Notes: a model not told the origin generated them from the sequence alone. Positions 1 through 64,000 are shown, numbered from the stretch's first letter. The stretch is 64,000 nt of DNA from an uncultured Spirochaetaceae bacterium (GCA_944390725.1 CALXQU010000009.1:1-64000); one strand, 5' to 3'. Made by a program: numbers and translations.

Positions 1-81
1 GTGCTCCTGCGGATCTTGAAAGAGGTTCTCGGCCTGATTAGGGATATAAAAGATCTCCGCCGTCCAAAAGCCAAAAGGTAA
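1..81 (+). CDS. 3' end of an unidentified gene (partial)
   Basis: An open frame enters from the left edge and stops at TAA 79-81, giving 26 visible residues rich in Lys, Arg and Leu and ending RRPKAKR. Nothing in so short a tail identifies a family. The reading frame could also be chance, since only 78 coding bases are visible. Confidence 0.3.
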   Translation: MLLRILKEVLGLIRDIKDLRRPKAKR

Positions 82-448
82 GCGGAGATTATACTCTTAA
101 TATCTGAGGCCGCCGTCTTGCTGGCGACTTCTTCTACCCCAATAATACGGCTAGAAGCTGCTATCAGTCAACGCAAATCACCTCGATGGCATTGCTAGAA
201 ATCAGATGATGAAATACACAAATTCTACACATACATCCTTGCTTTCCGCTTTCTGCAATGTCTTTTCCGAGGCTGTCAGAAAATTTACGGAAATATTTTT
301 CTGAACGCTATGTGTTTAGAAAAATCCGTGAAGTTTGCAGAATGCAACACCATTGCAGAAAAATGAAACACTACGTGTTTAATTTAATAGAATGTCGAAA
401 ATTAGCAGTGCTTGAACAAATGATGAGCTTCCATGATATTAAGAATCA
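82..448. other. AT-rich intergenic stretch
   Basis: No convincing gene. A short GC-rich inverted pair (gccgcc / ggcgac, near 111-127) may be a weak terminator for the gene entering from the left. A 69-codon frame at 258-467 has no ribosome site, is rich in Cys, His and Arg, and overlaps the next gene, so I do not call it. Confidence 0.4.
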
Positions 449-1375
449 ATGGAAGCACTTAGCATAAAACTTAGTAACCTTGAAAAACTTAGAAGATACC
501 TAGAGAAAACTATCCCTGATATATATGACAATGTGATTTCATCCAGGGTGATGCAAAGCTCAATATATAACCGATACATTGGTCTTTGTTATCGCATCCT
601 GAAGGATTCAGTAATTGCTGAAAACGGATTCTTGGAGTATGGGAGAATACAATCAGATTCAAGCAAGAGACTCTCACTGCCTGAGCCATCTGATTTCATT
701 AAGATCACTCATGATACTCTGGAGCGGATATCCTCAGGGCTAGATGAAGAGGCGCTTATATTCTTTTCTTCCTTCTACAGCAAGCTTCACAGGAAAAGCA
801 ACATGAGCTTTTCGACAGAGCTCTTTGCATACTCAATGCTCTTCTGGATTCTGCGAGGGAAAGGGAAAACAGTTTCACCCTACAAGGCTAAGAGAATTGC
901 GTTCATGTTTGTTCTTTCTCCGAATATCCTTCCATCCATCTACAGATGGCTTCATTCAGGAAAGCTGTCACCATTGAGCAATGCCGCAATCCAGAATCCA
1001 CGACTCAGCATGCTTATTACCCTTATTGCCAAGAACATTGATGAACTGGAAGAGACTAACAAGGAATTATCTTCATCACTTCTTATTTTTCTGGAAAGCA
1101 AAGGAGTAATTGCAAGAATAGCTGGTACTGATAAGTATATGATAGCCGTTGGCAGAGGAAGCCTTACAGATCTCTTCAATGCTTTCTATTCGTATTCATA
1201 TGAGATTGCAGAGAAGAAGATAATGTTTCCAAGAAAGGAGATCCTTTTTGATTTCATAGTCAAGAATGAGAAGCTCGAACGTTTCTCATCAGCGACTGTG
1301 AGCAAGATGTACAGTATCTATCAGGAGATCAACTGGCTTTTCTATAATCTTCCAGCTCCTGAGAAAGCAATTTAA
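449..1375 (+). CDS. Hypothetical island protein, 308 aa
   Basis: Not recognised. The protein is soluble-looking and helical, with many Leu, Ser and Lys residues, no signal peptide and no clear catalytic motif. It starts at ATG 449 without a strong ribosome site; an internal start is possible. It sits just ahead of an excisionase-like gene and a RepA/primase pair on the same strand. By position it is probably an accessory gene of the mobile element, but that is inference only. Confidence 0.6.
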   Translation: MEALSIKLSNLEKLRRYLEKTIPDIYDNVISSRVMQSSIYNRYIGLCYRILKDSVIAENGFLEYGRIQSDSSKRLSLPEPSDFIKITHDTLERISSGLDEEALIFFSSFYSKLHRKSNMSFSTELFAYSMLFWILRGKGKTVSPYKAKRIAFMFVLSPNILPSIYRWLHSGKLSPLSNAAIQNPRLSMLITLIAKNIDELEETNKELSSSLLIFLESKGVIARIAGTDKYMIAVGRGSLTDLFNAFYSYSYEIAEKKIMFPRKEILFDFIVKNEKLERFSSATVSKMYSIYQEINWLFYNLPAPEKAI

Positions 1376-1465
1376 CTGATTTTACTATTTTTATACCGAT
1401 ATCAGACTGCTAAATATGCATTCCTATTCTATGTTTTCCACATCAGATACATAGGAGGACACAGC

Positions 1466-1711
1466 ATGATGGGAATGAACATACCTTCCAATCAGAGTGC
1501 GGAATATCCTTCCGCAAGAGTATTCATGAATATCGATGAGCTATCTGCATATATCGGGCTTTCTAAGAGAGCCATATATCAGAGAGCTGCCAACAGGACG
1601 ATTCCATCTCAGAAGATCGGAGGACTTCTCCGTTTTGAGAAGAGCGAGATTGACAAGTGGCTGCGTTCCCAGAGCGTGACCGCTGATGAGTCGATAAAGA
1701 TGATGATGTGA
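1466..1711 (+). CDS. AlpA/excisionase-type helix-turn-helix protein
   Basis: An 81-residue DNA-binding protein of the MerR-like excisionase (HTH_17) type. The signature runs over about residues 22-66: MNIDELSAYIGLSKRAIYQ, then IPSQKIGG, then FEKSEIDKWLRS. This is the classic layout of a helix-turn-helix followed by a beta wing. A good ribosome site (AGGAGG, 7 nt before ATG 1466) supports the start. In mobile elements such proteins act as recombination directionality factors or as activators of element genes. Its position directly before a replication gene pair fits either role. Confidence 0.75.
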   Translation: MMGMNIPSNQSAEYPSARVFMNIDELSAYIGLSKRAIYQRAANRTIPSQKIGGLLRFEKSEIDKWLRSQSVTADESIKMMM

Positions 1712-1722
1712 AGGAGGTAAAA

Positions 1723-1818
1723 GGAAGAGCTGAATAATCCAGAGAAAAGGTTTTAAGATGCCGGCAGGGAGAGGTTAACCGCCAAGTATTCCACTCTCCC
1801 TGTCCTCTCAGCTTTTCC
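1723..1818 (+). promoter_or_regulatory. Nested hairpin leader before the RepA-like gene
   Basis: Two nested inverted repeats fill the gap between the excisionase-like gene and the RepA-like gene. The outer arms are GGAAGAGCTGA (1723-1733) and TCAGCTTTTCC (1808-1818), with one mismatch. The inner arms are CAGGGAGAG (1765-1773) and CTCTCCCTG (1794-1802), a perfect match. The downstream start codon at 1828 lacks an obvious ribosome site, so this fold could control its translation. The function is inferred. Confidence 0.45.
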
Positions 1819-1827
1819 CAGCAAGCA

Positions 1828-2952
1828 ATGCAAGGAAAAACCATTGATATCCATCTCATTCATGGTAATGAGTATTTCAAGAAGAAACAACCTCAGAAAT
1901 GGCTTATCAAGAACTGGATCCCGGAACGTGGTATAGGGATGCTTTACGGTGATTCTTCAACTGGCAAGACTTTCATAGCCATTGATCTGATGCTCTCTAT
2001 CTCAACAGGTCAGTCGAAGTGGTTTGGAAGCAGAATTGACGATGAAAGGCGTTCTGTTGTCTATCTCTGCGGAGAAGGTGCGGATGGCAATGCCCAGAGA
2101 ATCGGAGCATGGATAAAAGCAAAGAACAATGAAACAGAGGATACAGGGAACTTCTATGTCATTGAGGATGAGTTCAATCTCGATAACCCATTTAATGCAG
2201 ATGCGCTTATCAAAGCAATAAGATCCAAAGTTCATATAGCTCCGTCGTTCATTGTTATCGATACACTCAACTGTTATTTCTCAGGAAACGAGAATGATGC
2301 TACAAGTGCACGGCTTTTCAACTTCTCTTGTAAGAAACTAAGCAAGGAGTTCGACGCGTTTGTTCTCATCATCCATCACACAGGGAAGAACAGGGATTAT
2401 AAAGGTGAAGCAAGAGGCAGCAGTGCTTTCTTCGGAGCGATGGATACATCAATCTTCGCATCAATTGTAAGGGAGCATACCATCTCCCTGAAAGTTAACA
2501 AGCAGAAGAATGGAAAGATTCCTGAAGAGCTTCTTCTCTCTTCTGAGGTGATTACTCTAGATACATGGGATATGGATTCTGATAGCAGCTTTCCATCAAG
2601 TCTTATCTTCACGAGGGCAGAGAAATCCTTCTATGAGGGAATTGAGAAGGATAAGAAACTGCTGATCAGCTTCCTGAAAAAGACTGGAAAAGAAGAATTC
2701 TCTTTGAAAGAGACAAAAGAGGCAATGAAGGATCTCGGTTTCTCCGCAGATGCTATCTACAACACATTCAGCAGAGGACGGAGCAACTTTCTTTCAAGGC
2801 TTGTCAAAGCAGGAATTATAGATGAGGAGAAAGGAAATTACAGAGTCATCGATAGGGAGATTGCAAATGCAGTCAAAGAGATGTCGTCACTTACCTCCTC
2901 CCCTTTGGGGAGAGGTGTGACGACGTCAGAGTATGAGGGGGGTCTGATGTGA
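1828..2952 (+). CDS. RepA-like AAA ATPase (replicative helicase loader/helicase type)
   Basis: A 374-residue RecA-fold ATPase of the AAA_25/RepA type found in plasmids, phage satellites and integrative elements. Walker A is YGDSSTGKTF near residue 40. Walker B is the FIVIDTL segment near residue 145, followed by LIIHHTGKN near residue 178. The C-terminal third looks like a winged-helix region (KETKEAMKDLGFSADAIYN). The product would unwind or prime replication of the excised element together with the primase downstream, whose GTG start overlaps this stop. The start at ATG 1828 is uncertain because no ribosome site is visible. Confidence 0.78.
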   Translation: MQGKTIDIHLIHGNEYFKKKQPQKWLIKNWIPERGIGMLYGDSSTGKTFIAIDLMLSISTGQSKWFGSRIDDERRSVVYLCGEGADGNAQRIGAWIKAKNNETEDTGNFYVIEDEFNLDNPFNADALIKAIRSKVHIAPSFIVIDTLNCYFSGNENDATSARLFNFSCKKLSKEFDAFVLIIHHTGKNRDYKGEARGSSAFFGAMDTSIFASIVREHTISLKVNKQKNGKIPEELLLSSEVITLDTWDMDSDSSFPSSLIFTRAEKSFYEGIEKDKKLLISFLKKTGKEEFSLKETKEAMKDLGFSADAIYNTFSRGRSNFLSRLVKAGIIDEEKGNYRVIDREIANAVKEMSSLTSSPLGRGVTTSEYEGGLM

Positions 2953-3965
2953 CAGATTTCAAGGCTATCAATGCCTTCCTTTCAGATTATCTCTTCTCAT
3001 CTGGCAGACTCGACTTCCCCAGCGAGAATGACAGGATTAGATATCCACGAGGAATACACTGCTATGTGTATTGTCCGATCTGTGGAGCAAAGACCTCAAC
3101 TGAAATCATAAAGGGAACAAGGCGCTTCAAGAGCTGGCAATGCGATCATCTCTCAAGTTCAAGTCCTCTCGATTTATTCATGCTTGCTTCTGGCATTAAG
3201 GATACCTCGGAAGCAATAAGGCGAGTTGAAGAACTGAGAAGTGGAAAGAGCGTACCTTTTGAAGAAAAGCATCCGCTCAATCCATATCGGGATGATAAAT
3301 CAGAATCCCTTAGAATGATGAATCTCGAGCTTGTGGAAGAAGTCTTCAGCAATCGTGATGGTAATCTCACTGGAATCTATCTGAAGAAGAGGGGCATTGA
3401 TTTCAGGCTGCTTCCAGAAACAATTAGGAGCGATATTGCATATACGCCACGATTGGAGCAGATAAGCCAGGCTACAGGCAAAGTATTCCATGTATCAGGA
3501 GTAATCTTCAGGAATAGGTATCATGATGAGGTTTCATATACGCTCAGGAAGACTGACAAAGGATTCTATGTCAGTAATGGATTCAGAGTACTTCAGATAG
3601 GAAAGATTCTGCCGTTCGGATTAGCTGGAACAATTGATTCAAAGATAGTTGCTATCGCAGAAGGTTCTTTCGATAGTCTATCACTTTACGCAGTAGGATT
3701 GCCTGCTGTTTCCATTTCAGGTGTAGCAAATGCAAGAAAAGCCCCATTGTACCTTTCGTCTTGCTGCACTGACGTGGTACTTGCCCTTGATAATGATGAA
3801 GCTGGAATGGAGGCAACAGCAGAGCTTGGAGAAATCCTTAAAGAATCAAAGCGGAACTTTCACATTCTTAGGATAGAAGAGGGGAAGGATGTTAATGAGT
3901 GGATTCAGATAAATCCAAAGAGCCTTGAAGATGCTGTGAATAAGATTTTCAGGAGGTTGAAATGA
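2949..3965 (+). CDS. DnaG-like primase with CHC2 zinc finger and Toprim domain
   Basis: A 338-residue element-encoded primase. Residues about 36-73 carry a CHC2-like zinc site (CPIC then CDH). Residues about 230-300 form a Toprim fold, with the acidic motif IAEGSFDSLS and the later LALDNDEAGMEA, the conserved E and DxD residues that bind magnesium. It starts at GTG 2949, overlapping the RepA-like stop by four bases, which points to coupled translation. With the upstream ATPase it makes a compact replication module like those of phage satellites and integrative mobilizable elements. Confidence 0.8.
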   Translation: MTDFKAINAFLSDYLFSSGRLDFPSENDRIRYPRGIHCYVYCPICGAKTSTEIIKGTRRFKSWQCDHLSSSSPLDLFMLASGIKDTSEAIRRVEELRSGKSVPFEEKHPLNPYRDDKSESLRMMNLELVEEVFSNRDGNLTGIYLKKRGIDFRLLPETIRSDIAYTPRLEQISQATGKVFHVSGVIFRNRYHDEVSYTLRKTDKGFYVSNGFRVLQIGKILPFGLAGTIDSKIVAIAEGSFDSLSLYAVGLPAVSISGVANARKAPLYLSSCCTDVVLALDNDEAGMEATAELGEILKESKRNFHILRIEEGKDVNEWIQINPKSLEDAVNKIFRRLK

Positions 3966-4126
3966 GTAAAGAAGCTGTTGGAATCCGCATTGATGAGAAT
4001 CTCAAGGAGAAGCTTCAGGAGCTTGCAGACAGTGCGGGAGTATCCCTTTCTGCCTATGCCTCTGAAAAGCTTGAAGAGGCTGTCTCTGAAACAGAAAGAA
4101 TAGATCTTCTTGTCCGCAATATATGA
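3962..4126 (+). CDS. Small ribbon-helix-helix protein, 54 aa
   Basis: A short gene starting at ATG 3962 inside the end of the primase gene, with AGGAGG just upstream. The product begins MSKEAVGIRIDENLKEKLQE and continues LADSAGVSLSAYASEKLEEA, the beta strand and two helices of a CopG/Arc-type ribbon-helix-helix domain. Such proteins act as autorepressors, antitoxins or relaxosome accessory factors. The stop overlaps the start of the next gene (ATATGA), so the two are probably translated together. Confidence 0.65.
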   Translation: MSKEAVGIRIDENLKEKLQELADSAGVSLSAYASEKLEEAVSETERIDLLVRNI

Positions 4127-4386
4127 ACGCAATATATGAAGAGGTATTGAAGCTTGGCGACATGCTCTCTATCATCATGGGCTTCAATACGGATACATAT
4201 GCCACAATCCTCAGCCGTCTGAATGCTGGCCTCTCAGAGAACCAGATGAAGGAAAGCATGGAAAGACGCAAAGGTTCTCTCAATGGACTTAGAAAGTACA
4301 TAAGACAGATAAATGAACGTCTCAATGAAGGTGCGAATGTATGGAGTGGAGAGCCTGATATATCGGAACTGAAGAGCAATCAATGA
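4123..4386 (+). CDS. Hypothetical protein, 87 aa, partner of the ribbon-helix-helix gene
   Basis: Not recognised. The product is highly helical and charged (for example NQMKESMERRKGSLNGLRKYIRQINERL) with no Cys and no membrane segment. It is translationally coupled to the ribbon-helix-helix gene. The pair could be a partition, mobilization or toxin-antitoxin unit, but no motif decides between these. Confidence 0.5.
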   Translation: MNAIYEEVLKLGDMLSIIMGFNTDTYATILSRLNAGLSENQMKESMERRKGSLNGLRKYIRQINERLNEGANVWSGEPDISELKSNQ

Positions 4387-5061
4387 CATCTTTTCTTAGG
4401 TAAGCTGATAAATAGTGAATCATGTGTAAATGTTTACATTGGGCAAGATAAATAAGGAACGTTTACCTCGTTAAGTTTATTCTCATCAAAGCAAAGAATT
4501 ATCACGTGTACCTGTTTGGCTGTGGCCACGCTATAGGTACACACTGGAGAAGACGGAAGGTAAACGGTACATAGATGATTTTCTATTGGGGATCCCAGTC
4601 TTTTTAATTTTGGGCAAGGCAACCTTCTTATTGAAATATGGTCTCATAAGGCTAAGCTCTAATGAGAGGGAGGAATCTACATCACTGGATTTATATGATG
4701 AGACAGCTTTATCTCAAAGCATCATTATCGCATTATTGATATTGTTCAGGAGGTTATTGTGAAAAGGATATATCAGGGTCAGTTCAGATAATCAGAGCAC
4801 AGCCAGACAGGAAGAGGCTGGGGTTGAGCCATTCGGCTTTCTATAGGATGCTGACATAACATGTCAAGCAATAAGTTGTAAAAACTCATCAATATTCAGA
4901 ACCAAACATTAAGTAAAGGCGAAAAGAGTTATCAAAGATGAGCGCGTATGATAATATTTGGGCGAGAAGGAGAGTCCCCTGGATTTGTAAAATCACTGCA
5001 TCTAAACGGGTGCTTTTCTTTGGTGGTATCGACTTTTGTCTGTTGTCTGTAAGGGGATGTT
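4387..5061. other. Long intergenic region with palindromes ahead of hsdR
   Basis: No gene is supported in these 675 bases. Two structures stand out. One is a perfect inverted repeat TGTAAA-tg-TTTACA at 4425-4438. The other is a nested pair: GTGTACCT (4506-4513) with AGGTACAC (4535-4542), enclosing TGGC-tgtg-GCCA (4517-4528). Either could be a regulator site, a transfer origin or a replication origin of the element. The hsdR ribosome site (AAGGGGATGTT) lies at the end of the region. Confidence 0.5.
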
Positions 5062-8000
5062 ATGTCGGATGTTTTCAATGAGGCAGTCTTTGAGAATGCT
5101 TTAGTCCAATACCTTGTCGATGAGCTTGACTATACTCATGTGTTTGGCCCGAATGTGGATCGTGATTATAAGGATGTGCTTTATGAAGATGATTTATATT
5201 TTTCTCTTGAGCGGATTAATCCAAGTGTGTCTCGCGAGGCAATTGACACTGCGATTTTCACAATAAAGAACAGGCTCGCGGGAAATCTTATTCAGAGGAA
5301 TGAAACCTTTTTCGGGTATCTTCAGAATGGTATAACTGTCAGCATCATGGAGGATGGAAAGCCTTCGTACCCAATTGTAAAGCTTATTGATTATGACAAC
5401 ATTGAAAAGAATTCATTTGTTGTAGCCAATCAATGGACAATCATAGAGAAAGAACAGAAGCGTCCAGATGTCATCATCTTTGTCAATGGAATCCCTCTTG
5501 TTGTGATGGAACTTAAGTCCTGCACAAGAGAGCAGACAAGTTATTCAGATGCATATCTACAGCTTGAGAATTATAAGAGGGTAATCCCCTCCCTTTTCAA
5601 CTACAATGCATTCTGCATCATCAGCGATATGATTATCACTAAGGCGGGAACGATAACAGCCGATGAGAATCGATATTCACAATGGAAGACAATCGATGGA
5701 ACGCAGATAAATGACAATCCTGATTTTACTGTACTAATGAAAGGAATGCTAGAAAAAAACAGGTTTCTCGATATCATCAGGAACTTCATCCTTTTCCAGA
5801 AAGAGGAGAAAGGCGATATCAAGATCCTTGCTGCCTACCATCAATACCATGCAGTAAGAAAAGCTCTTACTTCAACTCTAAATGCTATCGGGAAATCCCG
5901 GAAAGGTGGTGTCTTCTGGCATACCCAGGGAAGCGGGAAATCGCTATCAATGGTTTTCCTCACCCACCTGCTTAGACAGGCATTGCCGAATCCGACAATA
6001 GTTGTGATAACAGATAGAAACGATCTTGATGATCAGCTTTACCTTCAGTTTGCAAAATGCAGTGATTTTCTTAGGACTGATCCTAAACAGGCGAATAGCA
6101 CAAAGGATCTTACTGAAACGCTTTCATCAACTTATTACGGCGGCATATATTTCACGACAATGCAGAAATTCGAGGAAGCTGAAGAACCTTTCTCTACGCG
6201 GGATGACATCATAGTTCTAACAGATGAAGCGCACCGAAGCCAGTATGGACTTGAAGAATGGTTTGATACAAAGACCATGAAAATGAGGAAAGGTTCTGCA
6301 AGAGTCATAAGGGATGCACTTCCAAACGCTACATATGTCGGCTTTACAGGTACTCCTATATCTGAAAAAGACAGGGACACTGAAGCCGTCTTCGGTAAAT
6401 GCATAGACATTTATGATATGACGCAATCTGTCATAGATGGAGCTACTCGTCCTGTCTATTACGAAAGCCGTGTCATGAATCTTAGTCTGAACAAAGATAT
6501 CCTCAACGACATTGACAATCTTCTGAAGGATTATGTTGCAGAGGAAGAACCTGAATATAAAGTCAATGCAGAGAAAACCAAGAAGGAAAATGCCACGATG
6601 GAAGCCCTTCTCAGTGCTCCAGAGACAATTCATACGTTAGCAAACGACATCATCACTCATTATGAAGCCAGAGAAGATATCCTTACTGGAAAAGCCATGA
6701 TAGTCGCTTATTCTAGGCCAATTGCAGTCCTTCTTTACCAGGAAATGATGAAACTACGGCCAGAATGGAAGGAAAAAGTCAAAGTCGTAATGACGCATGC
6801 TAACAACGATCCTCCAGAGTGGTATGAGATTCTCGGAACTGAATATACGAAGAAGGAGCTTGCGAAGAAATTCAAGGACAACGATGATCCAATGAAAATT
6901 GCCATAGTTGTTGATATGTGGCTAACAGGATTCGATATCCCATCTTTGGCCACGATGTATGTATTCAAGCCGATGGCAGGACATAATCTCATGCAGGCGA
7001 TAGCAAGAGTAAACAGAGTCTTCAGAGACAAGGAAGGTGGTCTAGTTGTTGACTATATCGGTATTGCAACGGCCCTAAAAGAGGCAATGAAGCAATATAC
7101 CAAGAGAGACCAGAAGAACTATGGCGATACTGATATTGCAAAGACAGCTCTTATTACCTTCAGAGATAAGCTTGAAGTCTGTCTAAGCCTTTTCCATGGT
7201 TTTGATATATCCCCATTCATTACAGGCTCTGATTATGATCGTGCGATGACTGTCACTAATGGGCTGAACTTCATACTTGGCAAAGAAAAGGAGAAGAAGA
7301 ATTTCCTTGATGCAGCTTATCAGTTAAGACAGGCTTCATCTCTCTGCAGGAGCTTGTTGGATAAGACAGAACGATATTATGCAAGCTTCTTTGAAACAAT
7401 AAGAGTTGCGGTTCATAAACTGGAGGATCCGACTGTAAAAACAGGAAAGAGCCTCAAGGAACTTTCTCACCAAATCAAGAAACTGTTAAATCAGTCCGTA
7501 ACAAGCAATGGTGTAATCAATGTTTTTGAAAACATAGATACAGAGTTTTCTATTTTCGATGACAAGTTCCTTAAAGAAGTGAGTGAGCTGAAGGAAAAGA
7601 ATATTGCTTCAGAGCTTTTGAGAAGATTGCTGCAGGATAAAGTTCACGACTATAAGCGTACTAACCTTGTTCAGGCGAAAGTCTTCTCTGAAAAGATGGA
7701 AGACATCATGAACAGATGGCGCAACATGCAGATTACCAATGCAGAGGTTATAGAAGAGCTTCTTAAGATAGCAGAGGAAATAAAAGCTGAAGCTACTAAG
7801 GCCAACGAACTTGGACTAACTGAAGAGGAAATGGCATTCTATGATGCGCTTTCAAAACCACAGGCTGTAAAGGATTTTTATCAGAATGATCAGCTTGTAG
7901 CTATGACTAAGGAACTGACGGAGAAACTCAGAAAAAGTCGCACCATTGATTGGAATAAGAAAGAACAGTCAAGAGCTGAAATGAGAGTTATGATTAAGCA

Positions 8001-8100
8001 CCTCCTAAGAAAGTATGACTACCCACCTAAGGAAGCTACAGAAGCTCTTAAGACAGTTCTTGAACAGTGTGAGCTCTGGACGGACAACCAGGCAGTTTGA
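5062..8100 (+). CDS. hsdR: Type I restriction enzyme R subunit (HsdR)
   Basis: The 1012-residue motor and nuclease subunit of a type I restriction-modification complex; it translocates and cuts unmethylated DNA. The N-terminal nuclease has PDVIIFVNG and VVMELKS near residues 135-155, the PD-ExK catalytic layout. The superfamily 2 helicase motor follows, with Walker A TQGSGKSLS near 292, DEAHRSQYG near 388, GFTGTPIS near 427, and LTGFDIPS and ARVNRVF near 620-653. A clear ribosome site precedes ATG 5062. It is followed after ten bases by hsdM. All key motifs appear intact, so the gene should be active. Confidence 0.96.
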   Translation: MSDVFNEAVFENALVQYLVDELDYTHVFGPNVDRDYKDVLYEDDLYFSLERINPSVSREAIDTAIFTIKNRLAGNLIQRNETFFGYLQNGITVSIMEDGKPSYPIVKLIDYDNIEKNSFVVANQWTIIEKEQKRPDVIIFVNGIPLVVMELKSCTREQTSYSDAYLQLENYKRVIPSLFNYNAFCIISDMIITKAGTITADENRYSQWKTIDGTQINDNPDFTVLMKGMLEKNRFLDIIRNFILFQKEEKGDIKILAAYHQYHAVRKALTSTLNAIGKSRKGGVFWHTQGSGKSLSMVFLTHLLRQALPNPTIVVITDRNDLDDQLYLQFAKCSDFLRTDPKQANSTKDLTETLSSTYYGGIYFTTMQKFEEAEEPFSTRDDIIVLTDEAHRSQYGLEEWFDTKTMKMRKGSARVIRDALPNATYVGFTGTPISEKDRDTEAVFGKCIDIYDMTQSVIDGATRPVYYESRVMNLSLNKDILNDIDNLLKDYVAEEEPEYKVNAEKTKKENATMEALLSAPETIHTLANDIITHYEAREDILTGKAMIVAYSRPIAVLLYQEMMKLRPEWKEKVKVVMTHANNDPPEWYEILGTEYTKKELAKKFKDNDDPMKIAIVVDMWLTGFDIPSLATMYVFKPMAGHNLMQAIARVNRVFRDKEGGLVVDYIGIATALKEAMKQYTKRDQKNYGDTDIAKTALITFRDKLEVCLSLFHGFDISPFITGSDYDRAMTVTNGLNFILGKEKEKKNFLDAAYQLRQASSLCRSLLDKTERYYASFFETIRVAVHKLEDPTVKTGKSLKELSHQIKKLLNQSVTSNGVINVFENIDTEFSIFDDKFLKEVSELKEKNIASELLRRLLQDKVHDYKRTNLVQAKVFSEKMEDIMNRWRNMQITNAEVIEELLKIAEEIKAEATKANELGLTEEEMAFYDALSKPQAVKDFYQNDQLVAMTKELTEKLRKSRTIDWNKKEQSRAEMRVMIKHLLRKYDYPPKEATEALKTVLEQCELWTDNQAV

Positions 8101-8110
8101 GAGGAAGAAA

Positions 8111-9628
8111 ATGGCAAAGAAGAAAGAAGCAGTAAAAAATACAGGTAACGTCGGATTCGAGGAACAGCTTTGGGAAGCTGCAGAGATTCTCTGGGGCTCA
8201 ATGGCACCAAGTGCATATCAGAATATTGTCCTTGGTTTGGTTTTCCTCAAATATGTTTCTGATAGATTCGAAGCAAAATACAATGAGCTCAAAGCTGAAG
8301 GTTATGGCGACGAAGAGGATGAGGACGAATATAAGGCAGTCGGAATATTCTATGTTCCAGAGAAAGCAAGATGGTCTTACATACAGCAGTTTGCAGGAAA
8401 GGAAGAGATCGGAACCGTAATTGATAATGCTATGGTTGCAATCGAAGAGCACCATCCAAATCTCAAAGGCGTCCTTCCAAAAGATTATTCCAAGCCTGAT
8501 TGGGACAAGCAGAAACTGGGTGATGTCATTATCAAATTCTCTAACATTCTTATGGAAGTCGATGAGAATGATCGAGATGTTCTCGGACGTACATATGAAT
8601 ACTTTCTGACCAAATTCTCAAAGAATGCAGGCAAGGGCGGTGAGTTCTTCACACCTCCTTGCATTGTAAAGATTTTGGTTGAAGTCATACAACCATATAA
8701 AGGCAAGAGAATTTACGACCCCTGTTGCGGTTCTGGTGGCATGTTTGTTCAGTCAAGGAAATTCATTGAAGCACATTCTGGTAGAATCAATGAGGTTTCA
8801 ATCTATGGACAGGATGCAAATCCTGAGACATGGAGACTTTGTAAGATGAATCTTGCAATCAGAGGTATTGAGGCAGATCTTGGTGACTCAGCCGCTGATA
8901 CATTCCTCAATGATAAGCATCCAACACTAAAGGCAGATTTTATTCTTGCCAATCCTCCATTCAATCTCTCTGCATGGGGAGGTGATAAGCTTACAGATGA
9001 TCCTCGCTGGGTTTATGGCATTCCTCCTGTTGGAAATGCCAATTTTGCATGGATAGAGCATATGATCTCCCATCTCTCTACGGAAGGAAGGATTGGACTT
9101 GTTCTGGCTAATGGTGCTCTTTCATCGGAAACAAGCAATGAAGGAGTTATAAGGAAGAATATAATCAATGCTGATCTGGTTGAAGGCATAATATCTCTTC
9201 CCGGTCAGCTATTCTACACGGTTCAGATTCCTGTAAGTCTCTGGTTCATTTCCCGCCGAAAAGAACAGAAAGGTAAAACTCTTTTCATCGATGCTCGGAA
9301 CCTTGGACATATGGTATCCAGAACTCAGAAGGAAATCAGCGAAGAAGAGATTAGGAAGATAGCTGATACCTTTGATAATTTCCGAAAGGGAAATGAAGTT
9401 GATGAACTTGGATTTGCGAAATCTGCAACAACTGAAGAAATTGCAGCACAGGATTACATTCTTACTCCAGGAAGATATGTTGGCATTCCAGAAGAGGAAG
9501 ATGACGGTATTCCTTTCGAAGAGAAAATGAAGACATTAACATCAGAGCTCTCAGATCTTTTCAAGCAATCTCATGAGCTTGAAGAAGAGATTAAAAAGCA
9601 ACTAAAAGGGATTGGTTATGAAATTTGA
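8111..9628 (+). CDS. hsdM: Type I DNA methyltransferase M subunit (HsdM)
   Basis: A 505-residue N6-adenine methyltransferase. The AdoMet-binding motif DPCCGSGGMF lies near residue 206 and the catalytic motif NPPF near 284. The N-terminal HsdM helical domain (EEQLWEAAEILWG) is present. I start at ATG 8111, which follows GAGGAAGAAA and directly succeeds the hsdR stop. A longer frame reaching back into hsdR lacks support. The product forms M2S with HsdS and modifies the site that the S subunit chooses, so reassortment of hsdS (below) would change the methylome. Confidence 0.96.
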   Translation: MAKKKEAVKNTGNVGFEEQLWEAAEILWGSMAPSAYQNIVLGLVFLKYVSDRFEAKYNELKAEGYGDEEDEDEYKAVGIFYVPEKARWSYIQQFAGKEEIGTVIDNAMVAIEEHHPNLKGVLPKDYSKPDWDKQKLGDVIIKFSNILMEVDENDRDVLGRTYEYFLTKFSKNAGKGGEFFTPPCIVKILVEVIQPYKGKRIYDPCCGSGGMFVQSRKFIEAHSGRINEVSIYGQDANPETWRLCKMNLAIRGIEADLGDSAADTFLNDKHPTLKADFILANPPFNLSAWGGDKLTDDPRWVYGIPPVGNANFAWIEHMISHLSTEGRIGLVLANGALSSETSNEGVIRKNIINADLVEGIISLPGQLFYTVQIPVSLWFISRRKEQKGKTLFIDARNLGHMVSRTQKEISEEEIRKIADTFDNFRKGNEVDELGFAKSATTEEIAAQDYILTPGRYVGIPEEEDDGIPFEEKMKTLTSELSDLFKQSHELEEEIKKQLKGIGYEI

Positions 9629-10103
9629 GTTTTCTCTGGTATATAAAGCTATTGATTGTTGCAAGGAAGCTATTCAGAGATTCTATAAAGAAGACTATAA
9701 TCTCATCGAAATGAAATCTTCAGAAAGAAGCATGGTATTTCGTATTGGCTTGTACATCAATGAAATTGTCTCCAATGATGAAAATCTGAGAGAATACAAT
9801 ATAGATTGTGAATATAATCGTAAAAACTTCAATCCTAAGAGGATTGATTCAGGCTGTATTACTCCAGATCTATTGATTCACAAACGAGGTACTAATAAAA
9901 ATCTTATAGCGGTTGAATTCAAGAAGAGTGGTAATTCATTATCTCATGACAAAGATAAGCTCTCCATTTTAACAAATCAAAATGGAGAATATGGCTATAA
10001 AGCTGGATTGTTAATAATCCTTGAAAAAAACTCATTTAAAATATTTGAATATTGTAATGGAATACTAGAAAACCGTTACAAGGAGAAAATCTTTCTAACA
10101 TGA
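9618..10103 (+). CDS. PD-(D/E)xK nuclease-like protein between hsdM and hsdS
   Basis: A 161-residue protein not normally part of a type I operon. The segment SGCITPDLLIHKRG, then LIAVEFKKS at about residues 77-102, has the spacing of a PD-(D/E)xK active site (D, then ExK), and a helical N-terminus precedes it. I start at ATG 9618, seven bases after AAAGGG; TTG 9612 is an alternative. It overlaps the end of hsdM, and its stop overlaps the hsdS start (ATGA), so it is translated as part of the operon. The nuclease role is inferred from the motif only. Confidence 0.6.
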   Translation: MKFEFSLVYKAIDCCKEAIQRFYKEDYNLIEMKSSERSMVFRIGLYINEIVSNDENLREYNIDCEYNRKNFNPKRIDSGCITPDLLIHKRGTNKNLIAVEFKKSGNSLSHDKDKLSILTNQNGEYGYKAGLLIILEKNSFKIFEYCNGILENRYKEKIFLT

Positions 10104-11131
10104 ATAAAGATTGGCAAGAATATAAGTTCAGAGAATTAGCTGAAATTTGTTATGGTAAGAATCAAAAATCAGTCATTTGTCCTAAAAGCGACATTCCTAT
10201 TTTAGGTACTGGCGGGCTACTGGGATATGCGACACAATATCTTTACAATAAACCATCAGTGCTCATAGGTAGAAAAGGAACAATCTCTAAAGTTCAATAC
10301 ATTGAAAAACCTTTTTGGACTGTAGATACTCTATTCTACACAAAGATTAATAAGGACTTAGTTTATCCTCATTTCTTGTATTATCTGCTATCAACTATTG
10401 ATTTAAGCCAATATAACGAAGGAACCTCTATACCAAGTTTACGAACTGAGACTCTAAACAATATTCAATTAAGCGTTCCATCTCTATCAATACAAAAGGC
10501 TATTTTAAACAAACTTGAATATATAGATAAGGAGATACAAGTAAATACTCAGATAAACGATAATTTAACACAGCAAGTAAATGCGATATATGAATACATG
10601 TTTATAACAAACGCAAATCCTTCCTGGAAAACAGGAAAGCTGTCAGATATTGTGACCGTACGGTATGGAAAAGATCATAAAAAATTAGCCGACGGAACCT
10701 ATCCTGTGTATGGCTCTGGAGGAATAATGCGTTATGTAGAACGGCCTCTTTATAATAAAGAGTCTGTTCTAATACCGAGGAAGGGCACCCTCAATAATGT
10801 CATATATGTTAATCAGCCATTTTGGTCTGTTGATACAATGTTTTATACTGAAATGCGAATACCTAATGTAGCGAAATTCGTATTCAACTATGTCAAAACA
10901 AAGAATCTTTCCGCATTAAATGCGGGCTCGGCGGTTCCAAGCATGACAACCGACATTCTAAATGCCATGGAACTCGTTATTCCTTCCAAATCAGCACTTG
11001 AGAAATTTGAAGAGGTGGTTTCTCCACTGTATAAGGAAATGCAGAAGAACAATAGGCAGTCAGAAATATTAGGAAAACTCCGTGATGTCTTATTACCTAG
11101 ATTGATTTCTGGAGAAATTGTTATTCCCTAG
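10100..11131 (+). CDS. hsdS: Type I specificity subunit HsdS (expressed copy of the shufflon)
   Basis: A 343-residue S subunit with two target-recognition domains: TRD1 at about residues 1-130 and TRD2 at about 175-300. They are separated by the central conserved helix (VNTQINDNLTQQVNAIYEYM) and closed by the C-terminal helix (LGKLRDVLLPRLISGEI). It picks the DNA site for HsdM and HsdR. The ATG overlaps the previous stop. Recombination site 1 lies in the central helix and is read as INDNL, so exchange there swaps TRD2 without breaking the frame. Confidence 0.93.
   Translation: MNKDWQEYKFRELAEICYGKNQKSVICPKSDIPILGTGGLLGYATQYLYNKPSVLIGRKGTISKVQYIEKPFWTVDTLFYTKINKDLVYPHFLYYLLSTIDLSQYNEGTSIPSLRTETLNNIQLSVPSLSIQKAILNKLEYIDKEIQVNTQINDNLTQQVNAIYEYMFITNANPSWKTGKLSDIVTVRYGKDHKKLADGTYPVYGSGGIMRYVERPLYNKESVLIPRKGTLNNVIYVNQPFWSVDTMFYTEMRIPNVAKFVFNYVKTKNLSALNAGSAVPSMTTDILNAMELVIPSKSALEKFEEVVSPLYKEMQKNNRQSEILGKLRDVLLPRLISGEIVIP
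10551..10567 (+). repeat. Shufflon site 1, inside hsdS
   Basis: The 17-bp sequence agataaacgataattta lies in the central helix of hsdS, read in frame as (Q)INDNL. The same core occurs three more times at 11146-11162, 14468-14483 and 15096-15109, with orientations + - + -. It is the probable crossover site of the tyrosine recombinase encoded between sites 2 and 3. Confidence 0.85.
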
Positions 11132-11136
11132 TTTCT

Positions 11137-11739
11137 TTAAGCAACTAAATTATCGTTTATCTTCTCATTTATCTCAATTTTGTTGTTAATTGCTTCAATA
11201 TAATGAGCAGTATATTCTTGTTCTTTATATGACGGAAGATTTATTTTTATTTTTCTAAAATTCTTTAAAGGTTGGGAAAGAGCGGGAACTCCCGTCTGAT
11301 TAGCAAAAGATAAAATCTTATATTGTCCCTCAAATGTATGAAAGTAAAAAACCAAATATGGCACATAAACTTCTTCAGGATTAAATGTTACTCGAAATTG
11401 TCTCTGTGAACATAAATATTCTGTATATTTTGAATCATCAGGAATATAGGATATTTGACCAATATTACCACTTATTGTAACAACAACATCTCTTCTTTTA
11501 GCGATAGATCGATATAAAGAGCGAGCCTTTTCATTTGTCACAAATTTTGTGATATTATCTGTTACCTTAAATCCTTTAAGGTTCGCCCCATCAATAATAG
11601 GAAATCCATTATCTACGAAACAATCAACTTTTAAATTTGAACCAAATGGTCCTGCTGCAATATCTGTAATTACTTCTGAAAGTTCAATCTGTCTTGTCTC
11701 CATACTATCCAATATATTTCCTATGCGATGTCTTAACAT
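11137..11739 (-). CDS. hsdS: Silent first-half hsdS cassette (alternative TRD1)
   Basis: A 200-residue half specificity subunit on the minus strand. It holds one target-recognition domain (IELSEVITDIAAGPFGSN onward, ending LPSYKEQEYTAHYIEAINNK) and the central helix EINEKINDNLVA, then a stop just past recombination site 2. It lacks a second TRD and C-terminal helix. Its sequence differs from TRD1 of the expressed gene. Inverting site 1 to site 2 would give this half the current TRD2 in frame, as a full hsdS on the minus strand. Its start overlaps the end of the recombinase gene, so it may be read from that promoter. ATG 11700 (METRQIELSE) is another possible start. Confidence 0.85.
   Translation of the reverse strand: MLRHRIGNILDSMETRQIELSEVITDIAAGPFGSNLKVDCFVDNGFPIIDGANLKGFKVTDNITKFVTNEKARSLYRSIAKRRDVVVTISGNIGQISYIPDDSKYTEYLCSQRQFRVTFNPEEVYVPYLVFYFHTFEGQYKILSFANQTGVPALSQPLKNFRKIKINLPSYKEQEYTAHYIEAINNKIEINEKINDNLVA
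11146..11162 (-). repeat. Shufflon site 2
   Basis: The 17-bp core (agataaacgataattta on the minus strand) is identical to site 1 but inverted. It lies at the end of the alternative TRD1 cassette, where it also encodes INDNL. On the minus strand it is followed by gttgcttaa, almost the same as the bases after site 3 (gtagcttaa). Confidence 0.85.
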
Positions 11740-12691
11740 TCTGCTGTTTTACCATTGCATACTGCATGGTTGTATCTATCTTCTGATGACCAAGAAGAGT
11801 CTGGACTTGTTCAATAGGCATCCCCTTGTCTATTGCAGTCGTTGCAAGTGTCCTTCTGAATTTATGAGGATGAACCTTCGTAAGGCCTAATTCTCTTCCA
11901 AGTTCTCTCAATCTGACTTCTACAGCATTGATTGTAAGTCTAGAAACAGGATTGTTCAATGTGACGAATAGTCCGCAATAATCATCAGAACGAGATTCTA
12001 GATAGTTCTGAAGATGAAGTTTTGTCCTTGCATCAAAATAGACAATCCGCTCCTTATCTCCTTTACCAAGTACAACACATTCTCTTTCATTGAAATTAAT
12101 ATCTTCCCTATTAAGTTTCACAAGTTCACCAACACGCATTCCTGTGGAGGCAAGCATATCTATAATCGCTAAGTCCCTAAGACAAGAACAATTATCTCTC
12201 ATAAGCTCAAGATCTTCATCTGAATATGTGTCCTTAACTACTTTTGTCGTCTTTATCTTGTGAATCCTTCTTACAGGGCTTTTGAGGATAAAATCTTCAT
12301 CTTCAAGCCAGGAATAATAACTGGAAAGGATCCGTCTGATATTATCTATTGTTACTTTGCTTGCTTTCCTTTCTGTCTGGTAATAAGAAAGATATCCCCT
12401 AAGATCATCTGTTGTAATATTCGAAGCTTTCTTTCCTATATATTCATGCATTTTATTAATTGTGGACTCATAATAAGATATCGTTTTATCAGAGCAGCCT
12501 TCTATTCTTTTGGAAGTCAGGAAAAGCCCAACATAATCAGCTTCTGTCTTGGATATTCCTATATCCGCTATTTCAACAATTTCCTTTCCACGTAATGACA
12601 TCTCAAGCGTATCCAACAGCTTTTTTGATTGCTCATTATCCAATACAGGCATCATCATGCACATTATTTTCTGGATTATCTGCTCTTTCAT
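11705..12691 (-). CDS. Tyrosine recombinase of the hsdS shufflon
   Basis: A 328-residue tyrosine recombinase. The N-terminal SAM-like core-binding domain is at about residues 50-140 (SDKTISYYESTINKMHEYIG). The catalytic residues are visible: Arg in STGMRVGEL, HPHKFRRT (H-x-x-R), LGHQ and the final Tyr in TTMQYAMV. I start at ATG 12691, which follows GAGGAG by nine bases. Type I loci with inverted hsdS fragments usually carry such a recombinase next to the cassettes. It may act only locally, since no element att site lies beside it. Confidence 0.9.
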   Translation of the reverse strand: MKEQIIQKIMCMMMPVLDNEQSKKLLDTLEMSLRGKEIVEIADIGISKTEADYVGLFLTSKRIEGCSDKTISYYESTINKMHEYIGKKASNITTDDLRGYLSYYQTERKASKVTIDNIRRILSSYYSWLEDEDFILKSPVRRIHKIKTTKVVKDTYSDEDLELMRDNCSCLRDLAIIDMLASTGMRVGELVKLNREDINFNERECVVLGKGDKERIVYFDARTKLHLQNYLESRSDDYCGLFVTLNNPVSRLTINAVEVRLRELGRELGLTKVHPHKFRRTLATTAIDKGMPIEQVQTLLGHQKIDTTMQYAMVKQQNVKTSHRKYIG

Positions 12692-12835
12692 AAGTATACA
12701 TCTCCTCATGATAAGTATGAGTCAATCCAAAGGATAGATTTAGAAAAATATCTTCTTTAAGTGCCGTTGGTTATCTATCATCCTATGATATACAATTAAG
12801 AGAGATTATTCCCTGAAACATTCGGAGAGAACTGT

Positions 12836-14479
12836 ATGGATAAATTTATACCAAGTAAAATGACATTCAAAGGTTATAAATGCTTTGTAGAAGAATGCAC
12901 AATCCCTTGGTTTTCTTCATTCAATGTCATAATTGGACGTAACAACTCAGGCAAATCTTCTTTCTTGGACATAATCCATGCTCTTTGTGATGCATATTTT
13001 CGTGCAGATATTTCAAGAACCATTGATATCACTATGACTTACACTATTGATAGTCATAGATACTTTGATATTGACCATGTTGCTTATGGATCTAGTGGTT
13101 TTGCTCTTCCTTATTTTGGCTATCATTTTATGAACAAAGAGATTGCAGTGCATGTAAATCTTAGCCAAACCAATTTTGGCAAGTCATATGTTAATTCATA
13201 TGATATAGATTCCAAAACATTATCAGATGATCAATGCTCATTAAAACTGAGGGATGACATAATTATTGATCCATTCAATAATTCTGTTTTCAGATGTGTA
13301 GCAAGTGAAAGAGATATTAACCAAGAGCCATTTTTTTCTGAATCAGAACAAATTGAAATAGATTCCAATGGTATAGGAACAACTAGATATGCATGCTCAA
13401 TACTCAACAATAAGAATAAAAATGATGCTATCATACAGGAAGACCTGCTAAATGCACTTAATGAAATACTGGGTCCTGATGGACATTACAGAAATATAAA
13501 GGTCAAACAAGATAATGGGGATAATTGGGAAATTATCTTAGAGGATGACAACAAGAATCAGTATCCACTATCAAAGTTAGGTAGTGGTTTAAAAACCATC
13601 CTGTTAGTACTTCTGAATTTAATTGCTATTTCTAATGATCATAAAGATAAAACAATAGTATTTGCCTTTGAAGAATTGGAAAATAACCTTCATCCTGCAC
13701 TGGAAAAACGCTTATATTCTTATATATTCAACTATGCTAAAAAACATGACTATATCGTTTTCCTGACAACTCATTCACCTATTGCAATAGATTTGTTTTC
13801 AAGAGAGGAATCTGTACGCTTCTACAAAACAGAGAAAAATATAAATGGCTACCAGATTGTACCGATTTCGAGCTTTGATGAGTCAATTGAAGCAATAGAT
13901 GAACTTGGAATCAAAGCAAGCGATTTATTGCAGGCAAATGGAATAATATGGGTGGAAGGTCCTTCCGACAGGATATACATTAAAAATTGGCTTAATATGC
14001 AATATCCTGGAAAATTTGAAGAAGGAAAGGATTATCAATTCGTTTATTACGGAGGACGATTATTAGCTCATTATACTGTCTGTGATCCTACAGATAAAGA
14101 AATTGATAACTATATCAATGTGCTTGCAGTGAACACAAAAGCTTTCTTCGTTATGGATAGTGATAAGACTTGTTCTGAAGATTCTCTTGATAATCGAAAA
14201 GAGCATATAATACAAAAACTTAAAGAGAAAAATATATCTTATTGGGTTACACAAGGCAGAGAAATTGAAAACTACCTTGATTTATCAAAAGAAGATATCA
14301 AGCTTGGCCAATTTGATAAATTGGGAGATAAACTGAAAAACTATGACAAAATCAACTTTGCCAAGCAACATTATGCCAATGCTGATTTTAATAAATATGA
14401 TTTGAAGAAAAATTTGAGGGAACTTGCCACAGAAGTTGCGAGATGGAATAACAAAGAATTATCTACTGATAAACGATAA
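12836..14479 (+). CDS. OLD-family ATPase/TOPRIM nuclease-like protein
   Basis: A 547-residue protein with an SMC/RecF-like ATPase split over the N-terminal two thirds: Walker A GRNNSGKSSF near residue 37, Walker B FAFEELENNLHPALE near 279, TTHSP near 310. A TOPRIM domain follows (WVEGPSDRIY near residue 379, FFVMDSDKT near 440). This is the layout of single-gene (class 1-type) OLD nucleases, several of which defend against phage. It lies inside the invertible region, with the recombinase divergent from it. Its last codons (ACT GAT AAA CGA TAA) are recombination site 3 read in another frame. Confidence 0.85.
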   Translation: MDKFIPSKMTFKGYKCFVEECTIPWFSSFNVIIGRNNSGKSSFLDIIHALCDAYFRADISRTIDITMTYTIDSHRYFDIDHVAYGSSGFALPYFGYHFMNKEIAVHVNLSQTNFGKSYVNSYDIDSKTLSDDQCSLKLRDDIIIDPFNNSVFRCVASERDINQEPFFSESEQIEIDSNGIGTTRYACSILNNKNKNDAIIQEDLLNALNEILGPDGHYRNIKVKQDNGDNWEIILEDDNKNQYPLSKLGSGLKTILLVLLNLIAISNDHKDKTIVFAFEELENNLHPALEKRLYSYIFNYAKKHDYIVFLTTHSPIAIDLFSREESVRFYKTEKNINGYQIVPISSFDESIEAIDELGIKASDLLQANGIIWVEGPSDRIYIKNWLNMQYPGKFEEGKDYQFVYYGGRLLAHYTVCDPTDKEIDNYINVLAVNTKAFFVMDSDKTCSEDSLDNRKEHIIQKLKEKNISYWVTQGREIENYLDLSKEDIKLGQFDKLGDKLKNYDKINFAKQHYANADFNKYDLKKNLRELATEVARWNNKELSTDKR

Positions 14480-14483
14480 TTTA
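14468..14483 (+). repeat. Shufflon site 3, overlapping the OLD stop codon
   Basis: The 16-bp core gataaacgataattta again, in the same orientation as site 1. Here the frame reads DKR-stop for the OLD-like gene rather than INDNL. Because the stop lies inside the core, any exchange at this site leaves the OLD-like protein intact. Confidence 0.85.
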
Positions 14484-14488
14484 GTAGC

Positions 14489-15082
14489 TTAACCTCCTAT
14501 TGATATCTGGCCATTCAAAAGCTTAGGTAACAAATAATCACGCAAAGCTGTCAAAGATAGTATTTCTTCATTGTTGTTCATTACCATCGCATCCATAGGC
14601 GCCACTTTTGTTTCAAAAGAATAGATTTGCTCAGGTGATGGTATCTGAACTGATAAGTTATTCAGAGCATCCTGAGAAATAGACCCAAAAACAGTACCTT
14701 CTCCATTAAATTGATCAAGTTGAGACCTTAATGAAGCCATAGTGTAATAAAGAAAAGACGGCGTATTATGCAGACTCCTCAAACAGCTTAGGCCTCGTCC
14801 TATGCAGCATGATTCATTTGCGACATTAATATCACCAACAGGGGCTCTGACGCTCAAAAGAACATCGTTCTTAGCAGCCATTTTCTTAGGTTCTGTAGTG
14901 TACAATCTACGAGTTGGAAATCTAAATCCAAAATCAGTACGCCCCTGATAAAAGACAGTTCCCATTCCTTCTTCGTTATAGCTACTTCCTGCAGGAGATT
15001 GTCCCATAGTAATAGAGGCAATATCACAAAGACGACATTTTGACAGCGAAGTTGTACCAAGCATTTGTTCATAAACGAGCAT
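14489..15082 (-). CDS. hsdS: Silent second-half hsdS cassette (alternative TRD2)
   Basis: The minus strand encodes a second-half specificity subunit. It has an alternative TRD (LCDIASITMGQSPAGSSYN onward) and the C-terminal helix ending LRDYLLPKLLNGQISIGG, matching the end of the expressed HsdS. Upstream of ATG 15082 the frame stays open as NDNLAKQA through site 4, so the true cassette runs to about 15,112 and needs recombination to gain a first half. Inversion between sites 1 and 4 would join TRD1 to this half in frame. An independent start at ATG 15082 is possible but would give only a half subunit. Confidence 0.85.
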   Translation of the reverse strand: MLVYEQMLGTTSLSKCRLCDIASITMGQSPAGSSYNEEGMGTVFYQGRTDFGFRFPTRRLYTTEPKKMAAKNDVLLSVRAPVGDINVANESCCIGRGLSCLRSLHNTPSFLYYTMASLRSQLDQFNGEGTVFGSISQDALNNLSVQIPSPEQIYSFETKVAPMDAMVMNNNEEILSLTALRDYLLPKLLNGQISIGG

Positions 15083-15095
15083 TGCTTGCTTAGCT

Positions 15096-15109
15096 AAATT
15101 ATCGTTTAG
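15096..15109 (-). repeat. Shufflon site 4
   Basis: The 14-bp core taaacgataattta on the minus strand, at the start of the alternative TRD2 cassette. The following bases (gctaagcaagcaatg) parallel those after site 1 in hsdS (acacagcaagtaaatg), showing that both lie at the same point of an S gene. Confidence 0.8.
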
Positions 15110-15214
15110 CTATGGTCGTTAGAAACGTTATTCGGCTCAAATCATTTCAGCAAAACATTGCAGTTGAGCCCAGAAAAAGAAACAACTCCCTGACTTGCAG
15201 AGAGTTGCTGGTGT

Positions 15215-15236
15215 TGGAGCTGATCGGGATCGAACC
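15215..15236 (-). pseudogene. tRNA-Ala-like 3' end fragment
   Basis: On the minus strand these 22 bases read GGTTCGATCCCGATCAGCTCCA, the usual T-loop and 3' acceptor of a bacterial tRNA-Ala. The 5' T-stem bases no longer pair, and no acceptor 5' strand is found within 100 bases, so it is not a working tRNA. It may be a scar of an older integration event, or chance. Confidence 0.4.
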
Positions 15237-15435
15237 ATAAACTTCCTGTGATATCGTTGAACTGCAAGGGCAAATGCACTGGACGATATACAAAGACAAC
15301 ATATCAAGATATCGGCGATAATTTTGAAACGAACAACAGTCTTTAATTATCTGAATAAGTTAGTGAATGCAGGAATAATATAAAGAATCGGTAATAATAG
15401 GAGCGGATACTGGAAAGTCCTTTGAGAATAGAGCA

Positions 15436-15460
15436 AATGCGAACGCAGTGCGTTCGCATT
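15436..15460. repeat. Perfect 25-bp palindrome
   Basis: Arms AATGCGAACGCA and TGCGTTCGCATT are separated by a single G. No run of T follows, so a terminator is unlikely. It lies between the shufflon and the tRNA-Val fragment, near the island end, and could bind a regulator or an element-end protein. Confidence 0.6.
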
Positions 15461-15678
15461 CATCTATGTGGTTGTTTTGCGGGATTTGAAGCTGGTAGCA
15501 CAATTGGTAGCAGGTTGGGTATCAACTCTGGATACTGTAATAACGAGAAACAGCGGATAATGCTCAGAAAGGGATGCAAAACAGCATCTTGCATAAAATG
15601 AGAAGGGATGGTAATTTATAACAAAAGACAGTAACAGACGGAGCATAATTCATTGCAATAAAACGAATTATTAGCGTT

Positions 15679-15720
15679 TTGACATCGTGGAAGTCGCCAG
15701 TTCAATCCTGGCATCGCCCA
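15679..15720 (+). pseudogene. 3' fragment of tRNA-Val(GAC): island attachment scar
   Basis: These 42 bases match tRNA positions 32-73. They hold the anticodon loop ttGACat (15679-15685), the 3' anticodon stem cgtgg, the variable loop aagtc, the T-stem and loop gccag-ttcaatc-ctggc, the acceptor atcgccc and the discriminator a. The bases before the anticodon loop (agcgtt) do not pair with cgtgg, so the 5' half is absent. Elements that integrate at the 3' end of a tRNA leave exactly such a fragment at one end, and the hairpin that follows looks like the original tRNA terminator. The intact gene should lie beyond the left window edge. Confidence 0.72.
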
Positions 15721-15722
15721 CT

Positions 15723-15765
15723 AAGGCTTATCAAATTCCAGACAAGGAGTCGGATAGGCCTTTTT
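15723..15765 (+). terminator. Hairpin and T-run after the tRNA-Val fragment
   Basis: AAGGCTTATC (15723-15732) pairs with GATAGGCCTT (15753-15762), with one G-T pair, and a short T-run follows. Its place right after the tRNA acceptor fits the native terminator of the tRNA-Val transcript. Confidence 0.6.
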
Positions 15766-15884
15766 CCTTGCCGGATACCCTCAGAAACAGGGGTGATGGC
15801 TAACCTGCTTCCACATTTCCTAACTATATGGAATGAAGGATGATTCCACTTGATGAGTACACGATTATAGTGTACTAATTGATT

Positions 15885-16147
15885 ATGGAATACAAGGTTG
15901 CAATGACAAAAGCAGTTTCAAAGAGTGCGCAGAAACTTAGGCATTAGGAAAAGCTTGTACTTGCCCGTCTTCTAATGGACATAGAGGAAAGCAGGCCTAT
16001 GCAGCGAAGTATTCGGGCTTCAGCAAGCTAGGGAAGGATGGATACCACTGTCATCTGAGCTATCATCATGTGGCATGCTGATACAACGAGAACGGTACTT
16101 ATAAAGCAGAGGTGAATTATGTTGGTAGTCGTGAATCAGCCCCATAT
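15885..16147 (+). pseudogene. Wrecked RelE/HigB-like toxin gene
   Basis: From ATG 15885 the frame reads MEYKVAMTKAVSKSAQKLRH and then hits TAG; it goes on as EKLVLARLLMDIEESRP. After a frame change it continues as YSGFSKLGKDGYHCHLSYHHVAC, then a TGA where a Trp is usual, then YNENGTYKAEVNYVGSRESAPY. This is the RelE-type toxin pattern (KLG.. YHCHLSY .. VACW .. YVGSREKAPY). Two stops and one frameshift make it non-functional. Its downstream antitoxin survives. Confidence 0.7.
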
Positions 16148-16484
16148 CAACGATTTCATCACAATCCAGGGGACAATCTCTGGCAAGGACCTTAGGTTCC
16201 TCAAGAAGCATTTCGGAGAAAGCCTTACTGTCAAATATGACGATGACATTGTCGATTTCCACGATGCAGATTGGTTCAAGGAAGTGGAGCCGGAGCTTAC
16301 CCCTGCTTCCAATCTTGCATTCTACCGTAAGCTTATGAAGATGACACAGGCAGAGCTTGGCGAGAAGCTCGGCATCAGCAAGCAGGTGATTTCCGACATG
16401 GAGCATGAGCGGAGATCAATCAGCAAGGCTATGGCAAAGGAACTTTCAAAGATCTTCGATGTGAGTGTAGAACGCTTCATCTGA
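16119..16484 (+). CDS. XRE-family antitoxin, now orphaned
   Basis: A 121-residue protein with a helix-turn-helix in its C-terminal half (YRKLMKMTQAELGEKLGISKQVISDMEHERRSISKAMAKEL), as in HigA-type antitoxins encoded after RelE-like toxins. The first part (MLVVVNQPHIND) overlaps the wrecked toxin in another frame, so a later start is possible. With its toxin inactivated it may remain as a stand-alone repressor. Confidence 0.75.
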   Translation: MLVVVNQPHINDFITIQGTISGKDLRFLKKHFGESLTVKYDDDIVDFHDADWFKEVEPELTPASNLAFYRKLMKMTQAELGEKLGISKQVISDMEHERRSISKAMAKELSKIFDVSVERFI

Positions 16485-16849
16485 GATTATGTGGTATTAC
16501 GCCTAAGGCATCCTTGGGATTTATATCGGAGAGCATCTCCTTTTCTTGCAGAATATTACCATCGGATAATCGAATAAATCAGGATCTCGGATGGGTAGAA
16601 GCAAGGAGCAGGCAGGGAATGTATTCCCTTTCATCATTCACCCTGAGGATCAGTCTTTTCGCTTTCTGATATGCCTTGTCTGTCATATTGATATGATAAA
16701 TCCGATATAGGAATAGTCAGTATTCATTTCTACGACACCGACGCGGCCCCCATTCCGGGCTTCTAAGCAGAAAGATTCCTCACATTTTCGGGAATCGGAA
16801 CCTGTATGAAGGAATGGCGATGAACTGGATCGATGGGAAGAATCTGCCA
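16485..16849. other. Intergenic debris between two toxin-antitoxin loci
   Basis: No supported gene. A 35-codon minus-strand frame (begins MTDKAYQKAKRLILRVNDE) looks like a fragment of something once longer but cannot be assigned. The rest shows no strong repeats or signals. Confidence 0.4.
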
Positions 16850-17263
16850 TCACGGGCTGGCAGCAATTTCTGAATCCAGGAATTCCCTTGCTGTCATTAT
16901 CCATTCATGGAAAGGGAAGTGCTTTGTGTTGCCTGTTATGAGAACATAATCATCGGATGAAAGAACAGCTTCGAGAAATGGGAGATCCTTCTCGTCTGGC
17001 AGCCTTATATCCGTCTGTATCGGCTCTGCTTCGATTGCCTTGCGTTTGATTTCTTCTATCAGTACCGATACGCTTTCCTCTGGGGGGAATCCGAATTTCC
17101 TGCGCCTAAGGACCTCTTCATATTCGCTTATTATCCTATCCGTGATAACCGGTAAGGCATTTCCCTTCAGCATCAGCTTCACTACCTGGACTGTAGCGCT
17201 ATCATAATGGCTTGCAAGCAAGGCTGATACAAGGACATTGGTGTCTATGATGATTTTCCGCAT
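16850..17263 (-). CDS. PIN-domain toxin (COG1569 type)
   Basis: A 137-residue PIN ribonuclease. IIIDTNVLVSALL at the N-terminus carries the first catalytic Asp, SEYEEVLRRRKF an acidic residue near position 46, and the C-terminal part LPDEKDLPFLEAVLSSDDYVLITGNTKHF the remaining acidic residues. PIN toxins cleave RNA. Its start overlaps the antitoxin stop by one base (TGATG), so the pair is co-translated. Confidence 0.85.
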   Translation of the reverse strand: MRKIIIDTNVLVSALLASHYDSATVQVVKLMLKGNALPVITDRIISEYEEVLRRRKFGFPPEESVSVLIEEIKRKAIEAEPIQTDIRLPDEKDLPFLEAVLSSDDYVLITGNTKHFPFHEWIMTAREFLDSEIAASP

Positions 17264-17544
17264 CAGTCGCCGATTCCTTCCCTTGTGAGCCTTATCTCCT
17301 CGTTGATCTCATCAAGGCTCATATCCTGCATTCCGTTCCTTTTCGCAGCAGCACGCAGTGCTGTGAAAGCGTCCAATCCCTTGTTATCAGAGCGGATTTC
17401 AAATGGGATTTTCCTTTCTCTGACAACAGCTTTTGCGAATATATTTATGGCTGTAGTCGAAGACATTCCGAAATCCTCGCAAATTGAATCAAAGTCTTTC
17501 TTAAGATTGCTATCCATTCTGATGCTGTATGTAGTCTGAGCCAT
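17263..17544 (-). CDS. RelB/DinJ-type antitoxin paired with the PIN toxin
   Basis: A 93-residue antitoxin. The N-terminal ribbon-helix-helix is TTYSIRMDSNLKKDFDSICEDFGMSSTTAINIFAKAVVRERKIPF, the RelB/DinJ signature, and the charged C-terminal tail (MSLDEINEEIRLTREG) would bind the toxin. The gene lies upstream of and overlaps the PIN gene. The RelB-with-PIN combination is a known mix-and-match pairing. Confidence 0.85.
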   Translation of the reverse strand: MAQTTYSIRMDSNLKKDFDSICEDFGMSSTTAINIFAKAVVRERKIPFEIRSDNKGLDAFTALRAAAKRNGMQDMSLDEINEEIRLTREGIGD

Positions 17545-17827
17545 TTTATATTCTCCTATATCAATAAATACTATTACATCTTAAATAAAAATCAATAAAT
17601 CTTCCTTGCCTTCGGGAATCTTCATCCCAATGGCGGAAATGGATAAGAAGTCCCGGAATAACGGACAATGCTGCCTACCCGAATGGATGCAATGCGGAAA
17701 TCGCATCCTTCCCGACCCGCAGAATCCGCACCGACGCTCGATTTCCTGCGGATTTTGTTTGACAAATGGATATCGGTGTGGTTTTATCGGATTGTGGTGG
17801 TTGAAGCGATGAATCTATGCAGAAGGT
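17545..17827. other. Intergenic region before the LacI operators
   Basis: The composition changes here from the AT-rich region to the GC-richer core. No gene is supported; short frames at 17606-17910 read through GC-rich repeats and the operators. Confidence 0.35.
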
Positions 17828-17889
17828 ATGATAAACGTTTGCATATTTCGGTCTATGTTCTTTGGACGGTATATGCAAACGTTTGCATA
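17828..17889 (+). promoter_or_regulatory. Two LacI-type operators
   Basis: A perfect 18-bp palindrome (TATGCAAAC|GTTTGCATA, 17872-17889) has the CG centre typical of LacI/CcpA-family sites and ends 13 bases before the lacI-type start codon. A weaker copy (ataaacgtttgcatat, about 17831-17846) is centred 44 bp upstream. The gene downstream is the likely ligand-controlled autorepressor of the operon. Confidence 0.75.
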
Positions 17890-17902
17890 CAGGAGGTGCT
17901 GC

Positions 17903-18916
17903 ATGTCTAGGTTCGTTACGCTCAAGGATGTCGCGGAAAGGGCAGGGACCACTATCGGCACGGTCAGCTATGTCCTCAATGACCGCAAGGGAAGGTACAT
18001 AAGCCAGGAGCTAAGGGCCAAGGTGCTGGCCGCGGCGGAGGAGCTGAACTACATAAAGTGCAATGGCGCATCCTCGCTAAAGGGGATGGACCGCAGGCTG
18101 ATAGGCATCCTCATCCCCCAGTATGAGAACCAGTTCTTCACGAGGATCTGCGTCGCGGCGGAGGAGGTCTTCGCCAGCCATGGCTATGACCTCATCATCT
18201 GCGATACGTTCGACAATCCCGAGAGGGAGAAGGGCATCATCCACCGCCTCCTTTCGCAGCGTGTCGACGGGCTCATAGTCACCCCGAGCCTCAAGGGCTC
18301 AGAGAATACGAGGATCGTCCGCGATGTCGGGCTCAACATGGTCGTCGTCGACAGGCCCCTGGAGGGATTCGATGGCTACTACTGGGTAACGGCCGACAAC
18401 TACGGATGCGGCTATGCAGGCGGCATGGACCTCTATCGCCATGGGCACAGGTCGCTTATCTATATCGGCTGGGCATCGGGGATCTCCGAGCTCGAGTCCA
18501 GGGAGCGCGGCTTCCGGGATGCCTGCAGCGGGTGCGAGGTCTTCACGTACAACGCCGGATTCTCCGCGAAGTCCGGCTATGAGACGACGATGAGGGCCGT
18601 GAAGGAGCATCCGGAGGCGACTGCTGTCTTCTTCGGCTTCAATGTGCAGGCCCAGGGCGGCGTCAATGTCTTCAGGGACCTCGGACTCAGGATAGGGGAG
18701 GATATCTCCGTGAGCCTGATCGGGTCTCCCGAGTGGTCATATACAGGCAACAACGATTTCACCCATGTCCATATGGGTGACTATGAGATCGGCAAGAAGG
18801 CCGCAGGCATACTCTTCGACCTCATAAGGGGGAAGGAAGTCCCCTCCAAGCGTGTGATACAGGAATGCACCCTCATCGGGGGTACATCCGTGAAAAATAT
18901 AGGAGGTATAGAATGA
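17903..18916 (+). CDS. LacI-family transcriptional regulator
   Basis: A 337-residue LacI-type repressor. The N-terminal helix-turn-helix is VTLKDVAERAGTTIGTVSYVLND, followed by a hinge and a periplasmic-binding-like ligand domain (RLIGILIPQYENQFFTRI onward). I start at ATG 17903, nine bases after AGGAGG, rather than at earlier in-frame ATGs that would cross the operator. The stop overlaps the tctC-like start (ATGA), so the regulator heads the transport operon that it presumably controls in response to the transported acid or sugar. Confidence 0.92.
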   Translation: MSRFVTLKDVAERAGTTIGTVSYVLNDRKGRYISQELRAKVLAAAEELNYIKCNGASSLKGMDRRLIGILIPQYENQFFTRICVAAEEVFASHGYDLIICDTFDNPEREKGIIHRLLSQRVDGLIVTPSLKGSENTRIVRDVGLNMVVVDRPLEGFDGYYWVTADNYGCGYAGGMDLYRHGHRSLIYIGWASGISELESRERGFRDACSGCEVFTYNAGFSAKSGYETTMRAVKEHPEATAVFFGFNVQAQGGVNVFRDLGLRIGEDISVSLIGSPEWSYTGNNDFTHVHMGDYEIGKKAAGILFDLIRGKEVPSKRVIQECTLIGGTSVKNIGGIE

Positions 18917-19926
18917 AGAAGCTTCTATCGATTCTACTGGTTCTTGCTCTCGTCGCTTCCACATCCCTGTTCGCGCAGGGTGCTTCGGAAGACAACTATC
19001 CAAGCAAGAATATCAACCTGACGGTCCCATATGGCGCAGGCGGAACGACTGACCTCACGGCCAGGGCTCTCGCCAATGCGATGGGCAGGGATCTCGGAGT
19101 GACCATCAACGTCGTCAATACAGCCGGAGCCGGCGGCAGCGCTGGTACGCTCATCGTCCAGAACGCTCCTGTCGATGGCTATTCCCTGCTTGCGAATGGA
19201 ATGCTCTCCTTCGTGACGCTGCCTATCAACGGCTATACCGACAAGACATTCCGCGACTGGGATGTATGGGTAGCCACATATGCTCCTAACGTAGTCGTCG
19301 TACCTGCCGATTCCCCGTACAACACGATCCAGGACCTGATCGAGGCCATGAGGGCCAACCCGGGCCAGATCACGATCGGAACAGCCGGCATCGGATCAGG
19401 CGGACACTTCGGTGCCGAGGTCCTCAAGCAGGTTGCCGGAGCTGACTACAAGCACATCACATACGCTGGCGGCGGCCCGGCTTTCACGGCTATCCTCTCC
19501 GGCGAGGTCGATGTCTGCACCCAGCTTCTCGCCGAGAACAAGGATGCTATCATCAGCGGTGACCTGAAGGCGCTCTGCACGCTTGCTGACGAGCCTATCA
19601 CGATCGCTGAGGGCGTAACGATCCCGTCGATCAAGGAAGCTTACCCGGAAGCAGAGCCTTGGCTCCCGATGGGCGAGGTCACAGGCATCCTCATCCCGAA
19701 GGGACTCGATGAGGCCAAGCTCCAGAAGATCGACCATGCATTCGATGTCGCTATCCAGGACCAGGAATTCATCGATTTCTGCGCCCTCAGGAGCTTCGAC
19801 ATCACACCGTATGGCAGGGCAGAGAGCCAGGCTTATCTTGAGGATTTCGCTTCAAGGGTCTGCTGGATGCTCTATGATGCCGGCGCTGCTCCGATCAGCC
19901 CGGACGAATTCGGCATAGAGAGGTAA
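18913..19926 (+). CDS. Tripartite tricarboxylate transporter substrate-binding protein (TctC family)
   Basis: A 337-residue periplasmic binding protein. The signal peptide is MKKLLSILLVLALVASTSLFA, with QGASED following, and no lipobox Cys. The mature part has the family hallmark VPYGAGGTTDLTARALA near residue 45, with GTAGIGSGGHFGAEVL near 160. It captures a carboxylate-type solute for the TctA/TctB membrane unit downstream. The start at ATG 18913 follows AGGAGGTATAGA. The hairpin after the gene may let it be expressed more strongly than the membrane genes. Confidence 0.92.
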   Translation: MKKLLSILLVLALVASTSLFAQGASEDNYPSKNINLTVPYGAGGTTDLTARALANAMGRDLGVTINVVNTAGAGGSAGTLIVQNAPVDGYSLLANGMLSFVTLPINGYTDKTFRDWDVWVATYAPNVVVVPADSPYNTIQDLIEAMRANPGQITIGTAGIGSGGHFGAEVLKQVAGADYKHITYAGGGPAFTAILSGEVDVCTQLLAENKDAIISGDLKALCTLADEPITIAEGVTIPSIKEAYPEAEPWLPMGEVTGILIPKGLDEAKLQKIDHAFDVAIQDQEFIDFCALRSFDITPYGRAESQAYLEDFASRVCWMLYDAGAAPISPDEFGIER

Positions 19927-19938
19927 TCGGAATTATCG

Positions 19939-19962
19939 GGAGCCTCCCCTCGAGGAGGCTCC
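19939..19962 (+). terminator. Attenuator hairpin between tctC- and tctB-like genes
   Basis: GGAGCCTCC (19939-19947) and GGAGGCTCC (19954-19962) form a strong stem with a short loop, followed by a weak T-rich stretch. It is placed to trim transcription after the binding-protein gene or to stabilise its mRNA. Confidence 0.65.
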
Positions 19963-19979
19963 TTCTTGAGGTATAGTCT

Positions 19980-20492
19980 ATGGAAAGCAAAACAAAAGAG
20001 ATGATCTTCTCGCTTGTGCTCATGGTCTTCGGCGTCTATGTCGCCATCGAGGGGTATATGATCTTCCTCAGAGCCGCAAGCGCACCGTATTTCATCACTG
20101 AATTCACGGTCTCACCCGGATTCGTCCCCGTCATCCTGGGTGTAGCCCTTGTCTTCTTCAGCATCCTCCACTTCATTTCCTGCATAAGGGAAGAGGGGAA
20201 GAAGCCCGGAGAGGTCATCAAGGAACACTTTGCCGAGGCAGCTGCCTGGGTGAAGGCAAACAAGAGAAACGTCGACATCGCATTCACGATCGGTGCCGTC
20301 ATCATAATGGGAATATACACATACGTCCTTATGGAGCTCCTTCCGTTCTGGGCGGCTACGCTGATCTTCCTCCTTGCCATCTTCTTCTATCTGAGGACGG
20401 ACAAGTGGTGGAAGAATATCCTCGTGGCCGTATTGGGCGTCATCGCAATCGTCCTGGTATTCCAGTACTGCTTCAACGCTGCATTGCCATAA
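19980..20492 (+). CDS. Tripartite tricarboxylate transporter small membrane subunit (TctB)
   Basis: A 170-residue membrane protein with four predicted helices (about residues 8-28, 45-62, 98-116 and 122-168), the normal size and layout of TctB. It assembles with the large TctA subunit. It is encoded 14 bases before the tctA-like gene, within the same operon. Confidence 0.87.
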   Translation: MESKTKEMIFSLVLMVFGVYVAIEGYMIFLRAASAPYFITEFTVSPGFVPVILGVALVFFSILHFISCIREEGKKPGEVIKEHFAEAAAWVKANKRNVDIAFTIGAVIIMGIYTYVLMELLPFWAATLIFLLAIFFYLRTDKWWKNILVAVLGVIAIVLVFQYCFNAALP

Positions 20493-20505
20493 GGAGGAAG
20501 ACGGT

Positions 20506-22008
20506 ATGGCTTTAGAATATATCGGAATAGCGTTCATGACGGCCCTCCAGCCGCTGAACCTGCTTGTCCTTGTCCTGTCTACGCTCGTAGGCCTCGTGAT
20601 GGGCGTCCTTCCCGGACTCTCCGCGACGATGGCTATCGCGCTCCTGACAGGCCTTACATACAACTTCCCGACACAGACAGCGATCATCTCGCTCCTTGCC
20701 ATCTATGTCGGCGCAATCTCCGGAGGCTGCCAGTCGGCTATCCTCCTCAACATCCCGGGCACTCCCGCTTCCGCCGCCACTGCGCTTGACGGCCATCCGA
20801 TGGCGCTGCAGGGGAAGGGCGGACTCGCGATCTTCATCGCCACGACGGTAAGCTGCCTTGGTACGCTCATCAGCGTCGTTTTCGTCCTTACGCTCACTCC
20901 GCTCCTCACGTCGCTTGCCCTCAAGTTCACGAGCTGGGAGTTCTTCCTGCTCTCGATCTTCGGCATCCTCATCTGCGGCACGATCACTGCGCAGGCCAGC
21001 CCTGTCAAGGGATGGATCAGCGGAATCCTCGGCCTTATCGTCGCCATGGTCGGCCTCGATACCGTCGACACGATTGCCCGCTTCAGCTACGGCAACGTCA
21101 ACCTCATGTCCGGCATCCAGCTGATTCCTGTCATGATCGGCCTCTTCGGCTTCCCCGAGATCGTCAGGGCATTCAAGAGGCATAGCGACGACCAGGTGAC
21201 GAAGGCTTCCAAGTTCGAGATGAAGCAGGGATTCTCCCTCATCTTCCGCAACTTCGGCAACGTCCTCAGGAGCGCATGCATCGGCGTCGGTGTCGGCATC
21301 ATCCCGGGTGTCGGAGAGGATACGGGCGGCTGGCTTTCCTACTGGGCTACCAGGAGCCTCGCTCCAGCGGATGAGAAGGATTCATTCGGCAAGGGCAACC
21401 CCAAGGGCATCATCTCTACGGAGACGGGAAACAACTCCTGCATCGGCGGAGCCATCATCCCTGTCCTCTCGCTTGCGGTCCCTGGAAGCGCGCCTGCGGC
21501 AGTACTGCTGGCAGCCTTCCTCATGCATGGCTACAGGCCGGGTCCGCTTCTCATGACGGAGTCCCCAGACTTCCTCTATAACGTCTGCATCTATCTTGCA
21601 TTCGCATCGGTTGCCATGTGGCTTATCGCGCTTGGCCTTTCGAAGCTGACCGTGCGTCTCCTCGGCGTCAACAAGAAGTACCTGATGCCGATCGTCTATG
21701 CGCTCTGCGTAATCGGATCGTATCTGATCAACTACAACCTGTTCGACGTCAAGGTCATGTTCGTGTTCGGACTCCTGGGTATCGTGCTCACAAGCATGAA
21801 CTTCCCGGCGGCACCGTTCCTTCTGGGCGTCATCCTCGGACCGATGCTCGATTCGAACCTGCGCCGTGCGCTGCGTCTTTCCGACGGTTCGTTCCTGCCG
21901 ATGTTCCAGCGCCCGATCTGCCTTTTCTTCCTGGCGTTCATCATCTTGCTTATCCTTGCGCAGCTTGGCGTGTTCAAGGTACTGAAGGGGAAGAAACTTG
22001 CAGACTGA
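20506..22008 (+). CDS. Tripartite tricarboxylate transporter large membrane subunit (TctA)
   Basis: A 500-residue, many-helix permease of the TctA family. The conserved segments VLPGLSATMAIALL near residue 38 and AILLNIPGTPASAATALDGHPMA near 80 are present, and GVGVGIIPGVGEDTGGW near 262. It carries out sodium- or proton-driven uptake of the solute delivered by the binding protein. AAGGAGG precedes ATG 20506. Confidence 0.93.
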   Translation: MALEYIGIAFMTALQPLNLLVLVLSTLVGLVMGVLPGLSATMAIALLTGLTYNFPTQTAIISLLAIYVGAISGGCQSAILLNIPGTPASAATALDGHPMALQGKGGLAIFIATTVSCLGTLISVVFVLTLTPLLTSLALKFTSWEFFLLSIFGILICGTITAQASPVKGWISGILGLIVAMVGLDTVDTIARFSYGNVNLMSGIQLIPVMIGLFGFPEIVRAFKRHSDDQVTKASKFEMKQGFSLIFRNFGNVLRSACIGVGVGIIPGVGEDTGGWLSYWATRSLAPADEKDSFGKGNPKGIISTETGNNSCIGGAIIPVLSLAVPGSAPAAVLLAAFLMHGYRPGPLLMTESPDFLYNVCIYLAFASVAMWLIALGLSKLTVRLLGVNKKYLMPIVYALCVIGSYLINYNLFDVKVMFVFGLLGIVLTSMNFPAAPFLLGVILGPMLDSNLRRALRLSDGSFLPMFQRPICLFFLAFIILLILAQLGVFKVLKGKKLAD

Positions 22009-23089
22009 TAAGATGGATGGGATGAACTACGCTCCTGTCTTCCAGGGCAGCGCCGTCAAGGTCGTGAAGCCTGGGGAGTTCAGGTTCTCCGTAATCGGCC
22101 TCGACCATGGCCATATATATGCCATGGTCAACGGGCTGATCGAGGCAGGAGCCGAGGTCGTGGCCGTGGCTGACAGCGATGCAGCCAGGGCCGAGGACTT
22201 CTGCAGGAGGTATCCTGGAGCTGTTGTCAGCACTGAGGACGATATCCTCGCCGACAGCAGCATCCAGCTGATAGCGAGCGCTATACGCCCCGATAAGAGG
22301 GCGGCCCTGGGCATCAGGGCGATGGAGAGCGGCAAGCACTATTTCTGCGACAAGCCAGGCATGCTGCGGATGGAGGATATCCAGAAGGTACGCGAGGTGT
22401 GCATGGCCACGGGCAGGAAGTACATGGTCTACTTCGGCGAGAGGGTCCATGTGGAGGCCGCGGTCTACGTGCAGGACATGATCGACAAGGGGCTCCTTGG
22501 CGATATCGTGACGATAACGATACTCGCGCCGCACAGGCTCAACGCGCCGACGCGCCCTGGCTGGTTCTTCGATCCCGAGCGGAACGGCGGTATCCTCAAT
22601 GATATCGGCTCGCATCAGGTCGAGCAGCTCCTGACATACACGCACTCGGGGAAAGCCGAGGTCAGGTACAGCGCGGCCGGCAATATGCACACCCCGGACC
22701 ATCCGTCATTCCAGGATTTCGGGGAGGCCGTGATCGATACCGAGAGCGGTGCATCCTGCTATGTCAGGGTCGACTGGTTCACGCCTGACGGGCTCGGTGC
22801 CTGGGGCGATGGAAGGGTATTCATCGTCGGTACCAAGGCTACATGCGAGATACGCAAGTACGTCAATGTCGCTACCGAGCGGAGCGGAGACCATGTCTTC
22901 TTCACGGACAACGAGGGTGAGCACCATTACCAGGTGACAGGCAAGGTCGGCTTCACGTTCTTCGGGCAGTTCATCAGGGACTGCATAGACGGGACGGATA
23001 CGGCCATGACCGAGGAGCATGTGCTTGAGAGCATGCGGCTCGCCATCGATGCCTCGGAGAAGGCGCGGATACTTGGAGGTTTACGCTGA
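21998..23089 (+). CDS. Gfo/Idh/MocA-family NAD(P)-dependent oxidoreductase (first copy)
   Basis: A 363-residue sugar or cyclitol dehydrogenase. The nucleotide-binding fold starts at about residue 26 (FSVIGLDHGHIYAMVNGLIEAG) and the catalytic-site Lys lies in HYFCDKPGMLR near residue 118. The C-terminal part has the substrate-domain motif GGILNDIGSHQVEQLL near 197. The start may be TTG 21998 (AAGGGG seven bases upstream) or ATG 22013; both overlap or abut the tctA stop. The GLDHGH variant in place of the usual GxGxxG is unusual. With the second dehydrogenase it probably acts on the imported substrate. Confidence 0.85.
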   Translation: MQTDKMDGMNYAPVFQGSAVKVVKPGEFRFSVIGLDHGHIYAMVNGLIEAGAEVVAVADSDAARAEDFCRRYPGAVVSTEDDILADSSIQLIASAIRPDKRAALGIRAMESGKHYFCDKPGMLRMEDIQKVREVCMATGRKYMVYFGERVHVEAAVYVQDMIDKGLLGDIVTITILAPHRLNAPTRPGWFFDPERNGGILNDIGSHQVEQLLTYTHSGKAEVRYSAAGNMHTPDHPSFQDFGEAVIDTESGASCYVRVDWFTPDGLGAWGDGRVFIVGTKATCEIRKYVNVATERSGDHVFFTDNEGEHHYQVTGKVGFTFFGQFIRDCIDGTDTAMTEEHVLESMRLAIDASEKARILGGLR

Positions 23090-24138
23090 TGGGAAGGAAG
23101 TACGGAATCGGTATAGTAGGCACAGGCGCTATCGCCAGGGTCCATGCGGCAGCTGCTGCTTCAATCGATGAAGCTGAGCTCGTGGCATGCTATGACCTCA
23201 ACGGGGAGCGCTCTGATGCCTTCGCAGCGGAGTACGGCATAAGGAGCTACCACACGATAGAGGAGTTCCTTGCCGATCCGGAGGTGGAGATCGTCACGGT
23301 CACGACGCCTTCAGGCGCCCATCTAGAGCCGGCGCTTGCCGCGATCGGTGCCGGCAAGAAGGCCGTCATCGTCGAGAAGCCGCTGGAGATCACGACGGAG
23401 AGATGCGAGCGGATGATAAGCTGCGCGAAGGAGAAGGGCGTCCTTCTCACGGGCGTCTTCCAGTCGAGGTTCCATGAGGCCCCGCGCCTGATCAAGAAGG
23501 CTCTTGACGAGGGGAGGTTCGGCAAGATCTCCCTCATCGATGCCCAGATCAAGTGGTACAGGACGCAGGATTACTATGACTCCGTAGGCTGGCACGGGAC
23601 CTGGAAGATGGATGGCGGCGGTGCCCTGATGAACCAGGGAATCCATGCCATCGACCTGCTGAGGTGGTTCGGCGGGGATGTGGAGAGGGTAGCCTCACTC
23701 TGCAGGACCATCGGCCACGAGAGGATCGAGGTCGAGGATACCGCAGGTGCCGTGATTGAGTTCAAGTCAGGCGCTGTCGGCATCATCGAAGGCACTACCG
23801 CTGCCTATCCCGGATTCCTCAAGAGGGTAGAGATCTGCGGTACGGACGGGTCTGTCATCCTCGAGGAGGAGAGCCTCAAGTTCTGGCATTTCCGCAATGA
23901 GACCGAGGAGGATGAGGAGATCAGGAAGAAGTATGCTGACTTCACCTCCACCGGCGGTGGCGCGTCAGATCCGAAGGCTATCGGGTTCCATGGCCATGCG
24001 TTGGCCTTCAGGAATACGATCGAGGCCCTCGAGACCGGCAGGGAGCCTGAGATAACAGGCGAGGAAGCCAAGAAGGCGATTGCCCTTATCGAGGCGATCT
24101 ACCGCAGCTCCCGCGAAGGCGGCTGGGCAGAGCTGTGA
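23089..24138 (+). CDS. Gfo/Idh/MocA-family NAD(P)-dependent oxidoreductase (second copy)
   Basis: A 349-residue dehydrogenase with a standard nucleotide-binding loop (GIGIVGTGAIARVHAAAA) at the N-terminus, EKPLEITTE near residue 97 (catalytic Lys) and GGGALMNQGIHAIDLLRWFGG near residue 176. The ATG overlaps the previous stop by one base. Two dehydrogenases of this family in tandem often work on one carbon skeleton in consecutive oxidation and reduction steps. The substrate is not evident. Confidence 0.9.
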   Translation: MGRKYGIGIVGTGAIARVHAAAAASIDEAELVACYDLNGERSDAFAAEYGIRSYHTIEEFLADPEVEIVTVTTPSGAHLEPALAAIGAGKKAVIVEKPLEITTERCERMISCAKEKGVLLTGVFQSRFHEAPRLIKKALDEGRFGKISLIDAQIKWYRTQDYYDSVGWHGTWKMDGGGALMNQGIHAIDLLRWFGGDVERVASLCRTIGHERIEVEDTAGAVIEFKSGAVGIIEGTTAAYPGFLKRVEICGTDGSVILEEESLKFWHFRNETEEDEEIRKKYADFTSTGGGASDPKAIGFHGHALAFRNTIEALETGREPEITGEEAKKAIALIEAIYRSSREGGWAEL

Positions 24139-24899
24139 GATACGGCTTCTGCACGGGATTCGCCACAGAGCCCCTCTTCAGCTTCGATGAGGGGCTCATA
24201 AGCGCGGTGATGCAGTGCGGCTATGATTATGCGGAGCTTCCGCTCTATGCGGTGGAGGCCCTGCCTGAGGCCGCATTCGCATCCTTCTGCGGCAGCGGAT
24301 TCAGGTCCCCGGTGTCATGCAATCTGGTGCCGGGCCATCTGAATCTCTATGCATCTCCTGATGATGCGCTTGAAGCATATTTCCGGCATGCCCTCAGCCG
24401 CGCCCGCATGATCGGCAACGGCTTCGTCATATTCGGAAGCGGGGCTGCCCGCACGTATCCCGGGTCCATGGGGAAGGATGAGGCGTTCTCCCGCCTTGTC
24501 TCGGTCTCTCGGCGCATCATCGTGCCTATTGCGTCCGGTAATGGCATCACGGTGCTTGTCGAGCCCCTCAGGCGCGGTGAGTGCAATATCATAAACACGG
24601 TGGAGGAGGGAGCAGGTCTCTGCGAGGCGGTCGATGATCCGTCATTCTCCCTTATGGCCGATATCTACCATATGGAATCGAATGGGGAACCCCTGGATGA
24701 GCTGAGGGAGTTCTTCCCGCAGATCCGGCATGTGCATATAGCGGAGCAGGGCAGGAAGCTTCCCGCCGATGGCTTCTCCCCCTATATCTCCGCTGCCCTC
24801 GATATCCTCCGTATCCTTGGCTATTCCGGCGCCATATCCTATGAGACTGAGGATGGCAATAAGGCTGCTGCGCTTGCGCTCCTCTGGTCGCGTATCTGA
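24135..24899 (+). CDS. TIM-barrel sugar isomerase/epimerase-like protein
   Basis: A 254-residue protein of the xylose-isomerase-like (AP_endonuc_2) barrel family. Candidate metal ligands are Glu in VLVEPLRRGECNII near residue 142, MADIYHMESNGEP near 178, the His pair in IRHVHIAEQGR near 200, and Glu in ISYETED near 238. It starts at GTG 24135, overlapping the previous stop. As the last gene of the LacI/TTT operon it probably isomerises the intermediate made by the dehydrogenases. Confidence 0.85.
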   Translation: MRYGFCTGFATEPLFSFDEGLISAVMQCGYDYAELPLYAVEALPEAAFASFCGSGFRSPVSCNLVPGHLNLYASPDDALEAYFRHALSRARMIGNGFVIFGSGAARTYPGSMGKDEAFSRLVSVSRRIIVPIASGNGITVLVEPLRRGECNIINTVEEGAGLCEAVDDPSFSLMADIYHMESNGEPLDELREFFPQIRHVHIAEQGRKLPADGFSPYISAALDILRILGYSGAISYETEDGNKAAALALLWSRI

Positions 24900-24926
24900 T
24901 CCTGCGGTCCAGCTGATAAGGCCGAA

Positions 24927-24991
24927 TTAACAGATTACTAACACATTCCTCCCTAATGGCGTGTTTACACGGAATTAACTCCTAATTTACA
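24927..24991 (+). promoter_or_regulatory. Pho-box-like direct repeats upstream of the phosphate transporter
   Basis: Hexamers close to TT(A/T)ACA recur with five-base spacers, an 11-bp period: TTAACA (24927), CTAACA (24938), then TTTACA (24964), TTAACT (24975) and TTTACA (24986). This matches the layout of PhoP/PhoB-type response-regulator sites in other bacteria and sits immediately ahead of a phosphate transporter gene. It may also cover the promoter. Confidence 0.6.
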
Positions 24992-25015
24992 GTTTATGGG
25001 GAGGATGGCTTCGGA

Positions 25016-26068
25016 ATGGATGTCTCATTCGCTGATTTCTTTCGGCAGCTCTCGTCATCGCCAGCGCTGCTGATTACCGCTCTTCTCACGCTCGGGGTGA
25101 TCTTCGTCAATGGATGGACGGATGCGCCGAATGCGATTGCGACGTGCATAACGACACGGTGCATGAGGCCGCGTCCCGCAATCCTCATGAGCGCGGCGTT
25201 CAATTTCCTCGGCGTGCTGATCATGACCAAGGTGAATGCCTCCGTCGCTTCCACGATAAGCAACATGGTCGATTTCGGAGCAGATACGGAAACCGCCCTC
25301 ATAGCGCTTTCCGCCGCCCTCTTCTCCATAGTCGTCTACAGTACCGGAGCATCATATTTCGGTATCCCCACAAGCGAGAGCCATAGCCTCATAGCAGGCC
25401 TTACCGGTGCGGCGATTGCCACTGAGCAGGGGCTGGGAGCCGTCAACGGCGCCGAGTGGATAAAGGTCATCTACGGCCTCTTCCTCTCGCTGCTTCTCGG
25501 CTTCTGCGTAGGATATGCTGTCTGCCGCATAGTAGCATTCCTGTTCCGGAAGATGGACAGGCGGCGGGCAAACGGCTTCTTCACATACGCTCAGATCGCG
25601 GGTGCGGCATCGATGAGCTTCATGCACGGCGCCCAGGATGGGCAGAAGTTCATCGGAGTGCTCTTCCTCGGGATCGCCTTCGCCCATGGCGAGACAAGCG
25701 TCCATGGCGTGCTCATCCCCGTATGGCTCATGATACTCTGCTCGATCGTCATGGGCGCGGGTACCAGCGTCGGCGGCGAGAAGATCATCAGGTCTGTCGG
25801 CATGGATATGGTCAAGCTGGAGAAGTACCAGGGCTTCAGCGCCGATGTCGCGGCATCGCTCTGCCTGCTTCTCTCCTCCCTTACCGGCATCCCGGTATCG
25901 ACAACGCATACGAAGACCAGCGCGATAATGGGTGTGGGAGCCTCCAGAAGGCTCAGCGCGATAAATTTCTCCGTCGTCAGGGACATGATGCTCACATGGG
26001 TATTCACGTTCCCTGGCTGCGGCCTCATCAGCTTCCTCATGGCTAAGCTGTTCCTTGCGATATTCTGA
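25016..26068 (+). CDS. Inorganic phosphate transporter, PiT family
   Basis: A 350-residue membrane protein with the two PiT signatures: GWTDAPNAIATCITTRCMRP near residue 33 and MSFMHGAQDGQKFIGVL near residue 202. The repeated halves each hold a GIPVS/GIPTS loop (FGIPTSESHSLIAGL and TGIPVSTTHTKTSAIMG). It imports phosphate, or metal phosphate, with a cation gradient. It is followed 16 bases later by its DUF47 partner. The upstream repeats suggest control by phosphate starvation. Confidence 0.93.
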   Translation: MDVSFADFFRQLSSSPALLITALLTLGVIFVNGWTDAPNAIATCITTRCMRPRPAILMSAAFNFLGVLIMTKVNASVASTISNMVDFGADTETALIALSAALFSIVVYSTGASYFGIPTSESHSLIAGLTGAAIATEQGLGAVNGAEWIKVIYGLFLSLLLGFCVGYAVCRIVAFLFRKMDRRRANGFFTYAQIAGAASMSFMHGAQDGQKFIGVLFLGIAFAHGETSVHGVLIPVWLMILCSIVMGAGTSVGGEKIIRSVGMDMVKLEKYQGFSADVAASLCLLLSSLTGIPVSTTHTKTSAIMGVGASRRLSAINFSVVRDMMLTWVFTFPGCGLISFLMAKLFLAIF

Positions 26069-26084
26069 TAAGGAGTGCGTGATT

Positions 26085-26708
26085 ATGGCAAAGAAGCAGG
26101 ATACTTTCTATTTCGATACTTTCGCGGCATGCGCCGCACATGCGGTCGAGGCATCTCAGATCCTCCGCAGGTGCATAACGGACTATGACCCTGACAACCT
26201 CAGCTCGATGCTCGATGAGATCCACAAGGTCGAGCATGATGCGGACATGAAGAAGCATGAGATGATGAACGTGCTGGCAAGGGCGTTCATAACGCCGATC
26301 GAGCGCGATGACATCATCCTGCTCAGCCAGTGCCTCGACGAGGTCGTCGACAAGCTCGAGGATGTAGTCCTGCGCCTGTACTGCGATAATATCCGCAGCA
26401 TAAGGCCTGAGATGGTCGAGGCAGTAGATGTGGTTGAGAAGTGCTGCGCGGAGATGGAGCTGATGATGGTGGACTTCAGGAACTTCCGCCATTCGAAGAC
26501 CCTCAAGGACAGGATAATCACCATCAACACGATGGAGGAGGAGGCCGACAGGATCTTCATCTCCAACATGAGGAAGCTCCATACCAGCGAGACAAGCCCC
26601 CTTGATATAATCATATGGAGGGATGTCTACAGATACCTTGAGCAGTGCGCCGATGCCTGCGAGCACGTGGCTGATGTCTGCGAAAGGGTGCTGATGAACA
26701 ATACCTAA
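26085..26708 (+). CDS. DUF47/PhoU-like phosphate transport accessory protein
   Basis: A 207-residue all-helical protein of the DUF47 (Pit accessory, PhoU-like) family. It carries EVDHKVEHDADMKKHEM-like metal ligands (KVEHDADMKKHEMMNVLARAF), the motif TPIERDDIILLSQCLDEVVDKLED, and a second E-rich copy (MEEEADRIF). It partners the PiT transporter and probably gates it. I start at ATG 26085 after AAGGAG, not at the upstream in-frame ATG inside the transporter gene. Confidence 0.9.
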   Translation: MAKKQDTFYFDTFAACAAHAVEASQILRRCITDYDPDNLSSMLDEIHKVEHDADMKKHEMMNVLARAFITPIERDDIILLSQCLDEVVDKLEDVVLRLYCDNIRSIRPEMVEAVDVVEKCCAEMELMMVDFRNFRHSKTLKDRIITINTMEEEADRIFISNMRKLHTSETSPLDIIIWRDVYRYLEQCADACEHVADVCERVLMNNT

Positions 26709-27724
26709 AGGGACTCCCTCAGGAGCAGGTGCAGGTCGACATAGTGCCTGGGATTCCCGGGCCTGATGCCTTTGAGTATATAGTCATTGGCAATCTGCAT
26801 CGCACGCCTTCCCTGCGTATAGGGATTCTGGTATATGATGGCATCTATCGTTCGGTCCTTAAGCTTCGCCTTCGTGAACTCAGTAAGGTCGAAGGCGATG
26901 ATGCGGGGATGGCGGCCATGGCGCTCGATTGCCTTTATGCCGCCTTCTGTACCAGCCGCGCCGAAGAAGAACATATCGATGTCCTCGTTGCATAGCAGTT
27001 CCGATATCTTGTCATAGGAAATGAAGTTATCATCCTCGTTTTCTATGACTGATATCCTTGCATCATTCCCCAATGTCTCCCTTATCACGCTTTCGAACCC
27101 TTCCAGCCTGAGCTTGTGCCCAAGCATCTTCCTCGAGCCTATCACTACTGCGAAGTGTGGATGCCCAGAGCTGGTGAGCGTTGCCATATTGCCGGCTATC
27201 CTTCCTGCCTTGAGGTGATCCGAGCCTACATAGGAGAGGAGGTCCAGGTCCGTTATGTCAGCGGATATGGCTATAACCTCCGTTCCGGATTCCTTTGCCA
27301 TCCTGAGCTTCTCGATGATCGGCGGCTCATAGATAGGCGTGATTATCAGGACATTCGGCTTTGCTTCCAGCGCGGCATCGATGAGATGCAGCTGGTCGGC
27401 GACGCTGAAATCCGTGCTTGTGTGGGTGATATCGGTCCTTATCCCGAAGCTTTCCATTTCCCTTGCCGTCGTCTCTATGCCGCGTATTACATCGGAGAAG
27501 AATATATTCTGCTTCGTGTTGATTATGACGGAAACGAGGCTCTGCCTGTTCCTCGTAGCCAATGATTTTGCCACGATATTCGGGGTATAGCCGAACTTGT
27601 CGGCGAGCTCCCTTATCCGCTTCGCTGTTTCCTCATCGATGCGTCCGCGGTTGTTCAAGGCCCTGTCCACGGTTGCCCGTGATACACGTGCAATATCTGC
27701 AAGCTGCTGCATTGTTATGCCCAT
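26705..27724 (-). CDS. LacI-family regulator, divergent to the sulfonate-type importer
   Basis: A 339-residue LacI-type repressor with helix-turn-helix ITMQQLADIARVSRATVDRALNNRGRI and a type 1 periplasmic-binding ligand domain resembling sugar binders. I start at ATG 27724; a longer frame upstream would run into the shared promoter region. The 3' end overlaps the phosphate accessory gene by four bases, tail to tail. It faces the ABC transporter operon across a 153-base gap, so it is the likely local regulator. Confidence 0.9.
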   Translation of the reverse strand: MGITMQQLADIARVSRATVDRALNNRGRIDEETAKRIRELADKFGYTPNIVAKSLATRNRQSLVSVIINTKQNIFFSDVIRGIETTAREMESFGIRTDITHTSTDFSVADQLHLIDAALEAKPNVLIITPIYEPPIIEKLRMAKESGTEVIAISADITDLDLLSYVGSDHLKAGRIAGNMATLTSSGHPHFAVVIGSRKMLGHKLRLEGFESVIRETLGNDARISVIENEDDNFISYDKISELLCNEDIDMFFFGAAGTEGGIKAIERHGRHPRIIAFDLTEFTKAKLKDRTIDAIIYQNPYTQGRRAMQIANDYILKGIRPGNPRHYVDLHLLLRESL

Positions 27725-27811
27725 ATGAAGCGGAAATCTCCTCTTATCTATAAGTATATTCGCTTGTAAGGCATTATCAACAAGCATGCTGGAAATGCAT
27801 GAAACTTTTTC

Positions 27812-27840
27812 TTGACACACGTGCCCGCACACCTGAGAAT
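27812..27840 (+). promoter_or_regulatory. Promoter of the ABC importer-sulfatase operon
   Basis: TTGACA (27812-27817), a 17-base spacer, and GAGAAT (27835-27840) form a reasonable sigma-70 promoter 38 bases before the binding-protein start. The divergent lacI-type gene shares this region; an imperfect inverted repeat (aagcg...cgctt, about 27728-27766) may be its operator. Confidence 0.55.
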
Positions 27841-27877
27841 CATATTTAACGAATGGTTGGCAAAAAGGAGGTATGAC

Positions 27878-28900
27878 ATGAAAAGGATTCTAGTCATTTT
27901 ACTGGCCATATGCATGAGCTTCCCTGCATTCGCAGGCGGAAGCAGCGAGACGGATTCGTCAACGATCAGGGTCGGAGTCATGGCAGCCATGACGGCGCTT
28001 CCCGTAGTCGATATAGTCAACAACGGGCTGGATGAAGCCAATGGGATTGATGTGGAGCTTGTCCAGTTCACGACGGGTGCTCCTATGAATGAGGCCATGG
28101 CTGCAGGGGAGATCGATGCCTCCTGTATCGGAGCAGCAGGCGTATTCGCGCTTGCGAACTTCAATGCGAAGATGGCTGCGGAGCTCTGCGATGATACTGT
28201 TGCCATCGAGCTTTTCGTCAGGCCTGATAATCCCATCGCTTCTGTCAAGGGAGCGAATCCTGATTATCCTGATGTGTACGGCGATGCTGGAAGCGTCAAG
28301 GGCGCGGTAGTCCTCTGCCCTGCGGGAACGCTTTCCCAGTATGAGGTCCAGAGGTATGTGGATCTCTTCGGCCTCACGATGGATGACATCCAGTTCGTGC
28401 CGATGGAATACGGGCAGGCATATTCGGCGTTCGTGACAGGTGAAGGCGATATCCTCGCTACGCGTTCCCCGCAGACATATACAGCTGCCGATGAGATGGG
28501 CTGGGTATCCATTGCAAGCCTGCAGAACCTTAATGCAAGCGCGACAGCACAGCTCGTAGTCAGCGAGAAGGCATACAAGGATAAGGCTGATGCCCTCAAC
28601 ACGCTTGTGCGCCTTATCTATGAGAGAGGCGACTATCTCAATGAGAACGTGGACTATGCGGCACAGGCCCTGGCTGACTGGTTTGCGGAATGCGGGCAGA
28701 CCATCGATATGGAGACGAGCAAGAGGCAGCTTGCTACGAAGCCGTTCTATGGTACAGCGGATGCCGCGGAGCGCGAGTTCGGTGCCGATTTCAGGAATAC
28801 TCTCGTGGATTTCACGATTTCCAGCGGACAGCTTGATGAATCACAGCGCGAAGTGACCTACTCGAATGTAAAGGCGGACTTCGTAGAGCAGTTCAAGTAA
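27878..28900 (+). CDS. ABC transporter substrate-binding protein, SsuA/TauA (NMT1) type
   Basis: A 340-residue exported protein. The signal peptide MKRILVILLAICMSFPAFA precedes GGSSE, without a lipobox Cys. The mature part follows the nitrate/sulfonate/taurine-binding layout: VGVMAAMTALPVVDIVNNGL at the N-terminus, MNEAMAAGEIDASCIGAAG near 80, and PAGTLSQYEVQRYV near 150. The sulfatase at the operon end suggests a sulfated or sulfonated ligand. AAAGGAGG precedes ATG 27878. Confidence 0.88.
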   Translation: MKRILVILLAICMSFPAFAGGSSETDSSTIRVGVMAAMTALPVVDIVNNGLDEANGIDVELVQFTTGAPMNEAMAAGEIDASCIGAAGVFALANFNAKMAAELCDDTVAIELFVRPDNPIASVKGANPDYPDVYGDAGSVKGAVVLCPAGTLSQYEVQRYVDLFGLTMDDIQFVPMEYGQAYSAFVTGEGDILATRSPQTYTAADEMGWVSIASLQNLNASATAQLVVSEKAYKDKADALNTLVRLIYERGDYLNENVDYAAQALADWFAECGQTIDMETSKRQLATKPFYGTADAAEREFGADFRNTLVDFTISSGQLDESQREVTYSNVKADFVEQFK

Positions 28901-28976
28901 GCTGCCATATTCCCTCGCATAGGCTGCGGAACTGGAAAGCAGCTTATGCATCCACAGACATCTTTAGGAGCATATC

Positions 28977-29750
28977 ATGAAGAAATCCCTCAAAAGGCTG
29001 ATTTCTGCCATTTCCATTGCCTCAGTGCTGCTGTTCTGGTATCTGATTACGGATGGGCTGCATCTGTTCTCATCATATCTGTTCCCCAGCCCGGTAGCTG
29101 TCTTCAAGGCATTCGTCAACAAGCTTACGGTCACGGTCCCTGATGGCGGTACGCTGTTCACCCATCTTGTCGCGTCGCTCCAGGTGGCGCTGTATGGGTA
29201 TTTCCTTGGCATCGTCATCGGAGTGCCGCTTGGCATATTGATGGCATGGCACAGGAAGGTAGACCTTATCGTAAAGCCGATATTCGACCTTATAAGGCCT
29301 ATCCCGCCAGTCGGCTGGATACCGCTTATGATCCTCTGGGTGGGAATCGGTCAGTCCGCGAAGGCGATGGTTATCTTCGTATCTGCCGTAACTCCATGCA
29401 TCGTCAACAGCTATACGGGAATCAAGCAGACGAGCCAGGTGCATCTCTGGGTTGCCCAGACATTCGGTGCCACCAGAAGGCAGATGCTTTTCGATGTCGC
29501 GATTCCTTCCGCCCTGCCGATGATCTTCTCAGGGCTCAAGGTATCCCTGGGAGCATCGTGGATGGCGCTGGTAGCGGCAGAGATGCTTGCCTCGACGAAA
29601 GGCCTTGGCTACATGATCCAGATGAACAGGATGGTAGGGCGTGCGGATAACATCATCGTCGGCATGCTGATGATAGGAGTCGTAGGGGCTATCCTCTCGG
29701 CTATTCTCGGCCTGGTCGAGGACAGGTTCGTAAAGGGGCGTCACGTATGA
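28977..29750 (+). CDS. ABC transporter permease, SsuC type (first)
   Basis: A 257-residue inner-membrane protein with about six helices and the EAA-like loop NSYTGIKQTSQVHLWVAQTFGATRRQMLFDVAIPSALP near residue 140, as in SsuC/TauC permeases. The last four bases overlap the next permease start (ATGA). It is one of two different permeases, so the channel is probably a heterodimer. Confidence 0.92.
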   Translation: MKKSLKRLISAISIASVLLFWYLITDGLHLFSSYLFPSPVAVFKAFVNKLTVTVPDGGTLFTHLVASLQVALYGYFLGIVIGVPLGILMAWHRKVDLIVKPIFDLIRPIPPVGWIPLMILWVGIGQSAKAMVIFVSAVTPCIVNSYTGIKQTSQVHLWVAQTFGATRRQMLFDVAIPSALPMIFSGLKVSLGASWMALVAAEMLASTKGLGYMIQMNRMVGRADNIIVGMLMIGVVGAILSAILGLVEDRFVKGRHV

Positions 29751-30544
29751 GCAGCAGAAGTATCAGTATCGCGGGAAGCCGCACCGAGGTAGTGCTCTAT
29801 GCAGTAGCTGCCCTTGCAGGGTTCTTCATTGTCTGGCAGCTCCTTGTCATGTATACGGCGGTCGGGATGGTCATGCCGTCTCCTATAGAGGTCGTGGAGG
29901 CGATGGTGGCCAGCTGTGCCGATCCAATCGGTTCCAAGACCCTTCCGATGCATATACTCTTCAGCTTGAGGAGGGTCCTTATCGGATATCTCCTGGCGGT
30001 GCTTATCGGAATCCCGGTCGGTATCCTCATGGGATGCTTCCAGGTGGGAGAAGCCATCATAAAGCCGGTATTCGAGATATTCAGGCCGATACCTGGACTT
30101 GCCTGGATCCCTCTTGCCATCCTCTGGTTCGGCATCGGCGAGGAAAGCAAGTACTTCATCATCTGCGTCAGCGCGGCCGTGAGCATCATACTCAATACCT
30201 ATGAGGGAGCGAAGTCGGTGGACCCGACGCTGGTCGGAGCTGCTAGGATGCTTGGGGCGAATGACTTCCAGGTATTCGTGTTCGTCACGATACCGAGCTC
30301 TGTCCCGCATATCTTCGCAGGCCTGCAGGTCGGACTCTCATCAAGCTGGATGGCTGTCATCGCGGCTGAGATGATCAGGTCATCCGAGGGAACGGGATGG
30401 ATCATCACCACGGGAATGGATAGCGGAAATACCGTCCAGATCCTTATAGGCATGGTATCCATCGGATTCATAGGGCTGATTCTTGCCTCGCTCCTGCGCG
30501 GTCTTGAGAAGAAGCTCTGCACATGGAGGATACAGGGAAGATGA
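29747..30544 (+). CDS. ABC transporter permease, SsuC type (second)
   Basis: A 265-residue permease homologous to the first. It has IFRPIPGLAWIPLAILWFGIGEESKY near residue 106 and NTYEGAKSVDPTLVGAARMLGANDFQVFVFVTIPSSVP near 147, the coupling loop. It begins inside the end of the first permease gene and ends overlapping the first ATPase start. Confidence 0.92.
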   Translation: MSSRSISIAGSRTEVVLYAVAALAGFFIVWQLLVMYTAVGMVMPSPIEVVEAMVASCADPIGSKTLPMHILFSLRRVLIGYLLAVLIGIPVGILMGCFQVGEAIIKPVFEIFRPIPGLAWIPLAILWFGIGEESKYFIICVSAAVSIILNTYEGAKSVDPTLVGAARMLGANDFQVFVFVTIPSSVPHIFAGLQVGLSSSWMAVIAAEMIRSSEGTGWIITTGMDSGNTVQILIGMVSIGFIGLILASLLRGLEKKLCTWRIQGR

Positions 30545-31299
30545 GCAAGGAGATGATAGTCTGCAAAGGGATTTCCAAGTCATTCCCAGGAGCGAATGGC
30601 AGTACGCTTGAGGTACTGAAGGATATCTCGCTCTCAATCAATGAGAATGAGTTCGTTGTCGTCCTCGGTCCGGGCCAGTGCGGCAAGACAACGCTGATCA
30701 ATCTTATCGCGGGTCTTGAGATGCCGACTTCCGGGAATGTCACAGTAGCCGGCAATCCCATAACCAAGCCCAATCCGGATATCGGCGTGGTGTACCAGAA
30801 GACGGCGCTCTTCCCCTGGCTGTCTGTGCAGAGCAATGTCGGCTTCGGGCCGATGATGAAAGGCATGAAGAAGGATGAGCGGAAGAAGATCGTCCAGCAT
30901 TATATCGACCTCGTCGGACTGACGGGATTCGAGAAGAGCTATCCGATCAAGCTTTCCGGCGGCATGAGGCAGCGTGTCGGCATCGCAAGGGCCTACTGCA
31001 ACAATCCCAGCGTGCTGCTGATGGATGAGCCTTTCGGCCATCTTGATGCCCAGACCAGGTATCTCATGCAGGAGGAAGTCGTCAGGATATGGGAGGCAGA
31101 CAAGAAGACGATACTCTTCGTCACCAATAACGTAGAGGAAGCCGTTTACCTTGCTGATAGGATCATAGTCCTTTCCAACTGCCCGACGCATATCGTCACG
31201 GAGTTCGATGTGACGCTTCCGCGCCCGAGGGACTATGTCTCGCGTGACTTCCTCTCCCTGAGGAAGACTGTCAATGATTCGCTTGAGAGAACGAGGTAA
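30541..31299 (+). CDS. ABC transporter ATPase, SsuB/TauB type (first, canonical)
   Basis: A 252-residue ATPase. Walker A is GPGQCGKTT near residue 41, the Q-loop is VYQKTALFPW, the signature is KLSGGMRQRVGIARA near 137 and Walker B is VLLMDEPFGHLD near 159. All motifs needed for hydrolysis are present. I choose ATG 30541, which overlaps the permease stop; ATG 30523 lies within that gene. It powers import together with the second ATPase. Confidence 0.93.
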   Translation: MSKEMIVCKGISKSFPGANGSTLEVLKDISLSINENEFVVVLGPGQCGKTTLINLIAGLEMPTSGNVTVAGNPITKPNPDIGVVYQKTALFPWLSVQSNVGFGPMMKGMKKDERKKIVQHYIDLVGLTGFEKSYPIKLSGGMRQRVGIARAYCNNPSVLLMDEPFGHLDAQTRYLMQEEVVRIWEADKKTILFVTNNVEEAVYLADRIIVLSNCPTHIVTEFDVTLPRPRDYVSRDFLSLRKTVNDSLERTR

Positions 31300-31302
31300 G
31301 CC

Positions 31303-32037
31303 ATGAGCAGAGTAGATGTAGTGAACCTGACGAAGAGATTCGGAGACCTCCTTGTCCTGGATAATATTTCCTTCTCGGTCGGCAATGGCGAGTTCCTGTG
31401 CATAGTCGGCCCGACGGGATGCGGCAAGACGACATTCCTCAACAGCCTTGCCCATCTTTATGATATCGATGCGGGCAGGATAACGATCGATGGCGAGGAT
31501 GTCGACCTGCAGAAGCACAGCATCGCCTACATCATGCAGGAATATTCGGCGATGTCCTGGCTGACGGTGAGGGAGAACATAGAGTTCGGCCTCAAGATAA
31601 GGAAGGTGCCGAAGGATGTGATGAAGCGCAATGCCGATGAGGCCATAGAGCTCGTAGGGTTATCGAAGTTCGCCGATTACTATCCGAACCAGCTCTCAGC
31701 CTCCATGCTGCAGCGTGTCGCCATCGGCAGGGCATTCGCAGTCAAGCCTGACCTGCTGCTGATGGATGAGCCCTATGGGCAGCTTGATATCGACCTCAGG
31801 TTCCAGCTTGAGGATGAGCTGCTGAAGCTGTGGCAGCATACGCATACGACTGTCATATTCATCACGCACAATATCGAGGAAGCCGTATACCTGAGTGAGA
31901 AGATCCTCGTGCTCACGAACAAGCCTACGACCGTGAAGGCCGAGTACTCAAATGAGCTTCCGCGCCCGAGGGATGTGACCGATCCTGCATTCATCGATGT
32001 CAGGAACAAGATAACCGATCTTATCAAATGGTGGTAA
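31303..32037 (+). CDS. ABC transporter ATPase, SsuB/TauB type (second, with a degenerate signature)
   Basis: A 244-residue ATPase. Walker A is GPTGCGKTT near residue 33, the Q-loop MQEYSAMSW and Walker B LLLMDEPYGQLD near 150 are intact. The ABC signature, however, reads LSASMLQRVAIGRA instead of LSGGMxQ. A heterodimer with the first ATPase would then have one normal and one weakened composite site, as in other asymmetric ABC pairs. It is followed after four bases by the sulfatase. Confidence 0.92.
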   Translation: MSRVDVVNLTKRFGDLLVLDNISFSVGNGEFLCIVGPTGCGKTTFLNSLAHLYDIDAGRITIDGEDVDLQKHSIAYIMQEYSAMSWLTVRENIEFGLKIRKVPKDVMKRNADEAIELVGLSKFADYYPNQLSASMLQRVAIGRAFAVKPDLLLMDEPYGQLDIDLRFQLEDELLKLWQHTHTTVIFITHNIEEAVYLSEKILVLTNKPTTVKAEYSNELPRPRDVTDPAFIDVRNKITDLIKWW

Positions 32038-32041
32038 AGGA

Positions 32042-33403
32042 ATGAGGAAGAACATAATCTATCTCCACACGCATGACAGCGGAAGATACTGGAGCCCTTA
32101 TGGATACAATGTGCCGACGCCGAATCTCATGGATTTCGCATCGGAATGCACTCTCTTCAGGCAGTGCTACTCAAGCGCGCCTACATGTTCCCCAAGCCGT
32201 GCCTGCCTTCTTACTGGAATGACTCCGCATGAATCAGGTATGCAGGGGCTGGCAAGCAGGGGCTGGCAGCTCAATGACTACCGCTGCCATATGGCACGGT
32301 ACCTTGGCAGCTATGGCTACCATACCGTGCTCTGCGGAATCCAGCATGAGGCTCCGGATTATCATATGATTGGATACAGCGAGGTGATAGGCAGCCAGGA
32401 CTTCTCCATGGACAGGACGGAGGCCAGCATGGAAGACTGGGATTATGCCAATACAGATGCGGCAGTCTCATTCATCTCCTCCTACGATGGCAATGAGCCG
32501 CTTTTCCTCTCAGTAGGGCTCTTCAATACGCACAGGGAGTATCCCAAGGCGAAGAAGGATATCAATCCGGATTATATCCAGCCTCCGGCAGTGCTCTATG
32601 ACTGCGCGAAGACAAGGGAGGACATGGCTGACTATATGGAGTCCGCAAGGGTTGCGGATACCTGCTTCGGCAGGCTGTTCGATGCCCTCAGGGCAAAGGG
32701 ATACCTGGAAGAGTCCCTCATCCTCGTGACGACTGACCATGGTATCGCATTCCCTGACATGAAGTGCACGCTCTATGATACCGGAATCGGTGTCGCTTGC
32801 ATGATCTCAGTACCTGGCAACAAGCTCAAGGGTAGGGCAACTGATGCCCTTGTCAGCCATTATGATATCTATCCGACTGTATGCGAATTCGCAGGTATTC
32901 CTATTCCGGAATGGACTGAGGGATATAGCCTCATGCCGTTCCTGAAAGGCGAGACGGAGAAGGTGAGGGATGAGGTCTTCGGTGAGATAACCTATCATGC
33001 TTCCTATGAGCCTGAGCGATGCATACGCACCGAGCGCTATAAGCTGATCAGGCGTTTCGATTACCATGAGAATATAGTCCCGGCGAATATCGACGAGAGC
33101 CTCAGCAAGGACTTCGAGGTGGAGGCAGGGCTTCTTAGGGGAATCCATGAACGCGAGGAGCTCTACGACCTCTGGCTTGATCCTGTGGAAAGGACCAATC
33201 TGGTCGGCAATGCGGATTATAAGGATGTATATGATGACCTTTCGGCAAGGCTGCATTCGTGGATGGAGAAGACCGATGACCCGCTCTGCCATTATCGTTA
33301 CCGCGTGCCTAAGCCACGTAACGCCAGGGTCAATAAGCTTACCTGCATGAATCCAAGGCTGGAGGATTTCGAAGCGCCTGAATCCTCCGACTACGATTAC
33401 TGA
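32042..33403 (+). CDS. Sulfatase, type I formylglycine family (sulfamidase-like)
   Basis: A 453-residue sulfatase. The modification signature CSPSRACLLTG lies at about residues 49-59; its Cys would become formylglycine. The metal-site motif near the N-terminus reads HTHDSGRYWSPYG, as in heparan-N-sulfatase-like members, and LVTTDHGIAFP near residue 229 supplies further ligands. There is no signal peptide, so it should act in the cytoplasm on substrates brought in by the ABC importer. A maturase is needed and is not encoded nearby. Confidence 0.9.
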   Translation: MRKNIIYLHTHDSGRYWSPYGYNVPTPNLMDFASECTLFRQCYSSAPTCSPSRACLLTGMTPHESGMQGLASRGWQLNDYRCHMARYLGSYGYHTVLCGIQHEAPDYHMIGYSEVIGSQDFSMDRTEASMEDWDYANTDAAVSFISSYDGNEPLFLSVGLFNTHREYPKAKKDINPDYIQPPAVLYDCAKTREDMADYMESARVADTCFGRLFDALRAKGYLEESLILVTTDHGIAFPDMKCTLYDTGIGVACMISVPGNKLKGRATDALVSHYDIYPTVCEFAGIPIPEWTEGYSLMPFLKGETEKVRDEVFGEITYHASYEPERCIRTERYKLIRRFDYHENIVPANIDESLSKDFEVEAGLLRGIHEREELYDLWLDPVERTNLVGNADYKDVYDDLSARLHSWMEKTDDPLCHYRYRVPKPRNARVNKLTCMNPRLEDFEAPESSDYDY

Positions 33404-33419
33404 GCAGGCCTTGCCTGCT

Positions 33420-33445
33420 GATGGCGGGGGCAAGCCTCCGCCATC
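33420..33445 (+). terminator. Hairpin after the sulfatase gene
   Basis: GATGGCGG (33420-33427) pairs with CCGCCATC (33438-33445). A second small hairpin (gcagg...cctgc) lies just before it. No long T-run follows. It marks the end of the importer-sulfatase operon. Confidence 0.6.
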
Positions 33446-33457
33446 GCTTCCACTCAA

Positions 33458-33829
33458 TCAGAGCGATGCAACAATTATCACGCCGTCTCCCTTTTCCACG
33501 ATGCAGTTGCCATAATAGCTGCCCTCAGGTGTCTCCATTGTCACCGGAGGCGACGGTACGGTCAGCTTGAGGCGGAGCGTAGATGACGCTATGACACGGC
33601 AGTAGCCCGGCGTAAGCAATGCAGCCGATATAACCAGGACCATGAAGAGGCATTTCGCCTGATGGCCTCCTGCGATGAGATGACGATATCCGTAGATTCC
33701 TGATTCCTTCCCGTTTCCCATTTTCCCAGCCTTTGCCTGCCTGTATCCTGACATATTCGGTTTATATGTCAGCAAAGTTGCCCTTAACTCTTCATTAAGC
33801 GACATGCCTTTATAGACATTGCTTTCCAT
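33458..33829 (-). CDS. Hypothetical small membrane protein, 123 aa
   Basis: Not recognised. The codon use resembles neighbouring genes and one hydrophobic stretch (CLFMVLVISAALLTPGYC, about residues 60-77) could cross the membrane. The N-terminal part is polar and of low homology potential. Start and reality are uncertain; this could be a degenerate gene. Confidence 0.4.
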   Translation of the reverse strand: MESNVYKGMSLNEELRATLLTYKPNMSGYRQAKAGKMGNGKESGIYGYRHLIAGGHQAKCLFMVLVISAALLTPGYCRVIASSTLRLKLTVPSPPVTMETPEGSYYGNCIVEKGDGVIIVASL

Positions 33830-33961
33830 ACCATCAGGATGATGTGGGGCAGGAACCTAAGGCAGGGGCGAATGCGGCCATATGCTCTGATTCCAAGGGT
33901 AAGGAGGATAGGGAGTTATACAGGATGCGGCGATTTTCCAGCGCTTGGTACGTAATTATCA

Positions 33962-34031
33962 TTGACAGATTCCCTAAGTCATCTTAGTCTGGGTCTTGAT
34001 AAGTAATACTTAATGATTGTTAGGTATTACT
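33962..34031 (+). promoter_or_regulatory. Promoter and GntR operator of the glycoside operon
   Basis: TTGACA (33962-33967), 17 bases, TAGTCT (33985-33990) form a promoter. Just downstream lies an inverted repeat, AGTAATACTTA (34002-34012) with TAGGTATTACT (34021-34031), differing at one position. It sits between promoter and gene, where a repressor would block transcription. Confidence 0.6.
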
Positions 34032-34047
34032 AAATCGGGGAGGTAGG

Positions 34048-34770
34048 ATGGCAATAAAGGAGGCGCTGTTCGCAGAGCTGAGGAATGCTGTCGAGAACAA
34101 TGGCGGCATCCTTCCGTCTGAGGTAGAGCTTTCCGCGAAGCTCGGGATCAGCAGGACGCAGATACGCGATTATCTAGCCATATATGAGAACGAGAGGCTG
34201 ATCATCAGGCAGAGACGCAAGGGCACCAAGGTCATCAAGGATGTCCTGGATATCCCGCTGCGGATGGATTTCGATATCCCATACAAGGAACGTTTCAAGG
34301 CGATGGGCTATTCGTCTGCATACGATATGTACGATTATGAGAACATCGCTGCCGAGGGGCTGATTGCCGAGAAGCTCGGTGTCGCCCAGGGCTCTCCTGC
34401 CATACGCCTGACGAGCCGTACCAGGGCTGATGGCCATGTGGCGATCTACACCCAGGAATATCTTTCCTACAGGATAATCAAGGACTATGACCTGCCTCCG
34501 CTTGACGGGATAGATGACGAGATCTTCGTGTTCCTGCGTAAATACTGCGGCACGGAGATAGATTTCGTGCTCAGCGAGCTCAATCCTGCCGTGGCGGATG
34601 ATGAGGATGCCAGGATATTCGAGGTAGAGAAGGGGACTCCATACCAGGTCCTAGAGGAAGTCGCCTATAACAAGGAAGGGGAAAGGATCCTCTGGACAGT
34701 GGAGAAATACCTTCCGCAGTATCTCCGCTACACGATAGTGAGGAAGAAGAGCCTCAACAGCCTTGCCTGA
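34048..34770 (+). CDS. GntR-family regulator with UTRA ligand domain
   Basis: A 240-residue regulator: an N-terminal winged helix (LPSEVELSAKLGISRTQIRDYLAIYENERLIIRQRRKGTKV) and a C-terminal UTRA-type domain (about residues 75-235). GGGGAGGTAGG precedes ATG 34048. It heads an operon of sugar importer and beta-glycosidase and probably senses a sugar or sugar phosphate. The inverted repeat upstream suggests autoregulation. Confidence 0.88.
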   Translation: MAIKEALFAELRNAVENNGGILPSEVELSAKLGISRTQIRDYLAIYENERLIIRQRRKGTKVIKDVLDIPLRMDFDIPYKERFKAMGYSSAYDMYDYENIAAEGLIAEKLGVAQGSPAIRLTSRTRADGHVAIYTQEYLSYRIIKDYDLPPLDGIDDEIFVFLRKYCGTEIDFVLSELNPAVADDEDARIFEVEKGTPYQVLEEVAYNKEGERILWTVEKYLPQYLRYTIVRKKSLNSLA

Positions 34771-34798
34771 GGCAGGGACACAGAAAAGGAGGTTGCAT

Positions 34799-35683
34799 AT
34801 GGTCCGGAGGAGGAATCCGCTTGCAGAGGTGTTCTTTCTGGGAATTCCGACGCTTCTTTTCATCTTCGTCATGCTCATCCCGCTGATGATGAGCGTATTC
34901 TACTCATTCACCGACTGGGACGGCATATCCAAAAGCTATGGCTTCGTAGGGGCTGAGAACTACGCGAGGATATTCACGACCGATACAGACTTCCTCGATG
35001 CGTTCCTGTTCACGGCAGCCATGTCAGCCGTGACGACCGTGCTGACGGTGCTGCTGGGAATCATCCTCGCGGCGGCGCTCTCCGGCGGGATGCGCGGCAG
35101 GAACATACTCCGCCTTGCCTTCTTCCTGCCCAATACGCTTGGGGGCGTGGTCCTCGGCTATGTATGGAAGTTCATATTGCTTATAGGAGTGCCGTATCTC
35201 GGCAGCAGGGTATCGTGGCAGATATTCCAGATCGCCTGGCTGGGAACTCCCTGGAGCGCATTCATCGCCATAGCGCTCGTGAGCATATGGCAGGGCGCCG
35301 GATATGTCATGGTCATCATGATCGCGGCCTTCGTCGGCGTCCCATATGACCTGACGGAGAGCGCTATCCTTGATGGGGCATCGCCACGGAAGATCCTCTT
35401 CAGCATCAAGCTGCCGTACTGCATGCCGTATATAACGGTCTGCGTATTCTGGGTGCTGTCGCAGACATTCAAGATGTTCGACCTCAATGTCGCCCTCACC
35501 AACGGAGGGCCTTACGGCTCCACGGTATCGATGGCTCTGCAGATCTACAGGGATGCATTCAACCTCAACAAGTACAGCCTGGCCAATGCCGAGGCCGTGA
35601 TCTTCTTCCTCATCCTGTTCGTCCTGACGGGCATACAGATGAAGGTCAGCAAGGATAAGGAGGAGAAGTATGATGCGTCATGA
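34799..35683 (+). CDS. Sugar ABC transporter permease, MalF-like
   Basis: A 294-residue permease with six helices. The N-terminal part (PTLLFIFVMLIPLMMSVFYSFTDWDGI) and the coupling loop (YDLTESAILDGASPRKILFSIKLPY, near residue 183) are typical of CUT1 sugar importers. I start at ATG 34799 after AAAGGAGG. It overlaps the next permease by 14 bases. Confidence 0.92.
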   Translation: MVRRRNPLAEVFFLGIPTLLFIFVMLIPLMMSVFYSFTDWDGISKSYGFVGAENYARIFTTDTDFLDAFLFTAAMSAVTTVLTVLLGIILAAALSGGMRGRNILRLAFFLPNTLGGVVLGYVWKFILLIGVPYLGSRVSWQIFQIAWLGTPWSAFIAIALVSIWQGAGYVMVIMIAAFVGVPYDLTESAILDGASPRKILFSIKLPYCMPYITVCVFWVLSQTFKMFDLNVALTNGGPYGSTVSMALQIYRDAFNLNKYSLANAEAVIFFLILFVLTGIQMKVSKDKEEKYDAS

Positions 35684-36500
35684 CACCGTGTTTAGCTGGG
35701 TAGGGAAGGCAGTGCTCATCATAGCCGCAATCCTCTTCTTCTCGCCGTTCGTCATCGTCATCATCGATTCCGTGAAGACGCAGGGCGAGGTCATCGAGAA
35801 TCCGTTCTCGCTCCCCCTGGAGCTGCACTTCGGGAACTTCCCGCATGCATGGGAATCGATAAAGCTGGGGAGCGCGATGGCGAATACGGCAGTCACGACG
35901 GCGTTCGGCTCGCTGCTGCTTGTCTATCTCTCCGCATCCATATCGTTCTGGTGCGTCAGGCATCCGACGAGGTACTCAAGGATATTCGAGAAGGCGCTGC
36001 TGTGCTCGGTGCTGATCCCGTTCTCATCGATAATGCTGCCTGTCGTGAAGCTCCTTTCCATGGCCGACCTGACGGGAACCCTGTATGGCGGCATCATCGC
36101 ATACTGCGGCATGGGCATGGCCTTCTCGTATTTCGTGATGAGGGGCGCGATGAAGAGCCTTCCTAAGGAACTGGAGGAGGCCGCGATGATAGATGGGTGC
36201 ACGATCTATAGGACCTTCTTCAGCATCATCTTCCCGCTTACGGTCCCGACGGCGGTGAGCGTGCTGATCCTTGAGGCCTTCTGGATCTGGAATGACTACA
36301 ACATAGCGGTCATACTCCTCAATTCGAGGACTACCAAGACGATACAGGTCGCCATACACGCGCTTTTCGCGCAGACGTACTCGCAGTGGGATATCGCGCT
36401 GCCGGCCCTGGTAATCAGCATGATGCCGATCATCGTGATGAATATCCTGCTGCAGAAGAAGATCTTTGCTGGCATGACAGCTGGTGCCATTAAAGGATAA
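35670..36500 (+). CDS. Sugar ABC transporter permease, MalG-like
   Basis: A 276-residue CUT1 permease. The coupling loop LPKELEEAAMIDGCTIYRTFFSIIFPL lies near residue 157. It pairs with the MalF-like subunit. No ATPase gene is present in the operon, so a shared MsmK-type ATPase encoded elsewhere probably drives the importer. Confidence 0.92.
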   Translation: MMRHDTVFSWVGKAVLIIAAILFFSPFVIVIIDSVKTQGEVIENPFSLPLELHFGNFPHAWESIKLGSAMANTAVTTAFGSLLLVYLSASISFWCVRHPTRYSRIFEKALLCSVLIPFSSIMLPVVKLLSMADLTGTLYGGIIAYCGMGMAFSYFVMRGAMKSLPKELEEAAMIDGCTIYRTFFSIIFPLTVPTAVSVLILEAFWIWNDYNIAVILLNSRTTKTIQVAIHALFAQTYSQWDIALPALVISMMPIIVMNILLQKKIFAGMTAGAIKG

Positions 36501-36513
36501 AAGGAGACGAAAG

Positions 36514-37761
36514 ATGAAGAAATGCATTGCACTGTTCGCATTGCTCCTCGTCCTCTTCCCGGTCTTCGCTGGCGGAAGCGGAGAAGAGGACGTGGTCGTG
36601 AGGATCTTCCAGCAGAAGATCGAGATACATGATGCCCTGGTAGCTGCTGCGGAGGCATTCAATGCAACCCATGAAGGCATAACCGTCGAGGTGGAATCAA
36701 GCGGCGATGATTACCTCACTATCCTCAAGGGACAGTTCGCCGCAGGCGATGGCCCGGCAATCTTCCAGTCGAACGGCTACAATGACATGGCGCTTTTCAG
36801 GGATTACCTCGTGGACCTCTCCGATGAGGACTGGGCGCAGTACCTGACAGATGTCGCCAGGGAGACGGGCTCGCTTGACGGCAAGGTATATGGCTTCCCG
36901 CTCTCTACCGAATGCACGGCGATCTGCTACCGGTCGGATGTCTTCGATAAGTTCGGCCTTGAAGTCCCCAGGACAAGGTCGGAGTACTTCGCGCTCCTGG
37001 ACTTCCTGATGGAGAACGGCTATCCGGATGGCGTCATCAGCGATGGCTTCAATACATGGTACCAGGCGGGCATGTTCACATTCAGCACCGCAATCGCAAG
37101 GCAGGATGACCCGCTCGCATTCATCGAGGGGCTGAACAACGGCACAGAGAAGATAATCGGCAACGAGAAGTTCATCGAGCTTGGCGAATGGGTGAAGGAT
37201 GAGTTCAAGAGGTCACTGAACCCCCTCAGCATCGATTTCAATGCCCAGACAGCGGCCTTCACAAGCGGGAACGCACCCCTTGTCATCGGAGGATCATGGC
37301 TCCAGCCTACCTGCGATGCGGTTGATGAGGATATGGATCTCGGCATGTTCAGCTATCCGTTTACTGAGGATGCAGAGGAAAACGACTATCTCTACACTTA
37401 CATCGGACCGCTCTGGCACATAAACAGCGAAGCCGGTGAGGCAGAGATAGCCGCAGCCAAGGAATTCATCAACTGGCTCGTTTACGATGAGACTGGTCTG
37501 CAATACCTCACATCGGAAATGAAGACGATTCCCGGCCTTACGAATGTTACACCTGATTTCGAGGCAATTGGAACCCTTGGGCAGATTCTCTACGAGTATA
37601 TTGCGGCAGGAAAGACCAAGGGCACATATAACGCCATGTATCCGAACGGGACCGGCGATGCCATCGCCTTTGGTGATGCGATCTGCGCATGCGCGGCAGG
37701 ACGGGTGACGGTGGATGAATTCCTGGCAGAGGCCCAGCGCATCTGGGATTCCGCGCAGTGA
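36514..37761 (+). CDS. Sugar-binding protein of the ABC importer (family 1)
   Basis: A 415-residue exported protein with signal peptide MKKCIALFALLLVLFPVFA and then GGSGEED, without a lipobox Cys. The fold is that of extracellular solute-binding family 1 (FQSNGYNDMALFRDYLVDLSD near 85, YGFPLSTECTAICYRSDVF near 127, GNAPLVIGGSWL near 251). It supplies glycosides to the permease pair. AAGGAGACGAAAG precedes ATG 36514. Confidence 0.92.
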   Translation: MKKCIALFALLLVLFPVFAGGSGEEDVVVRIFQQKIEIHDALVAAAEAFNATHEGITVEVESSGDDYLTILKGQFAAGDGPAIFQSNGYNDMALFRDYLVDLSDEDWAQYLTDVARETGSLDGKVYGFPLSTECTAICYRSDVFDKFGLEVPRTRSEYFALLDFLMENGYPDGVISDGFNTWYQAGMFTFSTAIARQDDPLAFIEGLNNGTEKIIGNEKFIELGEWVKDEFKRSLNPLSIDFNAQTAAFTSGNAPLVIGGSWLQPTCDAVDEDMDLGMFSYPFTEDAEENDYLYTYIGPLWHINSEAGEAEIAAAKEFINWLVYDETGLQYLTSEMKTIPGLTNVTPDFEAIGTLGQILYEYIAAGKTKGTYNAMYPNGTGDAIAFGDAICACAAGRVTVDEFLAEAQRIWDSAQ

Positions 37762-37771
37762 TCGGGGAGGC

Positions 37772-40096
37772 ATGATGGATATTGATAAGACACTGAAGGA
37801 GATGAGCCTTGAGAACAAGGTGAAGCTCTGCATAGACGGGGCGCTCTGGCGCACTGCCGCCATCCCTGAGAACGATGTCCCCATCCTCTATATGAGCGAT
37901 GGCACGAATGGCCTGAGGTTCTGGAAGAACCAGAAGGACCAGGATCCTATGTCACGCGACTTCAGCTCTGAGTTCGGCTCGATGACGATGGATGACGAGG
38001 ATGGCATCAACAGGACGTACGAGGCGACATGCTTCCCGACGGGCTCCGCGCTTGCATGCTCATGGGACCGCGGCCTTGCCCAGGAAATCGCGGCAGCGGT
38101 CGCCAATGAATGCAAATCCCATGAGGTCGGCATGCTTTTCGGCCCTGCGATGAACACCAGGCGCCACCCGCTTGACTGCAGGGGCTTCGAGTATTTCTCG
38201 GAAGATCCCTGCCTTGCGGGCGAGATGGCCGGCAGCTATGTCATCGGGCTGCAGGAGAACGAGGTATCCGGGACACTCAAGCACTTCGTCTGCAACAACC
38301 AGAACTTCCAGCGCACCAACTATGACAGCGTCGTGGAGGAGAGGGCGCTCAGGGAGATCTACCTGGCGGCTTTCGAGCGTGCGATAAAGGTCGGGCATCC
38401 CGGCTGCATCATGGTATCGTACAATCTGCTCAATGGCGTCCAGGCCTGCGAGAATCCCTGGCTGATGACGCAGGTCCTGCGCGAAGAGTGGGGCTATGAT
38501 GGCCTCATCATCTCCGACTCAAGCGCGGTAAAGGATGCCGTGAAGGCCTATGAGGCAGGCATGGACTGGATCATGCCGTTCAGCCTGGCATACCGCAACG
38601 AGGTGGTGGAGGCAGTCAGGAGCGGCAGGATGAAGGAGGAGACAGTCGATTTCCATGCCCGCAAGGTGCTCGAGGCTGTGGCCAGGTTCTCGCGCCATGG
38701 CAAGCCTGTGGAGACCGTGGACTACGCTGCCCATCACCGCCTTGCCCAGAAAGCCGCGGCAGGATGCGGCGTGCTGCTGAAGAATGACGGTATCCTGCCG
38801 ATCGATCCCGGGCGCGTGAAGAGCCTTGCAGTCATCGGAAGGGTAGCCGAGGAGCCCGTATACCAGGGCAGCGGCTGCGCCTGCGTCCATGCGGTGGATG
38901 TAGACTCGCCGCTTGAGGCGATAAGGAAGGAATGCGGGGCCCGTGGCATCTCGATGGCCTATGTTCCGTGCTATGATGCCGATGACAATGCCGATGATGC
39001 GATGATCGCAGAGGCGGCAGCAGCAGCTTCCAAGGCCGATGCGGCAATCGTCTTCGCCGCAGCCAGGCTGCCGCACGAGGATGATGGGTACAACCGCAGC
39101 GATATAAGGCTCAATGGCTGCCATGACAGGCTCGTAGCCGCCGTCGCCGCTGCCCAGCCCGCTACCGCTGTCGTGCTGAACAACAACGAGTCGGTGGAGC
39201 TGCCATGGAACGATGATGTCAATGCCATCCTCGATATGTGGTATGCCGGCGAAGGCTCAGGCAAGGCCGTATCGGACCTGCTGTTCGGCAATGCAAACCC
39301 TTCGGGCAAGCTGCCGGTGACATTCCCGATGAGGCTTGAGGACACGCCGGCGTACCTGAACTTCCCCGGCGAGAACGAAAGGACCGTATACGGGGAAGGG
39401 ATCTATGTCGGCTATCGCTACTATGAGAAGCGCTCCCTGAAGCCGCGCTATGCCTTCGGCCATGGGCTGTCCTATACCAGCTTCGCATATTCGGATATCA
39501 AGGTATCAGCAGAACGATGCAGGCTGGGAGATGGCCTCCGCGTCAGCCTCCGTATCAGGAACACCGGCACCATGGCTGGCGCCGAAGTCGTCCAGCTCTA
39601 TATCCATGATGGGCATTCCAGGCTGCCGAGGCCAGTGAAGGAGCTGAAGGGATTCGAGAAGGTGTTCCTCGAGCCAGGAGAGGAAAGGGAGGTGTCATTC
39701 ACCCTTGCTGAGAGGGATTTCCAGTACTATGACACCCTCTATGGCGGATGGATCGCGGATAGCGGCGAATTCGGCATCCTCGTAGGAAGCTCAAGCGATG
39801 ACATAAGGCTGGAAGCCTCAGTCTATATCGAGAGCCCGCAGGAGTATGTGCCGCTCTATAGGAACGATACCCATTTCTCCGAGATAATGGGCAATCCGAC
39901 GGCAAGGAAGCTGTTCTATGCCTTCATGCTCGAGCATGGCTTCCTCAAGCCGGAGCAGGTGAACGAGGCGACCGATATATCGCTCAGCTCCACGTTCTGG
40001 GGCGTAGGGCAGTATATGGACTACATGGTGCCTGCGGAGGTGACTCCGGAGATGATCCGCGACCTGGTCGATAGGATCAACAAGGCTGTCCACTGA
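37772..40096 (+). CDS. Beta-glycosidase of glycoside hydrolase family 3
   Basis: A 774-residue GH3 enzyme. The N-terminal barrel holds KHFVCNNQ near residue 170 and the probable nucleophile Asp in DGLIISDSSAVKDA near 250. The second alpha/beta domain begins near GVLLKNDGILPI (about 333), and a fibronectin type III-like domain closes the protein (about 575-690, GAEVVQLYIHD). No signal peptide is seen, so it hydrolyses imported oligosaccharides in the cytoplasm. It is the last gene of the GntR-controlled operon; GGGGAGG precedes ATG 37772. Confidence 0.93.
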   Translation: MMDIDKTLKEMSLENKVKLCIDGALWRTAAIPENDVPILYMSDGTNGLRFWKNQKDQDPMSRDFSSEFGSMTMDDEDGINRTYEATCFPTGSALACSWDRGLAQEIAAAVANECKSHEVGMLFGPAMNTRRHPLDCRGFEYFSEDPCLAGEMAGSYVIGLQENEVSGTLKHFVCNNQNFQRTNYDSVVEERALREIYLAAFERAIKVGHPGCIMVSYNLLNGVQACENPWLMTQVLREEWGYDGLIISDSSAVKDAVKAYEAGMDWIMPFSLAYRNEVVEAVRSGRMKEETVDFHARKVLEAVARFSRHGKPVETVDYAAHHRLAQKAAAGCGVLLKNDGILPIDPGRVKSLAVIGRVAEEPVYQGSGCACVHAVDVDSPLEAIRKECGARGISMAYVPCYDADDNADDAMIAEAAAAASKADAAIVFAAARLPHEDDGYNRSDIRLNGCHDRLVAAVAAAQPATAVVLNNNESVELPWNDDVNAILDMWYAGEGSGKAVSDLLFGNANPSGKLPVTFPMRLEDTPAYLNFPGENERTVYGEGIYVGYRYYEKRSLKPRYAFGHGLSYTSFAYSDIKVSAERCRLGDGLRVSLRIRNTGTMAGAEVVQLYIHDGHSRLPRPVKELKGFEKVFLEPGEEREVSFTLAERDFQYYDTLYGGWIADSGEFGILVGSSSDDIRLEASVYIESPQEYVPLYRNDTHFSEIMGNPTARKLFYAFMLEHGFLKPEQVNEATDISLSSTFWGVGQYMDYMVPAEVTPEMIRDLVDRINKAVH

Positions 40097-40124
40097 CCGC
40101 ATAGGCTTTCTCGCTATCCATTCC

Positions 40125-40156
40125 ATGCCGGCCTGGCCACGATGCCGGGCCGGCAT
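40125..40156 (+). terminator. GC-rich hairpin after the GH3 gene
   Basis: ATGCCGGCC (40125-40133) pairs with GGCCGGCAT (40148-40156). It lies between the two converging genes and may end transcription from both sides, although no strong T-run is seen. Confidence 0.6.
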
Positions 40157-40198
40157 CCTCATGTGTCAGAGGAATATGCGTATAAAGGGGCTTTGTGA

Positions 40199-41320
40199 TT
40201 ATGAACCTGCCTGCGCATCCTCTTCGCGCTGCATGCTTCTGCGCTCATAAAGCTCCTTCAGCAGCGTGAAGGCGATGGAGAAGACAGGCACAGCGAAGAG
40301 CATGCCTGCCAGGCCGGCGATGGCGCCTCCGATCGTCACGGAGGCGAAGACATATACGGCAGGTACCCCTGTCGTCGTCCCTACGACGCGCGGATAGATG
40401 AGGTCCCCTTCAAGCTGCTGCAGCACGAAGATGAATATGAGGAAGAACAGCCCCTGCCATGGATTTGCCACGGCGATCATGAATGCGCCGACAAGCGCTC
40501 CTATCACCGCGCCGTATATGGGGATGAGCGCCATCGCGCCCGTGAGCGCGCTTATCACGGGAGCGTAGGGGAAGCGGAATATAAGCATGCCGATAAGGCA
40601 GAGCACGCCGATTATGATGGCCTCCGTCACCTGGGCTGAGATGAAGCGTGAGAATGCCGTGGCAGAGACTTCCGCCGCGTGCCTGAGGTAGGCCAGGGTG
40701 CTGTCCCTGAGGAACAGCGAGAGCAGCTTGCCAAGATGGCTGGAGAGCATCTCCTTGTTGGCGATGAAGTATACGGCGAAGACGCATGCGATGAAGAACG
40801 TAGCCCAGAACGAGATGAAGCTGCCGATCGTGGAGAGCGTGAACGAGATTATCGAGGGAGTCCATTCGCCGATGTAGGACTCGATGGAATCTGCCAGGGT
40901 GAGTATCTGCGAGTCGGCATCGGCAAGATAGGGCCCGATGATGGGTATCGATGCCGCGTCGGCATTCCAGAGATTCTGCCTGCTGGCGAAGTCCCTGAGC
41001 GATGCGATAAGCAGCGAGACCGCATCGACCAGCTCCGGGACTACCAGCGTGATGAGCAGGGCCGCCGCGATGAGGAGCAGGATGATGGAGGCTGCGATTG
41101 ATATCCCCCTGGCGTGGCGTACATGGAGCCGCTTCTCGATTGCCTTTGCCGGCATGTTGAGCACGAAGCCGATGCAGATGCCGAGCAGTACCGGGGTGAT
41201 TACCGGCGAGAGCCTGCCTGAGAGCCACGGGAGCGAGGTCCTGTAGTTCCATATTGATGTGAACGCCGCGAAGAGCAGCACTGCCAGGATGGCATAGCCG
41301 ATAGTCTCTTTCTTCTTCAT
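40199..41320 (-). CDS. AI-2E family transporter (PerM/YdiK type)
   Basis: A 373-residue membrane protein of the AI-2 exporter superfamily. It has two N-terminal helices, the RKPRSI-like amphipathic stretch (EKRLHVRHARGISIAASIILLL), then helices around 150-330 with GIPAVYVFASVTIGGAIAGLAGMLFAVPVFSIAFTLLKEL at the end. Members export signals or act in ion transport; the substrate here cannot be told from sequence. Confidence 0.88.
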   Translation of the reverse strand: MKKKETIGYAILAVLLFAAFTSIWNYRTSLPWLSGRLSPVITPVLLGICIGFVLNMPAKAIEKRLHVRHARGISIAASIILLLIAAALLITLVVPELVDAVSLLIASLRDFASRQNLWNADAASIPIIGPYLADADSQILTLADSIESYIGEWTPSIISFTLSTIGSFISFWATFFIACVFAVYFIANKEMLSSHLGKLLSLFLRDSTLAYLRHAAEVSATAFSRFISAQVTEAIIIGVLCLIGMLIFRFPYAPVISALTGAMALIPIYGAVIGALVGAFMIAVANPWQGLFFLIFIFVLQQLEGDLIYPRVVGTTTGVPAVYVFASVTIGGAIAGLAGMLFAVPVFSIAFTLLKELYERRSMQREEDAQAGS

Positions 41321-41416
41321 CGTAGATGGGATTATAGCCCATACGCATCCGGATATCCATCGAAGGGCCGGCGGGGCTGTCTTTCATGAATCCGGTGATT
41401 TGGTTATACTCATGCC

Positions 41417-43108
41417 GTGTCAGTGCTTCTAGTATCGCTTGATGGGAATGCCTCGGAGATAATCGGCTGCAAGGCTGATGACCATGCGCTTTCCCTCGCG
41501 ATAAGGCTTTACCATGAATATGAGGCTTCCTCGCCGATAGTGATCGCCTCGCCATCGCCGGATGCCGTCGGATACCGAGGCTCCGCATTCTTCTCGATAG
41601 CGTATGCATCCCCGGTAAGCGGCAGGATGGAGGCGTCGTATTCCAATGTCCCCTTCGGATACTCCATGCGGAGGCTGGGATTCGATGCCATAGTCATCAT
41701 CGGCAGGGCCAGGCATCTTGCCGGGCTCTATATCTCTGAGGCAGGCGCGGAGGCCATGGAAGCGGGGCAGGCAGGCCTTCCCTCATGGGAATGGGCAGCC
41801 GGAGCCAGGAAGAGCATTTCCGATACGTATATGGCGATAGGGCCGGCCGGGGAGAACGGGATCGTCTTCGCCTCGCTGCAGACGCCCTCCCGCGATATCG
41901 CATCGAATGGGCTCGGGTACCTCTTCGGGCAGAGGAACCTGAAGGGCCTCATCATCCCCTCGTTCCAGCGCAATGACACCTATTCCGATACCCGGAAGGC
42001 CGCGAGGACCGTCAGGTGCATAGAGCGCTCGGAGCTGGCGAAGCGGTTCAGGAAGGAGGGCGACGGGTGCGTGATCGACGATGCGCTGCGCCTCCGCTGG
42101 CTTCCTGTCGATTCATATTCCAGGCGCTTCGACCCGAGGGCTTCCTTCCTTGACGGGAAGGCCATCTCCGATAAGTACGGCATGTTCCCGCAGAGCTGCC
42201 AGGACTGCTTCTTCTCCTGCGGGAGGAGGACCAGGGATAACGAGGCCATCCCCTCATATGCCGAATGCATCATGCTTGGAACCAACCTGGGCTTCTTCGC
42301 TCCCGAGAGCGTGCTGTCCCTTGCCAGGGAAGCCAGGAACAGCGGTCTCGATGCCTCCCATCTGGGGGCGCTCCTTTCCTATCTTTCCGAAGATGGAAGC
42401 GGTGACTTCTCGATGCCGCATCCGCGCAAGGGGAGCCTTGAGGAGCATGTACGGGCCATACGCATAATCGCACAGGGCCATAGCCGCCTGTCCAAGGGCC
42501 TTGCCGCATTCCCCGATGCGGTCCAGAGCGGATACCATCATCCGATAACCTCTGACCTCCGGGGGGATTACCCATCGGCAATCGCTGCCTCCGTGGGGCT
42601 TGATGAGCCGCTGATAGCGAGGATGCTGCCCAGGGTGCCGCTTCCCGCGGAAAGCGCGGCTGCGTTCTTCCTCTATGAGAAGGCCATCTCCTATGCGCTC
42701 CTTTCCCGGGGCTATTCGCCGCTTGCGTCAGCCGTGCTCTGGTGGCGGCTGCTGCCGAAGCACCTGTACCGCTTCCCCGCCGCGATAAGGATATTCGCAT
42801 CCATGGCCTCGATGTTCGGGATGGGGAGAGGGGAGATCCTCAGCGAGGGATTCCGCATCCTCGAAGAGCTTGAGGGCGAGCCCCTGCCTATCCCGGAGCG
42901 CTTCACCTTCGATATCGATGCCATGTCCGATGTCAGGACCGTTCCCTATACGCGCCTGATGGCTGCCTACCGCTCGGAGAAGCTCAGGCTTGAGAATACC
43001 CTCAGGTCCAGAAGGGAGAGGAGGCTCAGGCCTCGCTCATCCAGCAAGGCCGCGGAAGGACCTGCCGATGACCTGGGCCGCGATGGCGACCCCGGATTGC
43101 AGAAATAG
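41417..43108 (+). CDS. Divergent aldehyde ferredoxin oxidoreductase-like protein
   Basis: A 563-residue protein resembling tungsten-dependent AOR. The N-terminal domain (SPVSGRMEASYSNVPFGYSMRRLGFDAIVIIGRA) and IGPAGENGIVFASLQTPSRDIASNGLGYLFGQRNLKGLI are clear. A C-x2-C-x3-C group (CQDCFFSC near residue 260) could hold the 4Fe-4S cluster, but I find no fourth Cys near the position used by AOR. The C-terminal 47 residues are Arg/Ser-rich and overlap the next gene in antisense. It starts at GTG 41417, seven bases after a TATACT box, so the mRNA may be leaderless. Activity is uncertain. Confidence 0.72.
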   Translation: MSVLLVSLDGNASEIIGCKADDHALSLAIRLYHEYEASSPIVIASPSPDAVGYRGSAFFSIAYASPVSGRMEASYSNVPFGYSMRRLGFDAIVIIGRARHLAGLYISEAGAEAMEAGQAGLPSWEWAAGARKSISDTYMAIGPAGENGIVFASLQTPSRDIASNGLGYLFGQRNLKGLIIPSFQRNDTYSDTRKAARTVRCIERSELAKRFRKEGDGCVIDDALRLRWLPVDSYSRRFDPRASFLDGKAISDKYGMFPQSCQDCFFSCGRRTRDNEAIPSYAECIMLGTNLGFFAPESVLSLAREARNSGLDASHLGALLSYLSEDGSGDFSMPHPRKGSLEEHVRAIRIIAQGHSRLSKGLAAFPDAVQSGYHHPITSDLRGDYPSAIAASVGLDEPLIARMLPRVPLPAESAAAFFLYEKAISYALLSRGYSPLASAVLWWRLLPKHLYRFPAAIRIFASMASMFGMGRGEILSEGFRILEELEGEPLPIPERFTFDIDAMSDVRTVPYTRLMAAYRSEKLRLENTLRSRRERRLRPRSSSKAAEGPADDLGRDGDPGLQK

Positions 43109-43464
43109 ATCCCGTCCCTTTCCTCCAGCAGCGGCACATGGGTATGCCCAGATATGAATACATCGCCGGGCTGGATGCTGAAGCTGTCTGCCCACATCCT
43201 GTCGCCATGCGTCATGAATATCCTCCTGCCGTATTCCTCCAGCGTGCGGCTCTGCGGCGGGAAGGGCATGCTGCCGTATTCATAGAACCTGTCGCAGTTC
43301 CCCCTGACGGATACCAGCCCCGAGAAGAACGCGGCCTCCATCGGGTCCGGGCACTGGTCGCCTGCGGAGAGGACCTTCTCTGGACGCAGGGCCCCGATCG
43401 CCTTCTTCACGAGGCCTATCCCTTCCGCGCTTCCATGGATATCAGAGACAATCAGTATCGCCAT
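42967..43464 (-). CDS. YfcE-type metallophosphoesterase
   Basis: A 165-residue metallophosphatase. SDIHGS at the N-terminus, GDQCPDP near 37, RGNCD near 55, THGD near 83 and SGHTHVP near 104 supply the complete set of metal ligands. It hydrolyses phosphodiesters such as the YfcE model substrates. Its 3' 142 bases overlap the AOR-like gene on the other strand, an unusually long convergent overlap; a shorter real end for one of the two is possible. Confidence 0.88.
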   Translation of the reverse strand: MAILIVSDIHGSAEGIGLVKKAIGALRPEKVLSAGDQCPDPMEAAFFSGLVSVRGNCDRFYEYGSMPFPPQSRTLEEYGRRIFMTHGDRMWADSFSIQPGDVFISGHTHVPLLEERDGIYFCNPGSPSRPRSSAGPSAALLDERGLSLLSLLDLRVFSSLSFSER

Positions 43465-43557
43465 ATGCCGATTGTACGGCTTTTTCGCTGACTATTGTAT
43501 GGAATACTCCGGGAAATCGTTTAGTATCTTATATAGCTACCCATTGAAGGAACTGCT

Positions 43558-44481
43558 ATGGACGAAAGGATTATACAGCTGCGGGATGGCCATCCGATGT
43601 TCTTCCGCGTATGGCCTGCCGCGGAGACGAAGGCTACGATGCATATCAACCACGGCATGACAGAGCATAGCGAGCGCTATGGCTGGTTCGCCGCCTATCT
43701 GAATTCCCTGGGGATAACCGTCTATGCCCAGGACCACAGGGGCCATGGGTACACGAAGGCCGAGGATGAGAAGGGCTGGTTTGCCGAGCATGATGGCTGG
43801 TCCGTCATCGTCGATGATGCCTGGGCCCTCGATATGCTCATAAGCCAGGAATACCCGCATGTGCCGCATCTGCTGTTCGGGCATTCCATGGGCTCCTTCC
43901 TGGTCCGCACCCTGATACAGTCGCACTCGCAGCACTATGCCGGCGTAATCGTCTGCGGCACAGGCGCGTCTATGGGGCTGATGGGGAAGGCAGGCAAGCT
44001 CATAGCTGCCCGAAATGCGAGGAAGTACGGGGCGAGGATGCCTGACAAGCTCATGGAGAAGCTCTCCTTCTCATCATATGGCAGGCATTTCCCCGGAGAG
44101 GGTCAGTGGGCCTGGCTTACCAAGGACAGGGAGGCGCAGAAGGCATATGAGGATGACATCCTCTGCGGCTTCACCTGCTCATCGGGATTCTACGTGGACC
44201 TGCTTACCGGAATCGAGAGGGCGAATGATGCCAAGGCCGCGGAGGGCATCTCCAAGGACCTTCCCATGCTCATCATCTCCGGGGATAAGGATCCTGTCGG
44301 AGCCTATGGCAAGGGAGTGAGGAAGGTCTTCCGCCTCTACAGGAAGGCAGGGCTCGGCAATGTCAGGCTGCGCCTCTTCCCCGATGACAGGCATGAGATC
44401 CTCAATGAGACCGACAGCGATGCGGTGATGGATGAGATCGGCAGGTTCTGCCTCTCCGTCATGGAGCATGGCAATGAGTAA
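43558..44481 (+). CDS. Alpha/beta hydrolase, lysophospholipase/monoacylglycerol lipase type
   Basis: A 307-residue serine hydrolase. MTEHSERYGWFAAYL near residue 33, the nucleophile elbow LLFGHSMGSF near 103-112 and the C-terminal catalytic His in FPDDRHEILNE near 285, with Asp in SGDKDPVG near 243, match the monoglyceride lipase layout. GAAGGA precedes ATG 43558. Its stop overlaps the start of the YihY-like gene (ATGAGTAA). Confidence 0.9.
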   Translation: MDERIIQLRDGHPMFFRVWPAAETKATMHINHGMTEHSERYGWFAAYLNSLGITVYAQDHRGHGYTKAEDEKGWFAEHDGWSVIVDDAWALDMLISQEYPHVPHLLFGHSMGSFLVRTLIQSHSQHYAGVIVCGTGASMGLMGKAGKLIAARNARKYGARMPDKLMEKLSFSSYGRHFPGEGQWAWLTKDREAQKAYEDDILCGFTCSSGFYVDLLTGIERANDAKAAEGISKDLPMLIISGDKDPVGAYGKGVRKVFRLYRKAGLGNVRLRLFPDDRHEILNETDSDAVMDEIGRFCLSVMEHGNE

Positions 44482-45700
44482 AGGCAGCTCCCGCTTCCTT
44501 CTCTGGTGGAAGCGGTACGCGAGGACGGCGCTGTACGCCTTCAGCGGCATGGAGCGCGACAACGTGCGCATGGTGGCATCAGGCCTCGTATACTCATTGC
44601 TGGTCGCCGTCATCCCCTGCATCACGTTCCTTGTGGCCTTCCTTTCGGCATTCGGGGTGCTGGAGCCCTTCATGGGCATGCTGGCCAAGATCTTCGAGGA
44701 CATGTTCGGCGAGGAGACAGGCTTCGAGCTCATGCGGTATATACGGCAGTTCTCCAGCAATGCGATGAGCCTCGGCCTCATCGGCCTTGGCTCGTTCATC
44801 GTCTCCGGGATCTTCCTCGTCGATAAGATCTACATCTCCATCAACCAGATATTCCACATCAAGCCGACATCAGGGACGATGAGGCGCTTCTCCACCTTCC
44901 TGACCTTCATCATCGTCTTCGCCTTCATGATCGCGGCATTCCTGACCGTGCAGTCGCGCGCGACCAGCTTCATCGCCGGGCTTGCAGTGGGGCGCAGGGC
45001 CGTAGGTAGCATCCCCAGGAGCGTGACCGCGTTCATCTGGCTCTGGCTGCTGCTGATGTTTCTCTATTCGATAGTGCCCTCAGCGAGAATCAGGTTCGGC
45101 TCCTCCGCCATGGGTGCGACGACAGGCGCGATCGCGCTCTTCATCGCCTCGCACATATTCCAGAGCCTGACCCATCTGATGGTATCCCAGTCGGTGATCT
45201 ATGGCTCGATGGCATCGCTCTTCATCACGCTGCTCTTCCTCTACATATGCTGGTACATCGTCCTCTACTGTGCCGAGATGGTATACATCTACCAGTTCGA
45301 GCCGGAGAAGGCTGTCCTCTTCGGCCATATCCATCCGCCGGCCATGCAGATCTCGGAGGCGCTCACGATCGTGCTCATCATCGCATACAAGCATAGGAAG
45401 GGCGAGGGGGCCACTACCGTCAGGGAGCTGATGAAGAGGCTGAGGGTGCCTTCCGGCGTGATATCCTCCTACTTGTCCGATCTCGCGAATGGAGGCATCA
45501 TACTTGCGGTCAATCCGCGGAAGACCGCGTTCGTGCCCTACCGTCCCATGGACCAGGTGAAGGTGCGCGACGTGATAGCGATCGCATATGGTTCCGCAGG
45601 CGATGAGACGCTGGGCGAGGAGGTGGCTGCCTCCTTCCTCGGATACGGGACGGCGGGCTTCGGCGATATGACGATGAACGAACTTCTGGAGAAGATATGA
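44474..45700 (+). CDS. YihY/BrkB-family membrane protein
   Basis: A 408-residue protein. Six helices at about residues 36-270 follow the YihY pattern (ASGLVYSLLVAVIPCITFLVAFLSAFG, then AMGATTGAIALFIASHIFQ, then YGSMASLFITLLFLYICWYIVLYCAEM). The C-terminal cytoplasmic part (about 300-408) looks like a winged helix (VRELMKRLRVPSGVISSYLSDLANGGIIL). I start at ATG 44474, coupled to the hydrolase stop. The role is unknown across the family, though membrane lipid or alternate lipid transfer is suspected. Confidence 0.88.
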   Translation: MSKGSSRFLLWWKRYARTALYAFSGMERDNVRMVASGLVYSLLVAVIPCITFLVAFLSAFGVLEPFMGMLAKIFEDMFGEETGFELMRYIRQFSSNAMSLGLIGLGSFIVSGIFLVDKIYISINQIFHIKPTSGTMRRFSTFLTFIIVFAFMIAAFLTVQSRATSFIAGLAVGRRAVGSIPRSVTAFIWLWLLLMFLYSIVPSARIRFGSSAMGATTGAIALFIASHIFQSLTHLMVSQSVIYGSMASLFITLLFLYICWYIVLYCAEMVYIYQFEPEKAVLFGHIHPPAMQISEALTIVLIIAYKHRKGEGATTVRELMKRLRVPSGVISSYLSDLANGGIILAVNPRKTAFVPYRPMDQVKVRDVIAIAYGSAGDETLGEEVAASFLGYGTAGFGDMTMNELLEKI

Positions 45701-46155
45701 TAATCGACAAGAGAACGGCGTCGGACCTGATGCCCGATGGCTTCCAGACGCTGCCCGCCAGGGACTCAGGCGTCGTAAGGAGATATGGATATGCGGATAT
45801 GGAGGTCCTGCTCCATAAGGATCCCAGGCCTGTGTCTGACTCGACGGTGGTCGTGCTGACCCATGCGGCTTCCGTATACTGGAAGGGCAGGCTCATATTC
45901 GCCGCATCGCTTGAGCGTGAGGACCTGAGGGTGATGGCCCCGCTTCTCGGCATGTCCCTGAAGGAGCTGCAGGCTGACTATGGCATCAGGGGCTTCCTCG
46001 CAGATCCGAAGATCGTGCTCTACGGGAACGGCGAGAAGGAGAGCCTCGGCGCCTTCCTCGGCAGCGATGATGATGACGCGGTCTTCCGCTTCCTGCTCTC
46101 GCTTGTCGATGACAGCTTCGATGCCGGCGCAGACTTCGAGCCGCTAGAAGGCTAG
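45697..46155 (+). CDS. Hypothetical protein, 152 aa
   Basis: Not recognised. It starts at ATG 45697, overlapping the YihY-like stop (ATGA), so it is probably cotranslated with it. The protein is soluble, mixed alpha/beta in look, with acidic patches near the end (GSDDDDAVFRF). Its end overlaps the ccdA-like gene on the opposite strand by 12 bases. Confidence 0.65.
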   Translation: MIIDKRTASDLMPDGFQTLPARDSGVVRRYGYADMEVLLHKDPRPVSDSTVVVLTHAASVYWKGRLIFAASLEREDLRVMAPLLGMSLKELQADYGIRGFLADPKIVLYGNGEKESLGAFLGSDDDDAVFRFLLSLVDDSFDAGADFEPLEG

Positions 46156-46830
46156 GTAGAGCAGATATAGGCCGATGGCCAGCACCAGGGCTCCAAGTAT
46201 GGCGTTGAGCACCGTCGACAGGCGGTGCATGCGCTCATCCCTTGCGAGCTTCCTCAGCATGGAGGGCGAGGTGCCGAAGGCTATCGCCAGCACTGATACG
46301 CCGGCTGCATATACGAAGAGGAGGAATCCGCCCCAGAGCGCCTCGCCATCGGCTGCCGCGATCGTCAGCAGCACCACGAGGACAGGCGTGGAGCAGGGCG
46401 ATGAGAAGATCCCCGCGAGCATGCCTGCTATCAGCGCACCCGCATATCCCCGCTTCGTATTCCTTCCCGCGAGGAACGATGACGGGATGAACTGGAAGAT
46501 ATCCCAGATCTGCAGCGCCATCATTATCATCAGGACGCCGAGGATCCCCAGCCAGATGCCTGATGAGGAGCCGAGCAGGCGCCCAAGGAGGGCGGCGGCT
46601 ATGCCGAGCGCCGTGAAGGTGATTGCCGAGCCGAGCGCATAGGCAAGCGAGAGCCTGAATGCGCGGGATGTATCGGATTCCCTGCCGACATAGGCAAGGA
46701 CGAGCGGCAGCTGCGATAGCGAGCACGGCGTGACGGAAGTTATAAGGCCGGCGGCGAAGGCTATCAGCGGCGCTGTCCAGCCTCCTGCGGATATCACGGA
46801 GCCGAGGGATGAGAGAAGCTGGTCAATCAA
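46144..46830 (-). CDS. CcdA/DsbD-like thiol-redox membrane protein
   Basis: A 228-residue protein with about six helices and the paired cysteines of CcdA in TPCSLSQLPLVLAYVG near residue 35 and SSPCSTPVLVVLL near residue 150. It carries electrons from the cytoplasm across the membrane to an extracytoplasmic thioredoxin. I start at TTG 46830, seven bases after GAGGAG, which overlaps the end of the thioredoxin-like gene by eight bases. Confidence 0.9.
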   Translation of the reverse strand: MIDQLLSSLGSVISAGGWTAPLIAFAAGLITSVTPCSLSQLPLVLAYVGRESDTSRAFRLSLAYALGSAITFTALGIAAALLGRLLGSSSGIWLGILGVLMIMMALQIWDIFQFIPSSFLAGRNTKRGYAGALIAGMLAGIFSSPCSTPVLVVLLTIAAADGEALWGGFLLFVYAAGVSVLAIAFGTSPSMLRKLARDERMHRLSTVLNAILGALVLAIGLYLLYLAF

Positions 46831-47359
46831 CGAGCAGCTCCTCGGCAAGGGCCCTCAGCATGTCGAGGGGCAGCGCGCCCTCGGCGACTGTCACCATATG
46901 CTCGCCTGTGTTCCTGTCTGAATAGAGTATGAAGGGGATCTTATTGCCTTCTGCGGGCACGAATGGCTTCCCATCCGGCATGAAGACCGCGATGGTCGGC
47001 GTGACGCGCACGGGAATCGAGTACATGACCTCGGGATTGTCATTGATATCAAGATAGGCGACATCGACCCTGCCTGCGTAGATCTCCCTGAGCGTCTCCA
47101 GGTCCGGAAGCATCCTCATGCATGGTCCGCATGTATCGGATCCGAGGACGAGGATGAGCGGGAGCTCGTTATCCTCGATCATCGACCTGTCGAATGAGGC
47201 AGCCTCGAGAGGGTCGCTCTCTGCCTGCAGGTCGCCTGCATTCAGGCTGACGGCATCTTTCAGGCCGGCTATCTCTCCGTAGTTCTTCGCGATATAGACG
47301 CCGGCGACGAGGATGAGTATGAGGGCTATAGCCGCTATGCGGATGAATCTCTTGTCCAT
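46823..47359 (-). CDS. Membrane-anchored thioredoxin-like protein
   Basis: A 178-residue protein. One N-terminal helix (about residues 6-25) anchors it outside the membrane. The thioredoxin domain has GSDTCGPCMRMLPDLE near 75 (CGPC active site) and PVRVTPTIAVFMPDG near 125, the cis-Pro. It is directly upstream of ccdA in the same operon and would receive electrons from it, to reduce exported disulphides. Confidence 0.92.
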   Translation of the reverse strand: MDKRFIRIAAIALILILVAGVYIAKNYGEIAGLKDAVSLNAGDLQAESDPLEAASFDRSMIEDNELPLILVLGSDTCGPCMRMLPDLETLREIYAGRVDVAYLDINDNPEVMYSIPVRVTPTIAVFMPDGKPFVPAEGNKIPFILYSDRNTGEHMVTVAEGALPLDMLRALAEELLVD

Positions 47360-47394
47360 AGTCCCGCTTATTCTACCATCAAGCCGCAGCCGTG

Positions 47395-48600
47395 TCAGGC
47401 AGTAAACGTTGCCGCAGCCTTCCTCTCCATCACATCATGGTAGAATGGCTCAAGCTCCTTCGCGGTCATCAGCCTGGGGACGGGGTAGAGCGGATTCGCT
47501 TCCTTCTCGGCCATGGCCGCCAGCTCCGGGATGTCCTCCTCCCTGATTCCGCGGATCGATGAGGGGATGCCGATGCCCGCCTCAAGCGCTTCCACAGCCT
47601 TGATGAATGCATCGCCGTTCTTCCTCATGCCGATAGCCTCGGCAAGGATGGCGAGCTTCCTCTCGGCGCTCTTGCCGTATGCCTTCAGTACATGGGGAAG
47701 CAGCACGGCATTGGCAAGGCCATGCGGGGTGTTGTACCTGCCTCCAAGCGAGTGCGCTACGGCGTGGACGTATCCGACATAGGACTTCGTGAATGCGCTT
47801 CCGGCGAGGAAGGATGCCCTGAGCATCTTCCTCCTTGCCTCGATATCGCTGCCATCGGCTACCGCCTTGGGCAGGTTCTCGAATATCAACCTTACGGCCT
47901 CGATGCTGGCTTCCCTTGTCTCGCGTGTCGTCGAGCGCCCGATGAATGCCTCGACCGCATGCGTGAGCGCGTCGATTCCCGTCGAGGCGGTAATCGATGG
48001 CGGCAGCGAAAGCGTCACCGAAGGGTCGAGCACCGCATAGCGCGGGATGAGCGGGAAGCTGTTGATGGGATATTTGTGCCTTGTGCCGCTGTCGACGATG
48101 ACGGATGCGAGCGTCGTCTCGCTGCCTGTCCCTGCCGTGGTCGGCACCGCGATAAGCAGCGGGAGCCTGCGCCTGACCTTGAGGATGCCCTTCATCTTCG
48201 AGAGAGGCTTCCTGGGATAGGCGATGCGGGCACCGACGGCCTTGGCGGCATCGATGGATGAGCCGCCTCCGAATCCTATCAGTGCCTGGCATCTTGACCT
48301 GATGTACATCCCCCTTGCGTCCTCGACGTTGTCCGTCGTCGGATTGGCGACGGTGGAGTCGAATACGGAAACGGAGATCCCTGCGTCTGCAAGGCTGTCC
48401 TCGAGTCCCTTCGTCAGCCCCAGGCCCCTGATGGACCTGTCCGTGACGACCATCACGCTATTGATGCCCTTTCTGATAAGGAGAGGAGCGACATCATCAA
48501 GCGATGGGAGAATCTCGGGAGTGCGGTATGGCAGGAAGGGCAGGGCTATCCTCAGGCTTATCTGGAATGCCCTGCAGTACATCATCTTAATCGGATTCAT
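47395..48600 (-). CDS. Iron-containing alcohol dehydrogenase
   Basis: A 401-residue group III dehydrogenase. The nucleotide region GFGGGSSIDAAKAVGARI lies near residue 104, AVPTTAGTGSETT near 152, and metal-binding histidines in STGIDALTHAVEAFIG near 205 and VGYVHAVAHSLGG and YNTPHGLANAVLLP near 275-300. The start at ATG 48600 has no ribosome site and lies at the predicted transcription start, so translation may be leaderless. Confidence 0.92.
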   Translation of the reverse strand: MNPIKMMYCRAFQISLRIALPFLPYRTPEILPSLDDVAPLLIRKGINSVMVVTDRSIRGLGLTKGLEDSLADAGISVSVFDSTVANPTTDNVEDARGMYIRSRCQALIGFGGGSSIDAAKAVGARIAYPRKPLSKMKGILKVRRRLPLLIAVPTTAGTGSETTLASVIVDSGTRHKYPINSFPLIPRYAVLDPSVTLSLPPSITASTGIDALTHAVEAFIGRSTTRETREASIEAVRLIFENLPKAVADGSDIEARRKMLRASFLAGSAFTKSYVGYVHAVAHSLGGRYNTPHGLANAVLLPHVLKAYGKSAERKLAILAEAIGMRKNGDAFIKAVEALEAGIGIPSSIRGIREEDIPELAAMAEKEANPLYPVPRLMTAKELEPFYHDVMERKAAATFTA

Positions 48601-48604
48601 GGCT

Positions 48605-48640
48605 CTTTATTAACACTTTAGAAAATAAGTGTCAATAAAG
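48605..48640 (-). promoter_or_regulatory. Palindromic operator spanning the alcohol dehydrogenase promoter
   Basis: On the minus strand TTGACA (48635-48630), 17 bases and TAATAA (48612-48607) form a strong promoter. The whole is covered by an inverted repeat: CTTTATTAACACTT (48605-48618) and AAGTGTCAATAAAG (48627-48640), one mismatch in 14. A repressor there would block RNA polymerase. A redox sensor such as Rex would suit the gene, but the match to known sites is not exact. Confidence 0.65.
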
Positions 48641-48659
48641 ACAAGAATAATAAAATCTG

Positions 48660-49727
48660 TCAGCTTACTGAGAGGATGGAAACCGCCGCATCTATCTCCT
48701 CGCTGCTGAGCCCGAGCTGGCTCTCTGCGTAGATCCTTGCAGCCTGCTGCAGCATGCTCCATGGGAACGGGCGGCCGTTCATCTCCACGAAGAACTCCAG
48801 TATCCTCTGCGATACCTCCTGATACTGCTCCGAGCCATCCACGACGCCGCATGACGCGGTGAATGTCCTCATATAGTCCTTGACGATCCAGTTTATGTTC
48901 ACGCCGGCAAGCGCCTCGAGGTATGCAGCCATCCATGCGGTCTCCGCAAGCCCGTCGCTATCGTGGATGAGATATGGGCCAGGGTTCGCGATGATGAACC
49001 TGATTGCCTCAGCAGCCTTCTCCTTTGATTCCGCAGAGAAGAAGCCTCCGTCCATGCCGAGCCCGATGGCCCTGCCTTCATCCGCGATCTGCCTGTAGGA
49101 GACGCCTGCGCCTGCCTTCCCCTGGAGCTCTTTCTGGCTGTCTTCCAGGTTGATTATGCTCATGATGCCGTTCTCTCCGATGAGGGAATCAGCGGCAAGA
49201 GACCTTGCATCGCCCTCGATGGGGCTTGAGCTCCTGTAGAGGATGCCGGGGATGACGGCACGGAAATCAGCATATGCCTCGTCGGACTCATAGTAGTCCC
49301 TGTCTTCCATCCTTATGAGATTCCTCCTGCTGTATTCCTCGAGGTATCCTCCTTCCTCGGAGATCGTCATGGCAAGCTCAGCTCCTTCCTCAAGCCCTGA
49401 TGACTCCTGGAAGCTGCCATCCCTGATCATGATCGACAATCCATCTTCCTCATCCAGAACTGCAGCAGGCGAGCCTGCGTCGACATCGCCGGCAGAGCTG
49501 CAGAGCGGCATCGAAGAGGTGTATTCGCCTGATGCGATGGAGACCATGTCACCATAGGAGAAGCCGCTGGCGATGACGGCATCATAGCCGATATCCGTGA
49601 TGGCATCGCCTGCCTCGGAATAGCCAGTGATGGTCCCATCGATCTCCCCTTCGGTCACTTCAAGCGTCAGGCATGATGTGAAGAGGATAGGTATAAGCAT
49701 GGCAGCAATAAGCTTGGGATGGTTCAT
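48660..49727 (-). CDS. Lipoprotein with an inactive tyrosine-phosphatase-like domain
   Basis: A 355-residue lipoprotein: signal peptide MNHPKLIAAMLIPILFTSC with lipid-modified Cys, an N-terminal beta-rich region (about 20-150), and a phosphatase-like domain starting at FRAVIPGILYRSSSPI. Active members have HCTxGKDRTG after a PYLI strand. Here the site is PYLIHDSDGLAETAWMAAYLEALAG, with no Cys, Lys-Asp or Arg. The fold seems kept, so this is probably a binding pseudoenzyme. I start at ATG 49727; an earlier in-frame start at 49778 would disrupt the signal peptide. Confidence 0.8.
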   Translation of the reverse strand: MNHPKLIAAMLIPILFTSCLTLEVTEGEIDGTITGYSEAGDAITDIGYDAVIASGFSYGDMVSIASGEYTSSMPLCSSAGDVDAGSPAAVLDEEDGLSIMIRDGSFQESSGLEEGAELAMTISEEGGYLEEYSRRNLIRMEDRDYYESDEAYADFRAVIPGILYRSSSPIEGDARSLAADSLIGENGIMSIINLEDSQKELQGKAGAGVSYRQIADEGRAIGLGMDGGFFSAESKEKAAEAIRFIIANPGPYLIHDSDGLAETAWMAAYLEALAGVNINWIVKDYMRTFTASCGVVDGSEQYQEVSQRILEFFVEMNGRPFPWSMLQQAARIYAESQLGLSSEEIDAAVSILSVS

Positions 49728-50065
49728 GGATGGATTATCGCACAGAAATGGACAGCGCAGAAAGCTCAGCCTCTGCAAATGCCGTGGTGTTTATATATAG
49801 ATATAAAGTACAAACTCTTTTCTATTGCATCATGAATATGGATCAGACGGAGGATTCCATCCCGTATGATAGCGTAAGTAAACCCGTATCCGTATTGGTA
49901 ATTCCTGAATTCAGAATCAATTGAATCAGATATTATCCAAACTGACAGAATCCAAGATAAGCAAAAGGCAGCTTCGCAAAACAGCTCACATACTCCAGAT
50001 AATCCATCAAAGCCGGCAACGATGGAATGGAAACACCAAAAACTGAAAAATCGTGCAGAAAAGTA

Positions 50066-50099
50066 TTGACAATCCACAACTGGGGGGGGGGGGTAGACT
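50066..50099 (+). promoter_or_regulatory. Promoter with a poly-G spacer, probably phase variable
   Basis: TTGACA (50066-50071) is followed by ten bases, then 12 consecutive G (50082-50093), then TAGACT (50094-50099). The spacer is 22 bases, five more than optimal; a tract of 7 G would restore 17. Slippage in poly-G runs changes promoter strength in Neisseria and in Treponema pallidum tpr genes, so this looks like an on/off switch for the lipoprotein gene 33 bases downstream. Confidence 0.75.
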
Positions 50100-50131
50100 T
50101 AATGGCAGATTAATAAGGAGAGGGTTGAGAA

Positions 50132-51493
50132 ATGAAATCAACGAAAAAGATCTTTGCTGTAGCGCTTGCTGCTATGATGCTCTTCGCATTCACGGCGTGC
50201 AACAATACAATGCCTTCTGCATTCAAGAGTGTAGAATACGTTGAGGTGCAGCAGATTGAGAGCTATCTCAAGGGCGAGACACCGAAGGCATCTGGATTCC
50301 AGGTCGTAGTTAACTACACAGAAGGTGAGCCTACTGTCCTGAAGGGAAGCACTGGGACGATTGCTTTCGACAGTGCCACTGACGCAAAGCTCGCTGCTGT
50401 TGCAGATGGGATTGAGTTCCTTGATAAAGGCGGCCACCCAGTTGTAGCAGTGCCTGCTGAGATTGCTTATGAGGAAGTAACATCCGTGACAATCGAAGGA
50501 ATCGAGGAGTACACTGTCGAGACATCTACTGATGATCCTTGGACTCTTTCTGATTTTGATTATAACGATGAGGCTCTCAAGGATATGACAGTCACGCTTG
50601 CTGGCGGTGATGCATCTAGGACTTATACAATCCAGGACAAGCTTAATGATAAGATTGATTTCGTCCTTTCACTCTGGAAGGATGGAAAGATTCTTGAAGA
50701 GGGTGATTCTGTAGCAGTCGGTGATACATACACTGTGACATTTGACAAGTATCGCTATGCAGCTACGGGTGAATGGGAAGCGGACTTCACGAATGGGGAT
50801 AAGAACCCTGGACTTGAGACTGGCATAACTGTTTCCGTTGTTGAGAAAGAGACTCCAGCTCCGAATCCGACAAAGAATGATGTTACGGCACTTCGCGTAA
50901 AGTGGGCTATTGATGCCAAGGAAGTCGGAACAGAAAATTCACTTACAGCATATGCTGGTCAGAAGGTGTCATATGTAATTGTTGGAGTCGTAGGAGATAA
51001 GGAAGTTTCCCTCAGCTCTGCTGACTACAAGGTAACAGGTACTATTCCTACAACTTCTGCTCTTACTGCTGATAACATTACTGACGATGCCCAGCCTGCT
51101 TATACTGCAACGGTTGAGTTCATCTCCAATGAAGGTGCAGGCAACTGGGAAGCTGGTTCTGTCGCTCCTATCACGCTGACACTCACTGTAAAGGATGCAA
51201 TCAATCCCGCCAATCTCACCAGCGCAACATTCACATATGCTGATAAGGTTATCGCAGGGACTGCCGTTACTCTTGATCCTGCTAAGTTCACAGCAACTGT
51301 GAAGACCTTCGATGGAAAGGATGCAAAGCTTGTTGGAACAGCAATCAAGGATAAGGACACATATGCAGCTTCTGAAGTTGTGGCAGGCAGTCCGCTTCCT
51401 GTAAGGATTAAGTGGGTAACAGCAGATGATACATACCTCCACTATGAAGGATATGCCAATACGACTGTTGCTGTAGAACCAGCTACAACCTAA
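50132..51493 (+). CDS. Surface lipoprotein with Ig-like repeats
   Basis: A 453-residue lipoprotein: signal peptide MKSTKKIFAVALAAMMLFAFTA, then CNN. The rest is beta-rich, poor in Cys, with repeated Val/Thr-rich modules (TVTLAGGDASRTYTI, TYTVTFDKYRY, TAYAGQKVSYVIVGV, TFTYADKVIAGTAVTL) suggesting three or more Ig-like domains. Codon use is more AT-rich than in neighbouring genes, which may indicate transfer or selection as a surface antigen. AAGGAGAG precedes ATG 50132. The poly-G promoter upstream would vary its level. Confidence 0.8.
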   Translation: MKSTKKIFAVALAAMMLFAFTACNNTMPSAFKSVEYVEVQQIESYLKGETPKASGFQVVVNYTEGEPTVLKGSTGTIAFDSATDAKLAAVADGIEFLDKGGHPVVAVPAEIAYEEVTSVTIEGIEEYTVETSTDDPWTLSDFDYNDEALKDMTVTLAGGDASRTYTIQDKLNDKIDFVLSLWKDGKILEEGDSVAVGDTYTVTFDKYRYAATGEWEADFTNGDKNPGLETGITVSVVEKETPAPNPTKNDVTALRVKWAIDAKEVGTENSLTAYAGQKVSYVIVGVVGDKEVSLSSADYKVTGTIPTTSALTADNITDDAQPAYTATVEFISNEGAGNWEAGSVAPITLTLTVKDAINPANLTSATFTYADKVIAGTAVTLDPAKFTATVKTFDGKDAKLVGTAIKDKDTYAASEVVAGSPLPVRIKWVTADDTYLHYEGYANTTVAVEPATT

Positions 51494-51506
51494 CTGTAAT
51501 CTGATT

Positions 51507-51532
51507 GTCTGCCATCATAATCGATGGCAGAC
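51507..51532 (+). terminator. Perfect hairpin after the lipoprotein gene
   Basis: GTCTGCCATC (51507-51516) and GATGGCAGAC (51523-51532) form a 10-bp stem with a six-base loop. There is no T-run after it. It could stop or slow transcription between the lipoprotein and the small HTH gene. Confidence 0.65.
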
Positions 51533-51549
51533 ATACGAGGAGGACGGAA

Positions 51550-51744
51550 ATGGAAGAACGAACAACGTCCCTTCGACACAGGATTCCAAACGAGAAGCGC
51601 CGTGAGTGCCTGAGGCTCTTCGATGAAGGCTACGGGTATAAGAAGACGGCACAGCTTGCAGACCTCAATACCTATACGGTGAGGGACTACAAGAGGCGCT
51701 ACGCATCTGGTGACTTCACCTGGGCGGAGCGCGGAAGGATCTAG
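51550..51744 (+). CDS. Small helix-turn-helix protein, 64 aa
   Basis: The product is MEERTTSLRHRIPNEKRREC, then LRLFDEGYGYKKTAQLADLNTYTVRDYKRRYASGDFTWAERGRI. The centre is a transposase-like helix-turn-helix (YKKTAQLADLNTYTVRDY), without any catalytic domain. Such stand-alone proteins occur in Firmicutes and spirochaetes. AGGAGGACGGAA precedes ATG 51550. It might be a regulator or the leftover of a transposase. Confidence 0.6.
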   Translation: MEERTTSLRHRIPNEKRRECLRLFDEGYGYKKTAQLADLNTYTVRDYKRRYASGDFTWAERGRI

Positions 51745-51768
51745 GATCCTACAGGGATATCAATGCTT

Positions 51769-51912
51769 GGGCTCTCGGTAACGGGAGCCCGATATTCTCT
51801 CCGGGGTTCTGATAGGAATGCATCCGATGTGTGTATTCCTGTGAGGGCCTTGCCCTCAGGATGATATCTCATCCTTCGATTATTGATGCGGTCCGCTGCT
51901 GATATGCAGCGG
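51769..51912. repeat. Series of hairpins after the small HTH gene
   Basis: Three stem-loops follow one another: GGGCTCTCG/CGGGAGCCC (51769-51790), GAGGGC-ctt-GCCCTC (51843-51857) and CCGCTGC/GCAGCGG (51893-51912), the last followed by gcttt. The 51745-52026 gap holds no gene. The set may be terminators or a structured RNA. Confidence 0.5.
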
Positions 51913-52026
51913 GCTTTCGCAATAATGCACGTATTCCCGGATTTCCTTGATGCCGCCTTTGATAGATGCAGGGGTGGCAATTTCAAGTAAATTGGACATC
52001 AGAGGGAGCCCATATATAATTAAGGC

Positions 52027-52425
52027 ATGGCAAAGAGACTCCTGATACTGGCATCGATCATCCTGTTCCTTTGTGCGTCATGTATCATCTATGACCCTTA
52101 TGGAGGTGTTGCGCTGCATCACGTGCCTGGATGGCTCCGTGGCGTATGGCGTGGGCAGTATTCCTATGATGAAGTCACGGTGACTCCATACAATATCTTC
52201 GGGTATGGGCCTGATGGAATATGGTTTGATATGGGACGTTATCCGCATAATCTGCTTAACGAGAAGACAGGAAGCAATACTGCGTATGAGGTCGATTATG
52301 ACTACGGCAGGATCGTCTACCGCTTTGAGTATCATTCCTGGGACCGCATCACCTTCACGGTAACATCCGGAGGGACAGTGCGGAGCGAGGAGTATTACTG
52401 GATTCGGGATATACCTCGCTACTGA
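52027..52425 (+). CDS. Small lipoprotein, 132 aa
   Basis: Signal peptide with lipobox (MAKRLLILASIILFLCAS-C) followed by a 110-residue, aromatic-rich beta domain (WLRGVWRGQYSYDEVTVTPYNIFGYG ... ITFTVTSGGTVRSEEYYW). It resembles small lipocalin-like or calycin-like lipoproteins in look, but I cannot assign a family. It lacks an obvious ribosome site, yet the Cys-anchored N-terminus supports ATG 52027. Confidence 0.72.
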   Translation: MAKRLLILASIILFLCASCIIYDPYGGVALHHVPGWLRGVWRGQYSYDEVTVTPYNIFGYGPDGIWFDMGRYPHNLLNEKTGSNTAYEVDYDYGRIVYRFEYHSWDRITFTVTSGGTVRSEEYYWIRDIPRY

Positions 52426-52526
52426 TTTGCCTGGGAAACGGCTCATTATTCACTTCTTCTTCACAAATCTTCCAGCACACTTCACGCATATTGCTTTAGA
52501 TTATTTGGTGTGGAGGATGAGAAGAT

Positions 52527-53690
52527 ATGAAAAGACTGATGGCGACTGCTCTGGTCCTGATGATGACGGCGACGCTTCTGTTCGCTGCCAGCGCGGAGGA
52601 CCTCTACAGCCAGTTCTCCGATGCGCTTGATGCTGGAGACGCATCGAAGGCAATCGATATCTATGGAAATCTCCAGGAAAAGGTCCGCAAGGACTATATG
52701 AATGCCGAGCGCAGCTATGAGAAGGCTGTCGATGCCGGCAATTTCGCGAAGGCACGCCAGATCATGGGCGAGATCCATGAGATGAATGCGGCACCTTATC
52801 TGATGACGGAAGAGGACAGCGATGCCCTTCTTTCGCTGATACTCAAGGCCGATGAAGGCAAGAAGGCGGAGATGGCGGAATGGCTCTATGCCAACAGCCC
52901 GTACTATTCGCCGACTGTCACCTACAACTGGTCATCTGACGGAGCGAACTTCAGCTACAGCTTCTCGAGAAGCATATCCGTTACCCCAGGCAACGAGATC
53001 ACGCTTCCGAGCGCTTCGGATATCGGGGCGGATACGTCCCTTGCCGGAGTACTGGAAGGCTGGGGAGTAACCCGCAGCGAGGTGATGTATCAGCCCGGAG
53101 AGGTGATAGCCGCACCATATACGAGCCAGACGTACTATGCGATCTGGAAGACAGGGGTGGTATTCACCGATGAGCTTACCGGCGTCAATACCACGATCGA
53201 TGGCTCTGTATCCGGAGATGTGGTAGAGGTTCCCGTGCTGACGCCTCCCGATGATTCCTATATCTTCGCGGGCTGGGTGGACAAGTCCAATGGCGAGTAC
53301 ATCCCCGCGGACGAGACCGAGTACACGCTCTCAGGCAACGGCGCATCATTCGAGGCGCTCTGGAAGAAGATCGAGATCTCCGATGTATCGGCTTCCCCGT
53401 ATGACATCAATGCGGTTCCCGTGGATACCCAGGTCGATATCAGCTTCACGATAGGCAATCTCGGCAATGAGAACATGAGGAACAGCGTTGTAGACCTTAC
53501 CTCCGATTCAGAGGGGGTCGAGATACAGAAGGGACATGGAAGGGTGCCATCGCTTCCTGCAGGGAAGGACATCTACGCCACAGGCCTGAGAGTCGTAGCT
53601 ACTGAGCCGGGCTCCCATGACCTGACGATAGCGTTCACTGACCGCGATGGCGATACCTGGACCCAGGATTTCCAGATCCAGGCAGAGTGA
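52527..53690 (+). CDS. Secreted protein with helical N-terminus and beta-rich repeats
   Basis: A 387-residue protein with signal peptide MKRLMATALVLMMTATLLFA. A helical region (about 22-110, LYSQFSDALDAGDASKAIDIYGNLQEKV) looks like tetratricopeptide-type helices. Then come two InlB/Flg_new-like modules (ISVTPGNEITLPSASDIGADTSLAGVLEGWG and YAIWKTG; later DDSYIFAGWVDKSNGEY and FEALWKK) and a C-terminal CARDB-like Ig domain (ISDVSASPYDINAVPVDTQVDISFTIGNLG). It is probably cell-surface or periplasmic. Confidence 0.8.
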   Translation: MKRLMATALVLMMTATLLFAASAEDLYSQFSDALDAGDASKAIDIYGNLQEKVRKDYMNAERSYEKAVDAGNFAKARQIMGEIHEMNAAPYLMTEEDSDALLSLILKADEGKKAEMAEWLYANSPYYSPTVTYNWSSDGANFSYSFSRSISVTPGNEITLPSASDIGADTSLAGVLEGWGVTRSEVMYQPGEVIAAPYTSQTYYAIWKTGVVFTDELTGVNTTIDGSVSGDVVEVPVLTPPDDSYIFAGWVDKSNGEYIPADETEYTLSGNGASFEALWKKIEISDVSASPYDINAVPVDTQVDISFTIGNLGNENMRNSVVDLTSDSEGVEIQKGHGRVPSLPAGKDIYATGLRVVATEPGSHDLTIAFTDRDGDTWTQDFQIQAE

Positions 53691-54911
53691 TCAGAAGGGG
53701 AGGGCCCTGACCGCTTCCGCTGAGTTCTCGATGCTCTCAGGGAGGCGGACCTTCCCGTCGAATGCCTTCATGTCCTTGAAGCCGGTACCGGTGAGGAGGA
53801 CGACTACGGAGGCATCTTCCCCGAGGACAGAGACCAGGTGGTCCCTGTCCTTTTCCAATGCCGCATAGGCAGCGGCAGCCGCAGGCTCTGCAAGCACGCC
53901 GCTTTCCCTTGTCAGCGTCAGCTGGGAATCAAGGATCTCCTCATCGCTTACGCGCACTGCCCATCCCTCGGAGGCTATGACGGAACGCGCTGCCATCCTG
54001 CCGTTGGCCGGCAGGTCTACGGAAATTGAATCAGCCCTTGTCGATGCCTCGATTGCCCTGAAGTCATCGTTCTCAATCGCATTGGCGATAGCCGCCGACT
54101 TGGTGGACTGGCAGGCAATCAGGCGCGGTACGCGCTCGATGAGCCCTGCCTTCATCAGGTCGTCGAAGCCCTTCGCCACGCCGCCGATGATGCAGCCATC
54201 CCCGACGGGGACATAGATGGCATCCGGGGCCTTGCGTCCCATCTGCTCGAAAAGGTCGATGGAGACGCTCTTCTTGCCTTCGATCGTCATCGGATTGTAG
54301 GCTGTGTTCCTGTTGATCCCGCCTTTGAGGCGCGTGTATTCGATCGATAGCGCGAAGGCATCGTCGTAGGTGCCCTTCACAGGGACTACCTTCGCCCCGT
54401 AGAGCACGGACTGCATGAGCTTGTTGATGGGGGCCGTCTCCGGCACGAAGAGGATTATGTCCAGGCCCATGGCGGCGCCGACCGCGCTCATGGCGGCTCC
54501 TGCATTGCCTGTCGAGGCAAGGGCGATCTTCGTCTCGCCCAGCGCCTTGGCCTGGAGCGCTACCTCGTAGCTCGCCCTGTCCTTGAAGGAGCCGGAGATG
54601 AGCTGGGAATCAAGCTTGAACATGAGGTTGGCAAGCCCCAGGCGCTTCGCGATGCGCTCCGGCTTCATCAGCGGGGTGGTGAAGATGGGGTAGAGGGAAG
54701 GGTCCTCTCCCGGATATGGATAGAAGTCGTCAGGGGTGACATGCTCCTTCTCCCTGGCGGCCTTCAGCACGCTCTCGTCAAGCTCTACGCGGAGGTTGCC
54801 ATATGGGAAGGTCTTCCCATCGTTCCTCTTCGCGCACTCGGGGCACTGATACATCAGCCCCTCCGTCTCGAATACCCTGCCGCAGTCAGAGCATACGTAG
54901 TGGAATCTCAT
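53691..54911 (-). CDS. thrC: Threonine synthase
   Basis: A 406-residue PLP enzyme that converts O-phosphohomoserine to threonine. It has an N-terminal zinc ribbon (CSDCGRVFETEGLMYQCPEC), the PLP-Lys in LISGSFKDRASYEVA near residue 108, the phosphate loop STGNAGAAMSAVGAAMG near 135, and VPVGDGCIIGGVAKG near 237. It follows the other PLP gene on the minus strand after a terminator hairpin. The threonine-synthase family includes related enzymes, but the length and motifs fit thrC well. Confidence 0.9.
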   Translation of the reverse strand: MRFHYVCSDCGRVFETEGLMYQCPECAKRNDGKTFPYGNLRVELDESVLKAAREKEHVTPDDFYPYPGEDPSLYPIFTTPLMKPERIAKRLGLANLMFKLDSQLISGSFKDRASYEVALQAKALGETKIALASTGNAGAAMSAVGAAMGLDIILFVPETAPINKLMQSVLYGAKVVPVKGTYDDAFALSIEYTRLKGGINRNTAYNPMTIEGKKSVSIDLFEQMGRKAPDAIYVPVGDGCIIGGVAKGFDDLMKAGLIERVPRLIACQSTKSAAIANAIENDDFRAIEASTRADSISVDLPANGRMAARSVIASEGWAVRVSDEEILDSQLTLTRESGVLAEPAAAAAYAALEKDRDHLVSVLGEDASVVVLLTGTGFKDMKAFDGKVRLPESIENSAEAVRALPF

Positions 54912-54932
54912 TATTCATCGCTCCTTGTTGAA

Positions 54933-54952
54933 AAGCCGCCCGAAGGCGGCTT
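54933..54952 (-). terminator. Rho-independent terminator between the two PLP genes
   Basis: On the minus strand AAGCCGCC, loop ttcg, GGCGGCTT form a tight stem with a UUCG loop followed by TT, the classic shape. It separates the upstream PLP gene from thrC, so the two are probably not one simple operon. Confidence 0.8.
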
Positions 54953-54956
54953 CCTG

Positions 54957-56420
54957 TCAGCTGAGGACCATCGTGTTGAATGCCGTGATCAGCTTGTCTA
55001 TCTTCTTCGTGAGCTTCGGAAGCTCCTTCCAGTAATCCCTGTCGTACCACTGCCTGTTGAGCTCCTCATAGGTCTTGCCCTGCTGCTCTACCCATGTGTA
55101 GTACTTGAGGTTGTGGATGCGGAGCCTGTCGTAGTATCCGAGCTCGAGGGCGTTGTCGATGCCCTGGTGCATAAGCGCGGATGCATGGACCTTGGCAGCT
55201 TCGGTGGCATTGAACGGGCCCTGCTGCTCCGTAAGCTCGGCCAGGCGCGATGTGTACATCACGGAGCTGTCCGTGAGGATCGTGAAGACGACGTCATCCT
55301 CCTCGAGCTCGTAGTACTTCGCCATCTTGATGGCGGAGAGCATGTTGCCGATTCCGGAGATGCCGAAGAGCTGGAGGTTAGCGATATCCTCTTCCTTGAC
55401 GCCGATGGACCTAAGGTAGTCATGGCCGTCCTTCTCGTTGAAGAGGCGGTAGATGTCCATGCAGTCCTGGTCATCGATGGAGAGGACCATATCGGTATTC
55501 CTCACGTTGTGGATCCATGGCACGTGCTTGTCGCCGATGCCTTCGATGCGGTGAGCCCCGAAGCCATTGCGCAGCAGCGTCGGGCACTGCAGGGCCTCTC
55601 CGGCGCCGATCTTGATGCCAGGATAGACATCCTTGAGGTGGTCGCCTGCGGCTAGCGTGCCGCCGGATCCTGTCGATGACGCATAGCCCTTGATCCTGTC
55701 TGCCTTGATGCCAAGGGACCTGATGACCTCCAGGATTGCGGAACCCGTGACCTCATAGTGCCAGAGGTAGTTCTCGAACTGCTCGAACTGGTTGAAGATG
55801 ACGATGTGGGCGCCCCTCTCCTCATCGAGCTCATGGCACTTGTCGAAGATCTCCTTGACGTTGGACTCGCAGCCCGGTGTCGCGATGATCTCGCCGGCTA
55901 CCGTCTTGAGCCAGTTGAACCTCTCCTGGGACATATCCTCGGGGAGGATCGCTATCGACTTGCAGCCGAGGAGGGCGCTGTTGTATGCGCCGCCTCTGCA
56001 GTAGTTGCCTGTCGATGGCCATACGGCCTGCTGCTCAACCGCATCGAAGTTTCCTGTCACGAGGGCTGGCGCGAGGCATGCGTATGTGGCGCCGACCTTA
56101 TGCACTCCGCATGGGAACCACTTGCCTGCGAGGGCGAGTATCCTTGCCTTCGTGCCTGTGATCTCCCTGGGGATCTCGATGAAGTTCACCGGTCCGTACC
56201 CGCCGCCGGATTCCTTCGGCTCGTTATGCCAGTTGATCCTGTAGAGATTGAGCGGGTTGACATCCCAGAGGCCTACGTTCCTGAGCCTGTCCTTGATATC
56301 CTGGGGTATCAGCGATGGATCCTTCATCTCGGCGAATGTCGGAAGGACAATCCCCTTCTCGCGGCAGCGTTCCGCGTTCTTCCTGATGATTTGTGGTTTC
56401 TTCTTGAGATTGATCAGCAT
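54957..56420 (-). CDS. PLP-dependent fold-type II enzyme of unknown substrate
   Basis: A 487-residue protein of the tryptophan synthase beta superfamily. The PLP Lys is probably in PCGVHKVGATYA near residue 105. STGNYCRGGAYN near 140 contacts the cofactor phosphate or substrate, and ASSTGSGGTLAAGDHLKDVYPG near 255 is the glycine-rich phosphate loop. I start at ATG 56420 (MLINLKKKPQ), nine bases after AGGAG. Similar long proteins are annotated cysteate synthase- or cystathionine synthase-like, but the substrate is not clear. It could act next to threonine or aminopropionate metabolism. Confidence 0.78.
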   Translation of the reverse strand: MLINLKKKPQIIRKNAERCREKGIVLPTFAEMKDPSLIPQDIKDRLRNVGLWDVNPLNLYRINWHNEPKESGGGYGPVNFIEIPREITGTKARILALAGKWFPCGVHKVGATYACLAPALVTGNFDAVEQQAVWPSTGNYCRGGAYNSALLGCKSIAILPEDMSQERFNWLKTVAGEIIATPGCESNVKEIFDKCHELDEERGAHIVIFNQFEQFENYLWHYEVTGSAILEVIRSLGIKADRIKGYASSTGSGGTLAAGDHLKDVYPGIKIGAGEALQCPTLLRNGFGAHRIEGIGDKHVPWIHNVRNTDMVLSIDDQDCMDIYRLFNEKDGHDYLRSIGVKEEDIANLQLFGISGIGNMLSAIKMAKYYELEEDDVVFTILTDSSVMYTSRLAELTEQQGPFNATEAAKVHASALMHQGIDNALELGYYDRLRIHNLKYYTWVEQQGKTYEELNRQWYDRDYWKELPKLTKKIDKLITAFNTMVLS

Positions 56421-56542
56421 GTTCGTCTCCTGGGAATGAGTATAAGGCAGTATATGGTAATTTGGAAGTTTTTTCATGAATCACTTCCAATATTGCGCCA
56501 AACCTCAATAAGCATGGCGCTTTTTGGTGGCAAGTGAAGAAA

Positions 56543-57091
56543 TCACTGCATGCCGTTCGGCCTGTACCTGCCGTTTCCGGTCCTGGATACCAGCTCCGAG
56601 CGGGCAGCCCTGCGGAAAAGGGCATCGACCTGAGAGCCGAGGCGGTCATAGCCGAGCTCCTTGCGGAAGAGCACCGCCAGCTCGGATTTCGTTATGATCC
56701 GCCCCTCGCGGTCGAGGATATAGTTGATGCACATGGCGGCTTCCCCTGTCGGTATCTGGTACGAGTACCTGTCCGATTCGGGAGACGTGCGGAAGAAATT
56801 TTCATCGCAGCCGCTGTGGTAGACTTCCTCGCCATCGTCCATCGTCACCTGGAAAGGCAGCGATGCCGCGATTTCCCTGAACACGGGCTCTATGCGCGAG
56901 CCGACCTTCTTCAGGGAGAAGGACGCGATTACCCTCTTGAAGAGGAGCGGCCTCATGATGGGGCCTTCCGCTTCCACCGTGCGCATCATCCTCTCCCTGA
57001 TCTCGCCATCAAGTGACCTTGCGATGATCATCTCCGCCGTAGCTTCCGTCTGGGGAAGCTCTACGGCACTGTAGCTCCGTTTCTCTATCAT
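56543..57091 (-). CDS. Stand-alone DUF3320-like protein
   Basis: A 182-residue protein. The segment IRERMMRTVEAEGPIMRPLLFKRVIASFSLKKVGSRIEPVFREIAAS resembles the DUF3320 domain usually found at the C-terminus of large superfamily 1 helicases. Here it is separate. A second region (GEAAMCINYILDREGRIITKSELAVLFRKELGYDRLGSQVDALFRRA) looks like a winged helix. Function unknown. It is divergent to the FadR-type regulator. Confidence 0.6.
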   Translation of the reverse strand: MIEKRSYSAVELPQTEATAEMIIARSLDGEIRERMMRTVEAEGPIMRPLLFKRVIASFSLKKVGSRIEPVFREIAASLPFQVTMDDGEEVYHSGCDENFFRTSPESDRYSYQIPTGEAAMCINYILDREGRIITKSELAVLFRKELGYDRLGSQVDALFRRAARSELVSRTGNGRYRPNGMQ

Positions 57092-57209
57092 GTATGATAT
57101 TCTACCCCATCTTCCCAGCTATTCCAGTCCGGATATTTCCCTCATGCATCATGCCTTATGCCGTGGCTCTTGCTTGCCATGATGCCATGAGGGCAATTAT
57201 CATCAGAGT

Positions 57210-57896
57210 GTGTTCGATGTCCCAGAGAGAAAGGAGAGGGAATCCGCCAAGGATTACGTCCTCCGCGCATTGATAGATAACATAGTCAGCTGCAGCCTCG
57301 AGCCGGGCAGCAAGCTGGAGGAGGATGCCATCCTCCCGCTGCTCGGCGTGAGCAGGACCCCGTTTAGGGAGGCGGAGCTCGAACTCGACAGCCGCCGGAT
57401 CCTCGAGATCAGGCCCAAGCGAGGCACATATGTCTCCCTTATCGACCTGGGGCTCGTGGAGGAGGTAAGGCATCTGAGGAGCACGCTTGAGAGCGAGCTT
57501 GCCCGCATTGCCTGCCGCATCTTCACCTCCGGGGATATCGACTCGCTGTATGAGAACCTCGTCCTCTGGCGCATGTACATGGACAGGAAGGATGAGAAGC
57601 GCATCCTCCTCTATGACAAGGCATTCCATGCTGTCTTCTACAGGCGTGCGAGGCTTTCCTTCTGGTATGAGCTCTCCGAGCGCTATGCGCCCCTGTTCGA
57701 CAGGACCACTATCCTCAGCTTCCGCGTCAGGCCCACATCCAGGATACTCTCTGACCATGAGGAGCTGGTCCATGCGGTCGAGGAGCGCGATGCGGAGAGG
57801 GCAGGGGCCATCGCCGAGAGCCATATGTCGCGCTATCTGGAGAACATCCCGGAGATAATCTCCGCTTATCCTGCCTATTTCGCGAAGAAGGATTGA
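57210..57896 (+). CDS. GntR-family regulator with FCD domain (FadR type)
   Basis: A 228-residue regulator. The N-terminal winged helix is ALIDNIVSCSLEPGSKLEEDAILPLLGVSRTPFREAELELDSRRILEI, and the FCD ligand domain (about 80-220) follows, with a His-rich site (KAFHAVFYRRA ... DHEELVHAVEERD ... AESHMSRYL) that often binds a metal and a carboxylic acid. The start is uncertain: GTG 57210 has no good ribosome site. It heads the three-gene FAD operon and probably controls it through the palindrome just downstream. Confidence 0.88.
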   Translation: MFDVPERKERESAKDYVLRALIDNIVSCSLEPGSKLEEDAILPLLGVSRTPFREAELELDSRRILEIRPKRGTYVSLIDLGLVEEVRHLRSTLESELARIACRIFTSGDIDSLYENLVLWRMYMDRKDEKRILLYDKAFHAVFYRRARLSFWYELSERYAPLFDRTTILSFRVRPTSRILSDHEELVHAVEERDAERAGAIAESHMSRYLENIPEIISAYPAYFAKKD

Positions 57897-57905
57897 CTCC
57901 GCCTT

Positions 57906-57923
57906 ATTGTTATATATAATAAT
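57906..57923 (+). promoter_or_regulatory. Probable FCD-regulator operator
   Basis: The 18-bp near-palindrome ATTGTTATAT-ATAATAAT (one mismatched pair) lies between the regulator gene and the FAD operon. The position and AT-rich symmetric design fit an operator of a FadR-type protein. It also could contain a -10 element. Confidence 0.55.
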
Positions 57924-57949
57924 CAATGAAATATATATCAGGAGGCTGT

Positions 57950-59404
57950 ATGCTCCATTTCTTTGACGCTGCTGTCATCGGAGGAGGGGTAGTCGGAAGC
58001 GCGATTGCCCGTGAACTCTCCCGCTATGAGCTGTCGATTGCCGTTCTGGAGGAGAACCCGGATGTCGTCTGCGAGGCGAGCGGCAGGAATTCCGCCGTCG
58101 TCCATGGCGGATTCGCCTATGACAGGGGGTCGCTGAAGGCCCGCTTCTGCGTCGAGGGCAACCGCATGATGGATGAGCTCTCCACTCAGCTCGGGTTCAG
58201 GTTCATCCGCTGCGGCAAGGTCCTGGTCGGCAATACAGATGAGGACCTCAGGCAGCTTGAGAGGACGATGGCCCAGGGCTTCGATAACGGCGCCACCGGC
58301 CTTGAGCTGATAGACGGGAAGCGCCTCCATGAGCTTGTCCCCGCGGTCAATGGCAGCTTCGCCATGCTCTCGAGCAGCTCAGGCATCATGGACCCGTTCC
58401 TCTTCACGATCAACCTGGCCGAGAATGCCGCCGAGAACGGCGCCCGGTACTTCCTTTCCCATAAGGTCATCTCGATAGCGAGGAAGGATGGCCGCTACCT
58501 GATCCACACAGCTGAGGATGATTTCTCCGTCAGGTGGCTCTTCAATGCGGCGGGGAAGGGCGCCAAGGATATCTCCGACATGCTCGGCATCACCGGATAC
58601 AGGGTCATCGGCAGCAAGGGCAACTACCTCGTGCTGGATAAGAGGCTGGGGCCTCTCCTCCCGATGCCGGTCTATCCCGTCCCTTCCAACACCTATATGG
58701 GCATACATGTCACGCCGACGGTCGATGGCAACGTGACGGTCGGGCCTGATGCCATCAATACCGATGACTTCGGCTACTATGGCGTCCCTGCCGACAGGAT
58801 GGAGTACCTGAGGGAGAGCGCATCCACGCTCTGGCCCCATATCGACAGGAAGGATGTCATAAGGACATTCTCCGGCATTCTGGCGAAATGGGTGGATGAC
58901 AAGGGCGTGATACAGGATTTCCGCATCGAGGTGCGCGATGATATAGCGCCGGGCGCTGTCAACCTCATCGGCATAGAGTCCCCGGGCCTTACCGCTGCCG
59001 TGCCGATGGCGCGCTATGCGATATCGCTCCTCAGGGACCGCTTCGACCTGGAGGAGAGGAAGGATTTCGATCCGGTCCATGCGACGGCGAAGCGCTTCGC
59101 CGAGATGACCTCCGAGGAGAAGGCTGCTGCGATTGCAGGCGATAGCCGCTACGGCTCGCTTGTCTGCTCCTGCGAGGAGGTGACCGAGGCCGAGGTCATC
59201 AGGGCGATACACAATCCGCTGGGAGTGCATACGATGACAGGCATCAAGTACCGTACCAGGGCGATGATGGGCGGCTGCCAGGCCGGCTTCTGCCAGATGA
59301 AGATAGAGCAGCTGCTGGAGAAGGAGCTCGGGATCGCTCCCGAGGATGTCAGGTACCTGAGGGACTCGTCATGGGTCCTTGCGGGAAAGATGAGGGAGGG
59401 CTGA
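57950..59404 (+). CDS. FAD-dependent glycerol-3-phosphate dehydrogenase-like protein with BFD-type domain
   Basis: A 484-residue GlpA/LhgO-like oxidase. The FAD-binding loop is DAAVIGGGVVGSAIARELSRYELSIAVLEE at the N-terminus, and the substrate domain has IESPGLTAAVPMARYAI near residue 345. The C-terminal part is a BFD-like iron-sulphur domain (CSCEEVTEAEVIRAIHNP, and GGCQAGFCQ near 443). I start at ATG 57950 after AGGAGGCTGT. The substrate may be glycerol-3-phosphate or a hydroxy acid. Confidence 0.87.
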   Translation: MLHFFDAAVIGGGVVGSAIARELSRYELSIAVLEENPDVVCEASGRNSAVVHGGFAYDRGSLKARFCVEGNRMMDELSTQLGFRFIRCGKVLVGNTDEDLRQLERTMAQGFDNGATGLELIDGKRLHELVPAVNGSFAMLSSSSGIMDPFLFTINLAENAAENGARYFLSHKVISIARKDGRYLIHTAEDDFSVRWLFNAAGKGAKDISDMLGITGYRVIGSKGNYLVLDKRLGPLLPMPVYPVPSNTYMGIHVTPTVDGNVTVGPDAINTDDFGYYGVPADRMEYLRESASTLWPHIDRKDVIRTFSGILAKWVDDKGVIQDFRIEVRDDIAPGAVNLIGIESPGLTAAVPMARYAISLLRDRFDLEERKDFDPVHATAKRFAEMTSEEKAAAIAGDSRYGSLVCSCEEVTEAEVIRAIHNPLGVHTMTGIKYRTRAMMGGCQAGFCQMKIEQLLEKELGIAPEDVRYLRDSSWVLAGKMREG

Positions 59405-59405
59405 T

Positions 59406-60641
59406 ATGTCCGAGCGGAAAGATGCCGTAATCATAGGAGGAGGTCCTGCAGGGCTTGCTGCGGCAGTGGCCCTCGATAATCTAGGGATACATGATATCGT
59501 GATCCTTGAGCGCGAGAGCCAGCTCGGGGGCATCCTCAGGCAGTGCATACATGACGGATTCGGCCTGCAGAGGTTCGGGGAGAGCCTTTCCGGCCCTGAG
59601 TATGCCGAGCGCTTCATCTCCGAGGTGAGAAGGCGCGGCATCGAATACCATACCGATGCGACCGTCATCTCCCTTACGGAAGACAGGAAGGTTGAGGCGG
59701 TGACCCCGTCAGGGCTCCTGGGCTATTCCGCCAAGGCCGTTGTGCTCGCGATGGGCTGCAGGGAGCGCTCCAGGGGATCCATCATGATCCCGGGGGAGAG
59801 GCCGAGCGGCGTATTCACCGCAGGCAGCGCCCAGGCCTATATGAACCTGTACAACAGGATGCCGGGACGCGAGGCCGTGATACTCGGCAGCGGCGATATC
59901 GGGCTGATCATGGCGCGCCGCCTGACGCTGGAGGGCATCCGCGTCAAGGCCGTCTTCGAGATACAGGACCATCCGAACGGGCTTGACCGCAATATCGTGC
60001 AGTGCCTGGATGACTATGGCATACCGCTCTATCTGAGGCATACGGTCACTGATATACATGGCGGTTCGCGCCTTGAGGGCGTCACCGTAAGCGAGGTCGA
60101 TGAGCGCTGCGTGCCGATAAAGGGCACGGAGAAGCTCTATCCCTGCGATACCCTGATACTCTCTGTCGGGCTCAGGCCCGATAACGGGCTGCTCAAGGAT
60201 GCCGGCATAGCTATCGACCCCAGGACGGACGGTGCCATCGTCGATGAGCATCTGATGACGTCCATTCCCGGCGTCTTCTCCTCAGGGAACGTGCTCCATG
60301 TCCATGACCTTGCCGATTTCGTGTCGCTTGAGTCCGAGCATCTGGCGGCATCCGTCGCCGCATATCTCTCAGGCGGCCTCGGCTCCGGCATGGATGTCAG
60401 CGTCAGGTGCGGAAGCGGGGTCGGGCATACCGTTCCGCAGAAGGTTGTGTCGGACGATGGCTTCACGCTCTCCCTGCGTGTCAGGTCGGTGATGAGGGAT
60501 GCTGTCATCAGCGTATCGCAGGGTGGCAGGCGTATCGTGGAGAAGAAGATGAGGAAGGCCAATCCCGCCGAGATGATAATGATCGATATACCCGGCGGAT
60601 CGGTATGCCCGGACGGAGACCTGGAGGTGGTCGCAGGATGA
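59406..60641 (+). CDS. FAD-dependent pyridine nucleotide-disulphide oxidoreductase-like protein
   Basis: A 411-residue flavoprotein of the class accompanying the GlpA-like gene. FAD loop AVIIGGGPAGLAAAVALDNLG is at the N-terminus; the second nucleotide loop EAVILGSGDIGLIMARRLT lies near 158, and the FAD-facing GVFSSGNVLHVHDLADFVSLES near 288. It probably passes electrons between the upstream dehydrogenase and a carrier. It starts one base after the upstream stop. Confidence 0.88.
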   Translation: MSERKDAVIIGGGPAGLAAAVALDNLGIHDIVILERESQLGGILRQCIHDGFGLQRFGESLSGPEYAERFISEVRRRGIEYHTDATVISLTEDRKVEAVTPSGLLGYSAKAVVLAMGCRERSRGSIMIPGERPSGVFTAGSAQAYMNLYNRMPGREAVILGSGDIGLIMARRLTLEGIRVKAVFEIQDHPNGLDRNIVQCLDDYGIPLYLRHTVTDIHGGSRLEGVTVSEVDERCVPIKGTEKLYPCDTLILSVGLRPDNGLLKDAGIAIDPRTDGAIVDEHLMTSIPGVFSSGNVLHVHDLADFVSLESEHLAASVAAYLSGGLGSGMDVSVRCGSGVGHTVPQKVVSDDGFTLSLRVRSVMRDAVISVSQGGRRIVEKKMRKANPAEMIMIDIPGGSVCPDGDLEVVAG

Positions 60642-61006
60642 AGAGGACGCTTACATGCATTATCTGCCCCAATGGATGCTCCCTTGAGGTCGAGAAGGAA
60701 GGAGAGGAGATCACGGTGAAGGGCAATCTCTGCCGGAGGGGCGCGGAGTATGCCAGGGAGGAGCTCACCGCTCCCAAGCGCACGATATCATCATCGATGC
60801 GCCTTATCGGGGGCGATATGGAGATTGTCAGCGTACGCCTGGACAGGCCGGTCCCGAAGGAGATGATATTCCCCGTGATGGATGCGATAAAGTCCGCCAG
60901 CGCCGAGGCTCCCGTCCATATCGGCGATGTACTGCTGCATGACGTGCTCTCCACAGGCGCGGATGTCATCGCCACGAGGAATGCGGAGAGGAAGGAAGGG
61001 CGGTAG
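60638..61006 (+). CDS. DUF1667 iron-sulphur-type protein
   Basis: A 122-residue protein. CIICPNGCSLEV near the N-terminus and GNLCRRGAEYA near residue 29 provide the Cys group of the DUF1667 family, encoded with GlpA/GlpB-like flavoproteins in anaerobes. I start at ATG 60638, which overlaps the upstream stop. It is likely the small electron-transfer subunit. Confidence 0.88.
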   Translation: MKRTLTCIICPNGCSLEVEKEGEEITVKGNLCRRGAEYAREELTAPKRTISSSMRLIGGDMEIVSVRLDRPVPKEMIFPVMDAIKSASAEAPVHIGDVLLHDVLSTGADVIATRNAERKEGR

Positions 61007-61032
61007 ACCGCTTCCTGTACCGTAGCAGCATG

Positions 61033-61079
61033 AGGCCAGGACGGATGGATGCACGCAGCATCCGGAAGCCTGGCCTTTT
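61033..61079 (+). terminator. Terminator after the FAD operon
   Basis: AGGCCAGG (61033-61040) pairs with CCTGGCCT (61069-61076), which runs straight into a T-run. An inner stem GGATGC/GCATCC lies between. It ends the dehydrogenase operon. Confidence 0.8.
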
Positions 61080-61286
61080 CCCTTATTTCCCATTCCTTCA
61101 GCAGAATAGCCTCTGTCTGCTTTTGGAAAAACAACTTGGTGAAAAACATCGCTTATGTAAACTTCTGAAAATACAGGATGAAAATAAATATTTTTTCTGT
61201 CTACTTTTGTTGACAAGTACACCATGCTCATTGATGATGCACTTACTTTGTCATTTGAGGTGTTGCATTTTGTTGCATAATTTTGT

Positions 61287-61314
61287 TTGACTTAGCCATC
61301 CGCTGATTTAGAAT
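61287..61314 (+). promoter_or_regulatory. Promoter of the ygfK-like gene
   Basis: TTGACT (61287-61292), 16 bases, TAGAAT (61309-61314) give a strong promoter 22 bases before the start codon. The upstream AT-rich 200 bases hold no gene; the sequence repeats ttgcattttgttgcat (about 61262-61279), which may be a regulator site. Confidence 0.65.
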
Positions 61315-61336
61315 TAGTAATGGATAAGGAGAGCTT

Positions 61337-64000
61337 ATGGGAGATATTATGCGACCAGTGCCTTTCGGGGAGCTCCTCGGGAGGATCGCAGGGGAGTTCA
61401 GGAATCATGGCTCCATATTCGGCATCGACGGCGCCCAGTTCTACCATGACAGCGGGAAGAAGAGGGCTGATGTCTTCTCCTCCTCATGCACGATGCCGCT
61501 CGGCCCTGCAGCCGGCCCGCATACCCAGCTTGCCCAGAATATCATCACATCCTATCTCTGCGGCGCGAGGTTCATCGAGCTGAAGACGGTCCAGATCCTC
61601 GATACGCTGGAGATAGCGAAGCCGTGCATAGATGCGCGCGATGAGGCTTACAATGTCGAGTGGTCGACGGAGTTCACCCTCGAGAAGGCATATGATGAGT
61701 ACCTCAAGGCCTGGATCATCCTCCATATAATCGAGGCGCTGATGTCAGGCAGGATGCCAGAGCATCCGTCCTTCATCTTCAATATGTCGGTGGGCTACAA
61801 CCTCGAAGGCATCAGGAGCGAGAGGATGCAGGCCTTCATCGACGATATGATCGAATGCCGCCGCATCGACTTCGGCAACTACATCGCCGAGGCCGCCTCG
61901 CTTCTCGAGGACAACCTCTTCGAGGGCACGGAGTGGGAAGGCGCGGGGCTTAAGGCCGCGAAGCACCTGGACATGATCTCGCGCCGCATCGCCTCAAGCG
62001 TCACGGTATCGACCATGCATGGCTGCCCGCCTGACGAGATCGAGAGGATCTGCTCGTATATCATCGAGGAGAAGCATATCGATACGTTCGTGAAGCTCAA
62101 TCCGACGCTGCTGGGCTATGACAGCGTGCGCAGCATCCTCGACAGCCATGGCTTCGGCTATATCGTCCTCAGCAGGTCCGCGTTCGAGCATGACCTGCAG
62201 AAGGAGGACGCGCTGCCGATGCTGGAGAGGCTCAGGGCCCTTGCCAGGGAGAAGGGCGTGGGCTTCGGCGTCAAGATCACCAATACCCTCGGCACGTCCA
62301 ATGACGGCAAGGTGCTTCCGGGAAGCGAGAAGTACATGTCCGGAAGGGCGCTCTTCCCGATCTCGGCCAGGGTTGCCGGGATGATTGCGTCGCACTTCGG
62401 CGGCGATATCCGCATAAGCTATTCAGGAGGCATCAACGCCGCCAATGCAGGACTTCTCTTCGAGGCAGGCATCAGGCCCATCACGCTTGCGACCGATATG
62501 CTGCGCCCCGGCGGCTACGCCAGGATGTCGCAGATCGCATCGATAATCGCCGAAAGCGATGGATGGGATGCGGAAGGCGTTGACGTGGCCAGGCTGGATG
62601 CTGCGATCCAGGCAGCTGAGGAGTCCGGGGCCTATGACAAGGATGCCAGGGGTACGGAGAGCGTCAAGATCGGCACTCCGCTGCCGCTGACCGACTGCTT
62701 CGTCGCACCCTGCATGGAAGCCTGCCCGATCGGACAGGATATCCCGGACTATATCGCCCTTGCCGGCGAAGGCAGATGGGCTGAGGCAATCGGCCTCATC
62801 TACCTGAAGAACGCCCTGCCATCGATTACGGGCTGGATCTGCGACCATCAGTGCCAGAACCACTGCGCGAGGATGGATTACGAGGGACCTGTCTCCATAA
62901 GGGAGATCAAGAAGCTTGCCGTGCAGAACGGCTTCGAGGAATTCAGGAACGAGATCTGGGAGAAGCCTGAGCCATCGTCCGTCAAGGCTGCCGTGATAGG
63001 GGCCGGGCCTGCAGGGCTCTCCGCCGCGTTCTTCCTCGCCAGGGCCGGGTTCGAGGTCTCCGTATTCGAGAAGGAAGCCAATGCCGGAGGCGTCGTCAGG
63101 AATGTGATCCCGGGCTTCCGCATCCCGGAGGAGGCCATCGACCATGATGTCGATTTCATCAGGGAGAACGGCGTGTCGTTCTTCTTCAGCACGGAGAGGA
63201 CCGTCGCGGAGCTCAAGGCTGAAGGCTTCCAGCATATCTTCGTATCGATCGGAGCCGGCAGGTCCAGGGATCCGCATATTGAGGGAAACGGCCCTGTAGA
63301 GAGCGCGATCAGCTTCCTCTCGCGGGCAAAGCGCGGGGAGGAGATCTCCCTGGGAAGGCATGTTGCCGTCATCGGCGGAGGCAATACGGCCATGGATGCC
63401 GCCAGGATGGCTGCCCGCATAGCCGGAGTGGAGTCCGTCACCGTCATCTACCGCCGTACTGAGGCCGAGATGCCTGCTGACAGGGAGGAGTACAGGGAAG
63501 CTGAAGAGGAAGGGATCCGCTTCATGTTCCTCCACAATCCCGCGCGTTTTCAGGATGGCGTCCTCACCGTATCCATCATGGAGCTCGGGGAAGAGGATGA
63601 ATCTGGAAGGAGACGTCCCGTCGATACCGGCAGGACCGTCGATATCGAGATGGATTATGTGGTATCCGCAATCGGCGAGGTCGCTGATAAGGATGTTCTC
63701 AGGACCATATGCGGCGAGGATACCGAGGGTGTCTACCTGATCGGCGATGCCGCGACCGGCCCATCCACCGTAGTGAGGTGCATCGCATCAGCAAGGGCCG
63801 CCGTGGAGGAGGCCATCGACCATGTCTATGAGGATATGGCCGAGGAGGATGATGACGAGGATGAGTGCGGCTGCGGCCATCACCATGGGCATGGCGAGGA
63901 GTGCAGCTGCGGGCACCATCATGAAGATGGGGAGGAATGCAGCTGCGGCCATCATCATGGAGATGAGGAAGAGGATGATGAGATCTCTCCTGAGGAAGAG
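61337..64000 (+). CDS. ygfK: YgfK-like iron-sulphur flavoprotein with Cys/His-rich tail (partial)
   Basis: The first 888 codons of a selenate-reductase-type YgfK protein. The N-terminal half resembles a dihydropyrimidine dehydrogenase-like barrel (TMHGCPPDEIERICSYI, GGDIRISYSGGINAAN). Two iron-sulphur groups follow (CFVAPCMEACPIGQDIPDY near 454, then ICDHQCQNHCA), the FAD loop AVIGAGPAGLSAAFF near 554 and the NADPH loop VAVIGGGNTAMDAAR near 680. From about residue 842 comes an acidic tail with three CxCGHHH repeats, 12 residues apart. ATG 61337 follows AAGGAG by five bases; ATG 61349 is another option. It runs off the window. Confidence 0.88.
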   Translation, partial: MGDIMRPVPFGELLGRIAGEFRNHGSIFGIDGAQFYHDSGKKRADVFSSSCTMPLGPAAGPHTQLAQNIITSYLCGARFIELKTVQILDTLEIAKPCIDARDEAYNVEWSTEFTLEKAYDEYLKAWIILHIIEALMSGRMPEHPSFIFNMSVGYNLEGIRSERMQAFIDDMIECRRIDFGNYIAEAASLLEDNLFEGTEWEGAGLKAAKHLDMISRRIASSVTVSTMHGCPPDEIERICSYIIEEKHIDTFVKLNPTLLGYDSVRSILDSHGFGYIVLSRSAFEHDLQKEDALPMLERLRALAREKGVGFGVKITNTLGTSNDGKVLPGSEKYMSGRALFPISARVAGMIASHFGGDIRISYSGGINAANAGLLFEAGIRPITLATDMLRPGGYARMSQIASIIAESDGWDAEGVDVARLDAAIQAAEESGAYDKDARGTESVKIGTPLPLTDCFVAPCMEACPIGQDIPDYIALAGEGRWAEAIGLIYLKNALPSITGWICDHQCQNHCARMDYEGPVSIREIKKLAVQNGFEEFRNEIWEKPEPSSVKAAVIGAGPAGLSAAFFLARAGFEVSVFEKEANAGGVVRNVIPGFRIPEEAIDHDVDFIRENGVSFFFSTERTVAELKAEGFQHIFVSIGAGRSRDPHIEGNGPVESAISFLSRAKRGEEISLGRHVAVIGGGNTAMDAARMAARIAGVESVTVIYRRTEAEMPADREEYREAEEEGIRFMFLHNPARFQDGVLTVSIMELGEEDESGRRRPVDTGRTVDIEMDYVVSAIGEVADKDVLRTICGEDTEGVYLIGDAATGPSTVVRCIASARAAVEEAIDHVYEDMAEEDDDEDECGCGHHHGHGEECSCGHHHEDGEECSCGHHHGDEEEDDEISPEEE

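Follow-up and report, generated by a model that had tools for sequence, protein, structure and literature searches.

Specificity (hsdS) genes that lie in pieces around a recombinase gene raise the question of whether the pieces are reassorted, by which enzyme and into how many proteins. Such a locus is found in a stretch of 64,000 nucleotides from an uncultured Spirochaetaceae bacterium (GCA_944390725.1 CALXQU010000009.1:1-64000), analysed over its whole length and referred to here as the window. A first-pass annotation had read it as a four-site shufflon that can build four type I specificity subunits, a reading that sequence, simulation and relatives support. We consider it very probable that the recombinase of the locus shuffles two first recognition domains (TRD1) and two second recognition domains (TRD2) through four sites into four HsdS proteins.

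Gene content and repeats of the locus

The genes, domains and sites of the locus are as follows (window coordinates).

5062..8100, plus strand: hsdR, restriction subunit (Pfam HSDR_N, SWI2_SNF2, T1RH-like_C; PADLOC REase_I, E=2e-293)
8111..9628, plus strand: hsdM, modification subunit (Pfam N6_Mtase, E=2.6e-106, and HsdM_N)
9612-10103: small ORF between hsdM and hsdS, its ends overlapping both genes (PADLOC PD-Lambda-3_A, E=1.3e-18)
10100-11131, plus strand: full hsdS (Pfam Methylase_S)
10100..10553, plus strand: TRD1a, first recognition domain (Methylase_S), in the fixed expression site that closes the hsdM operon
10554-10567, plus strand: site R1, exact 14-bp copy of TAAACGATAATTTA
10568..11131, plus strand: TRD2a, second recognition domain (Methylase_S, simulation), in segment R1-R2
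11137..11703, minus strand: TRD1b, alternative first recognition domain, 188 aa (Methylase_S)
11146-11159, minus strand: site R2, exact 14-bp copy of TAAACGATAATTTA
11705..12709, minus strand: tyrosine recombinase of the shufflon (Pfam Phage_integrase, E=6e-31)
12836..14479, plus strand: AAA ATPase of the OLD/AriA/GajA type (Pfam AAA_15, AAA_21; PADLOC AriA/GajA/Old)
14470-14483, plus strand: site R3, exact 14-bp copy of TAAACGATAATTTA
14489-15109, minus strand: second-half S cassette, inverted (Pfam Methylase_S)
14489..15094, minus strand: TRD2b, alternative second recognition domain (Methylase_S; PADLOC Specificity_I, E=5e-58), in segment R3-R4 and without a start codon of its own
15095-15108, minus strand: site R4, exact 14-bp copy of TAAACGATAATTTA

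Since hsdR, hsdM and hsdS were all matched (Pfam, PADLOC), the system is classed as type I restriction-modification. As annotated at first pass, one full hsdS is accompanied by an inverted first-half and an inverted second-half cassette, all three matched by Methylase_S, and the gene matching Phage_integrase lies inside the locus. The ATG of hsdS (TRD1a) overlaps the stop codon of the small ORF 9612-10103. This ORF has no Pfam match, and a homologue adjoins hsdR in a Gemmiger locus (L041).

The repeat had been described as four copies alternating in orientation (+ - + -), and the four exact 14-bp copies stand in that order. When up to two mismatches are allowed the window still holds four sites, against a shuffling expectation of 0.21, and none of the shuffles reached four. 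No further exact copy of TAAACGATAATTTA was found in the 2.08 Mb assembly. The repeat was also said to read in frame as INDNL in hsdS and both cassettes. This is so for hsdS and the first-half cassette; the second-half cassette reads LNDNL as it stands, because the first base of codon 1 lies outside the core and comes from the TRD1 side, and it reads INDNL after joining to TRD1 in simulation.

The stretch shared at the junctions is 14-25 bp in the window, too short for efficient general recombination. This bears on the idea that general (RecA) recombination between homologous S genes exchanges the domains and that the recombinase is incidental. Long repeats of pneumococcal spnIII do recombine even without the recombinase (PMC6620402), whereas the 15-bp repeat of SpnIII (PMC6620402) and the 14-bp repeats of SsuCC20p (PMC10790761) depend on the recombinase of their locus. 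We therefore give this idea almost no weight.

Just past the locus lies a sequence resembling the 3'-end of a tRNA (15693-15720), of which a copy with three mismatches occurs on contig C5. To the left, window 0.4-4.4 kb contains helix-turn-helix, AAA and primase-like genes.

Configurations, encoded subunits and expression

In the proposed mechanism the tyrosine recombinase would invert DNA between oppositely oriented sites (R1xR2, R2xR3, R3xR4 and R1xR4), and these inversions would join TRD1a, behind hsdM, or TRD1b, behind the recombinase, to TRD2a or TRD2b. With four resulting HsdS proteins, several methylation and restriction specificities would coexist among the cells of one clone. All inversions between oppositely oriented sites of the window locus were simulated. 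They reach 16 configurations, which encode four HsdS proteins, all in frame: TRD1a-2a (343 aa), 1a-2b (357 aa), 1b-2a (373 aa) and 1b-2b (387 aa). Twelve of the configurations contain one complete hsdS, two contain two and two contain none.

The first-pass annotation had derived individual routes. Inversion 1x4 does give TRD1 with the alternative TRD2, and 1x2 the alternative TRD1 with TRD2, both in frame. The flips 3x4 and 2x3 also make the double alternative in frame, as proposed; however, they keep the original hsdS too, so that two complete subunits result. To obtain the double alternative without the original hsdS, the simulation requires 1x2, 2x3 and 3x4. The 16-configuration scheme with its zero-S and two-S states had been missed, as had three features dealt with below: the second expression site, the OLD-like ATPase gene within the invertible middle segment and the present state of the window, in which the recombinase segment is inverted relative to most relatives.

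The recombinase stop codon and the TRD1b start are 1 nt apart on the same strand. The first-half cassette is therefore probably a second expression site, not a silent cassette. Since TRD1b hybrids stand directly behind the recombinase, their expression is expected from the recombinase operon and not from the hsdM operon; they would be expressed together with the recombinase gene. The position is widespread, a same-strand S frame lying within 120 nt behind the recombinase in 52/55 related loci (see below). Unjoined TRD1b terminates INDNL-VA-stop, the stop codon coming from the end of the adjacent segment. Among relatives, 79/96 sites with a nearby stop terminate likewise, most commonly as INxNL-AA-stop. 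It is as if the shared terminus of unjoined first-domain halves, a truncated half-subunit end, were itself conserved.

The recombinase frame is intact. Residues R192, K216, H282, R285, H308 and Y317 are conserved and fit the catalytic pattern, and comparison with the PDB shows the protein to be XerA/XerD-like. By homology, the recombinase is probably active in this organism. The ATPase stop codon lies inside R3, and the simulation accordingly leaves the ATPase intact in all 16 configurations. The C-terminal part of this protein (12836-14479) looks TOPRIM-like by eye. Other genes occupy the middle segment in five relatives (L048, L146, L254, L281 and L289), as if it were a cargo site.

Relatives, site conservation and natural inversion

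Relatives of the recombinase at 50-70% identity occur in Gemmiger, Faecalibacterium, Lachnospiraceae, Erysipelotrichales, Bacteroidales and the window's own class, on Lactococcus, Ligilactobacillus and Enterococcus plasmids and on a few phage/viral contigs. As a point against the proposed mechanism, function at this level of identity is carried over by homology. No relatives of TRD2b were found in viral contigs. A recombinase of the same family, 56% identical, is present on the archaeal Methanosphaera plasmid pNP174 (L313/L314), between DUF2207 and hypothetical genes and without annotated S genes nearby.

We collected 55 distinct four-site loci whose sites run +-+-, with sites 2 and 3 enclosing the recombinase. 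This layout is found in Clostridia, Erysipelotrichales, Bacteroidales and the window's class, as well as on Lactococcus and Enterococcus plasmids. Across the sites of all 55 loci, TAAA at one end and TTTA at the other hardly change, and variation falls on the six central bases. Although the site search imposed no within-locus identity of the central bases, these are the same at all four sites in 55/55 loci (ten types; shuffled mean 0.7, maximum 5). The window shares the TAAA-N6-TTTA form with identical centres, and its exact 14-mer is present in many of the 55 loci. Outside the site core, bases from one locus resemble each other no more than bases from different loci do. Matched centres fit a tyrosine recombinase that needs a matched strand-exchange region, and we regard them as strong sequence evidence for working sites.

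The same data bear on the suggestion that the repeats are simply the conserved HsdS coding motif INxNL, kept by selection on the protein. INDNL does align with a conserved helix of the solved HsdS 1yf2, and the motif is common. Against this, R3 coincides with the end of the ATPase gene, where no HsdS is currently encoded, yet it is identical to the other copies. Residue 3 of the motif is D, N, K, E, R or H depending on the locus, while all four copies within a locus match in DNA, the flanking coding bases are not homogenised, and plasmid blocks of 100% identity have flipped precisely at the sites (see below). Mere coding conservation was rejected because centre identity, unhomogenised flanks and plasmid breakpoints contradict it; the chance that it explains the repeats is negligible.

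Loci that are close relatives of one another differ at these sites. The loci L232 and L234 differ by inversion of the middle segment at the sites, with flanks 95% identical. In L250 and L282, which are 98-99.9% identical overall, a 99.7%-identical second-domain segment lies on opposite sides of the recombinase. The recombinase protein is identical in the Lactococcus cremoris plasmids pJM2A, pUCCL627F and pJM1A. Relative to pJM2A, pUCCL627F has its two second-domain segments in exchanged positions and pJM1A has the first segment inverted, in each case at 100% identity and with breakpoints at TAAATCATCATTTA sites. In pJM1A (L307), unlike its sister plasmids, one second-domain segment is present at both 7277-7939 and 9520-10182 and the other is lost; this could reflect exchange between plasmid copies or an assembly error.

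For a census, each state was written as three signs for orientation relative to hsdM: those of the first second-domain segment, of the recombinase segment and of the other second-domain segment, in that order. The 53 loci with hsdM present were included; L064 and L263 were dropped (one segment of only 77 or 26 bp). The counts, state followed by number of loci, were:

++- : 22
-++ : 19
--+ : 4
+-- : 3 (including the window)
--- : 2
+-+ : 2
-+- : 1
+++ : 0

Seven of the eight states are thus seen among 53 genomes. When mapped onto a tree of the recombinases, the first second-domain segment changes orientation 18 times (shuffled mean 18.0), without phylogenetic signal. Orientation of the recombinase (middle) segment is conserved, with six changes against a shuffled mean of 10.2, and 0/500 shuffles were as low; inversion of the middle is therefore slow or selected against. 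Natural switching in the family is well supported by these comparisons of sequenced loci, and by analogy the organism of the window probably switches as well.

The locus could still be a frozen relic, in which past inversions made the sites and cassettes and the recombinase or sites are now dead in this organism. The single configuration of this assembly and the conserved middle orientation would both agree with that. The intact recombinase with its catalytic residues argues against it, as do the four 14-bp sites, still identical where unconstrained sites would drift, and the S frames and junctions, all open in simulation. We consider a relic improbable and continue to favour a working shufflon.

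A search across the genus for the hsdS of the window, aimed at another state of this locus, returned the window alone, 1 of 48 members. An hsdS so rare in the genus gives the locus the look of cargo carried by an integrated mobile element.

Known systems and the number of complete hsdS genes

The first-pass annotation noted that phase-variable type I systems are known but derived this particular layout from the sequence. The arrangement corresponds to that of SsuCC20p in Streptococcus suis (Roodsant 2023, PMC10790761) and is widespread. SsuCC20p comprises four TRDs, xerD and four 14-bp repeats, TAAATCATCATTTA, and yields four alleles; deletion of xerD abolishes switching, and methylation is allele-specific and is conferred by hsdS placed behind hsdM as well as behind xerD (PMC10790761). 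The window has the same layout, with TRD2a in R1-R2, TRD2b in R3-R4, the recombinase between the pairs and then TRD1b. In both loci an XerD-like recombinase lies between four TRDs, the TRD1s stand behind hsdM and behind the recombinase, four HsdS are possible and one hsdS is complete at a time. Two identical pairs of 14-bp inverted repeats flank the second domains in each, TAAATCATCATTTA in SsuCC20p and TAAACGATAATTTA in the window; both have the form TAAA-N6-TTTA but differ in the central bases. An L. cremoris relative with the SsuCC20p 14-mer has a recombinase 62.5% identical to that of the window. Unlike SsuCC20p, the window has the recombinase and TRD1b segment inverted, an OLD-like ATPase in the middle, a nuclease-like small ORF between hsdM and hsdS, and a different host group. 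The window locus is thus the already known SsuCC20p arrangement in an inverted-recombinase state. What this analysis adds is the breadth of the family, the within-locus identity of centres, the natural inversion states and an apparent rule of one complete hsdS.

In S. suis a single complete hsdS is present in every assembly, and an inverted-xerD arrangement was looked for but not observed (PMC10790761). The authors guess that recombination proceeds by a coordinated double event (PMC10790761). Family-wide, exactly one complete hsdS is found in 52/53 loci, and none of the family loci collected has two. Zero-S states exist in L236 and, from annotation, in L. salivarius BNS11. Where the recombinase has the common orientation, the segments are opposed, giving one complete hsdS, in 41/42 loci (43/44 with L064 and L263); about half would be expected under unconstrained flipping (binomial p about 2e-11, the loci being non-independent). 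The inverted-recombinase geometry itself guarantees one complete hsdS. In such loci, mostly from Bacteroidales or the window's class, the segments are opposed in only 7/11 (Fisher p=0.005 against 41/42; small numbers and non-independent loci). This looser coupling is more readily explained by selection for a single complete hsdS than by flips that are obligatorily coupled, and we infer that selection maintains exactly one.

The states ++-, +--, ---, --+ and -++ form a series of single-inversion steps with one complete hsdS each, and every member occurs in some genome. As the middle-segment orientation is conserved, most switching in other lineages is argued not to use this series. We suggest tentatively, and with rather more doubt than conviction, that shuffling, in which the second-domain segments change orientation fast, obeys a one-complete-S rule, whether selection or a concerted double exchange enforces it, and that the inverted-recombinase state provides a single-inversion series within the rule. 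The comparison also touches on a question posed by S. suis, namely how the recombinase can switch alleles and yet not leave a cell with no complete specificity gene or with two.

SsuCC20p was reported to be restricted to streptococci (PMC10790761). The arrangement extends across several phyla, its sites sharing the form TAAA-N6-TTTA. The four-site layout proves to be common among gut microbes, and the window adds a clean example from a gut lineage that has been little studied. Each such locus would give a clone up to four methylation and restriction specificities, with consequences for how gut communities resist phages, exchange genes and regulate them. By analogy, the purpose of switching may be varied phage defence and epigenetic regulation. 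A survey of epigenetic invertons by Huang et al. in 2020 reportedly found that hsdS inversions next to invertases are widespread among host-associated bacteria, and it probably includes members of this shufflon family.

Other shuffling systems are less similar. In SpnD39III / Spn556II (ivr) of Streptococcus pneumoniae, hsdS domains are likewise shuffled by a tyrosine recombinase, CreX/PsrA, on a 15-bp inverted repeat, but there are three repeat pairs (15, 85 and 333 bp), of which only the shortest is fully recombinase-dependent, silent hsdS genes serve as templates and the site, CTCTTATTATGGGAA, is unrelated (PMC4948785, PMC6620402). In the hsd locus of Listeria monocytogenes ST8, where an integrase gene separates two S genes, inversion also yields four specificities, but there are two different repeat pairs and two full hsdS genes in opposite orientation (PMC4783014). 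Cassette exchange on direct repeats of the tvr (SpnIV) type was rejected for the window, whose neighbouring sites are all inverted and of one type. In seven Bacteroidales loci (L067, L070, L071, L075, L079, L098 and L099) the same recombinase family adjoins S genes arranged in tandem, with two types of direct repeat (TAAATCATAATTTA and TAAATGAGAATTTA), and these loci resemble the pneumococcal tvr excision-reintegration locus (PMC6265443).
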